This document shows positions 1 through 36,278 of a stretch of DNA of 36,278 bases, in pieces. Position 1 is the first letter of the stretch; each line of letters starts with the position of its first letter. Source of the DNA: Acidimicrobiaceae bacterium. GTDB taxonomy: Bacteria > Actinomycetota > Acidimicrobiia > Acidimicrobiales > Aldehydirespiratoraceae. The notes under the pieces were generated by a model. It did not search any database. It worked only from the letters and a program-made list of their open reading frames with translations, and was not told the origin of the DNA. The stretch is from positions 20,337 to 56,614 of the forward strand of contig JAPPMP010000043.1 of NCBI GenBank assembly GCA_028819005.1, written 5' to 3'. Both the position numbers and the translations under genes were made by a program.

Positions 1-161
1 CCGACAACCGGCCCGACAAACACCTCCGCCTATCCGCCGCCCGCCAACTCGAACAAGCCCCGGCAACTAAGCCGACAACCGGCCCGACAAACACCTCCGC
101 CTATCCGCCGCCCGCCAACTCGAACAAGCCCCGGCAACTAAGCCGACAACCGGCCCGACAA
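1..161. repeat. 71-bp tandem repeat, 2.3 copies
   Basis: Two identical 71-bp units lie at 1-71 and 72-142, and a third is cut off after 19 bp at 143-161. The unit begins CCGACAACCGGCCCGACAAA. The array probably continues to the left of the window. It sits upstream of the acyl-CoA dehydrogenase and shows no convincing coding content. The sequence differs from every other repeat in the window, although the words ACAACCGG and CCCGACAA recur in other intergenic arrays. Confidence 0.95.
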
Positions 162-273
162 GCGCCAGTACAGCGAAGTCGATCCTGCTCGAAAAGGCTC
201 GCATCGGCAACTGGCGGTAATGTCCGCTGCTGACGCAGCGCCGCCGACGCCGCAGCCCCAGGAGGTCCACACA

Positions 274-1584
274 TTGGCAATCGACTTCGAAGTTGAAGCT
301 GAGTTTCAAGAGAAACTCGACTGGATCGAAGAGTTCGTCCGCTCAGAAGTCGAACCCCTCGACCTCTATTTCCGCGGGGAGGCATCACCCTACGACAAGA
401 AGAACGAAACCGCCCAGGCTCTGGTCAGACCGCTGCAGGAGCAGGTGCAGGAGAAGGAACTGTGGGCCTGCCACATCGGCCCGGAACTCGGCGGGCGCGG
501 CTACGGACAGGTGAAGCTGGCGCTGATGAACGAGATCCTCGGCCGGTCGAGCTGGGCGCCCTCGGTGTTCGGATGCCAGGCGCCCGATTCGGGCAACGCG
601 GAGGTGCTCGCCCATTACGGCACGGACGAGCAGAAGCGGCGCTACCTCGAACCGCTGCTGCGCAGCGAGATCTCGACCGCATACGCGATGACCGAGCCTC
701 AAGCCGGGTCCGACCCGAACTACTTCACCTGCAGTGCCCGCAGAGACGGCGACGAGTGGGTCATCAACGGCGAGAAATGGTTCGCCTCGAACTACAGGTT
801 CGCCGACTTCCTCATCGCCATGGTGATCACCAACCCTGATGTGCCGGTCTACAAGGGCTCGTCGATGATGCTCGTTCCCCACGGGGCTGAAGGCCTCGAG
901 CTGGTGCGCAACAGCCATGTCGGCGGCAGCGCATCGGCCGACAGCGCCGGCCACGCCTACCTGCGTTTCAACGATGTGCGGGTGCCCGCCGAGAACCTCC
1001 TCGGCAACGAGGGCAGCGGTTTCAAGATCGCCCAGACCCGACTCGGCGGCGGGCGAGTCCATCACGGCATGCGTTCGGTCGGCATGGCACAGCGCGCACT
1101 CGACATGATGTGCGAACGAGTGCTCTCGCGAGAGACGAAAGGGTCGCTGATCGCCGAGAAGCAGTCGATCCAACATTGGGTGGCGGACTCGTGGATCCAG
1201 ATTCAGCAGTTCCGGCTTCAGGTTCTGCACACCGCCTGGCTGATCGACAAGGAGGGCGACTACGCCAAGATCCGCCAACACATCGCCGGAGTAAAAGTTG
1301 AGACACCCAAGGTGCTTATGGATGTGGTCTACCGGGCGCTGCACTCGCACGGCTCCCTCGGCGTGACCGACGAGATGCCTCTGGCGAGCATGTGGATGTC
1401 AGTGCCCGTCATGGGTATCGCCGACGGACCCACCGAGGTGCACAAGAACACCATCGCCAAGACCGTCCTGAAGCAGTACAAGCCTCACGACGGGCTCTGG
1501 CCCTCAGCTCATATTCCCAGCCTCATGCAGGGTGCCCGAGCTCACATCGAAGCCCGAATCGAAAACGAAACAGCCAATCTGTGA
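274..1584 (+). CDS. acyl-CoA dehydrogenase family protein
   Basis: FAD-dependent alpha,beta-dehydrogenation of an acyl-CoA in the cytoplasm; 436 aa, slightly longer than the 380-410 aa typical of the family. The mid-domain motif YAMTEPQAGSDP and following INGEKWF are the usual FAD/substrate-binding segment. Near the C-terminus, IADGPTEVHK aligns with the loop carrying the catalytic base; Asp takes the place of the usual Glu, as in the ACAD10/11-like branch. The start chosen is TTG at 274, with GGAGG at 261-265 eight bases upstream; an in-frame ATG at 220 lacks a good ribosome site and would add a low-complexity Pro/Ala tail. The stop overlaps the start of the MaoC gene, so the two are translationally coupled. 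Substrate unknown. Family assignment is firm. Confidence 0.93.
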   Translation: MAIDFEVEAEFQEKLDWIEEFVRSEVEPLDLYFRGEASPYDKKNETAQALVRPLQEQVQEKELWACHIGPELGGRGYGQVKLALMNEILGRSSWAPSVFGCQAPDSGNAEVLAHYGTDEQKRRYLEPLLRSEISTAYAMTEPQAGSDPNYFTCSARRDGDEWVINGEKWFASNYRFADFLIAMVITNPDVPVYKGSSMMLVPHGAEGLELVRNSHVGGSASADSAGHAYLRFNDVRVPAENLLGNEGSGFKIAQTRLGGGRVHHGMRSVGMAQRALDMMCERVLSRETKGSLIAEKQSIQHWVADSWIQIQQFRLQVLHTAWLIDKEGDYAKIRQHIAGVKVETPKVLMDVVYRALHSHGSLGVTDEMPLASMWMSVPVMGIADGPTEVHKNTIAKTVLKQYKPHDGLWPSAHIPSLMQGARAHIEARIENETANL

Positions 1585-2648
1585 TCCCTCTCGACGGCCC
1601 GTTCTATGACCAACTCTCTGTCGGTCAGGAGTTGCCGCGCCAACCTTCGGTGACCATCGACGATGGCGTCGCCGCTCTTTATCAGTCGCTGGTGGGCGAA
1701 CGTTTGGCGACGGTGCTCGATGACCGGGTGAGCCGTGCTGTCACGTCCACCCCGGTGCGGCGGGCCGGGCAAGGGTTTGTCCAACAGGAATACCGCACGT
1801 CGGCTAGGCCAACTCCTCGGGTGGGTCGTCTGGCCAGTCCGGGACTGGTGATGCAGTTATCCATCGGCCAGAGCACCACGGTCAGCCGTCGGGCCATCGC
1901 CAACCTCTTCTACCGCGACGTGCGGCTGCTGCGTCCGGTGATGATCGGCGACTCTTTGGAGACTTCGGTGACGGTTGCCGGCCTGGCCGACGGTTCGCAC
2001 CAGCCGGGCCGCGAGCGGCGCGGCAAAGTGCTCATCGATGTCGTCACCTACGCCAACGGCGAACCGGCAGTCGTCTATCAACGCTGCCCGATGCTCCCCC
2101 AACTCGACGACGATGCAGTGCCCGGCCACGCCGACGACCTGGGCACAACCGGCGATCTCGACCTCGGCTCCTACGCCGAGTTGGTACCGGACTGGGACTT
2201 CGCCGCCCTGGGACTGCCGACCGAATGGCCTGCCAACGAGACGATCACCGATCCGACCAGGGACGTGATCGCCGGCGCCACCACACTGGTGCGCCTGACC
2301 CACAACCTGGCGATGGTCCACCGTGACGCCGAAGAGTCTCCGTATCCGCAACGGCTGGTCTACGGCGGTCACGTGGTGGGACTCGCCCAAGCGTCGTTGT
2401 CACGGGTGTTGCCGGGCATGGCCACCGTTGTCGGCTGGCACCAATGCGACCACACCGGCCCGGCGTTCGAGGGCGACCTGCTGTCGTTCCGCCACACGCT
2501 CGTCGACGTCGCACCGGCGCGCACAGGCCGGGCCTTCGCGGTGCAGGTCGAGGGCTTCGCTCAGCGCCAAGACACCGAAGGATTGCCGACTACCGGCAGC
2601 GACGGCACGAAGATCCTCGACTGGACCGTGATCGCCGCCGCGCCCTGA
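1581..2648 (+). CDS. MaoC-like (double hotdog) acyl-CoA hydratase/dehydratase
   Basis: Predicted 355-aa protein built as two hotdog halves, as in long MaoC-type enoyl-CoA hydratases. The C-terminal half carries RLVYGGHVVGLAQASL, the His-containing hydratase helix, preceded by HRDAEESPYPQ; the segment HTGPAFEGDLLSF is also typical of the fold. The start is GTG at 1581, overlapping the dehydrogenase stop as GTGA. The pair could oxidise an acyl-CoA and then hydrate the enoyl-CoA product, but whether the reaction runs as hydration or dehydration, and on which substrate, cannot be read from sequence. The last 38 codons (2535-2648) are echoed by a degenerate copy at 5712-5822 on the far side of the methyltransferase island. 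Confidence 0.82.
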   Translation: MIPLDGPFYDQLSVGQELPRQPSVTIDDGVAALYQSLVGERLATVLDDRVSRAVTSTPVRRAGQGFVQQEYRTSARPTPRVGRLASPGLVMQLSIGQSTTVSRRAIANLFYRDVRLLRPVMIGDSLETSVTVAGLADGSHQPGRERRGKVLIDVVTYANGEPAVVYQRCPMLPQLDDDAVPGHADDLGTTGDLDLGSYAELVPDWDFAALGLPTEWPANETITDPTRDVIAGATTLVRLTHNLAMVHRDAEESPYPQRLVYGGHVVGLAQASLSRVLPGMATVVGWHQCDHTGPAFEGDLLSFRHTLVDVAPARTGRAFAVQVEGFAQRQDTEGLPTTGSDGTKILDWTVIAAAP

Positions 2649-2673
2649 GCGGTCCGAACACTGATCGCAACGA

Positions 2674-2996
2674 TCAGGTGAGTTCCCATTCAGCATGCAC
2701 ATCGCAGGCTGCCAGCAGCATCTGCTTTACGGTTGTCTTGGCGTCTGATCGATCGAGCGACACACGAGCCGCGACGGTATGCCCACCATAGGCGCAATCA
2801 ATAGTGGGGCCGTCAGCCTTGAACGCCGACACCTTGGCATTGGCGAGCGAAGCGAAGATAGCGCTCGGAATCTCAAGGAGCTGATAGCAAGCGGCTGTGG
2901 AGGGTTGGCCATTGAGTCGACCATGCGAGCAACGAACCGTACACCCATTGGCGAAAGCTCGTCGATCTGCCGTTTGACGGCCTCGCGATCGCTCAC
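2674..2996 (-). pseudogene. small gene coupled to the methyltransferase, split by a frameshift
   Basis: A GTG start at 2996 overlaps the methyltransferase stop (GTGA). The first frame reads MSDREAVKRQIDELSPMGVR and on to about MANPP near 2905, then runs out as low-quality sequence to a stop at 2727. From about 2900 the -1 frame reads as convincing protein (TAACYQLLEIPSAIF, then AKVSAFKADGPTIDCAYGGH, ending HAEWELT) to a TGA at 2674. Joined, the two halves make about 107 aa. One inserted base, or two lost, would explain it; no canonical slippery heptamer is visible at the junction. It may be a pseudogene, a sequencing error or, less likely, programmed frameshifting. Function unknown; its coupling to the methyltransferase suggests a partner role. 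Confidence 0.6.
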
Positions 2997-3955
2997 GACG
3001 CCAAGCGACGTTCGATGAGGTCGACGAATACCGGGTTGAGCTCGATACCGACCCAGCGACGATTGAGCTTTCGGGCCGCTAGTAGCGTCGTGCCGGACCC
3101 CGCGTAGGGATCAAGCACGATGTCGCCGGGTTCGCTGGTGATGCTCACGCACTGAGTTGCCAGCGTCATAGGCATCACCGCAGGGTGGTCGTCCACTCCG
3201 CTGTCACTGCGCCGACGAGGCTCAGTGTTGACATCCCATACCGTGCGCAGCCTTCGCCCGTTCGGTCCCCGAACGGCGTCCGTGTCGTAATAATACTTCT
3301 CGCTCTTGGACAGCAAGAAAACTGTCTCATGAGCCTTGGTCGGACGATCACGCACTGACTCGGGATGCGCGTTGGGTTTGTTCCAGATGACTTCCGAGCG
3401 CAGCCACCACCCTGCGTCTTGCAACGCGAACGCTAGACGCCAGGGAACCCCAATCAGATCCTTGGGCTTCAAGCCCTCTGGTGTCGCCGGACGCACGTTC
3501 ATTGCCCGCGCACGGTTCTTCCGGTCAGGCGCTCGATACCGGCGGTTGCCCGATGTGTAACTGTCACCCACGTTGAGCCACACAGTGCCGTCGTCGCTCA
3601 GCACGCGGCGTAATTTGTCAAAGGTCACCACGATGCTCTTGACGTAGTCTCCCAGAGCATCGTCGCGCCCGATTTGATCCGCCATGTCGTAGTCGCGCAA
3701 CGACCAGTACGGCGGCGAAGTAACCACCGTGCGAACGCTGTGATCCGGCAACAGATCGAGGCCGGCTGAGGCCGTCCCGCATATCAGCAGAGACTCTCCC
3801 AATTCACCCAGCGGCGACCCGTCATCCGCGCTCACCCGCCGATACGGACACTCCGAGCCGAATCCAGGTAAGCGCACCATCGGAACAGACGCTACATCGC
3901 GCCGCTCCCGAGACGGGCGATCCCCTTCATTGGGTCGAATTAATTTCTCACTCAC
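2993..3955 (-). CDS. DNA methyltransferase, probable N4-cytosine type (beta class)
   Basis: About 320 aa. TSPPYW (S80-Y83) is the catalytic motif IV; SPPY rather than DPPY is usual for N4-cytosine enzymes. The AdoMet-binding motif I, DPYAGSGTT (about 281-289), lies near the C-terminus after the putative recognition region, giving the beta-class order. GTG 3955 is preferred as start because a TAGCGT -10 box lies 7 nt upstream, as for a leaderless transcript; an in-frame start at 4033 would add 26 residues that do not look like family sequence. It ends in a GTGA overlap with the frameshifted small gene and diverges from the HEPN-like gene. No recognisable restriction endonuclease is nearby, so it may be an orphan enzyme or part of an undescribed system. 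Confidence 0.88.
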   Translation of the reverse strand: MSEKLIRPNEGDRPSRERRDVASVPMVRLPGFGSECPYRRVSADDGSPLGELGESLLICGTASAGLDLLPDHSVRTVVTSPPYWSLRDYDMADQIGRDDALGDYVKSIVVTFDKLRRVLSDDGTVWLNVGDSYTSGNRRYRAPDRKNRARAMNVRPATPEGLKPKDLIGVPWRLAFALQDAGWWLRSEVIWNKPNAHPESVRDRPTKAHETVFLLSKSEKYYYDTDAVRGPNGRRLRTVWDVNTEPRRRSDSGVDDHPAVMPMTLATQCVSITSEPGDIVLDPYAGSGTTLLAARKLNRRWVGIELNPVFVDLIERRLAS

Positions 3956-3962
3956 AAGTCTG

Positions 3963-3968
3963 ACGCTA
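3963..3968 (-). promoter_or_regulatory. -10 box of leaderless methyltransferase transcript
   Basis: TAGCGT on the minus strand, 7 nt before GTG 3955. No good -35 hexamer was found. It supports the start choice for the methyltransferase. Confidence 0.45.
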
Positions 3969-4088
3969 GCAACCTGGGTATGACACCTGGCCTCCCACAA
4001 ATTGACACCTCCTACAAGCAATGCTCGTCGCACTCTGCATTCCCGCAGGCAAGAGCTGATGCCGAGGCGATCTCAACACGATCTCCAA

Positions 4089-4094
4089 TACAAT
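4089..4094 (+). promoter_or_regulatory. -10 box of leaderless HEPN-like gene transcript
   Basis: TACAAT ends 6 nt before ATG 4101, placing a predicted transcription start at or next to the A of the ATG. There is no ribosome binding site in front of the ATG. This decides the start of the 476-aa protein. Confidence 0.6.
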
Positions 4095-4100
4095 GGCTCG

Positions 4101-5531
4101 ATGACCAGCCTTGTTCCGAAGTCTACGTCCTCTCAGCAGCCCGCGCGCCTGAATGAACTAGTCGCTGACTTCGAACAAGCGATGCTCACGGAACTGAGCA
4201 ACATTGGACTTCCGAGTGACGGTGTGCTTGTGAGTATCAATGAACGCCATGTGGTGTTCAACAACTTCGAGAGCGCCATCGACCTCATCGAGATGCCCGA
4301 CCGCGGCCGATCCCTCTACCTGTCCAAGTTCCTCGCTGCGGTCGGAGCCGGGTTGTTCGACGCCGCGCTGAACTATCTGTGGGATGAGACAGTCGCCGAA
4401 TTGCGCCGCCGCATAGCCTCTTACGATCTGGCGTACTTCTTCGACGTTGCTGTCACATCGCCAGAACGACGCAAGAATCTGCGTACTGAGGAGGATCTGA
4501 GCCGTGTTGAGGATCAGGAACTCATCCGCGCGAGCCGCGAGATGGAGTTAGTTTCTGATGTCGGCTACCAGCAACTGGACCTGATCCGGTACATGCGCAA
4601 CCACGCTAGCGCAGCTCATCCGAATCAGAACGATGTCATGGCGCTGCAACTTCTTGGCTACCTTCAGACGTGCATCCGAGAAGTGATCACGCTCCCAGAG
4701 TCGAATGATGTCGCAGAGACGAAACGACTGCTCCAAAATGTCCGGAGCGGCAAGGTGGACGCTACAACAGCGAAAGCCACCGCGGAGTTCTTTCAGGGCC
4801 TCAACCAGGTCCAAGCTGACAACATCGCCGCGGGACTATTCGGTATCTACGTAGAGCCAACTTCGGCCGAGCCCGCTCGGGATAGTGTTCGAATGTTGCT
4901 GCCTAAGCTCTGGCCACTGGTGGGCGAAAATCAGAAGCAACACTTTGGGATGCGCTACGGGCGTTTCGTAGCGAACGGCGACCACGACCAAGCCAACCTG
5001 GCACGTCAGCTTCTGAATGTCGTGAGTGCATCGGCGTACCTCCCGACCGCGGTAAGGGTAGCCGAGTTGGGTACCGCTATCGATGACCTCCTCCTAGCTC
5101 ACCGCAGCTTCAACAACTTCCATACAGAGCCAGGCCCAGCGCGCCGACTCGACTCACTCGCCGGTGAGAAAGTGCCAAAAGCTAGCAGAGCACCGTATGT
5201 GGCAGCGCTGGTTGAGGTCTTCCTGACCAATGGCAATGGGATAGCCTGGAACGCGGACCCCTACTACCGCAACATGGTGTCTCGATTCTCCCCGAAAGAA
5301 GCCGAGTTGGCCATGAGAGAATTATTCAACGAGACAGTCCAGAGCAAACTTAGATGGGACATCCCCAAGACGAAGTACACGGAACTGTTGGAGATTCTTG
5401 ACCCCAAGATCACCAGACCTGTGGCCCGAGACCTTATGGACGCGATCTGTTCCTTCGGCGGAACACCGAACGCTCTCGCCAAAGACACAGAACTTAGGCG
5501 CCTTCTTCGTAAGGCGTTTTCAACCAATTGA
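4101..5531 (+). CDS. uncharacterised 476-aa protein with an HEPN-like RN-x5-H motif
   Basis: I do not recognise the family. The protein is soluble and largely helical, with no signal peptide or membrane segment. Around R166 the sequence is YMRNHASAAHPNQND: Arg-Asn, then five residues, then His, matching the R-(N/D/H)-x-H pattern of HEPN nucleases and toxins; it follows a helical stretch, as in that fold. The remaining 300 residues (helical, with charged segments) could be a sensor or effector platform. The start is set by a -10 box 6 nt upstream; in-frame codons back to 4002 are probably untranslated. The gene diverges from the DNA methyltransferase and is visibly less GC-rich than the flanking metabolic genes, suggesting acquisition. 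A role in phage defence or restriction is inference from context and one short motif. Confidence 0.72.
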   Translation: MTSLVPKSTSSQQPARLNELVADFEQAMLTELSNIGLPSDGVLVSINERHVVFNNFESAIDLIEMPDRGRSLYLSKFLAAVGAGLFDAALNYLWDETVAELRRRIASYDLAYFFDVAVTSPERRKNLRTEEDLSRVEDQELIRASREMELVSDVGYQQLDLIRYMRNHASAAHPNQNDVMALQLLGYLQTCIREVITLPESNDVAETKRLLQNVRSGKVDATTAKATAEFFQGLNQVQADNIAAGLFGIYVEPTSAEPARDSVRMLLPKLWPLVGENQKQHFGMRYGRFVANGDHDQANLARQLLNVVSASAYLPTAVRVAELGTAIDDLLLAHRSFNNFHTEPGPARRLDSLAGEKVPKASRAPYVAALVEVFLTNGNGIAWNADPYYRNMVSRFSPKEAELAMRELFNETVQSKLRWDIPKTKYTELLEILDPKITRPVARDLMDAICSFGGTPNALAKDTELRRLLRKAFSTN

Positions 5532-5555
5532 GATCCGTGTCATGTGACCTCAGAG

Positions 5556-5678
5556 ATGTTATGTGACCGTAGTGCGCGGATGTGGGAAGCCGAGCTTCCG
5601 GCGCTGTTACGAATGCTGGGGTGTCGGTATATCCCAATACCAAGGAAAGATGGGAAAAATTGGTATCAGCGTTTCTAG
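5556..5678 (+). CDS. possible small ORF or gene fragment, 40 aa
   Basis: Starting just after the HEPN-like gene and in the same frame beyond its TGA, ATG 5556 opens 40 codons to a TAG at 5676. The stretch RMWEAELPALLRMLGCRYIP followed by IPRKDGKNWYQRF looks like real protein rather than noise. There is no clear ribosome site. It may be the tail of a lost gene, or a small protein of the island. A short hairpin (GGAAGC/GCTTCC, 5584-5598) lies inside it. Low confidence. Confidence 0.2.
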   Translation: MLCDRSARMWEAELPALLRMLGCRYIPIPRKDGKNWYQRF

Positions 5679-5711
5679 CCTACCGCAGGTTCGCACTGAC
5701 AAACCTAAATG

Positions 5712-5822
5712 TTCGCTGTGCGGGCCAAGGGCTCCACTCAGCGGCCCGACACGGAGGAGTTGCCGACTACCGGCGACGGTACGAAGATCCTCGACTGGGC
5801 CGTGGTCGCGGCTGCGCACTAG
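5712..5822 (+). pseudogene. 3'-terminal remnant of a second maoC-like gene
   Basis: Thirty-six codons plus TAG align with the last 37 codons of the intact MaoC gene (2535-2648): both contain LPTTG, DGTKILDW and a VxAAA ending, with one codon missing (the Ser after PTTG) and scattered differences in roughly a quarter of positions. Similarity begins at TTCGC(T/G)GTGC and continues a few bases past the stop (GCGG). Upstream of 5712 the similarity ends abruptly, so the fragment has no start. It marks the right edge of the methyltransferase/HEPN island, which is therefore bracketed by two related maoC ends. Confidence 0.85.
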
Positions 5823-5879
5823 GCGGCAACCAGCTCCACAACACCCGTCGGGCCTGGCGGCTCTGGGTTCCTGAAGCGC

Positions 5880-6095
5880 TCATCCGCAGGTGTGCCGCGT
5901 TTCTTCCGTAGCAGTGATTACGTCAACACGGGCAGACAATAAAGCCCCCTCTAGCTCGGGATGCTCAACGGAGCCTCCGGAGGCGGCGTGCTCCGCGTTG
6001 TGGGCTTCGATTACCGAAGCCCAAGCCCGGTTGCTCCATTTCTCAGGATGAGTTGCGACCGGGTCAGGGGCTGGTACGTGTTCAAGCCCTTTCAA
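5880..6095 (-). CDS. weak hypothetical ORF, 71 aa
   Basis: A TTG-started frame whose middle (KWSNRAWASVIEAHNAEH) has a plausible amphipathic, protein-like composition. There is no ribosome site, and its first codons overlap the first 37-bp direct repeat. It could be a fragment of a lost gene or chance. Function unknown. Confidence 0.18.
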   Translation of the reverse strand: MKGLEHVPAPDPVATHPEKWSNRAWASVIEAHNAEHAASGGSVEHPELEGALLSARVDVITATEETRHTCG

Positions 6096-6200
6096 CGCCC
6101 GCTCAGTTCCTCAATGTAGGTCGGGTTTGGGGCGAGCGTCTCGCCGCGCGATCTCTGTCGCTCTCAACGCCCGCTCAGTTTCTTGATGTAGGTCGGGTTT
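6092..6200. repeat. pair of 37-bp direct repeats, 35-bp spacer
   Basis: Copies at 6092-6128 and 6164-6200 share TCAACGCCCGCTCAGTT and ATGTAGGTCGGGTTT and differ at three or four central positions. On the minus strand each copy reads as a C-terminus, NPTYI(EE or KK)LSGR followed by TGA. The spacing resembles a one-spacer CRISPR unit, but there are only two imperfect copies and no cas genes. Duplication of a gene's 3' end is an equally good reading. Confidence 0.85.
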
Positions 6201-6321
6201 TCACCCGCGGTTTGTCATCGCTGCCAGCGGTCGGAACAAAGTCCGCCCAGATCTGTGTTGCCTATGCGCACCCCTGAACGTCCTCGGTGCTCCCAACACC
6301 CACCGGCACCTACGTGTGAGA

Positions 6322-7062
6322 TCAACCAGCAGCAGCCGACTCTGGAGAATCTTTCGGCGAGAAGGGGGCGATGCAGGCCAACTGCGCCTGGCAGGCAACG
6401 AGTTCGGCCAAATCAGCGACGTATCGGTGGTGGCTGGGAAGGACCTGATTGATGACAACGGCGAAACGGGCCGACGGCGGGCAGTCCTTGCGGGACCCTC
6501 GATCGCTCAACAGCACGGCGGCCAAACGTTGCGGGGTCAACTGGTCCTCCGCTGAGCACCCGGCGAGGGCGGCAACTCGCTCGGGGCGTTGACACTGATC
6601 AGAAATCACCGCACCGAGCGCCGCGGCACCGACACAAGCGACCAACACAGTGGTTTGCGCGGGCACCACCGGTTCATATTCCAACGGAGCCTTGAAGGGC
6701 ATTCGTCTAGAACCATCGGCCTCGACCACCACGTGATCCGCCATTTCGAACCAGCGGTCACAGACGTGGGGTTCCACGCCGAGAGCCTTGTGGTCTGAGA
6801 CGGCCCGCCACGCCAACGCCACCCGCCGATCTGCCAGTTCGCCCAGCAGCGTTTCATCGCTCGGAGCCAAGAGCGGCTCCAATCCACCCGTTCGCTCACG
6901 CCCCATCTTCGTCGTGGTAGTCAGCACGACCGTGCCGCGAAGCTGGGCACCAAGAGCGAACAACACCGTCGTCTTGCCCCCTCCCCCGACCAACGACACC
7001 AACTCGTGATCCCCCAGACCAAGGGCGTCCGCAATATCGCCGATCATCACCGGTTCAGTCAT
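6322..7062 (-). CDS. yqeC: selenium cofactor biosynthesis protein YqeC family
   Basis: A 246-aa P-loop protein of the YqeC family, which is associated with the labile selenium cofactor of selenium-dependent molybdenum hydroxylases. The Walker A loop is VGGGGKTT (about 25-32), followed by a strand and VVLTTTTKM, then VVVEADGSRRMPFKAP (about 111-126), all hallmark family segments. Start ATG 7062 is followed directly by family-like sequence; the frame stays open for almost 200 codons upstream, but that part overlaps leuA and is not coding. The gene diverges from leuA across about 75 bp. The only molybdenum hydroxylase in the window is the coxSLM-like set 3 kb away, so a functional link is possible but unproven. 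Confidence 0.85.
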   Translation of the reverse strand: MTEPVMIGDIADALGLGDHELVSLVGGGGKTTVLFALGAQLRGTVVLTTTTKMGRERTGGLEPLLAPSDETLLGELADRRVALAWRAVSDHKALGVEPHVCDRWFEMADHVVVEADGSRRMPFKAPLEYEPVVPAQTTVLVACVGAAALGAVISDQCQRPERVAALAGCSAEDQLTPQRLAAVLLSDRGSRKDCPPSARFAVVINQVLPSHHRYVADLAELVACQAQLACIAPFSPKDSPESAAAG

Positions 7063-7102
7063 ACCAACCCCCACCCTAGGACGCTCCACAGCTGGGCGGG
7101 GG

Positions 7103-7131
7103 TTGCAAATTGTGGCGGTACCTGGTTTCAT
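7103..7131 (+). promoter_or_regulatory. probable leuA promoter (-35 TTGCAA, -10 TTTCAT)
   Basis: TTGCAA (7103-7108) and TTTCAT (7126-7131) are separated by 17 bp. The predicted transcription start falls at about 7138, immediately before the GTG of the leucine leader peptide, which would then be leaderless. The -10 is a poor match, so confidence is moderate. Confidence 0.4.
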
Positions 7132-7138
7132 TGAATGC

Positions 7139-7174
7139 GTGAATTGCACCACTAACCTGCTTCTTCTCTTGTAG
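7139..7174 (+). CDS. leucine-rich leader peptide of leuA (MNCTTNLLLLL)
   Basis: An 11-codon open frame, GTG start and TAG stop, ending in five consecutive leucine codons (CTG CTT CTT CTC TTG). It lies upstream of leuA and just before a perfect 10-bp hairpin, the arrangement of ribosome-mediated attenuation: scarcity of charged Leu-tRNA would stall the ribosome on the Leu run and alter folding of the downstream RNA. Leucine leader peptides upstream of leuA are known or predicted in other Actinobacteria. No ribosome site is visible; translation is probably leaderless. Confidence 0.82.
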   Translation: MNCTTNLLLLL

Positions 7175-7247
7175 GCGAGCGCCACATACCGGCGCTCGCC
7201 GAACCCCTCGTGCCTCGTGCCGGGGGGTTTCGTGCTTTTAGAGCACG
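7174..7247 (+). promoter_or_regulatory. leuA attenuator: three hairpins after the leader peptide
   Basis: Hairpin 1: GGCGAGCGCC (7174-7183), a 7-nt loop, then GGCGCTCGCC (7191-7200), a perfect 10-bp stem beginning in the leader stop codon. Hairpin 2: GAACCCC (7201-7207) with GGGGTTT (7224-7230). Hairpin 3: CGTGCT (7231-7236), loop TTTAG, AGCACG (7242-7247), with a T-run in its loop. TCGTGC occurs at 7208, 7215 and 7230, and each copy could pair with GCACGA at 7243-7248, so mutually exclusive folds are available. A stalled ribosome on the Leu codons would cover the 5' arm of hairpin 1. Which fold terminates transcription is inference. Confidence 0.7.
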
Positions 7248-7303
7248 AACTCGAGACCGAGCAAACGACCCGCCCCACAGCCCAACCCACGATGGAGACC
7301 ATC

Positions 7304-9004
7304 ATGAGCAAGATGCCGTTTGAGAAGTACCGCCCGTTCCCCGCGGTCGAGCTTGCCGACCGCACCTGGCCGAACAAACGCATCGAGCGGGCCCCGCTGT
7401 GGTGCTCCGTCGACCTGCGTGACGGCAACCAGGCACTGGTCGATCCGATGGACTCCACCCGCAAGAAGCGCATGTGGGACCTGCTGGTCGCAATCGGCTT
7501 CAAGGAGATCGAGGTCGGGTTCCCCGCCGCGTCCCAGACCGACTTCGACTTCGTGCGCGAGCTGATCGAGGGCGACGAGATCCCCGACGACGTGACGATC
7601 CAGGTGCTCACCCAAGCTCGGGATGACCTGATCAACCGCACTTTCGAAGCAATCGAAGGCTCCCCGAGATCGATCGTGCATCTCTACAACTCGACGTCGA
7701 CCACGCAACGACGCGTGGTTTTCGGCACCGACCGCGCGGGCATCGTCGACATAGCTGTCAACGGCGCCAAGGTCTGCCGGCAGGGGCTTGAGAGATCAGC
7801 CAACCCCGAGTCGATTCGCTGGGAGTACAGTCCCGAGAGCTACACCGGAACCGAACCGGACTTCGCGGTCGAAGTGTGCGAAGCAGTCATGGACGTCTTC
7901 GGGCCGACCCAGGAGAATCCGATCATCCTCAACCTGCCCGCAACCGTGGAGATGTCGACGCCGAACCTGTACGCCGACATGATCGAGCAGTTCAACCGCG
8001 TGATCCGCGACCGCTCCTCAGTGATTCTCTCGCTGCACCCCCACAACGACCGAGGCACAGCCGTTGCAGCCGCAGAGATGGGCCTCATGGCCGGCGCCGA
8101 CCGAATCGAGGGCACCCTGTTCGGCAACGGCGAACGAACCGGCAATGTCGATGTGGCCACCATCGCCCTGAACCTCTTCACCCAGGGCGTCGATCCGATG
8201 CTCGACATGAGCGACATCGAAGAGATGCGCAGGGTATACGAGTTCTCGAACCGCATGACCATCGATCCACGGCACCCCTATGTCGGCGACCTCGTCTACA
8301 CCGCGTTCTCAGGCAGTCACCAGGACGCCATCAAGAAGGGCATGGCCGACATCTACGATGTGCGGCCCGGCGAGGAGCTCCGGGGCGATTACGACTCTTG
8401 GGACGTCCCCTACCTGCCGATCGATCCTCGCCACCTGGGCCGCTCCTATGAGGCCGTTGTTCGGGTCAACAGTCAGTCGGGCAAGGGCGGCGTCGCCTAC
8501 GTGCTGCTGCACGAGTACGGACTCGACCTGCCCCGCGGCCTCCAGGTCGCCTTCGCCAACACGATCCAGGAGGTTGCCGAGGACGCCGGCACAGAGATCA
8601 CCTCCTACGAGATCCACCGGCGTTTCATGGCCGACTATGTGGAGCCCACCGACGCCAGAGTTGAGATCATCGGCCATCGCGCCACCAGCGACACCATCGA
8701 CAGTGGACTCACGACCCTGGAAGCGAAACTCATCGTCGACGGCGAAGCACGCATGGTCTCGGGCGAGGGCAACGGCCCGATTGACGCTTTCGTCGACGCG
8801 CTCAGGACAGCCGGCCTGTTCCAGGGCAAGATCGCGGACTACACCGAGCACACACTCGGCCTCGGCTCCGACGCCACCGCCGCTGCCTACGTGGCGATAG
8901 ACACCGGCGCCCGGAACCTGGTCTGGGGCGTGGGCCTGCACGAGTCGATCGTCAGCGCCTCGTTGAGGGCGATCATCTCCGCCGTCAACAGCTCCATGCC
9001 CTGA
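7304..9004 (+). CDS. leuA: 2-isopropylmalate synthase
   Basis: First committed step of leucine synthesis: acetyl-CoA plus 2-oxoisovalerate gives 2-isopropylmalate. 566 aa, the long actinobacterial/fungal type. The TIM-barrel motif DLRDGNQAL (about 37-45) supplies metal and substrate ligands, and LHPHNDRGTA (about 244-253) the metal-binding HxH. LFGNGERTGNVD and HQDAIKKG follow, and the C-terminal third is the leucine-sensing regulatory domain. Start ATG 7304 has GGAG six bases upstream; the frame is open back to 7217, but that part is the attenuator. Regulation should be double: leader-peptide attenuation at the RNA level and feedback inhibition of the enzyme. A tandem repeat follows the stop. 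Confidence 0.97.
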   Translation: MSKMPFEKYRPFPAVELADRTWPNKRIERAPLWCSVDLRDGNQALVDPMDSTRKKRMWDLLVAIGFKEIEVGFPAASQTDFDFVRELIEGDEIPDDVTIQVLTQARDDLINRTFEAIEGSPRSIVHLYNSTSTTQRRVVFGTDRAGIVDIAVNGAKVCRQGLERSANPESIRWEYSPESYTGTEPDFAVEVCEAVMDVFGPTQENPIILNLPATVEMSTPNLYADMIEQFNRVIRDRSSVILSLHPHNDRGTAVAAAEMGLMAGADRIEGTLFGNGERTGNVDVATIALNLFTQGVDPMLDMSDIEEMRRVYEFSNRMTIDPRHPYVGDLVYTAFSGSHQDAIKKGMADIYDVRPGEELRGDYDSWDVPYLPIDPRHLGRSYEAVVRVNSQSGKGGVAYVLLHEYGLDLPRGLQVAFANTIQEVAEDAGTEITSYEIHRRFMADYVEPTDARVEIIGHRATSDTIDSGLTTLEAKLIVDGEARMVSGEGNGPIDAFVDALRTAGLFQGKIADYTEHTLGLGSDATAAAYVAIDTGARNLVWGVGLHESIVSASLRAIISAVNSSMP

Positions 9005-9010
9005 AGCCCG

Positions 9011-9134
9011 CAGCTCCGGCCACACCCGACAACAACAACACGCAGCTCCGGCAACGCCCCGCAACAACAACACGCAGCTCCGGCCACACCCGACAACAAC
9101 ACGCGGATCCGGCAACGCCCCGTAACAACAACCC
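9011..9134. repeat. four ~31-bp tandem units downstream of leuA
   Basis: Four units each begin CGC(A/G)G(C/A)TCCGGC and end in an ACAACAAC stretch. They alternate between two versions (CCACACCCGA and CAACGCCCCG), an ABAB pattern that implies duplication of a two-unit, roughly 60-bp block. The array fills the gap between leuA and the PAC2 gene. Confidence 0.88.
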
Positions 9135-9137
9135 CCT

Positions 9138-9143
9138 TATCCT
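9138..9143 (+). promoter_or_regulatory. -10 box before the PAC2-family gene
   Basis: TATCCT lies 9 nt before ATG 9153, and no ribosome site is present between them; a leaderless or nearly leaderless transcript is likely. It sits immediately after the tandem repeat. Confidence 0.4.
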
Positions 9144-9152
9144 GAGTCCCGT

Positions 9153-10019
9153 ATGGAGCAACTCCTCTGGCACAGCGACCCGCCGAGGCCGCTTCGCTCA
9201 CCCATTCTGGTCACGGCTTGGGACGGCTGGTTCGACGTCGGCGGCGCCGCTACCGCCGCTGTCGAGGCGATGCGGGGCCCCCAAGCCACCCACCTAGCCA
9301 GCATCGACGCCGACGAGTTCTTCGACTTCAACGAACACAGGCCCAACCTGCGCATCGGGCCCGAAGGCCGGCGAGTCGTCGAATGGCCCGCCAACGACGT
9401 CCACTGTCTGGCGCTGGACAACCAACGAAGGGACCTCGTGTTCATCGAGGGCGTGGAACCCCATCTGCGTTGGCGGACCTTCGTCGACGCGGTCTTGGAG
9501 GTGATCGAACGGCTCGACGTGAAACTCGTGATCACGCTCGGCGCGATGATCGCCGAGGTCCCCCACACCCGCCCACCGACGATCACCGGATCAACCACCG
9601 ATGCGAAGCTCGGCAAGCTGCTGCGCCTCAACCTGCCCTCGTATCAGGGTCCGACCGGAATCGTCGGGGCCCTCCACCAACGCCTCGACACAGTCAAGAT
9701 CCCCGCGGTGTCGCTGCGAGCCGGCGTGCCTCACTACGTGTCGGGCGCTCCCAATCCCAAGGCGTCCCGCGCTCTGCTCGAGCGTTTCGAGCGGGTCACG
9801 GGCCTGCCGACCCACTGGGCCAAGCTCGACAGGGAGATCCTCGACTGGGAGGAGCAGATCAACGAGGCGATGACCGAGAACGACGAGATCGTCCAGTACG
9901 TGCAAGCCCTCGAACAGCGTTACGACGCCCAGGCGGAATCGAGTCTCCCGACCTCGGAGGATATCGCCGCTGAGTTCGAGCTCTTCCTTCGTCAACACGA
10001 CAACGACCCGCCGGACTGA
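9153..10019 (+). CDS. PAC2 family protein
   Basis: 288 aa, cytoplasmic. The sequence has the PAC2 family layout: an early strand-loop with PILVTAWDGWFDVGGAA (about 17-33), central VIERLDVKLVITLGAM (about 118-133) with EVPHTRPP after it, and VSLRAGVPHYVSGAPNPKAS (about 187-206). PAC2 proteins resemble eukaryotic proteasome assembly chaperones and are common in Actinobacteria, some of which have proteasomes; the bacterial role is unsettled. The C-terminus is acidic and helical (about 220-288). The gene appears to be monocistronic, preceded by a -10 box near the ATG. An imperfect GATCCGG/CCGGATC palindrome (10024-10038) and a T5 run follow the stop and may terminate it weakly. Confidence 0.88.
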   Translation: MEQLLWHSDPPRPLRSPILVTAWDGWFDVGGAATAAVEAMRGPQATHLASIDADEFFDFNEHRPNLRIGPEGRRVVEWPANDVHCLALDNQRRDLVFIEGVEPHLRWRTFVDAVLEVIERLDVKLVITLGAMIAEVPHTRPPTITGSTTDAKLGKLLRLNLPSYQGPTGIVGALHQRLDTVKIPAVSLRAGVPHYVSGAPNPKASRALLERFERVTGLPTHWAKLDREILDWEEQINEAMTENDEIVQYVQALEQRYDAQAESSLPTSEDIAAEFELFLRQHDNDPPD

Positions 10020-10120
10020 CTCCGATCCGGCCCGGATCCGACTCACAACGCGTTTTTCGCACGTCATCAGAAAAGAACTGGCGAAGGCACTGGACATGTT
10101 CGCTTCAACGCGACAACATT

Positions 10121-10146
10121 TCAACCTCAAAGGTCAACCTCAAAGG
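10121..10146. repeat. 13-bp tandem duplication upstream of coxS
   Basis: TCAACCTCAAAGG occurs twice in direct succession (10121-10133, 10134-10146), 20 bp before the small-subunit start, possibly within its 5' untranslated region. Two near-identical ATGGAGTCAA words then occur at 10167 and 10182, the second an alternative start. Confidence 0.8.
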
Positions 10147-10166
10147 TCCACCATCAGGGGAGACGC

Positions 10167-10664
10167 ATGGAGTCAACAACTATGGAGTCAATAACTTTGG
10201 CCGTCAACGGCACCGAACGAAACCTCGAAGTGGAGCCTCGCACGCTGCTTGTGCATGCACTACGCGACGATCTACGGCTGACAGGCACCAATATCGGCTG
10301 CGACTCGAGCAGTTGCGGTGCATGCACCGTGCTTGTCGACGGGCAGTCCGTGAAGTCCTGCACCATGTTCGCAGTCCAGGCCGACGGGGCCGACGTCACC
10401 ACCATTGAAGGCGTCGCCGACTCCGACGGCACCATGCATCCGATGCAACAGGCGTTCCATGAACATCACGCTCTGCAGTGCGGTTACTGCACGCCTGGCA
10501 TGGTGATGGCCGCAATATCCCTAGTCGAGGAATACCCCGACCTCGACGACCAGGGTGTGCGCCACGGGCTCGAAGGCAACCTGTGCCGATGCACCGGTTA
10601 TCAGAACATTGTGAACGCCGTCCTCGCGGTGGCCGGTTCCGGATCAGAAGGGAGCGAATCATGA
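10167..10664 (+). CDS. molybdenum hydroxylase small subunit, two [2Fe-2S] clusters (CoxS-like)
   Basis: 165 aa, iron-sulfur subunit of a CO dehydrogenase/xanthine dehydrogenase-type enzyme. The N-terminal plant-ferredoxin-like domain carries C45, C50, C53 and C65 (CDSSSCGAC motif); the C-terminal helical domain carries C105, C108 (QCGYCTPGM), C140 and C142 (NLCRCTG). It passes electrons from the molybdenum centre to the flavin subunit. ATG 10167 has GGGGAG just upstream; a second ATG at 10182 could also serve. First gene of a three-gene operon; its stop overlaps the large-subunit start (ATGA). Confidence 0.94.
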   Translation: MESTTMESITLAVNGTERNLEVEPRTLLVHALRDDLRLTGTNIGCDSSSCGACTVLVDGQSVKSCTMFAVQADGADVTTIEGVADSDGTMHPMQQAFHEHHALQCGYCTPGMVMAAISLVEEYPDLDDQGVRHGLEGNLCRCTGYQNIVNAVLAVAGSGSEGSES

Positions 10665-13063
10665 CAATGACCGACGATCCCGCAACCCATATGGACTCTG
10701 CTAGCCATATGGGCAGGCCGCGATTGCGGCGGGAAGACCCGGAGTTGTTGACCGGCGAAGCGCAGTTCATCGACGACATGAGCCTTCACGGCGAGGTCTG
10801 GGTCGGGATTGTGCGCTCCACCGAAGCTCACGCCACGATTCTCGGCGTCGACGGCAGCGCCGCGCTCGAAATCGACGGGGTGACCGAAGTGCTCTCCGGT
10901 GCTGATCTTGCGCCCCTGTGGGGTGAGGGCGCCCTGCCGTGCGCCTGGCCGGTCACCGACGACATGCGCAACCCAGCGCACCTGCCGGTTGCCACCAGTG
11001 TCGCCAAATATGTGGGTGACGCCGTGGCCGTGGTACTCGCCGATTCGCGTTACGCAGCCGCCGACGGAGCGGCTGCTGTTTCGGTCGACTACGACCCGCT
11101 GCCTGCGGTTGTCGACGTCGAAGCTGCCGTGGCCGACGGCGCACCGCTCGTGCATGAAGATCTCGGCACCAACGAGAGCTACACCTGGCCGTTGATCCCC
11201 AACCCCGAAGCGGTGGAAGAGGCATTTTCCAACGCCGCTCACGTGGTCAGCGAACGCTACGTTCAGCAGCGGCTGATACCTGCGCCGATGGAGCCGCGCG
11301 GCGTCATCGCCGCGCCGGGTGTCGCCTCCGGTGAGCTGACCCTGTACTCGGCCACCCAGATCCCGCACATCCTCAAAGTGATGACCGCGGTGACTCTGGG
11401 GATCCCCGAACACAAGATCAGGGTCGTCGCTCCCTCGGTGGGTGGCGGTTTCGGCTGCAAGCTCAACGTTTACGCCGAAGAGATCCTGTGCAGCGCGCTG
11501 GCGATGGACCGGGGCGTGCCCGTGCGCTGGACCGAGAGCCGCAGCGAAGCGGCCACGGCCACGATCCAGGGCCGCGGCCAGGTTCAACACATCGAACTGG
11601 CCGCGGACGACACGGGCAGAGTGCAGGCTGTGCGGGTCAAGCTGCTCGCCGACATGGGCGCCTACCTGCAGTTGGTGACCCCAGGGGTGCCGCTGCTCGG
11701 CGGGTTCCTGTATCACGGCTGTTACGACATCGCCCACTATTCGTTCGAGTGCACTTCGGTGTTCACCAACAAGACGCCAACCGACGCCTACCGCGGCGCG
11801 GGGCGCCCCGAGGCGACCTACGCGATCGAGCGCGCCATGGACTCGTTGGCGGTCGCGGTCGGCGTGACGCCCGAGGAGATCCGCTCGCGCAACTTCATCG
11901 CGGCCGACGCTTTCCCGTACGAATCCTGCGCCGGGCTCATCTTCGACAGCGGCGACTACCAGGCGGTGCTCGACAAGGCTGTGGAGATGGCCGGGCTCGA
12001 AGGGGTGCGGGCCACCCAGGCGCAGCGCCGAGCCGACGGGTCGAGCCGTCAGATCGGGATCGGCTTCTCGAGCTACGTCGAGATGTGCGGACTCGCCCCG
12101 AGCCGGGTGCTGGCGTCGCTCAACTACGGGGCCGGGGGTTGGGAGGCAGCCACCGTGCGAGTGCTGCCCACCGCCAAGGTGCAGGTCATCACCGGTTCGA
12201 CTCCACACGGGCAGGGCCACGAGACTTCCTGGTCGATGATCGTCGCCGACAAGCTAGGCATCGACCCCGACGACGTCGAGGTGCTGCATTCGGACACCGC
12301 GATCAGTCCGACCGGTCTCGACACCTACGGATCACGGTCGCTCTCAGTCGGCGGCACCGCGGTGTTCATGGCGACGGACAAGGTCCTTGACAAGGCCCGG
12401 TTGATCGCCGCTCACCAGCTCGAGGCCAACGAGGACGACCTCGAGTATGTCGACGGCGCGTTCCAGGTGAAGGGCACACCGACCGCCGCGGCGCCATTCG
12501 CGGCGATCGCCTTCGCAGCGTTCACCGCCCATGACCTGCCCGACGGGATGGAGCCGAACCTTGAGGCGCACGTCACCTATGACCCGCCCAACTTCACGTT
12601 CCCCAACGGCACCCACATCGCAGTGGTGGAGGTGGACACCGACACCGGTGACGTCGGCATTGTCGACTATGTGGCCGTCGATGACTGCGGCAATCAGGTC
12701 AACCCGATGATCGTCGAGGGTCAGGTCCACGGAGGCGTGCTGCAGGGAGCAGCCCAAGCACTCTATGAGGACGCCGTCTACACAGAGGACGGGCAGATCG
12801 TGACTGTGAACCTGGGCGATTATCTGGTGCCGTCGGCTGCCGAAGCGCCCGTTTACCGGGTTGCCAGCCACGTCACGCCGAGTCCGACCAATCCGATGGG
12901 GGTGAAGGGCATCGGCGAAGCCGGCACCATCGCCGCAACCCCGGCTGTGATCAACGCCGTGGTCGATGCTCTGAGACCCATGGGCGTCACCGATATGGCG
13001 ATGCCGGCGTCGCCCCAGACAGTTTGGAGAGCCATCAACGAGGCCCAAGGAGGTGCGTCGTGA
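10661..13063 (+). CDS. molybdenum hydroxylase large subunit, form II CoxL-like
   Basis: 800 aa, binds the molybdopterin cofactor and substrate. It has VGGGFGCKLN (about 259-268) and DAYRGAGRPEATY (about 374-386). AYRGAGR is the active-site loop of form II enzymes; true CO dehydrogenases (form I) have AYxCSFR with the copper-binding Cys, so CO oxidation should not be assumed. GVKGIGEAGT (about 747-756) holds the conserved catalytic Glu. The start is ATG 10661, overlapping the coxS stop, with GGGAG upstream. Gene order small-large-medium differs from the classical coxMSL. The true substrate is unknown; N-heterocycles or aldehydes are typical of the superfamily. A YqeC-family gene 3 kb away raises the possibility of a selenium-dependent enzyme. 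Confidence 0.93.
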   Translation: MTMTDDPATHMDSASHMGRPRLRREDPELLTGEAQFIDDMSLHGEVWVGIVRSTEAHATILGVDGSAALEIDGVTEVLSGADLAPLWGEGALPCAWPVTDDMRNPAHLPVATSVAKYVGDAVAVVLADSRYAAADGAAAVSVDYDPLPAVVDVEAAVADGAPLVHEDLGTNESYTWPLIPNPEAVEEAFSNAAHVVSERYVQQRLIPAPMEPRGVIAAPGVASGELTLYSATQIPHILKVMTAVTLGIPEHKIRVVAPSVGGGFGCKLNVYAEEILCSALAMDRGVPVRWTESRSEAATATIQGRGQVQHIELAADDTGRVQAVRVKLLADMGAYLQLVTPGVPLLGGFLYHGCYDIAHYSFECTSVFTNKTPTDAYRGAGRPEATYAIERAMDSLAVAVGVTPEEIRSRNFIAADAFPYESCAGLIFDSGDYQAVLDKAVEMAGLEGVRATQAQRRADGSSRQIGIGFSSYVEMCGLAPSRVLASLNYGAGGWEAATVRVLPTAKVQVITGSTPHGQGHETSWSMIVADKLGIDPDDVEVLHSDTAISPTGLDTYGSRSLSVGGTAVFMATDKVLDKARLIAAHQLEANEDDLEYVDGAFQVKGTPTAAAPFAAIAFAAFTAHDLPDGMEPNLEAHVTYDPPNFTFPNGTHIAVVEVDTDTGDVGIVDYVAVDDCGNQVNPMIVEGQVHGGVLQGAAQALYEDAVYTEDGQIVTVNLGDYLVPSAAEAPVYRVASHVTPSPTNPMGVKGIGEAGTIAATPAVINAVVDALRPMGVTDMAMPASPQTVWRAINEAQGGAS

Positions 13064-13878
13064 TTCCCGCAAGTTTCGACTACAAGGTGGCCGAATCGGC
13101 CGAACACGCAGTCGCGCTGCTCACTGAGCATGGCGACGAGGCCAAACTCCTGGCCGGCGGCCACAGCCTCATTCCGATGATGCGGTTCCGTCTGGCGACG
13201 CCGACGGTGCTTGTCGATGTGGGCAGGCTGGACGACCTGCGCTACATCAACGCCGACAACGGAACCATCTCGATCGGGGCGCTCACCCGTCACAGCGAGC
13301 TTGAGCATTCGGAGCTCCTGGCGCAGTCCTGCCCGATGATGGCATCGGTGGCGGCACTGGTCGGTGACCCCGCGGTGCGCCATCGGGGCACCCTCGGCGG
13401 CACTCTGGCCCACTCTGATCCGGCCTCGGATCTGCCGGCCGCGGTGCTCGCTCTGGGCGGCACGATCGTCGCACGCGGCCCGGGTGGTGACCGCGAGATC
13501 GCGGCCACAGACTTCTTCACCGGGTATTTCGAGTCGGCGCTCGCCGATGACGAGATGATCGTCGAGGTGCGGGTGCCCGCCGGTGGCGCCGGTTGGAACT
13601 ATCAGAAGTTCAACCGTCGGGCCCAGGACTGGGCGATCGTCGGCGTCGCAGTGGCCAACGCCGGCGCGGGTGTGAGCCTGGTCAACATGGGCTCCACCCC
13701 GTTGCGGGCCTCCGCGGTGGAAGCTGCCGTCGCCTCGGGCGCTTCGGCAGCCGACGCTGCCGCGGTCGCCGCCGAAGGGCTGCAACCACCCTCGGACCTC
13801 AATGCCGACGCCGACTATCGCCGTCATCTGGCACGGGTCTTCACGCAACGGGCCCTGAACGCCGCCGGGGTCGCCTAG
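13060..13878 (+). CDS. molybdenum hydroxylase FAD-binding medium subunit (CoxM-like)
   Basis: 272 aa, carries FAD and hands electrons to the acceptor. LLAGGHSLIPMMRFRLATP (about 30-48) contains the AGGHS flavin pyrophosphate loop, and RHRGTLGGTLAHSDPASDLP (about 108-127) the second FAD motif. GTG 13060 overlaps the large-subunit stop and has a strong AAGGAGGTG ribosome site at 13047-13055. The stop (TAG, 13876-13878) lies at the edge of the 35-bp tandem repeat array; a second copy of the stop region occurs inside the array. Confidence 0.93.
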   Translation: MIPASFDYKVAESAEHAVALLTEHGDEAKLLAGGHSLIPMMRFRLATPTVLVDVGRLDDLRYINADNGTISIGALTRHSELEHSELLAQSCPMMASVAALVGDPAVRHRGTLGGTLAHSDPASDLPAAVLALGGTIVARGPGGDREIAATDFFTGYFESALADDEMIVEVRVPAGGAGWNYQKFNRRAQDWAIVGVAVANAGAGVSLVNMGSTPLRASAVEAAVASGASAADAAAVAAEGLQPPSDLNADADYRRHLARVFTQRALNAAGVA

Positions 13879-13887
13879 CGGCATCGG

Positions 13888-14135
13888 CCGGTCAGCATCA
13901 CCGCCGACAGCGACTCTCACGGCCTGACAGCAACACCACCGACAGCAGCTCTCACGGCCTGACAGCATCACCGCCGACAGTGGCGTTCGTGCCGGTCAGC
14001 GCAGCACAACCCGCCGCTAAGCAGCATCGGCCAGTCAGCATCGCCGCCGACAGCAGCTCTCACGGCCTGACAGCAACACCACCGACAGCAGCTCTCACGG
14101 CCTGACAGCAACACCACCGACAGTGGCTCTCTCGG
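13888..14135. repeat. 35-bp tandem repeat, seven units, downstream of coxM
   Basis: Units start at 13888, 13923, 13958, 13993, 14031, 14066 and 14101. The consensus contains CCTGACAGCAACACCACCGA and then CAGCAGCTCTCACGG. The unit at 13993 is 38 bp and diverged. Its end, with the start of the next unit, repeats the coxM stop region (CCTAGCGGCATCGGCC against GCTAAGCAGCATCGGCC), so the gene terminus was included in a larger duplication. The array fills essentially the whole 303-bp gap. Confidence 0.92.
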
Positions 14136-14167
14136 CCTGCGGTTTAAGCTGAGCGGCCGCAGCCGAT

Positions 14168-14173
14168 TACGCT
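14168..14173 (+). promoter_or_regulatory. -10 box before the cupin gene
   Basis: TACGCT, 8 nt before ATG 14182, with no ribosome site between. A leaderless transcript is likely. Confidence 0.4.
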
Positions 14174-14181
14174 GGCACGCC

Positions 14182-14628
14182 ATGACAGAAGCATTCCACC
14201 TCGGCGAGGAAGAGATCCCCTGGGTCGATACCGGCACGGGCGTTGAACTCAAGTTGGTGCAAGCCGATATCGAGGCGGGTCTCTGGATCGTGCGCAATCG
14301 CTTCGCAGCGGGAGTCGTGGTCCAAAAACACAAGCACACGGGCCAGGTGTACGGCTACACGTTGACCGGGTCTTGGAAGTACGCCGAGTACGGCTACGTG
14401 AACCGTGCGGGCTCGTTCCTGTATGAACCCGCGGGGTCGGAGCACACCCTCAGCGTGCTCGATGACAACACCGAACTGACCGATGTGTGGTTCCAGATCT
14501 ACGGTTCGAACCTCAACCTCGACGCCGAAGGCAACGTCGAGTCGATCACCGACGCCGAAGGAATCTACGCCGCTTACATGGCCATGTGCGAGGCTCAGGG
14601 CCTGGGCCGCCCCAACGTGCTCACATGA
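14182..14628 (+). CDS. cupin protein, 2,4'-dihydroxyacetophenone dioxygenase-like
   Basis: 148 aa, single cupin barrel. H50 and H52 (VVQKHKHTGQVYG) with H88 (AGSEHTL) form the likely metal site; the fourth ligand would be Q55 or a nearby residue. The spacing and the motifs TLTGSWKYAEYGYVNRAGSF match the 2,4'-dihydroxyacetophenone dioxygenase-like branch, many members of which have unknown substrates. Oxygenolytic C-C cleavage is therefore possible but not shown. The gene is followed at 55 bp by an AhpD-like gene, which is coupled to a hydrolase; the three may form one small catabolic cluster, although the middle gene has its own -10 box. Confidence 0.8.
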   Translation: MTEAFHLGEEEIPWVDTGTGVELKLVQADIEAGLWIVRNRFAAGVVVQKHKHTGQVYGYTLTGSWKYAEYGYVNRAGSFLYEPAGSEHTLSVLDDNTELTDVWFQIYGSNLNLDAEGNVESITDAEGIYAAYMAMCEAQGLGRPNVLT

Positions 14629-14671
14629 GCGCGGCGCCGGCCTGGATCATGCCTTGACCCCTCGACGCTTC

Positions 14672-14677
14672 TAGGAT
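14672..14677 (+). promoter_or_regulatory. -10 box before the AhpD-like gene
   Basis: TAGGAT ends 6 nt before ATG 14684 and no ribosome site is present, so the transcript is predicted to be leaderless. Confidence 0.55.
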
Positions 14678-14683
14678 TGAACC

Positions 14684-15211
14684 ATGGCACGAATTGATGT
14701 GGTGGACGGTGAAGGGCTGGAGCGGGAACGGTTGCTGATGATGCAACCAGACGTGGCCAAGGGAATGTGGGTTTTCGCCAACGCGGTGTACGAGAAGACT
14801 TCTCTGTCGGCCAGGCTGCGCGAGATCGCCCGTCTGCGGGTCGCGGTGGCCAACGGCTGCGGGGTGTGCCTCAACACCCGCTCGCCCAAGGCCGCCGAGC
14901 AGGGGCTCGACGAGGAGGCCGTGCAGGAGGTCATGGCCTGTTCGATCGGCGCAGCGCCCGATATCGAGGGTCTGACCGAGCGTGAGCGCATTGCCGGCGA
15001 GTTCGCCGATCGCTTCGCTCGGAACCATCACTCGATCGACGACGAGTTCATGGCCGAGGTCCGTACTTGCTTCTCTGACGTGGAGGTCATCGAGTTGACC
15101 GCTCTGTGCGCCATGACCGTGGGCAACGGGCGCTTCCTGGCAGTGCTCGACGTCGCCGCGGACGACGACGGTTTCTATCTGCTGCCCGAGGGTCCGACTG
15201 AACCATCGTGA
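14684..15211 (+). CDS. carboxymuconolactone decarboxylase/AhpD-like protein
   Basis: 175 aa, all-helical. The core LREIARLRVAVANGCGVCLNTR (within about 46-66) has the redox CxxC pair C59/C62. In AhpD a His four residues after the second Cys completes the proton relay; here that position is Arg (R66), so peroxidase-type chemistry may be altered, as in the many CMD proteins of unknown function. The second half (RFARNHHSIDDEFMAEV) is typical of the family. The gene overlaps the following alpha/beta hydrolase (GTGA). Confidence 0.85.
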   Translation: MARIDVVDGEGLERERLLMMQPDVAKGMWVFANAVYEKTSLSARLREIARLRVAVANGCGVCLNTRSPKAAEQGLDEEAVQEVMACSIGAAPDIEGLTERERIAGEFADRFARNHHSIDDEFMAEVRTCFSDVEVIELTALCAMTVGNGRFLAVLDVAADDDGFYLLPEGPTEPS

Positions 15212-16023
15212 CAACCCTGATCGATTCCAGCAACGGTGTGCGTGTCGCGCTGCACGACCTCGGCGGCAGCGGCCCGCAGTTGCTGATCCTGCACGCAACC
15301 GGTTTCCACGGTCGTTGCTACCGCGCCGTCGCCGACCACCTCAGTGACCGCTTCCATGTCTGGGCCCCGGACCTGCGGGGACACGGCGACTCGATCACGC
15401 CCGCCGACACGGACCTCGGCTGGGGTTCGATGGCCGACGATGTGTTGGCAGTCAGCGAGCATCTCGGTGTTGATTCCTGGGCCGTAGCGGGGCACTCGAT
15501 GGGTGGTGCTGTGGCCGCGAAAACTGCCTGCCTTCATCCGCATCTGATCGCTGCCGCATGGGTGTTCGAGCCGGCGATCTTTCCTGTGAACGCGGAGCGC
15601 CGCGGCAACGACCTCGCCCAGTCCGCACGTTTTCGCCGACACCATTTCGAATCATTCGACGAGGCCATCGAGCGATATGCGAACGCGGCGCCTTTTGCGA
15701 AGGTCAGTCGCGATGTGATCGGCGACTATGTGTATCACGGGTTCGTTGAGACCGACACGGGCATCACGCTCAAGACCTCCGGGGAAACCGAGGCTCGGGT
15801 CTTCGAAGGCGCCGATCTTGAACTGTTCGAGCAGATCCGCTCAGTCTCCGTGCCGTTCACCATCGCCAACTCGCTCGACGGTTCGCCGCCCTCGCAGATC
15901 GCCGAGCTGGTGGCTGATCAGTTGCCGAACACCCGCCAGTTGCTCTGGCCCGACAACACCCATTTCGGCCCGTTCGAAGACCCCGCGCGTGCCGCCGCGG
16001 AAATCCTTGAAGCTGTGGGCTGA
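15208..16023 (+). CDS. alpha/beta hydrolase
   Basis: 271 aa, cytoplasmic alpha/beta hydrolase. The nucleophile is S97 in AGHSMGG; the oxyanion region is LHATGFHGR (about 29-37); DLRGHGDS (55-62) is typical; the base is probably H252 (NTHFGPFEDP) and the acid D in the NSLDGSPP stretch. GTG 15208 overlaps the AhpD-like stop, so the two are co-translated. The substrate is unknown; the neighbouring cupin and SDR would fit breakdown of an aromatic or cyclic ketone, which is inference. The gene converges with the dienelactone hydrolase-like gene, separated by 38 bp of repeat. Confidence 0.88.
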   Translation: MTTLIDSSNGVRVALHDLGGSGPQLLILHATGFHGRCYRAVADHLSDRFHVWAPDLRGHGDSITPADTDLGWGSMADDVLAVSEHLGVDSWAVAGHSMGGAVAAKTACLHPHLIAAAWVFEPAIFPVNAERRGNDLAQSARFRRHHFESFDEAIERYANAAPFAKVSRDVIGDYVYHGFVETDTGITLKTSGETEARVFEGADLELFEQIRSVSVPFTIANSLDGSPPSQIAELVADQLPNTRQLLWPDNTHFGPFEDPARAAAEILEAVG

Positions 16024-16031
16024 TCAGGTCT

Positions 16032-16064
16032 TTGTCTTCAAGTTTTGTCTTCAGGTTGTCTTCA
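16032..16064. repeat. three TTGTCTTCA units overlapping the hydrolase stop codon
   Basis: TTGTCTTCA at 16032-16040, 16045-16053 and 16056-16064 (periods 13 and 11). On the minus strand this is TGAAGACAA three times; the first TGA is the stop codon of the minus-strand hydrolase. The array fills the gap between two convergent genes. Confidence 0.85.
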
Positions 16065-17021
16065 GAGAAGTTGCCGGTGGAATTCGAGCATGTCTGCGGT
16101 GAACAGTTCCGGTTGACCCTCAAGGCTGCCGATAGTTGCTCCCTGAGTTCCAAAACCTTGTTTCAGCGCGTGCACGAACAGGTCGTAGTCCACCAGCGAC
16201 GGATCGGCCATCCCGGTTCGCGGGTCGAACATCGCTCCGTCGTCGTCCAGCATCACGGTGGGCGCGCTCCGGGCCACCCGTGCCTCGCTGATGACGTTGG
16301 GCGCCTCGGCTCGGTCGAAGCTGTGGTGGGCTCCTGGGACGACCCGGACTTCGGCATCGGCTCCACCCATGCGCATGGCGTTGATCTGTCCTTGAACCTC
16401 CTGGACCGAACACCATTCATCCTGGTCGCCGACAATCGCCCGCACTCTGGTCGCGCCGACGGACGGTTCACGGAACTGATGGCCGCACCACGGGTATACG
16501 GCATAGACCGCCGCGAAACGAGCGTCAGCTGAGCCGACCGCATCCGCGAACTGTCGACAAGCCGCGATCATCACCGCTGCGCCTCCTCTGCTGTGCCCCT
16601 GCGCGGCGATTCGAGTCGGGTCGACTTCTGGTCGCCGCCGCAGCGCATCGAGCGCGGCCACCACGTCGAAAGCGCTGGCGGCGAAGCTGAACTGAGTCTG
16701 GTTGGCGACGGTCGACAGGACTGTCCGCGCGCCGAACGGGTCGAGCACCAACACCGCGAAACCTTCGTTGAGAAGGGTCGCAGCATGGGTTTCGATGTTC
16801 TCGCCTACTCCGAGACTGCCCGGCGCGAGGATCACCGCGGGCAGCGGTCCTCGAGCAGGCGGCAAGAAGAGCTTGGCATCGACGTCGATCTGCTCGCAGG
16901 CTTCGGGCGTTTTGATCGCCTGGAAATAGTTTGTCGGATTCGCGGACCTGATGAGCAGGTTCTCACCGGGTCGCCCTGCGTACAGGACGTCACGGTCCCG
17001 ATATCGGTCAGCCTCGGTCAT
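16062..17021 (-). CDS. dienelactone hydrolase-like alpha/beta hydrolase
   Basis: 319 aa. The nucleophile is S144 (AQGHSRGGAA); the acid is Asp in VGDQDEW and the base His in PGAHHSFD, the order found in dienelactone hydrolase and acetyl-xylan-esterase-like enzymes. LPAVILAPGSLGVGENIE (about 60-77) forms the oxyanion region. There is no signal peptide. ATG 17021 has GGGAGG six bases upstream; an open extension to 17057 has no such site. It lies 48 bp after the SDR gene on the same strand and is probably co-transcribed with it. Substrate unknown. Confidence 0.87.
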   Translation of the reverse strand: MTEADRYRDRDVLYAGRPGENLLIRSANPTNYFQAIKTPEACEQIDVDAKLFLPPARGPLPAVILAPGSLGVGENIETHAATLLNEGFAVLVLDPFGARTVLSTVANQTQFSFAASAFDVVAALDALRRRPEVDPTRIAAQGHSRGGAAVMIAACRQFADAVGSADARFAAVYAVYPWCGHQFREPSVGATRVRAIVGDQDEWCSVQEVQGQINAMRMGGADAEVRVVPGAHHSFDRAEAPNVISEARVARSAPTVMLDDDGAMFDPRTGMADPSLVDYDLFVHALKQGFGTQGATIGSLEGQPELFTADMLEFHRQLL

Positions 17022-17069
17022 CTTCGGCCTCCCGTGGATCCGGCACCCGCGATGCACCGCGGTGTTCGT

Positions 17070-17876
17070 CTACATAGCGAAGGTGCCGTCATCGCGGACT
17101 TTCCAGGCGGCGGCAGCGATCGTGCCGCCGTCTACGGGGATTGATGTTCCGGTCACGAAACTCGCCATGTCCGACGCAAGAAAAACCACGACCGCGGCGT
17201 TCTCCTCGGTCGATCCCATGCGCCGCAGGGGGGTGGGTTCCATGCCGTCGATCTTGGCGCTGCTCGCTTCGGACAGGCTCCGGTCTCCTGGGGTCGGGGT
17301 CATGTCCGGGGCGATGCAGTTGACCCGGATTCCCCGGCCCCCCAACTCGAGGGCCAGAGACTGGGTGAACTGCTCGACCGCCGCCTTCATGGCCGCGTAG
17401 ACCGCGAAACCGGGAGCTGCGTGATATGCCTCCACTGAGGTGACGTTGATGATCGAAGCGCCGTCGTTCATGCGACCTGTGCCGTAACGCACACAGTTGC
17501 TGACGGTCGAGAAATTCTCCGCTATCAGAACGCTCTCACCTTTGGGGGAAACCCCCGAGTACAGCGAGTGGAAGCCTCCCCCAGCGTTGTTGACCAGCAC
17601 GTCGATCGCTCCCAGTTCTGTGACGACATCGCCCAGCCACTGGTCGACTCCGGATGCGTCACGCACGTCGAGTTCGGTGGCGTGACAGCGTCTGCCTGCC
17701 TCTTCGATCGCCGCCTTGACCGGCGGCAGCCTGTCGCCGTGCATGTCGCAGACGGCAACGTCGGCGCCGAACCGTGCCAGCGCCAGCGCCGTGGCTTCCC
17801 CGATGCCCTGCCCGGCACCGGTCACCACCGCCACTCGATCAGTCAACAGAATGCTCTGTGGAGTAACAGCCATCAT
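17070..17876 (-). CDS. SDR family NAD(P)-dependent oxidoreductase
   Basis: 268 aa, classical short-chain dehydrogenase. The cofactor loop is TGAGQGIG (19-26), with NNAG at 96-99 and the catalytic set S147, Y160 and K164 (YAAMK). An acidic residue (D44) after the second strand suggests NAD preference. ATG 17876 follows GGAGG at 8 nt; a second ATG is adjacent. First gene of a two-gene operon with the hydrolase downstream. Its promoter should lie in the 66-bp tandem repeat (17886-18052), which carries an inverted repeat that could be an operator. Confidence 0.92.
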   Translation of the reverse strand: MMAVTPQSILLTDRVAVVTGAGQGIGEATALALARFGADVAVCDMHGDRLPPVKAAIEEAGRRCHATELDVRDASGVDQWLGDVVTELGAIDVLVNNAGGGFHSLYSGVSPKGESVLIAENFSTVSNCVRYGTGRMNDGASIINVTSVEAYHAAPGFAVYAAMKAAVEQFTQSLALELGGRGIRVNCIAPDMTPTPGDRSLSEASSAKIDGMEPTPLRRMGSTEENAAVVVFLASDMASFVTGTSIPVDGGTIAAAAWKVRDDGTFAM

Positions 17877-17885
17877 CGATCACAC

Positions 17886-18052
17886 CTCCTGTGGGGGCAC
17901 ACAAACCGGCACCATCCAACACGGTAGTGTTAGCCGCTGCAACGTCACCGACTCCTGTGGGCGCACACAAACCGGCACATCCAACACGGTAGTGTTAGCC
18001 GCTGCAACGTCACCGACTCCTGTGGGCGCACACAAACCGGCACATCCAACAC
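17886..18052. repeat. 66-bp tandem repeat, 2.5 copies, each full unit with a palindrome
   Basis: Units at 17886-17951 and 17952-18016, and a partial at 18017-18052, all starting CTCCTGTGGG(G/C)GCACACAAA. Each full unit contains AACAC-GGTA-GTGTT, a 5-bp inverted repeat, so the palindrome occurs twice at 65-66-bp spacing; the partial third copy stops just before it. The array lies between the SDR gene (minus) and the thiolase pseudogene (plus), where their promoters would be expected. Confidence 0.93.
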
Positions 18053-18124
18053 CGGTCACGGCACAATCGCCAATCCCTGCACTTGTTCGATGTGGGACCG
18101 CCTGTGAGGCCCGGTACGAGTTGC

Positions 18125-18555
18125 GTGATCGAACACGACCCGCGTGCGCCGGTGATCATCGGCGTGGGACAGGTTGCTCGCTACCCCGTCGGCAACGAGA
18201 TCCGCAACGCTGCGGACTCGGCGACGTTGACGGCGGAAGCTGTTGAGCTAGCGCTGGCCGACTGCGGTTCCGGCGACTGGCGCGCAAGAGTCGACACGAT
18301 GGCGGGGTGGGCGGGTTGTGGCGCTACCGCGACCCGGCCGCTCTGGCCGCGAGCGAGTGCGGTATCGAGCCGAGCCGAACGGCTCATTCCAGCTTCGGCG
18401 GGCAGATGCCGATCCACCTGTTCGGCGCTCTGAGCGACCGCATCAATTCTGGTGAGATCGACACAGCCGTTCTGACCTGTGGGGAGAACAACCTGTCGAG
18501 GCGGGCGCAAAGGAAACTGCTGCGCGCGCCGTTCCCTGCAAATCTGCGCGTTTAG
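18125..18555 (+). pseudogene. thiolase (acetyl-CoA acetyltransferase-like), frameshifted and truncated
   Basis: GTG 18125 opens a frame with the N-terminal thiolase signature RAPVIIGVGQVARYP, continuing through LTAEAVELALADCG to VDTMAG near 18300. There the frame changes by -1 and the next part reads LWRYRDPAALAASECGI, HSSFGGQMPIHLFGALSDRI and AVLTCGENN, all thiolase-like, to a stop at 18555. The catalytic domains that should follow (several hundred residues more in a full enzyme) are absent, replaced at once by an inverted repeat. The gene therefore has both a frameshift and a 3' deletion and is not functional. Confidence 0.82.
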
Positions 18556-18595
18556 CCACACACCATGTAGCTGAACGCGCAGATTTCAGAAATCT
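18540..18595. terminator. large inverted repeat between convergent genes
   Basis: AAATCTGCGCGTT (18540-18552) and AACGCGCAGATTT (18574-18586) form a perfect 13-bp stem with a 21-nt loop; AGATTT and AAATCT (18581-18595) add a second, overlapping small stem. It overlaps the end of the broken thiolase and lies just past the selenoprotein stop, so it may terminate transcription from both sides. It may also mark the deletion junction that removed the rest of the thiolase. Confidence 0.6.
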
Positions 18596-18598
18596 GGA

Positions 18599-19621
18599 CT
18601 ACCGGCGGCGGGGAATGCCGTGGTAGGGGTGGCCTGCGCTCTTCCATTCGGCGTACAACTCGAAGAACTGATCGCCGAAGGGGTCCATGCCCTGCAACGG
18701 CATTGCGGCCCGCCGCACCGTGAAGTCCATGGGAGCGAGCTCGACAGCAGACGCGAACCAATCAGCCGCTGACGGTTGACCGATCCGGCGAAGATGAACG
18801 GCAATCCGAAACGCCAGGCGCGCGTCTATCTCGTCGGAGTCGAGGTCGCGTATCTCGGTGTCCGCGTCAGACGGGAGCGTTCCCGACTGCACCCATCTGC
18901 GGACTTGATCCATGTGCTCATCGGGACGCACACCGGTGATATCGACGAACATGTCGGTGCCAACCTCGGCTGAGTTGGGGCGGGCGATGGCGCCGTTCTC
19001 ATCGATCCAGACCACGGTGGGCACGTTGCTGATCGCATACAACTCGGCGAGAACATGGTCTCGGTCGAGCAGCACCGGAAACGAGACGCCCTCGGTGAAG
19101 GGTCGGACGTCGTCGGCTGTTTCGTCGAGGGCCACCGCTATCACCATGAATCCGTCGTCTGCCAACTCATCGTTGAGTGCCTGCCACCCGGGCAGGTCAT
19201 AGCGGCAGCCTCACCAACTTGCGAACGCAACAAGTAATCGTTTGCGACCCGCGAACTGCTCCAGCGAGTGATCCTCGCCGTTCAGGTCAGGCAGAACGAA
19301 GTCCGGGGCGCGACGCCCTTTGAGCGCATCGCTGCGGACCGAGGTGGGCACGCTGAGCGCTACGAGATCGGTGTCCTCGGCGAGCATCGAATCGACTCCC
19401 ACAGCCGCCGCGGCGGCGCAGAGGTCAACAGCGTCACCGTGAAGCAGCAACTCTCGATCACGCACCGGAACACACTCGTCGTCTCGGCACAATCCCTGGG
19501 GCTTCAGCTCCCAGCCGAGCACGTCGGGCAGAACGGACCTGTCGACCAGGACCAGGTCATCGACACATTGTCCGGTCACCTCGATCGTCTCGTGCGGCAT
19601 GAGCACAGTTACCGTCGACAT
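18599..19621 (-). CDS. thioredoxin-fold selenoprotein (TlpA/redoxin-like) with in-frame UGA
   Basis: 340 residues if the single in-frame TGA (19213-19211) is read as selenocysteine at position 137. The sequence before it is APDFVLPDL then LLVAFASW; the sequence after it is GCRYDLPGW then FMVIAVALDE. In TlpA/AhpC-type proteins the catalytic Cys follows exactly this FASW strand, so the TGA sits at the active site (U137-G-C139). Further on, SNVPTVVWIDENG holds the cis-Pro. An N-terminal domain of about 100 aa with C45 and C50 precedes the redoxin fold; the C-terminal 80 aa are helical. There is no signal peptide, so it is cytoplasmic. A SECIS-like hairpin follows the TGA. The alternative is a Cys-to-stop mutation making a pseudogene. 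Confidence 0.85.
19180..19213 (-). promoter_or_regulatory. bacterial SECIS-like hairpin after the UGA
   Basis: In the sense strand, 14 nt after TGA comes CCTGCC (19196-19191), loop CGGGT (19190-19186), then GGCAGG (19185-19180): a 6-bp perfect GC-rich stem with a 5-nt loop containing GGGU. The loop starts about 20 nt past the UGA, within the range known for bacterial SECIS elements, where SelB binds a loop with G and U. It lies inside the coding sequence, as expected in bacteria. Confidence 0.7.
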
Positions 19622-19888
19622 TGATTCCCCCAGCGACTGATTGGTTAGCCCAAGGCTAGTGGTGTGTCGCGAGTTTGTTCGCGTGCTTCAGGTTCAGGGT
19701 TTAGCCGGCTGAGCGTTCGACACCCGAAGCGGTCAGGGTAGCCGAGGGCTATGCCGCAGGTCCTGCGTCACTCCAGCCGGCCAAAGCTGCGGCGCCCAGC
19801 GGGTATCACCTGCCGCTGAGCGCCCCGTCAACTCGTTCAGGCAACCGTTTCTGGTGTTCTGGCGGCGTGGAAAGGTTTTGGGAGCGGT

Positions 19889-20638
19889 TCAGGCGACGTC
19901 GAGCGAACGCAGGCGCAGCGTCGACAGCACAAACGCAGCGAGGATCACCAGAACCGGTACAACGATGGCGGTCATCAGGGAGAGGTCGCCCAGATACAGG
20001 TCGACGCCGGTCTGATCGGCGATGATCGACCGCGTATAACCCCGGATTGCGAGCTTCTCGCCCACACCGCTGATGCCCGCCACCAGGCCCTCCCATATGA
20101 GGATGTAACCGATGCCCCAGACAACGGAGTTCTTCGTCAGCAGGCCGAGCAGCATGAACACCGCGGAGTAGGCGAGGTTGCCGACCACGCAGGCCAGAAC
20201 CGTGGCCCAGACCAGCTCAGAACCAACGTCGGCAATCAACGCTGCGACAGTCAGGGGCACCAGGGTCACCGGCAAGCTGACACTCACCGTTGCCAACCAC
20301 GCACCGACGACGATCGGCCAGCGGTCCATGGGACGCAACCACAGATACACGAGCGTGCCGTCCTCTTTGAGGTCGCCGAATGCTGCTGAGGCGAACACCA
20401 GAGCGACGATCGGAACCACAATCGTGAAGCCCAGGTTGGACATTACCTCGATACCGACCTCAAGGGCCTCTTCGGTCGACTCGTCTTCGCCCACCGCGCG
20501 TGAAACCAGTGCCACGACCAGCGAAACGACGATCCCAACGACGAGGAGTGCGGCGATTCTCCCCCTCGTGACCAGCTGACGAACAAGCAGCCGATGGGCG
20601 ATCACGATGGCGCGCAAACCAGAGACGGATCCGCTCAT
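19889..20638 (-). CDS. ABC-2 type transporter permease
   Basis: 249 aa, about six membrane segments (around 27-49, 70-90, 105-135, 142-168, 172-192 and 220-242). The motif KEDGTLVYLWLRPMDRWP after the second segment is typical of ABC-2 permeases. Last gene of a four-gene operon; its ATG overlaps the stop of the ATPase upstream (ATGA). The ATPase/permease pair probably exports a hydrophobic compound or acts in envelope maintenance; substrate unknown. A CGCAGG-T-CCTGCG palindrome (19755-19767) lies downstream in the gap before the selenoprotein gene. Confidence 0.85.
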   Translation of the reverse strand: MSGSVSGLRAIVIAHRLLVRQLVTRGRIAALLVVGIVVSLVVALVSRAVGEDESTEEALEVGIEVMSNLGFTIVVPIVALVFASAAFGDLKEDGTLVYLWLRPMDRWPIVVGAWLATVSVSLPVTLVPLTVAALIADVGSELVWATVLACVVGNLAYSAVFMLLGLLTKNSVVWGIGYILIWEGLVAGISGVGEKLAIRGYTRSIIADQTGVDLYLGDLSLMTAIVVPVLVILAAFVLSTLRLRSLDVA

Positions 20639-21633
20639 CGCCGCTCCACCAGATACCTGAAGACGGATTCGAGGTCGTCGTCGGTGGGGACCACCTCACG
20701 GAGCCGAATACCCAATTCGGACGAGATCGGGGCGATACTGCGGCCGAAGCGATCGACGTTGAGCGTGTCGATCAGCAGGGTGTTCTCCCTCACCGCGGCT
20801 CCGTCGGCCACACCGCGTCCGATGAGCGCTGAGGCCAGCTTCCGTGCATCATCGGACTGCACCCTGATGCGGTGGGGACGGTCGTCCATCAGCTCCCGCA
20901 GGCGCCGATAATCGCCTGACGCAACCAGTCGCCCCTGCGCTACCACCAGCACGTTGGAACCGATCCGCGCGACCTCGTCAAGCACATGGCTCGAGACCAG
21001 CAGGCACTTGCCGCCGTCGCCGAGATCATGGAACAGGCTGATCATGCGGTTGCGTTGAACCGGGTCTAGGCCGGTGAGCGGTTCGTCGAGGATCAGCAGG
21101 TCGGGGTCGTTGACCAGCGCAGCGGCCAGTTTGACCCGCTGTCTCATCCCTTTGGAGTAGGCGCCGACCCTCTTGGGGTCTTCGGGATCCAGATCCACAT
21201 ACGCCAAACTCTGGCGCGCCCGGCCCGACGGGTCGGCAACTCCGTGAGTCCTGCCGGCCAACTCGACGAACTCATAGGCGGTGAACCGATCCAGCAGGGC
21301 GTCCTGCTGGGGTGCGAGTCCGATGCGGCCACGGACTTCGCGATGCTCGCGGGCTTTCTCGCCGAGCACCCGAACGGCGCCCCGCGACGGAGCAGTGAGG
21401 CCACAGAGCATGCGAAACAGCGTTGATTTGCCTGCTCCGTTCGGTCCCAGCAGGGCGGTCACGCCAGGCCCGACAGTGAAACTGACGTCAGAGACCGCTA
21501 CCACATCGCCGAAAGACTTGGTGACGTTCTCGACTTCGACGATCGGCCTTGCGGAGGATTCGGACGGAGGGGGTGGCGGCGGTGGGGGGATCACCGGTTG
21601 CGGCACGGGAGATGACTCAGAACCGCTCATCAT
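20635..21633 (-). CDS. ABC transporter ATP-binding protein
   Basis: 332 aa. A proline/serine-rich N-terminal tail (PPPPPPPSESS, about 15-27) precedes the ABC domain. Walker A is LLGPNGAGKSTLF; the signature is the degenerate YSKGMRQRVKLA; Walker B is LLILDEPLTGLDP, followed by an H-loop in VSSHVLDE. The C-terminal 90 residues are a substrate-type-specific extension. It pairs with the downstream permease (ATGA overlap) and overlaps the stop of the upstream permease (ATGATGA). Confidence 0.92.
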   Translation of the reverse strand: MMSGSESSPVPQPVIPPPPPPPPSESSARPIVEVENVTKSFGDVVAVSDVSFTVGPGVTALLGPNGAGKSTLFRMLCGLTAPSRGAVRVLGEKAREHREVRGRIGLAPQQDALLDRFTAYEFVELAGRTHGVADPSGRARQSLAYVDLDPEDPKRVGAYSKGMRQRVKLAAALVNDPDLLILDEPLTGLDPVQRNRMISLFHDLGDGGKCLLVSSHVLDEVARIGSNVLVVAQGRLVASGDYRRLRELMDDRPHRIRVQSDDARKLASALIGRGVADGAAVRENTLLIDTLNVDRFGRSIAPISSELGIRLREVVPTDDDLESVFRYLVERR

Positions 21634-22532
21634 GTCGCCTCGAGCTTCCGGTACTTGTAGCCAACAATGCCGGCGCCCGCAGCGAACCAGGCTGCGGTGC
21701 CCAAAAACACGACTCCGGTGTCGATATCCGACAGCTCAGACACTGATCCGCCTTGCTCGGGGGACTCGCCGAGTATTCGCGTCGCCGTCTCACCCGCCGT
21801 GCCCATGGGGTCGAGGAGGGCGTAGGTGTTAGAGAAGTCTGCGGCGTCCACAAGAATGCTGCTGACGATCGCCCCGCCGAAGATCACCAGAATCACTGCG
21901 ACGCTCGCGAAAGCCCGGCGATCAGTCACGCTGGAGCCGGCCATCGAAACGGCTGCCAGAACCGCCGAGATAACCAGGCCGGCCGCGGTCAGCCGGAAGA
22001 ACACCTTGAACCATTCCACCACGCCGTCGGGACCGTCGCCGACCACGGTGTAGCCCACAAGAGCAAGCAGGACCGGACCGAGTGCGATGATCATCATCAC
22101 CGCGAGCACAGCCAGAGCTTTGGCAGCCACATAGGTGGGCCGGGTCAACGGCGTCGACAGGTACAGCGAGAACATGCCGTCGCGGCGGTCGCGGACCAGG
22201 GCCTCCGGTGCCACCATCGCTGCATAGATCATGATCGGAGCCACCGAGAAGCCGAACAGGTCCGAATAGTTGACAAGCGAATCATCGCCGAGGTCGCGGA
22301 ACAACAGGGCGACGCCGAGGAACACGACCGCGGGCAGGGCGGCGATCACCACCACGATCACAGGAAAGACCTTGTGGCGAGCCGGGCGTCCCAGACCCAG
22401 AATGCTGCGAATCGTCTGCCACACCAGGGAGCGGACCGCACCGACGACACCGGATCGGGCCCCCTCGTATCTGCGGTAGCCCCGGTCATGGATCTCGGCT
22501 CCATCCGCGCTTGATTTCGCGTTGCCGCTCAT
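21630..22532 (-). CDS. ABC-2 type transporter permease
   Basis: 300 aa with about six membrane segments. The motif RRDGMFSLYLSTPLTRPTYV (about 114-133) is the conserved cytoplasmic stretch of ABC-2 permeases. A cytoplasmic N-terminal tail (DRGYRRYEGAR) precedes the first segment. It is sandwiched by overlaps between two ATPase genes in the same operon, so two ATPase/permease pairs are co-expressed and may even form a heteromeric exporter. Confidence 0.86.
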   Translation of the reverse strand: MSGNAKSSADGAEIHDRGYRRYEGARSGVVGAVRSLVWQTIRSILGLGRPARHKVFPVIVVVIAALPAVVFLGVALLFRDLGDDSLVNYSDLFGFSVAPIMIYAAMVAPEALVRDRRDGMFSLYLSTPLTRPTYVAAKALAVLAVMMIIALGPVLLALVGYTVVGDGPDGVVEWFKVFFRLTAAGLVISAVLAAVSMAGSSVTDRRAFASVAVILVIFGGAIVSSILVDAADFSNTYALLDPMGTAGETATRILGESPEQGGSVSELSDIDTGVVFLGTAAWFAAGAGIVGYKYRKLEAT

Positions 22533-23458
22533 GGCGTTCCCACCGCGAAAAGGTCTTCGAGACGGCGCCGGCGCCGCTCGATCCGGATGACCCGGGCGTT
22601 GGCATCGGCGACTGCATCACGCACCAAGTCCGCGACCAGATCGGCGTCAGGCCCGATCACCTCAATGCGAGACCCGACTTCGCCACGACGGACCTCAAGG
22701 CGGGACTCTGACAACCGGCTCACGACATCGTCGAATGCTTGAGCCTGATCAGCAGTCTCCGCGAGTTCCACCACCACGCCCTGCTCATCTCCGACGAGAT
22801 CGTCGAGCCGTCCCTGGGCGACGAGTCGGCCGGCGTCGAGCGCAACAATGTGGTCACAGATCCGCTCGACTTCTTCGAGCAGATGCGATGAGAGCACCAC
22901 ATCGATGCCGTATTCACGGCTGACCTGGCGGATCAGCGACAGCATCTCATCACGCTGGACGGGGTCTAGGCCGTCGGTCGGCTCATCCAGAAGCAGCAGA
23001 GCGGGATCCGAGGCAATGGCCTGCGCGAGCTTCACCCGCTGACGTTGACCGGTGGACATCGTCCCCAGCGCTCTCGCACGCTCCTCTCCGAGTCCGACCA
23101 GCCACAGCGCGTCGCTTGCACGGCCTCTGGCTTCGTTTCGGGGCATGCCCCGCACTTCGGCCATGTGCTTCACAAAGTCCGACGCGGGCATGTCCTGAGG
23201 CAGGACGTTGCGCTCGGGTCCGTAGCCGATCTGCGCACGCAGCTCTGCACCCTTGGTCCTCGGGTCGAGTCCGAGGACCCGTGTCTGCCCTGCTGTGGGC
23301 ACACGCAATCCCAGCACCAGGCTCATCAGTGTCGTCTTGCCGGCCCCGTTGGCGCCGACCAGGCCGGTAACGCCACTCTGAACATCAACGTCAAGCGAGT
23401 CGAGGGCATGCTGCGCCCCGAACTGCATCGTCAAGCCACTCGTGGTGATGATGCTCAT
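22529..23458 (-). CDS. ABC transporter ATP-binding protein
   Basis: 309 aa. Walker A VGANGAGKTTLM, signature TMSTGQRQRVKLA, Walker B ALLLLDEPTDGLDP, H-loop SSHLLEE. The C-terminal region (REVRRGEV, RRRRRLEDLF) is a usual ABC-2 ATPase tail. First gene of the four-gene exporter operon (start 23458). It is followed by its permease with an ATGA overlap. The operon begins 105 bp after the Rieske-ThDP gene on the same strand, across the 15-bp repeat array. Confidence 0.92.
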   Translation of the reverse strand: MSIITTSGLTMQFGAQHALDSLDVDVQSGVTGLVGANGAGKTTLMSLVLGLRVPTAGQTRVLGLDPRTKGAELRAQIGYGPERNVLPQDMPASDFVKHMAEVRGMPRNEARGRASDALWLVGLGEERARALGTMSTGQRQRVKLAQAIASDPALLLLDEPTDGLDPVQRDEMLSLIRQVSREYGIDVVLSSHLLEEVERICDHIVALDAGRLVAQGRLDDLVGDEQGVVVELAETADQAQAFDDVVSRLSESRLEVRRGEVGSRIEVIGPDADLVADLVRDAVADANARVIRIERRRRRLEDLFAVGTP

Positions 23459-23517
23459 TGAGACCGCACTATAACCGGTTTACGCCCCGTTGCTCGGGTC
23501 GGCGCCGTGCCTCTCGA

Positions 23518-23573
23518 CTCAGACAAGCGGCTCTCAGACAAGCGGCTCTCAGACAAGCGGCTCTCAGACAAGC
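23518..23573. repeat. 15-bp repeat, 3.7 units, multiplying the stop codon of the ThDP gene
   Basis: CTCAGACAAGCGGCT at 23518, 23533 and 23548, with a partial copy from 23563. On the minus strand the unit reads CTT GTC TGA GAG CCG, where the copy nearest the gene supplies its last two codons and stop. Because 15 is a multiple of three, the gene is followed by four in-frame TGA codons. Confidence 0.95.
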
Positions 23574-25588
23574 AACGCGTCGGTGACGACTTCGACCAGG
23601 GCGGGACCGTCGAAGGCGACAGCCTCGGCAATCGCGGAGGGCAACTGCTCGATCTCAGCCACTCGGACGCCCCTGGCGCCGCACAGTTCAGCAAAAGCTG
23701 CAAAGTCGGGATTGTGCAGCGAGGTCTGCCAGACGTCGAAGTCGGCCGCTCGTTGCTCTTTGGAGATCTTGCCGAGTTCTCCGTTGTTCATGAGCACGTG
23801 GGTGATGTTCATGCCGTACTTCACGGCTGTCGTCATCTCCATCGCGTACTGACCGAAGCCTCCGTCACCGGAAACTGACACGACCGGGCGGTTGGCGTAC
23901 TCCGGCTGACTCTGCGTGGCGGCCCAGCACCCCATCGCGGCCGGCAGCGAGAAGCCGATCGACCCGAGGTAGCCCGACATCAGAACAGCCTGTTGACGAA
24001 CTTCGAAATAACGGCCGAACGAGTAGGTGTTGTTGCCGACGTCGACCGGCATGATCGCGTCGGGCGGGACACAATGGCTGAGCGCGTCGAACAGCGCCGC
24101 GGCGCCGATCCCAGCGCCGCGATCGTCCTGGCGTCGGCCGGCCTTCTCACTGCGCCAGATGCTCCAGCGCTGCGCGACTTCATCTTCAGCGCCACTGCGG
24201 GCGATCGGCTCGCCGTTGACCCCCTCCAGCCCTTCGAGCAGGGCTTTGGCCACGACCCCGACATGGCCCTGAACCGGAACGGCGACGGGATGAAACCGGC
24301 CGAGGGCCATCGGATCGAAATCCACCTGCACGATCGGCTTGTAATCGGCGATTCCGGTGTGGTTCGCGAACGACACTCCGAACGCCACGATCAAGTCGGA
24401 CTCGTTCATGAACCAGCTCGCCACCGGAGTGCCTGAGCGCCCCAGCACGCCCGCCGCCAAGCGATGCTGGTCTGAGATCAGACCCTTCGCCTTGAAGGTC
24501 GTGGCGACCGGTGCATCAATGGCCTCGGCGAAAGCGACGACGTCGCGGGCCCCCGCACGGGCGCCGTTGCCGATGATGACAAGGGGGCGGTCGGCAGCCG
24601 AGATCGCCGCGATCGCCGCGCTCAAAGCCTGGGCCGGCGGCGCGATCTCGCGATCTCCGCTGCGACCCTCGGGCGACCCGACGCGTGCGTTGTCGTCCGC
24701 CGCGAGCACCTGAACCTCGTCGGGCAGCACCAGATGAGCCACATCGCGTTCAACCAGAGCCGTTTTGCATGCCAGAGTCATCAGCTCACCGTGGTCCGAG
24801 GTCGCCTGCACAGTTTGCGAATAGCGCGCCACATCAGCGAACGCCGCAGAGAGGTCCGTGTCTTGAAAAGCTCCACGACCGCGGACTTTGCTGGGGACCT
24901 GCCCGCATATCGCAAGCACCGGCGCCCGATCGGTCTTGGCGTCGTACAGCCCGGTCATGAGGTTGGTCGAGCCGGGACCGGCGATCGCGAAGCAAGCCGC
25001 GAGCTTGCCGGTCAGCTTGCCGTATGCCGTCGCGGCGAACGAGGCGGCTCCCTCATGGCGGATCCCGATAAAGGAAAGGTCGCCGCGCTCCTCAGCCGCA
25101 CGCATGGCATCAGCGAAGCCAAGATTGGAGTGTCCTACCATCCCGAAGACATGGGTGACGCCCCAGTTGACCATCGTTTCGACCATGACGTCGGAGACGC
25201 TCAGCGGCCGTGCCATTTCATGTGGAAGAGCCACATACACCCCGTCGTCGCGAACCTCTGTCCGGTAGGCCGCGGGCGCGTCGGAGAACGCTCCCGGCGG
25301 TTTCCCGTTCTTGGGCGAATAGTCGTAGCCGTGCCATGGACAGCGGAGCCAGCCCCCTTCGATCGACCCCTCGCCGAGCGGGCCGGCCTGATGCGGGCAG
25401 GCATTGGCCAAACAGCCGTAGCCACCCTCAGCCGTGTGGGTGACACAGAGGCTCTCATGGCCGATGGTGACCGTCGAGACCCGGCCTTGAGGCAACTCGT
25501 CGAGGCCCACGAGCCGGTGCCATGAGAACTCTTCTTGTGGCAGAGGGGGCTCTTCAACCGATGGACTGTCGTCAAGCGAGTCGCTCAT
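23564..25588 (-). CDS. Rieske domain fused to a ThDP-dependent enzyme
   Basis: 674 aa. Residues about 20-125 form a Rieske [2Fe-2S] domain: C64-P-H66 (NACPHQAGP) and C83-P-W-H86 (CPWHGYDY). The rest is a three-domain ThDP enzyme of the acetolactate synthase/pyruvate oxidase class: the catalytic Glu is E179 (IRHEGAASFAATAYGK), the central domain runs about 310-440, and the ThDP/Mg motif GDGGFG ... MNN lies at about 565-595. The normal family has no Rieske domain. An electron-linked 2-oxo-acid oxidation or decarboxylation is the natural guess. ATG overlaps the stop of the Rieske-GltS gene, which has the same N-terminal architecture, so they probably act together. Substrate unknown. Confidence 0.88.
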   Translation of the reverse strand: MSDSLDDSPSVEEPPLPQEEFSWHRLVGLDELPQGRVSTVTIGHESLCVTHTAEGGYGCLANACPHQAGPLGEGSIEGGWLRCPWHGYDYSPKNGKPPGAFSDAPAAYRTEVRDDGVYVALPHEMARPLSVSDVMVETMVNWGVTHVFGMVGHSNLGFADAMRAAEERGDLSFIGIRHEGAASFAATAYGKLTGKLAACFAIAGPGSTNLMTGLYDAKTDRAPVLAICGQVPSKVRGRGAFQDTDLSAAFADVARYSQTVQATSDHGELMTLACKTALVERDVAHLVLPDEVQVLAADDNARVGSPEGRSGDREIAPPAQALSAAIAAISAADRPLVIIGNGARAGARDVVAFAEAIDAPVATTFKAKGLISDQHRLAAGVLGRSGTPVASWFMNESDLIVAFGVSFANHTGIADYKPIVQVDFDPMALGRFHPVAVPVQGHVGVVAKALLEGLEGVNGEPIARSGAEDEVAQRWSIWRSEKAGRRQDDRGAGIGAAALFDALSHCVPPDAIMPVDVGNNTYSFGRYFEVRQQAVLMSGYLGSIGFSLPAAMGCWAATQSQPEYANRPVVSVSGDGGFGQYAMEMTTAVKYGMNITHVLMNNGELGKISKEQRAADFDVWQTSLHNPDFAAFAELCGARGVRVAEIEQLPSAIAEAVAFDGPALVEVVTDALLV

Positions 25589-27195
25589 TTTGCTGCTCCT
25601 CCATAGGCGATGCCCGCGAGTTGGGCCATTTCTGAGTCAAAGGTGGTGAGATCGTCAGTGCAGAACTCTCTCAGATGGGTGTGACCGCAGGCCCGTGCCA
25701 GAACACACATCAGTTCGGTGACCGCAGCAAAGAAGCGTTCGAGTCTGTGAGCAGCCTCATCTACCGGTAGGCGGGCCCGCAGTTCAGGCTTCTGGGTGGC
25801 GATGCCCACTGGACAGTTGTTGGTTGAACAAGCCCGCATACCGATACAGCCGATCGCTTGCATGGCTGAATTGGAGACGGCCACAGCGTCAGCTCCGAGC
25901 GCAAGCGCTTTGGCGAAATCGGTGTGGGTCCTGAGTCCACCCGTGATGACCAGGGTGATGTCACGGCGACCGCGGCTGTCGAGATGGCGGCGCGCCCGGG
26001 CAAGTGCCGGGATCGTCGGCACCGAAATGTGGTCGCGGAAAACCACAGGCGCGGCGCCGGTGCCCCCGCCGCGGCCGTCGAGGATGATGTAGTCGACGCC
26101 GATCCGCAGTGCGGCGTCGATGTCGTCCTCAATGTGCTGGGCCGACATCTTCACGCCGATCGGCGACCCGCCGGAGACTTCCCTGACTTGGTCCGCGAAA
26201 CGTCGGTAGTCGTCCTCGCAATCGAACTCGATGAACGTGGACGGGGAGATGGCATCGGTTCCCGGCTCGAGGCCCCGCACTTCGGCGATCTTCCCCTGGA
26301 CTTTGACGCCCGGCAGATGTCCGCCTGTTCCAGTCTTGGCGCCTTGGCCCAGTTTGAAGTGGAAGGCTTGCACGTCGGCGACCTTGTCGATCGACCAGCC
26401 GAACTTTCCGCTCGCCAACTCGTAGAAATAACGTGAATTCTCGGCCTTTTCCTCGGGCAACATCCCACCCTCGCCTGAGCAGATTCCCGTTCCTGCCAAC
26501 TCTGCGCCACGCGCCAACGCCACCTTGGCTTCTTCAGAGAGTGCTCCGAAACTCATATCGCTTACGAACAGGGGAATTTCGAGGCGCAGCGGTTCGGCGG
26601 CGTTGGGGCCGATGAGCACTTCGGTGCCCACCTCCACATGATCGAGCTGGGGTTTGCGCGCCAATTGCGCCGTCACGAACTGGATGTCGTCCCATTTCGG
26701 GAGCTGATCTCTCTCGACGCCCATGGATACAACGGGTCCGTGGTGACCGAGATAGTCCAACCCCTCGTTGGCCAAGCGCCTTGTCAACCCGACATGGGGT
26801 TCCGCCGGGTCGCCGTGGGGATCTTGATAAGCGCCCTGGTATGCGTCTCGATCGAAGGGTTGGGGGTGTTCTTTGGTCCATGCGCCGACCTCGTCGAGGT
26901 CCACGAGGAGATCATCGCCTTCGACCCATGATGCGAACTTGGCGAGTCGCTCCGTGTTGTCGTAACTGGATACCCCAGTGTGGAAGACATAGTCCCAACC
27001 GTGGAGTCCGCAGATGAGGTTGTCGCCGCTGATCCGGCCGTCAGCCATCAGCGCGCCACGGTGCAGACAACGCCCGTAGAGCACCGAGTGGTTGTCGTCG
27101 AAACGAACGACCACCAAGTCGACGCCGTCGACCAGCGCCCCCACCGGTTCACGATCAGGCACTTCTGACCAAGTAGCGATCTTCACCGGGCGCAT
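25585..27195 (-). CDS. Rieske domain fused to an FMN-binding glutamate synthase-like domain
   Basis: 536 aa. An N-terminal Rieske domain (about 1-115) has C43-L-H45 and C62-G-L-H65. From about 140 on is the central/FMN domain of glutamate synthase: SDMSFGALSEEAKVALA, GTGICSGEGGM, GQGAKTGTGGHLPG, ILDGRGGGTGAAP, and a [3Fe-4S] cysteine set C450, C456, C461 (CIGMRACSTNNC). There is no amidotransferase domain, so glutamine is not the obvious nitrogen source; related stand-alone proteins include N-methylglutamate synthase subunits and archaeal GltS. ATG 27195 follows GAAGGAG. It is coupled by ATGA to the Rieske-ThDP gene. Reaction unknown. Confidence 0.9.
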   Translation of the reverse strand: MRPVKIATWSEVPDREPVGALVDGVDLVVVRFDDNHSVLYGRCLHRGALMADGRISGDNLICGLHGWDYVFHTGVSSYDNTERLAKFASWVEGDDLLVDLDEVGAWTKEHPQPFDRDAYQGAYQDPHGDPAEPHVGLTRRLANEGLDYLGHHGPVVSMGVERDQLPKWDDIQFVTAQLARKPQLDHVEVGTEVLIGPNAAEPLRLEIPLFVSDMSFGALSEEAKVALARGAELAGTGICSGEGGMLPEEKAENSRYFYELASGKFGWSIDKVADVQAFHFKLGQGAKTGTGGHLPGVKVQGKIAEVRGLEPGTDAISPSTFIEFDCEDDYRRFADQVREVSGGSPIGVKMSAQHIEDDIDAALRIGVDYIILDGRGGGTGAAPVVFRDHISVPTIPALARARRHLDSRGRRDITLVITGGLRTHTDFAKALALGADAVAVSNSAMQAIGCIGMRACSTNNCPVGIATQKPELRARLPVDEAAHRLERFFAAVTELMCVLARACGHTHLREFCTDDLTTFDSEMAQLAGIAYGGAAK

Positions 27196-27383
27196 TTCGG
27201 CTCCTTCATTCTTTGGTGCATCATCCAATCCGATTCCGATCCCACAGAATCGCACGACTCTGCCACGTTACGCGCCCGAACCCGCACAAACTCGGGCAAC
27301 TATTCGGGCAACTAGTGGTGTACCGGCCCGGGTAGCCTTGTGCGGAGCTTTGCGAATCCTCTCCCTAGTGAACCGGAGCTTTC

Positions 27384-28136
27384 ATGAGCGATGCACCCGT
27401 TTCTTCTGCTTCTTCCGCAACTGCGGCCCTCGCCGTCGGCGCCACGAAGATCTACGGCGAAGGCGACACCGAGGTCCGAGCCCTCGACGGCATCGACGCA
27501 TACTTCGAACAGGGCAAGTTCACCGCAATCATGGGCCCGTCGGGTTCGGGCAAGTCCACGCTCATGCATTGTCTCGCGGGCCTCGACACGTTGAGCGGCG
27601 GTCAGGTCTTCATCGGAGCGACCGACCTGTCGAGTCTGAGTGAGCGGGATCTGACTCTGCTGCGCCGTGACAAGGTCGGCTTCGTGTTCCAAGCCTTCAA
27701 TCTCGTGCCGACTCTCTCGGCGCTCGAGAACATAACCCTGCCCATGGATCTAGCCGGCAACGATCCCGACGACGCATGGCTGAACGAAGTCATCGGCACC
27801 GTCGGCTTGGCTGATCGGATGAGCCATCTTCCGAGCGAGCTCTCCGGTGGACAGCAGCAACGGGTGGCCGTCAGCCGCGCTCTGGCGAGCCGTCCTGAGA
27901 TCATTTTCGCAGACGAGCCGACCGGCAACCTGGATTCCACGTCTGGCACCGAGATCCTGCAATTCATGCGAGATGCGGTCGACAATCTGGGCCAGACGAT
28001 CGTAATGGTCACCCACGATCCCGTGGCCGCGGCTTTCGCTGACCGGGTGATCTTCCTGGCCGACGGCAAGGTGGTCGACGAACTGCTCGACCCGACCGCC
28101 GAAGAGGTCCTCGACCAGATGAAGCAGCTCCACTGA
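27384..28136 (+). CDS. MacB/LolD-type ABC transporter ATP-binding protein
   Basis: 250 aa. Walker [13 protein letters not shown]-loop [10 protein letters not shown], signature [14 protein letters not shown], Walker [14 protein letters not shown]-loop VTHDPVAA. This is the family that drives FtsX-type permeases by mechanotransmission rather than classical transport. ATG 27384 has GGAGC upstream. The stop TGA shares a base with the start of the permease gene (TGATG), so the two are coupled. The segment before the gene contains TCGGGCAACTA twice. Confidence 0.94.
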
Positions 28137-31100
28137 TGATCTTCAAGCTGATCCGACGCAACATCTCAGGCAAGCCCTTTCGCTTCCTCCTCACCTGTTC
28201 AGCGGTCACGCTCGGGGTGATGTTCACCGTCGGCGTGTTCGTCTTCACCGATTCACTGCGCGCCACTTTCGGGAGTATCGCCGAGGACATCGATGGCGAC
28301 ACGGAGTACGCGGTCCGTTCCGAAGTCGATTTCGGCGAACGGGAACTGGTCGGAGCGCCGCTCGACGACGATCTCGTCGACCTGCTCAACAGCATCGACG
28401 GCGTTGTCGGGGTGCAACCCCAGATACTCAAGTTCGGAGCTGTACCGATCGATGGCGACGGCGAAGCCCAGACCGCCAACCCCGCGCCCAACCTCGGCGT
28501 CAACTGGCCTGACCAGAGTTCGATCCCGGGGTTGTTCATCCAACAGGGGCGCCCCCCTCAAGGTCCGGGCGAGTTCACTCTCGACACCGACGCATTCGAA
28601 GAGGGGAACTTCGCCATCGGAGAGACCTACACGGTCATCAACCCGGCAGGCCCCGGAGAGTTCACCCTGGTCGGCACCTTCCATTTCGCATCACCGGATG
28701 AGAACGCGCTCGTGGGCGCCAAGCTCGTCGCTTTCGAGACGGCGACGGCCCGTGAGGTCATCAACCTCGGCACCGGTTACGACCAGATCACCTTCGAGAC
28801 CCGCGGCTCGGACTCAGAGACGATCGGGAGCGCCGTGGCCGCCGCCCTGCCCGCGGGTATCGAACTGGTCACCGGCGAGCAGCTCGTGGAGGAGCAGACC
28901 GCGGAGTTCGACGAGTTCATCGGCAATTTCCAGACCTTCCTGCTGGTGTTCGCCTTCGTCATCCTGGCGGTCTCGGCCTTCGTGATCTTCAACGTCTTCA
29001 CGATCCTCATCGGCCAGCGCATTCGAGAGCTCGGACTGTTGCGGGCCATCGGCGCGAGCGGATCACAGGTCACCCGGGCGCTGCTCGGCGAGGCCCTGTT
29101 GGTCGGCGTTTTTGCGACCGTGGTCGGCACAGGACTCGGGATCGGTTTCGGCTGGGGGCTGCGCCGGCTGCTGTCACGGCTCGACTTCGGTCCGAGCGGC
29201 GGCGAACTCCTGCTTGAGCCGTCGACGTTCATATGGGGAGCCGCTGTGGGGATCGGCGTGACCATGGCCAGCGCTGTCGCTCCGGCGTTGCGAGCCCGGC
29301 GGATCAGCCCGATGGCGGCATTGCGCGAGGATGCTCGCCTGTCCCGCCATGTGCCCGAGGCTCGCGTCGCGATAGGCGGGGTGGTGACCATCATCTCTTG
29401 GATCGTTGCGACCATCGGCATCGCCAGCGACGACTGGTTGTGGATTCTCGCATTCGGCGCGGTGGCTGCGGTTGGCAACGCTTTCGGGGTCCGTCGTCTG
29501 GTTCCCTCTATCGGACGCTTCGCGACTCTCGGCTTCGGTGTGGTGCTGATGGTGCTGGCACTTGTGCTCGACTTGGGGACCGCAGCGGTGCTGGCCCTGG
29601 TGGGCGTCGCTGCTCTCACCATCTTCCTGGGCGTCAACAGCATCAGCCCGATTCTGGCCCGCCCTCTGAGCCATTTCATCGGCCGCTGGCCGCTGGCGAT
29701 CCTGCTGGGCATCACCGGCGTGTTGACATCTCTGGCCGGGGTTGGAGCCACGTTGGGGGCGCTGTTTCTGGTCGTGGTGTCGCTCATCGATGTCGTGTCC
29801 GACTTCGACGGCGCGGGGATCGCCGCATTGTTCGGCTCGTTGGCGTTGATCCCGTTGGCGCTGTTGGTCCTCCTCGTGGGAGTGCGCGGGGTCGACGCGG
29901 CCTTCATCATGGGTTGGAGACTCCGCTGGGTCGCAGCGGGGGTTGTGCTGTTCGGGGTGGGCGCGACCGGCACCGTCATACTGCTGGTCGGGTTGGCCGG
30001 GCTCCTGACCGGGAACTGGGAGGCTGTGGTCTCGATTCCCATCGGGGCTGCCGTTTTGGGCTTGGTCGTGTTCCTGCGTCGCTGGCTGCCCAAGACTCTG
30101 AAGTCAAACGCGCGTATGGCCCGCGAGAACGCCGGCCGCAACCCGCGGCGCAGTGCTTCGGCCGCTGCGGCTCTGATGATCGGTTTGGCTCTGGTAAGCA
30201 CAGCCACTGTCGTGGCCGCATCTTTCAAAGCGACGTTCGCCGATGTGCTCGAGGAGTCGGTCACCTCCGACTGGTTCGTCTCGCCTTCTGACGGCGGCGG
30301 GCCGAATGCAGCGTTCAGCCCGGCATTGGCCGACAGCCTCGAACAGCTGACCGAGGTCGAGTCGGTCGTCCGTTACCGGTTCGCTTTCGAGGCATACCGG
30401 ACAGTCTTCGACGACAAGGTCAGGGACTCGTCGGCCACCGACATGGGAACCTCGATCAGCCACGTCGATCCTGACTTTGTCGCCCTCGATGAATCTCTGC
30501 TCGGCCGCGACGCCATATGGATTCACGAGGACATGGCCGACGACAACGCTTTCGAGATCGGTTCCACGTTCGGCGTCGAGTTCCCCGACCTGAGCGTCGA
30601 GACCGTCACCGTGGCCGGAATCTACACCGATTCGAGCATCTACGGGAACCGGGTCATCTCCTTGGATCTGTGGGCCGATCAGTTCCCGTCGAGCCAGGAC
30701 CAGTTCATTTCGATAAATATCAGCGACGGGGTGGACGAGGAGCAGGCTCGAGCGGCCCTGGAGACCTACACCAGCGACTATCCGACGCTCAACATCGAAA
30801 CCCGCGACGAGTTCCGAGATCGCCAGGCAAGCCAGATCGATCAGGCGCTCACGGTGATCAACGTGCTGTTGGCCGTGGCGATCGTGATCGCCCTGCTGGG
30901 AATTGCGATCACCTTGGCGCTGTCGGTGTTCGAACGCACCCGCGAGCTCGGCCTGGTGCGGGCTGTGGGCATGACCACCCGGCAGATGCTGCGCATGGTG
31001 CTTTTCGAGGGTGCGATCATCGCGGCTTTCGGCGGGATTCTCGGCATTCTGTTGGGAACCGCTTTCGGCAGCGCCGCAGTCTCGGTGATGTCCGACGATT

Positions 31101-31240
31101 TCATCCGTGCGCTCGACATTCCGGTCGTCGACCTGTTGTCGTATTTGGTTGTGGCCGCGATCGCGGGCATCGCCGCAGCTATCGTTCCGGCCCGTCGAGC
31201 TGCCCGTCTCAACGTCCTCGACGCCATCGCCCAAGGCTGA
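28136..31240 (+). CDS. FtsX-like ABC transporter permease, large two-module type
   Basis: 1034 aa. An N-terminal membrane anchor (about 16-38) is followed by a periplasmic MacB-type domain (about 40-260), then an FtsX module (about 265-400, with [20 protein letters not shown]). A middle block (about 410-640) has some eight extra hydrophobic segments. A second anchor after [14 protein letters not shown] (about 660-700) begins another periplasmic domain, and a final FtsX module (about 905-1034, with [19 protein letters not shown]) ends the protein. This is the usual actinobacterial double arrangement; proposed roles include lipid or peptide export and envelope stress. A CAACC/GGTTG hairpin (31243-31255) follows the stop. 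Confidence 0.9.
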
Positions 31241-31269
31241 CCCAACCGCCGGTTGCACGGTTCAGGGTG

Positions 31270-31758
31270 CTATTCCATACAGATTTCGAGCAACTCCGAG
31301 AGCTGCTCACACTGCGTTTCGTCGAGCGCTTCAAGAAATGACTTGTGGACGTTGATCATCGCCTCGTTCATCTGGGCGATCAACTCCGCTCCTTGAGGTG
31401 TGAAACTGACCCGGTGCGAGCGGCGGTCTCGTTCGTTGGGAATCCGCATCAGATGCCCTTCTTTGTGAAGCCGTTCAACCCGGTTTGAGATCGTGCCCGG
31501 CGACACTCCCAGGATTTCGGCGGTCTCGGTGATCGAGGCGCCTCGTTCTCCGAACCGTCGGATCACCGCCAGAGTCCGATAGTCGTCACGACTGGTGATT
31601 CCCCGGTTAATGAACGGGCGCAGAACGCTGTGCTGCTGCTGCGCGAGGGCATCGGACACGAACTCAACCTGAACACCGACACGTGTCCGGGTGTCTTCGA
31701 TCTCCGAGCTCAGAACATCCCACGAGGTCGCCCCCGGTGATTCGCTGGCATTGCTCAT
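31270..31758 (-). CDS. MarR family transcriptional regulator
   Basis: 162 aa. The winged helix runs about 55-125, with SITETAEILGVSPGTISNRV as helix-turn-helix, ERLHKEGHLMRI next, then the wing ERDRRSHRVSFTPQG. Flanking helices form the dimer interface. It converges with the MacB/FtsX pair and diverges from the secreted protease gene; MarR proteins usually bind palindromes in such divergent gaps, and two are present (31819-31849). It may control itself, the protease gene, and possibly the neighbouring exporter. The ligand is unknown. Confidence 0.9.
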   Translation of the reverse strand: MSNASESPGATSWDVLSSEIEDTRTRVGVQVEFVSDALAQQQHSVLRPFINRGITSRDDYRTLAVIRRFGERGASITETAEILGVSPGTISNRVERLHKEGHLMRIPNERDRRSHRVSFTPQGAELIAQMNEAMINVHKSFLEALDETQCEQLSELLEICME

Positions 31759-31818
31759 GATTCCCCAATCAAGTCAGAAATTTCTTGACAGCTTCCCCAA
31801 ACAAGGATCTCGTCCAAA

Positions 31819-31849
31819 TACGAATATCGTACATTTATTGTTTGTACAA
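31819..31849. promoter_or_regulatory. two palindromes in the marR/protease divergent gap
   Basis: TACGA-ATA-TCGTA (31819-31831) and TTGTACAA (31842-31849), about 24 bp between centres in an AT-rich gap. TTGTACAA resembles MarR-type operator half-site pairs. A TACATT -10-like box (31830-31835) overlaps the first palindrome. The protease gene has an AGAGGAG ribosome site at 31858-31864. Confidence 0.5.
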
Positions 31850-31869
31850 CTTTATATAGAGGAGTACCG

Positions 31870-32442
31870 ATGACTCCGATCTCAACAAGCGAAACTCCGA
31901 AACTACGCAGGCCTCTCGTGATCGCGTGTTTGCTCACAGTTCTCATGGCGTTCACCCCACCCGCTAGTGCTGATCCGTTCGGAGTCGGTCCGACAGACGC
32001 AGGATGGCTCGCCGACAACCACGACCACGACTACTGCTGGTCCAATGGCTTCACCGGATCAATCCGCACATCCGCGAGCAATGCGATGGAGTACCTCGAA
32101 TCTTCGACGGACTTCGACGGCGGATCACTGGAATCGTGCAGTTCCGGTACAGACATCTACTTTGAGCGCTACAACACCACAGACTACCGGGGTCAATACG
32201 AGTGTTTCGATCGGGGAGGCGGCAATAGGTGTGACCGCGCTTATGTCCGGATCTCGAGCAACCGATCAACGCTCCCCACCGATCAACGACGAAAAACAAT
32301 CTGTCACGAAATCGGCCACACGACTGGAGCCACACATCACGATGTCGACTGGGGGTGCATGGTCAGTGGTTCATCCACAGCCGAGACCTACGTCGCTCAC
32401 ACCCGAGACCACATGGACGAGCTGTCAGTGTCCAACTCCTGA
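31870..32442 (+). CDS. small secreted metzincin-like metalloprotease
   Basis: 190 aa, about 156 after signal peptide removal. Residues 12-34 are a Sec signal peptide (RRP, hydrophobic core, cleavage after ASA). H146-E-I-G-H150-T-T-G153-A-T-H156 is the full metzincin zinc signature HExxHxxGxxH, and C163-M164-V is the likely Met-turn. The mature part has six cysteines (56, 90, 112, 121, 145, 163), enough for three disulfides. It is unusually small for a metzincin; Streptomyces snapalysin is of similar size but has Asp as the third ligand. It acts outside the cell. No propeptide of normal length is visible. The gene is less GC-rich than its neighbours and begins behind a good ribosome site. The substrate is unknown. 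Confidence 0.82.
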   Translation: MTPISTSETPKLRRPLVIACLLTVLMAFTPPASADPFGVGPTDAGWLADNHDHDYCWSNGFTGSIRTSASNAMEYLESSTDFDGGSLESCSSGTDIYFERYNTTDYRGQYECFDRGGGNRCDRAYVRISSNRSTLPTDQRRKTICHEIGHTTGATHHDVDWGCMVSGSSTAETYVAHTRDHMDELSVSNS

Positions 32443-32489
32443 ACCTGAGCACATCCTTCACGAACTCACGCAACACGAAAGGTGATCTG

Positions 32490-33140
32490 ATGCGCCGAAC
32501 GCGCTTTGTAATCGCTGTTGGAGTACTCGCTGCCCTAGTGGCCGGATGTGGTTCTGGAGACAGTGGGCCGTACGACGAGACGTACGACTCGTACTTCCGA
32601 TCGTTTTCTTACGACTACGAACCCGCTGAAACCAAGGAGGACCTCGCCAACCTCTCGGAGGTTGTCGTGAAAGCTACGCTGGTGGACGTTCAAGAGGGCA
32701 GGCTCTTCGCAATAGCCGACAAGAAGCCAGAACTTGAACCAAACAAACCAGTCCCGGCCGAATACAACGTCAAGCTGAACTTTGTATTCGAGACAGATGA
32801 GGGTACCCGTTACTACGTTCAGCTGCCCCGGCCTCACGATTCGTCAGTCGCGCAAGTCCGCTCGGTGATGCCCATCGGAGCTAAGAGCATCATCTATCTG
32901 CAGCCTGACGACGATCCCCTCGTTGACGGGGCAGGCCGATGGTTCAACGTGCGTGAGGACGGCAACGAGTGGTTCTTCACGACCCCTCAGGGTTGGATCC
33001 TCGACCACCCTGAGCGAGGAATCACCTTCCCTTTGGAAAGCGCAGACCACATGTTCGCCGAGATGCCGGCCCTGACCGACCCACTCGACGACTGGCTGCC
33101 CGAGCAGACAACCCAGTCCAGCGAAGAGTTCCTCGAATAG
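32490..33140 (+). CDS. lipoprotein of unknown function
   Basis: 216 aa. The N-terminus MRRTRFVIAVGVLAALVAGC is a lipoprotein signal with lipobox LVAG-C20, so the mature protein is tethered to the outer face of the membrane. The rest is acidic, with alternating strand-like segments (VVVKATLVDV, YNVKLNFVFE, RYYVQLPRP, KSIIYLQPD) suggesting a small beta-rich domain. I recognise no enzyme motif. ATG 32490 has AAAGG nine bases upstream, 47 bp after the protease gene, so it is probably in the same transcript and may assist or restrain the protease. Confidence 0.75.
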   Translation: MRRTRFVIAVGVLAALVAGCGSGDSGPYDETYDSYFRSFSYDYEPAETKEDLANLSEVVVKATLVDVQEGRLFAIADKKPELEPNKPVPAEYNVKLNFVFETDEGTRYYVQLPRPHDSSVAQVRSVMPIGAKSIIYLQPDDDPLVDGAGRWFNVREDGNEWFFTTPQGWILDHPERGITFPLESADHMFAEMPALTDPLDDWLPEQTTQSSEEFLE

Positions 33141-33247
33141 CCTGCTGTCGGCAGCAACACAAGTGTCAAAGCATCGCTCGTTCTGGCGGTGCCATGACAC
33201 GGTTTCCGACGCATGGCGCCGCCGAACGGGGTAAAGCCTGTTGCTCG

Positions 33248-34696
33248 TTATTCGTCGCGGAGGAGGTCTACGTCGTGGGGGTGGCTCTCACGCAGGCCTG
33301 CACCGCTGATCCGCACCAGGCGGGTGCGATGGGCGAGGTCAGCGAGGTTGGCGGCACCCGCATAACCCATGCCGGAGCGCAAGCCGCCGGTCAACTGACC
33401 GACGAGCTCCGAGAGCGGCCCTGCGTAACGCACCCGGGCCTCGACCCCCTCCGCCACGTGCTTTCCCGAGCCTTGCCCGGTTCCGTAGCGGTCGCCGGCA
33501 CGCCCCCGCATGGCACCGGCAGAACCCATACCGCGATACGTCTTCCACATCGCGCCCTCGACCAGTTCGAGCTCTCCAGGCGCCTCGTCCACCCCTGCCA
33601 ACAGATTCCCGAGCATGACACAGTCAGCACCTGCGACAAAGGCCTTGACGATGTCGCCGGAAGCAACGACTCCACCGTCGGCTATCAACGGAACCGACAG
33701 CTCGCGGGCAACCTGGGCACAGTCGTGAATCGCAGTCATCTGAGGCATACCGGCGCCTGCGACAACCCGTGTCGTACAGATACTGCCCGCTCCGACACCG
33801 ACCTTGACAACGTCCGCGCCAGCCGATGCCAACACTTCCACACCTCTGGCGGTGACGACGTTGCCGCCCACCACCACCACCTCCGGCCAGCCCGACTTGA
33901 TCGTGCGCACTGCGTTGACGACTCCGGCGGTGTGCCCATGGGCAGTGTCGATTACCAACATGTCCACCCCAGCCGCTACCAGCGCCTCGGCGCGTTCGGC
34001 AGTGTCGTTGACCCCGATCGCCGCGGCGACTCGGAGCCGTCCTGCGTCGTCGAGTGTGCTGTCGGGATACTCGATCCGCTTGGCGATGTCCTTGACGGTG
34101 ATCAAGCCACCGAGGACTCCGTCGTCGTCCACCAAGGGGAGTTTCTCGATCCGGTGACGGTGCAGGATCGCCACAGCTTCATCCAGTTCGGTGCCCACCG
34201 GCGCGGTGACCAGCGATTCGGTTGTCATGAAATCGGTGACAGGTTTGGAATACTCGTCTGCAGTGCAGAAGCGGATGTCGCGGTTGGTCAAGATGCCGAC
34301 AAGGCGCCCGCCCGACTCGCATATCGGCACGCCGCTGATCTTGTGGCTCGCCATCAACTCCTCCGCGTCGTTGAGCGTGGCTTCGGGCGAGAGGCTGACT
34401 GGTGACGCGATCATGCCGGCCTGAGCCAGTTTGACCCGCTCGACCTGTTGGGCCTGCTCGGCGACGCTGAGGTTGCGGTGCAGCACACCGATACCACCGG
34501 CCCGCGCGACAGCAATGGCGAGGGGGGCCTCGGTGACTGTGTCCATCGCCGCGGACATCAGCGGTACGCGCAGTTCGATCCCAGCGAGAACCGTGGACAA
34601 ATCAACATCGGCAGGAAGAACTTCGCTCCAGCCGGGCACGACCAACAGGTCATCGAAGGTGAGAGCTTCGTGACCGGCGAAAACCTCGTCGTTCAT
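33248..34696 (-). CDS. guaB: IMP dehydrogenase
   Basis: NAD-dependent oxidation of IMP to XMP, the committed step of GMP synthesis. 482 aa. The N-terminal LTFDDLLVVPGWSEV is typical; two CBS domains occupy about 95-215 (ISGVPICESGGRLVGILTNRD, then IEKLPLVDDDGVLGGLIT in the second). The barrel has GVGAGSICTTR with the catalytic Cys at about 305, IADGGV, and the flap region YRGMGSAGAM. ATG 34696 lies 6 nt after a TATTGT -10 box, implying a leaderless mRNA; the open frame upstream to 34735 lacks any signal. It diverges from the binding-protein gene. Confidence 0.96.
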   Translation of the reverse strand: MNDEVFAGHEALTFDDLLVVPGWSEVLPADVDLSTVLAGIELRVPLMSAAMDTVTEAPLAIAVARAGGIGVLHRNLSVAEQAQQVERVKLAQAGMIASPVSLSPEATLNDAEELMASHKISGVPICESGGRLVGILTNRDIRFCTADEYSKPVTDFMTTESLVTAPVGTELDEAVAILHRHRIEKLPLVDDDGVLGGLITVKDIAKRIEYPDSTLDDAGRLRVAAAIGVNDTAERAEALVAAGVDMLVIDTAHGHTAGVVNAVRTIKSGWPEVVVVGGNVVTARGVEVLASAGADVVKVGVGAGSICTTRVVAGAGMPQMTAIHDCAQVARELSVPLIADGGVVASGDIVKAFVAGADCVMLGNLLAGVDEAPGELELVEGAMWKTYRGMGSAGAMRGRAGDRYGTGQGSGKHVAEGVEARVRYAGPLSELVGQLTGGLRSGMGYAGAANLADLAHRTRLVRISGAGLRESHPHDVDLLRDE

Positions 34697-34702
34697 CACG
34701 TC

Positions 34703-34708
34703 ACAATA
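34703..34708 (-). promoter_or_regulatory. -10 box of leaderless guaB transcript
   Basis: TATTGT on the minus strand, 6 nt before ATG 34696; no ribosome site. It supports the guaB start chosen. Confidence 0.6.
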
Positions 34709-34795
34709 GGCGCCTGCCCGCGCCGAGACGCGCATTCGACGCCCGATTCAATGCCGGAAGCACGAACAGATTCCAACAACCGCCATACTGCTCTC

Positions 34796-36121
34796 ATGGG
34801 CACTGCTCTCATCGACGACGGCAAGTTGAACCGAAAAGCTGCGAGGGGCCTCCGGCGAGGCCTGCTTTGCATAATGCTGGCAGCGGCGCTCGTGGCATTG
34901 AACGCTTGTGGCGATGATGACGACGATTCACCGGCCGGCGACGGCGACTCACTCGGAACCGTGACCGTCGCCCAGGGTGAAGCCATCCAGATTCGTTCGC
35001 TGAACTCAATTACCGGAGACGTCGCCTATCTCGGTATTCCCTCCCAACGCGCTGTCGAGCTGGCAATCGCCGATTTCGGACCGGTCCACGGGTTCAATGT
35101 CGACGTCGGAGCCGGACTCGACGAATTCTGTTCCAGTGACGGCGGCCAGGCCGCTGCCCAGACGATCGTCGCTGACCAGCGCGTTGTCGGTGTGATCGGC
35201 ACGAGTTGCTCCGTCGCAGCCACCGCGGCAGCGCCGTTGATCACCAACTCCGGGATGACCATGATCTCCCCGGCGAACACTTCCCCGCTGCTCACCTCGG
35301 ACCTGGCCGGAAATCCCGGTCCGAACCACCATCCCGGCTACTACCGCACCTCGAACAACGGGCTTCATGTCGGTGAAGCAGTCGCCAGGTTGACATACGA
35401 ACACCTCGGTCTTGAATCTGCTGCCGTGATACATGACGGAGACCCCTACAGCCGATCGATCGCCACAGCTTTCGCTGACGTCTACTCCAACCTCGGTGGA
35501 TCGACCACCTCAGTGAGCGCAATCAACAAAGAGGACACCGACATGGTGCCAGTGCTCACCGAGATCGCCTCTCGAAACCCCCAAGCGCTGTTCTTTCCCA
35601 TCTTTCAACCCGCCGGTGATTTCATTGCTGACCAGGCGCCAAACGTGTCAGGACTCGAAACTGTGACATTGTTGACCGATTCGGCGCTGCTAGTCGACGG
35701 GTTCATGTCGCTGCCGCAGTCCGAAGGGACCTACATCTCCGGCCCCGACTCCAGATTCGGCAGCGAACCCAACCAAAGCACTGGGAAGTCGCCGGCGGAT
35801 GTGCTTTCGAGGTACACGGCCGTTTACGGCGAGGCGCCCAGCAGCCCGTTCTGGGCCCAAGCATATGACGCCGCCACACTGCTTTTGGAAGCCGTCGAGG
35901 CGGCCTCTGAGGTTGTTGACAGCGAGTTGACTATTGATCGAGCCGGGATCCGCCGACATCTCAACGACGTGCGCGGCTACCAAGGTCTCACCGGCACACT
36001 CAACTGCGACGCTTTCGGGGACTGCGGCGCCCAGAAGGTCACGATAATCCACCACTTGGACCACAACGACATAGAGGCTAGCAAGGCCAACGTCGTGTTT
36101 GAGTTCGTCGGCAGACAGTAG
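34796..36121 (+). CDS. branched-chain amino-acid-type ABC substrate-binding lipoprotein
   Basis: 441 aa. The signal ends in lipobox LNA-C38 followed by an Asp run (GDDDDDS), as in membrane-anchored binding proteins of Gram-positives. The mature part has the periplasmic-binding-protein type I fold of LivJ/LivK: RSLNSITGDVAYLGIPSQRA near the start, VVGVIGTSCSVAATAAAPLI, MTMISPANTSPLLT, and GEAPSSPFWAQAYDAATLLLEA. Its permease and ATPase genes are not in the window, so it may be an orphan or head a cluster elsewhere. ATG 34796 fits the signal peptide; an earlier ATG at 34751 would put extra residues before it. The stop codon lies inside the 21-bp repeat. Confidence 0.9.
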   Translation: MGTALIDDGKLNRKAARGLRRGLLCIMLAAALVALNACGDDDDDSPAGDGDSLGTVTVAQGEAIQIRSLNSITGDVAYLGIPSQRAVELAIADFGPVHGFNVDVGAGLDEFCSSDGGQAAAQTIVADQRVVGVIGTSCSVAATAAAPLITNSGMTMISPANTSPLLTSDLAGNPGPNHHPGYYRTSNNGLHVGEAVARLTYEHLGLESAAVIHDGDPYSRSIATAFADVYSNLGGSTTSVSAINKEDTDMVPVLTEIASRNPQALFFPIFQPAGDFIADQAPNVSGLETVTLLTDSALLVDGFMSLPQSEGTYISGPDSRFGSEPNQSTGKSPADVLSRYTAVYGEAPSSPFWAQAYDAATLLLEAVEAASEVVDSELTIDRAGIRRHLNDVRGYQGLTGTLNCDAFGDCGAQKVTIIHHLDHNDIEASKANVVFEFVGRQ

Positions 36122-36152
36122 GTCCTTGCAAGCAGACAGCAGGTCCTTGCAA
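36111..36152. repeat. 21-bp tandem duplication containing the gene's stop codon
   Basis: Units 36111-36131 and 36132-36152 differ by one base (GCAGACAGT against GCAGACAGC, then AGGTCCTTGCAA). The stop TAG of the binding-protein gene (36119-36121) is inside the first unit; the second unit has CAG there. Confidence 0.92.
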
Positions 36153-36198
36153 CGTGGGCCCTTGCGGACGCAACTCGCTTTTGTCGGCCGGTCGCTCG

Positions 36199-36278
36199 GT
36201 GGACAACCGGACCCGTGGCTAGTCGGACCCGTGGCTAGTCGGACCCGTGGACAACCGGACCCGTGGACAACCGGACCC
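36199..36278. repeat. 16-bp tandem repeat, five exact-length units, running off the window
   Basis: Units of 16 bp from 36199: GTGGACAACCGGACCC, then GTGGCTAGTCGGACCC twice, then GTGGACAACCGGACCC twice (pattern ABBAA). The two versions differ at five central bases. The array reaches the last base of the window and probably continues. Confidence 0.95.

Follow-up and report, generated by a model that had tools for sequence, protein, structure and literature searches.

The window analysed here is a stretch of 36,278 nucleotides from an Acidimicrobiaceae bacterium. On its minus strand lies a gene (18599-19621) that remains open for 340 codons if a TGA is counted as a residue, and then ends at a TAG stop. 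There is exactly one such in-frame TGA (codon 137, 19213-19211), and the motif around it, FASW-U-G-C-R, is that of a redoxin active site. The original prediction had described this as an intact redoxin gene with a single TGA at the catalytic Cys site, and the open frame and the motif agree with it. It also held that a gene caller would split the gene; the program-made list of open reading frames indeed has two pieces in its place, 19211-19621 and 18599-19165. The features at the locus are as follows.

18599-19621, minus strand: predicted selenoprotein gene (open frame with one TGA; PF00578 and PF08534 matches; conserved end to end in relatives; structure model)

19472-19489, minus strand: codons 45-50, two invariant cysteines in C-x4-C spacing within the N-terminal domain, GLCRDDECVPV (Cys/Sec columns conserved across 18 diverse members of the clade)

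19211-19213, minus strand: TGA codon 137, predicted to be read as selenocysteine (TGA in 7/7 close relatives; Cys in 11 relatives, the genomes of which nearly all lack selA)

19180-19196, minus strand: SECIS-like hairpin, CCUGCC / CGGGU loop / GGCAGG (longest invariant run; stem kept in Sec forms; one copy in the genome)

An ABC-2 transporter gene lies upstream and a short-chain dehydrogenase gene downstream, and both are retained in the closest genomes; this neighbourhood gives no clear functional link to the putative selenoprotein gene. A 21-nt inverted repeat at 18540-18586 (AAATCTGCGCGTTTAGCCACA / TGTAGCTGAACGCGCAGATTT; 90% complementary, 5-nt gap) begins 12 nt past the stop codon and is perhaps a terminator. 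Three 65-nt tandem direct repeats, two of them identical, overlap the beginning of the dehydrogenase gene and extend upstream of it (17847-18042). Elsewhere in the window (23564-27255) are two adjacent genes, each encoding a Rieske [2Fe-2S] domain at the N terminus, followed in one by a TPP enzyme and in the other by a glutamate-synthase-like domain.

The encoded protein can be divided into an N-terminal domain with the C-x4-C pair (codons 1-98), a redoxin domain (about 100-215) that carries the predicted Sec137 together with Cys139, and a helical, TPR-like tail (about 230-340). Residues 101-213 match Pfam AhpC-TSA (PF00578, 58.3 bits, above the gathering cut-off of 26) and Redoxin (PF08534, 53.5 bits, above the cut-off of 26.6), and the TGA falls at the catalytic Cys position of these matches. 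The full-length protein was modelled with a pLDDT of 74, lower around the active site; residues 97-248 of the model align with ResA, GPX4 and further redoxins at tied scores. The only Cys/Sec columns conserved among 18 diverse members of the clade are C45, C50, residue 137 and C139, which bears out the added N-terminal cysteine domain of the original prediction. The N-terminal 98 residues are modelled with fair confidence as a small domain (pLDDT 83). A Foldseek search of this model against the PDB gave no match with E below 0.4, and its best VIA-align result was Z 5.2 with an rmsd of 3.8 over 91 residues, which does not imply that the fold is new. The tail is matched weakly by TPR_2 in 13 of the 18 members. 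No hydrophobic N-terminal segment was found in the protein (the largest 19-residue hydropathy is 1.58, at residue 58), and it is therefore likely cytoplasmic, judged from its sequence.

The TGA is conserved. All seven relatives taken from the GTDB collection (58-89% identity) carry it at the same codon; other random stops in close strains were to have marked a pseudogene, and none of the seven has another internal stop. A class sample of 296 Acidimicrobiia genomes contains 90 with a relative belonging to the window's family or its sister clade: 78 have TGA forms and 12 only TGA-free forms. Taken alone, the window's clade (scores above 200 bits) occurs in 51 of the 296, with TGA in 41 of these. 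Of the 77 motif-holding loci that were read, 66 carry TGA; in the other 11 the codon is TGC or TGT, so that every TGA-free relative read (11/11) has Cys at position 137, the replacement that had been expected of a Sec site; the codon of the twelfth TGA-free genome (G068) was left unread. The distribution of selA follows that of the TGA: it is present in 75 of the 78 TGA-bearing genomes and absent from 11 of the 12 with only TGA-free forms (Fisher p about 1e-10, a value that overstates independence since the sequences are related). The exceptions are three TGA-bearing genomes with no selA match (G174, 70% complete; G188, 79% complete; G292, 96% complete) and one Cys-bearing genome that has one (G162, 5% contamination); three of these four are incomplete or slightly contaminated assemblies. 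In a tree of 76 members, at least five Sec/Cys changes fall on supported branches within the window's clade. A TGA conserved at the Cys site of homologues strongly supports the prediction of Sec at codon 137.

The family and its sister also occur outside the class: in a phylum sample they were found in 18 of 396 genomes, eight of them non-Acidimicrobiia, and in six of these eight a single in-frame TGA is the only stop. No relative was confirmed on viral contigs, and a plasmid collection gave only ResA/TlpA-like matches, all below 60% identity and each short of 80% coverage of the protein.

The 6-bp stem of the hairpin starts 14 nt past the TGA (nt 15), and its 5-nt loop, CGGGU, 20 nt past it (nt 21); both the spacing and the GGGU-containing loop are as originally described. 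The 15-nt core (CTGCCCGGGTGGCAG, 19181-19195) is the longest invariant nucleotide run in an alignment of the eight closest genes, and its pattern occurs at one site in the 3.06-Mb source genome. In the same eight genes codons L143, P144, G145 and Q147, which could vary, have no synonymous difference at all, where the mean is 0.49 (permutation p 0.0002, indicative only since the compared sequences are related by descent). Of 65 distinct Sec forms 64 keep the full 5-bp stem, as against 6 of 11 Cys forms (p 1.4e-4, likewise indicative only). One Sec form (L064) has the stem CTTCC...GGAAG, in which both sides are altered together at the cost of a Gln to Lys change. The loops of the Sec forms are CGGGT, GGTCT, CGTGT, AGGTT and GGACT; GGUCU is part of the SECIS loop of E. 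coli fdhF. Folding of a single 44-nt sequence at the hairpin was not significant (z = -1.06), so that support for the hairpin is comparative and not energetic. Mean folding energy differs little between Sec and Cys forms, and stem completeness and codon choice are better tests of the hairpin than folding energy. No Rfam SECIS model matched either the whole window or the 131-nt site. Lying just downstream of the UGA and having a G/U-containing apical loop, the hairpin looks as a bacterial SECIS within a coding sequence should.

The source genome encodes the complete Sec machinery, each part of which the original prediction had named as a check: tRNA-Sec (64 bits, anticodon TCA), selB with selA adjoining it, and selD (358 bits). 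The selD gene (L025) has an in-frame TGA of its own, in a G-U-G-C-K motif, and is likely itself a selenoprotein gene.

Could the TGA simply be a recent nonsense mutation in an ordinary Cys redoxin, or a sequencing or assembly error? In favour of this is that ordinary gene callers would cut the gene in two. Against it, independent assemblies as little as 58% identical share the TGA, their frames otherwise open; dozens of the class genomes carry it too; and relatives retain the downstream half over its full length. Conservation of the TGA across independent genomes refutes a pseudogene or an error, to which we attach practically no probability. Two separate proteins, an N-terminal one and a redoxin-tail one starting from an internal TTG at 19165, are conceivable in that both pieces are open in frame. 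Such a split would, however, separate the active-site strand of the thioredoxin fold from the helix, and the Cys forms of selA-free genomes are single full-length proteins; we consider it very unlikely. Decoding of the TGA as another amino acid, for example as Trp by a reassigned or suppressor tRNA, is about as improbable as a pseudogene: no support for it was found, relatives have Cys and not Trp at position 137, the genome has tRNA-Sec with selA and selB, and the neighbouring genes are open under table 11. The conserved TGA, the Cys of relatives, the full Sec machinery and the conserved hairpin argue instead that 18599-19621 is almost certainly a selenoprotein gene with Sec at the redoxin active site, as was first proposed, and not a pseudogene.

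Is this selenoprotein new? Its kind is not. A 2008 ocean (GOS) survey listed 46 'Prx-like (UGC-containing)' selenoproteins (PMC2398784), a 2022 review continues the UGC-containing family (PMC9312934), and the listing in a 2026 review (PMC13188914) includes cd02966, a 'UGC-containing TlpA disulfide reductase family protein'. The 2008 and 2026 sets share with the window's protein a PF00578-type redoxin domain and the UGC motif; they are defined by domain and motif only, and the window's clade, which was compared with them by description, may be among them.

The closest family model is NCBIfam NF041054, WAxxUGC_long ('ResA-like WAxxUGC motif-containing protein'). Its members occur within the same class and share with the window's clade the U-G-C active site, the position and near-identical sequence of the hairpin, and homologous N-terminal and redoxin domains; their C-terminal tail is unlike that of the window's protein, on which the match ends at residue 221, before the tail. 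The window's protein scores 197.5 bits, below the cut-off of 300, and the other scores observed in its clade are 182 and 227 bits. The best E value among the 18 diverse members, 6e-75, is near 253 bits (in our calibration 253 bits corresponds to 5e-75 and 320 bits to 2e-95), which places all 18 below 300 bits. The genes above the cut-off (L077, L080, L086) are all of the sister clade, of which another member (L090) is below it, and the NF041054 set and the window's clade are divided by a fully supported branch of the tree. Both clades are present in G246, a genome of the window's genus, whose second UGC selenoprotein gene (L076, G246:C5:75-4029) is of the sister clade; a gene like L076 is absent from the window's own genome at E 1e-20.

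Literature searches gave no match for WAxxUGC, nor for ResA-like together with selenoprotein; the one paper found that names Acidimicrobiia with a selenoprotein is a mangrove metagenome study of lignocellulose degradation. No separate description of the window's clade was found. The original label 'undescribed-looking' thus does not apply to UGC selenoproteins as such (PMC2398784; PMC13188914; NF041054) but holds in so far as the window's clade falls under the NF041054 cut-off: the kind, a UGC redoxin selenoprotein, is already known, and the clade seems to be without a family model of its own.

Two known enzymes invite comparison. ResA/TlpA proteins are membrane-anchored and have a CxxC active site. 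ResA-type thioredoxins are the closest PDB sequences to the window's protein, and ResA/TlpA structures (1su9, 4nmu) are the best sequence and Foldseek matches of its redoxin domain. The window's protein differs from them in having no membrane anchor or export signal, in its two extra domains, and in having U-G-C (C-G-C in Cys forms) in place of CxxC. GPX4 is a Sec enzyme and matches in its thioredoxin fold over 134 residues (Z 10.5, rmsd 2.7; tied with other redoxins), but it is only about 13% identical to the window's protein, which scores below the cut-off of Pfam GSHPx (PF00255, 23.9 bits against 27). GPX4 is not known to have a U-G-C pair.

Comparison of genomes and genes shows a TGA and a hairpin that are conserved, Cys in place of Sec in relatives, and co-occurrence with Sec machinery; the translation of the gene, the chemistry of its residues, the relay and the substrate are inferred. 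SelB would bring Sec-tRNA(Sec) to UGA codon 137, placed by the hairpin that lies 14 nt downstream within the coding sequence, and the ribosome would then insert Sec and translate 203 more codons. In a thioredoxin fold of the TlpA/AhpC type, Sec137 would be the residue that attacks, and it could pair with Cys139 as a selenenylsulfide; the invariant N-terminal pair C45-x4-C50 may pass on electrons that re-reduce the active site. The role of the protein is likely cytoplasmic thiol-disulfide exchange or peroxide reduction. A more speculative proposal, which we think possible but rather doubtful, is that the window's clade is a separate, unnamed Acidimicrobiia selenoprotein family in which the N-terminal C-x4-C domain is the built-in reductant of the U-G-C redoxin and forms with it a self-contained selenium redox relay in the cytoplasm.

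Ordinary annotation will split the Sec genes of the window's clade, carried by roughly one in seven sampled genomes of the class, or call them broken. The repeated Sec/Cys switches, which parallel the presence and absence of Sec machinery, would make the family a natural series on the benefit of selenium to a U-G-C redoxin.
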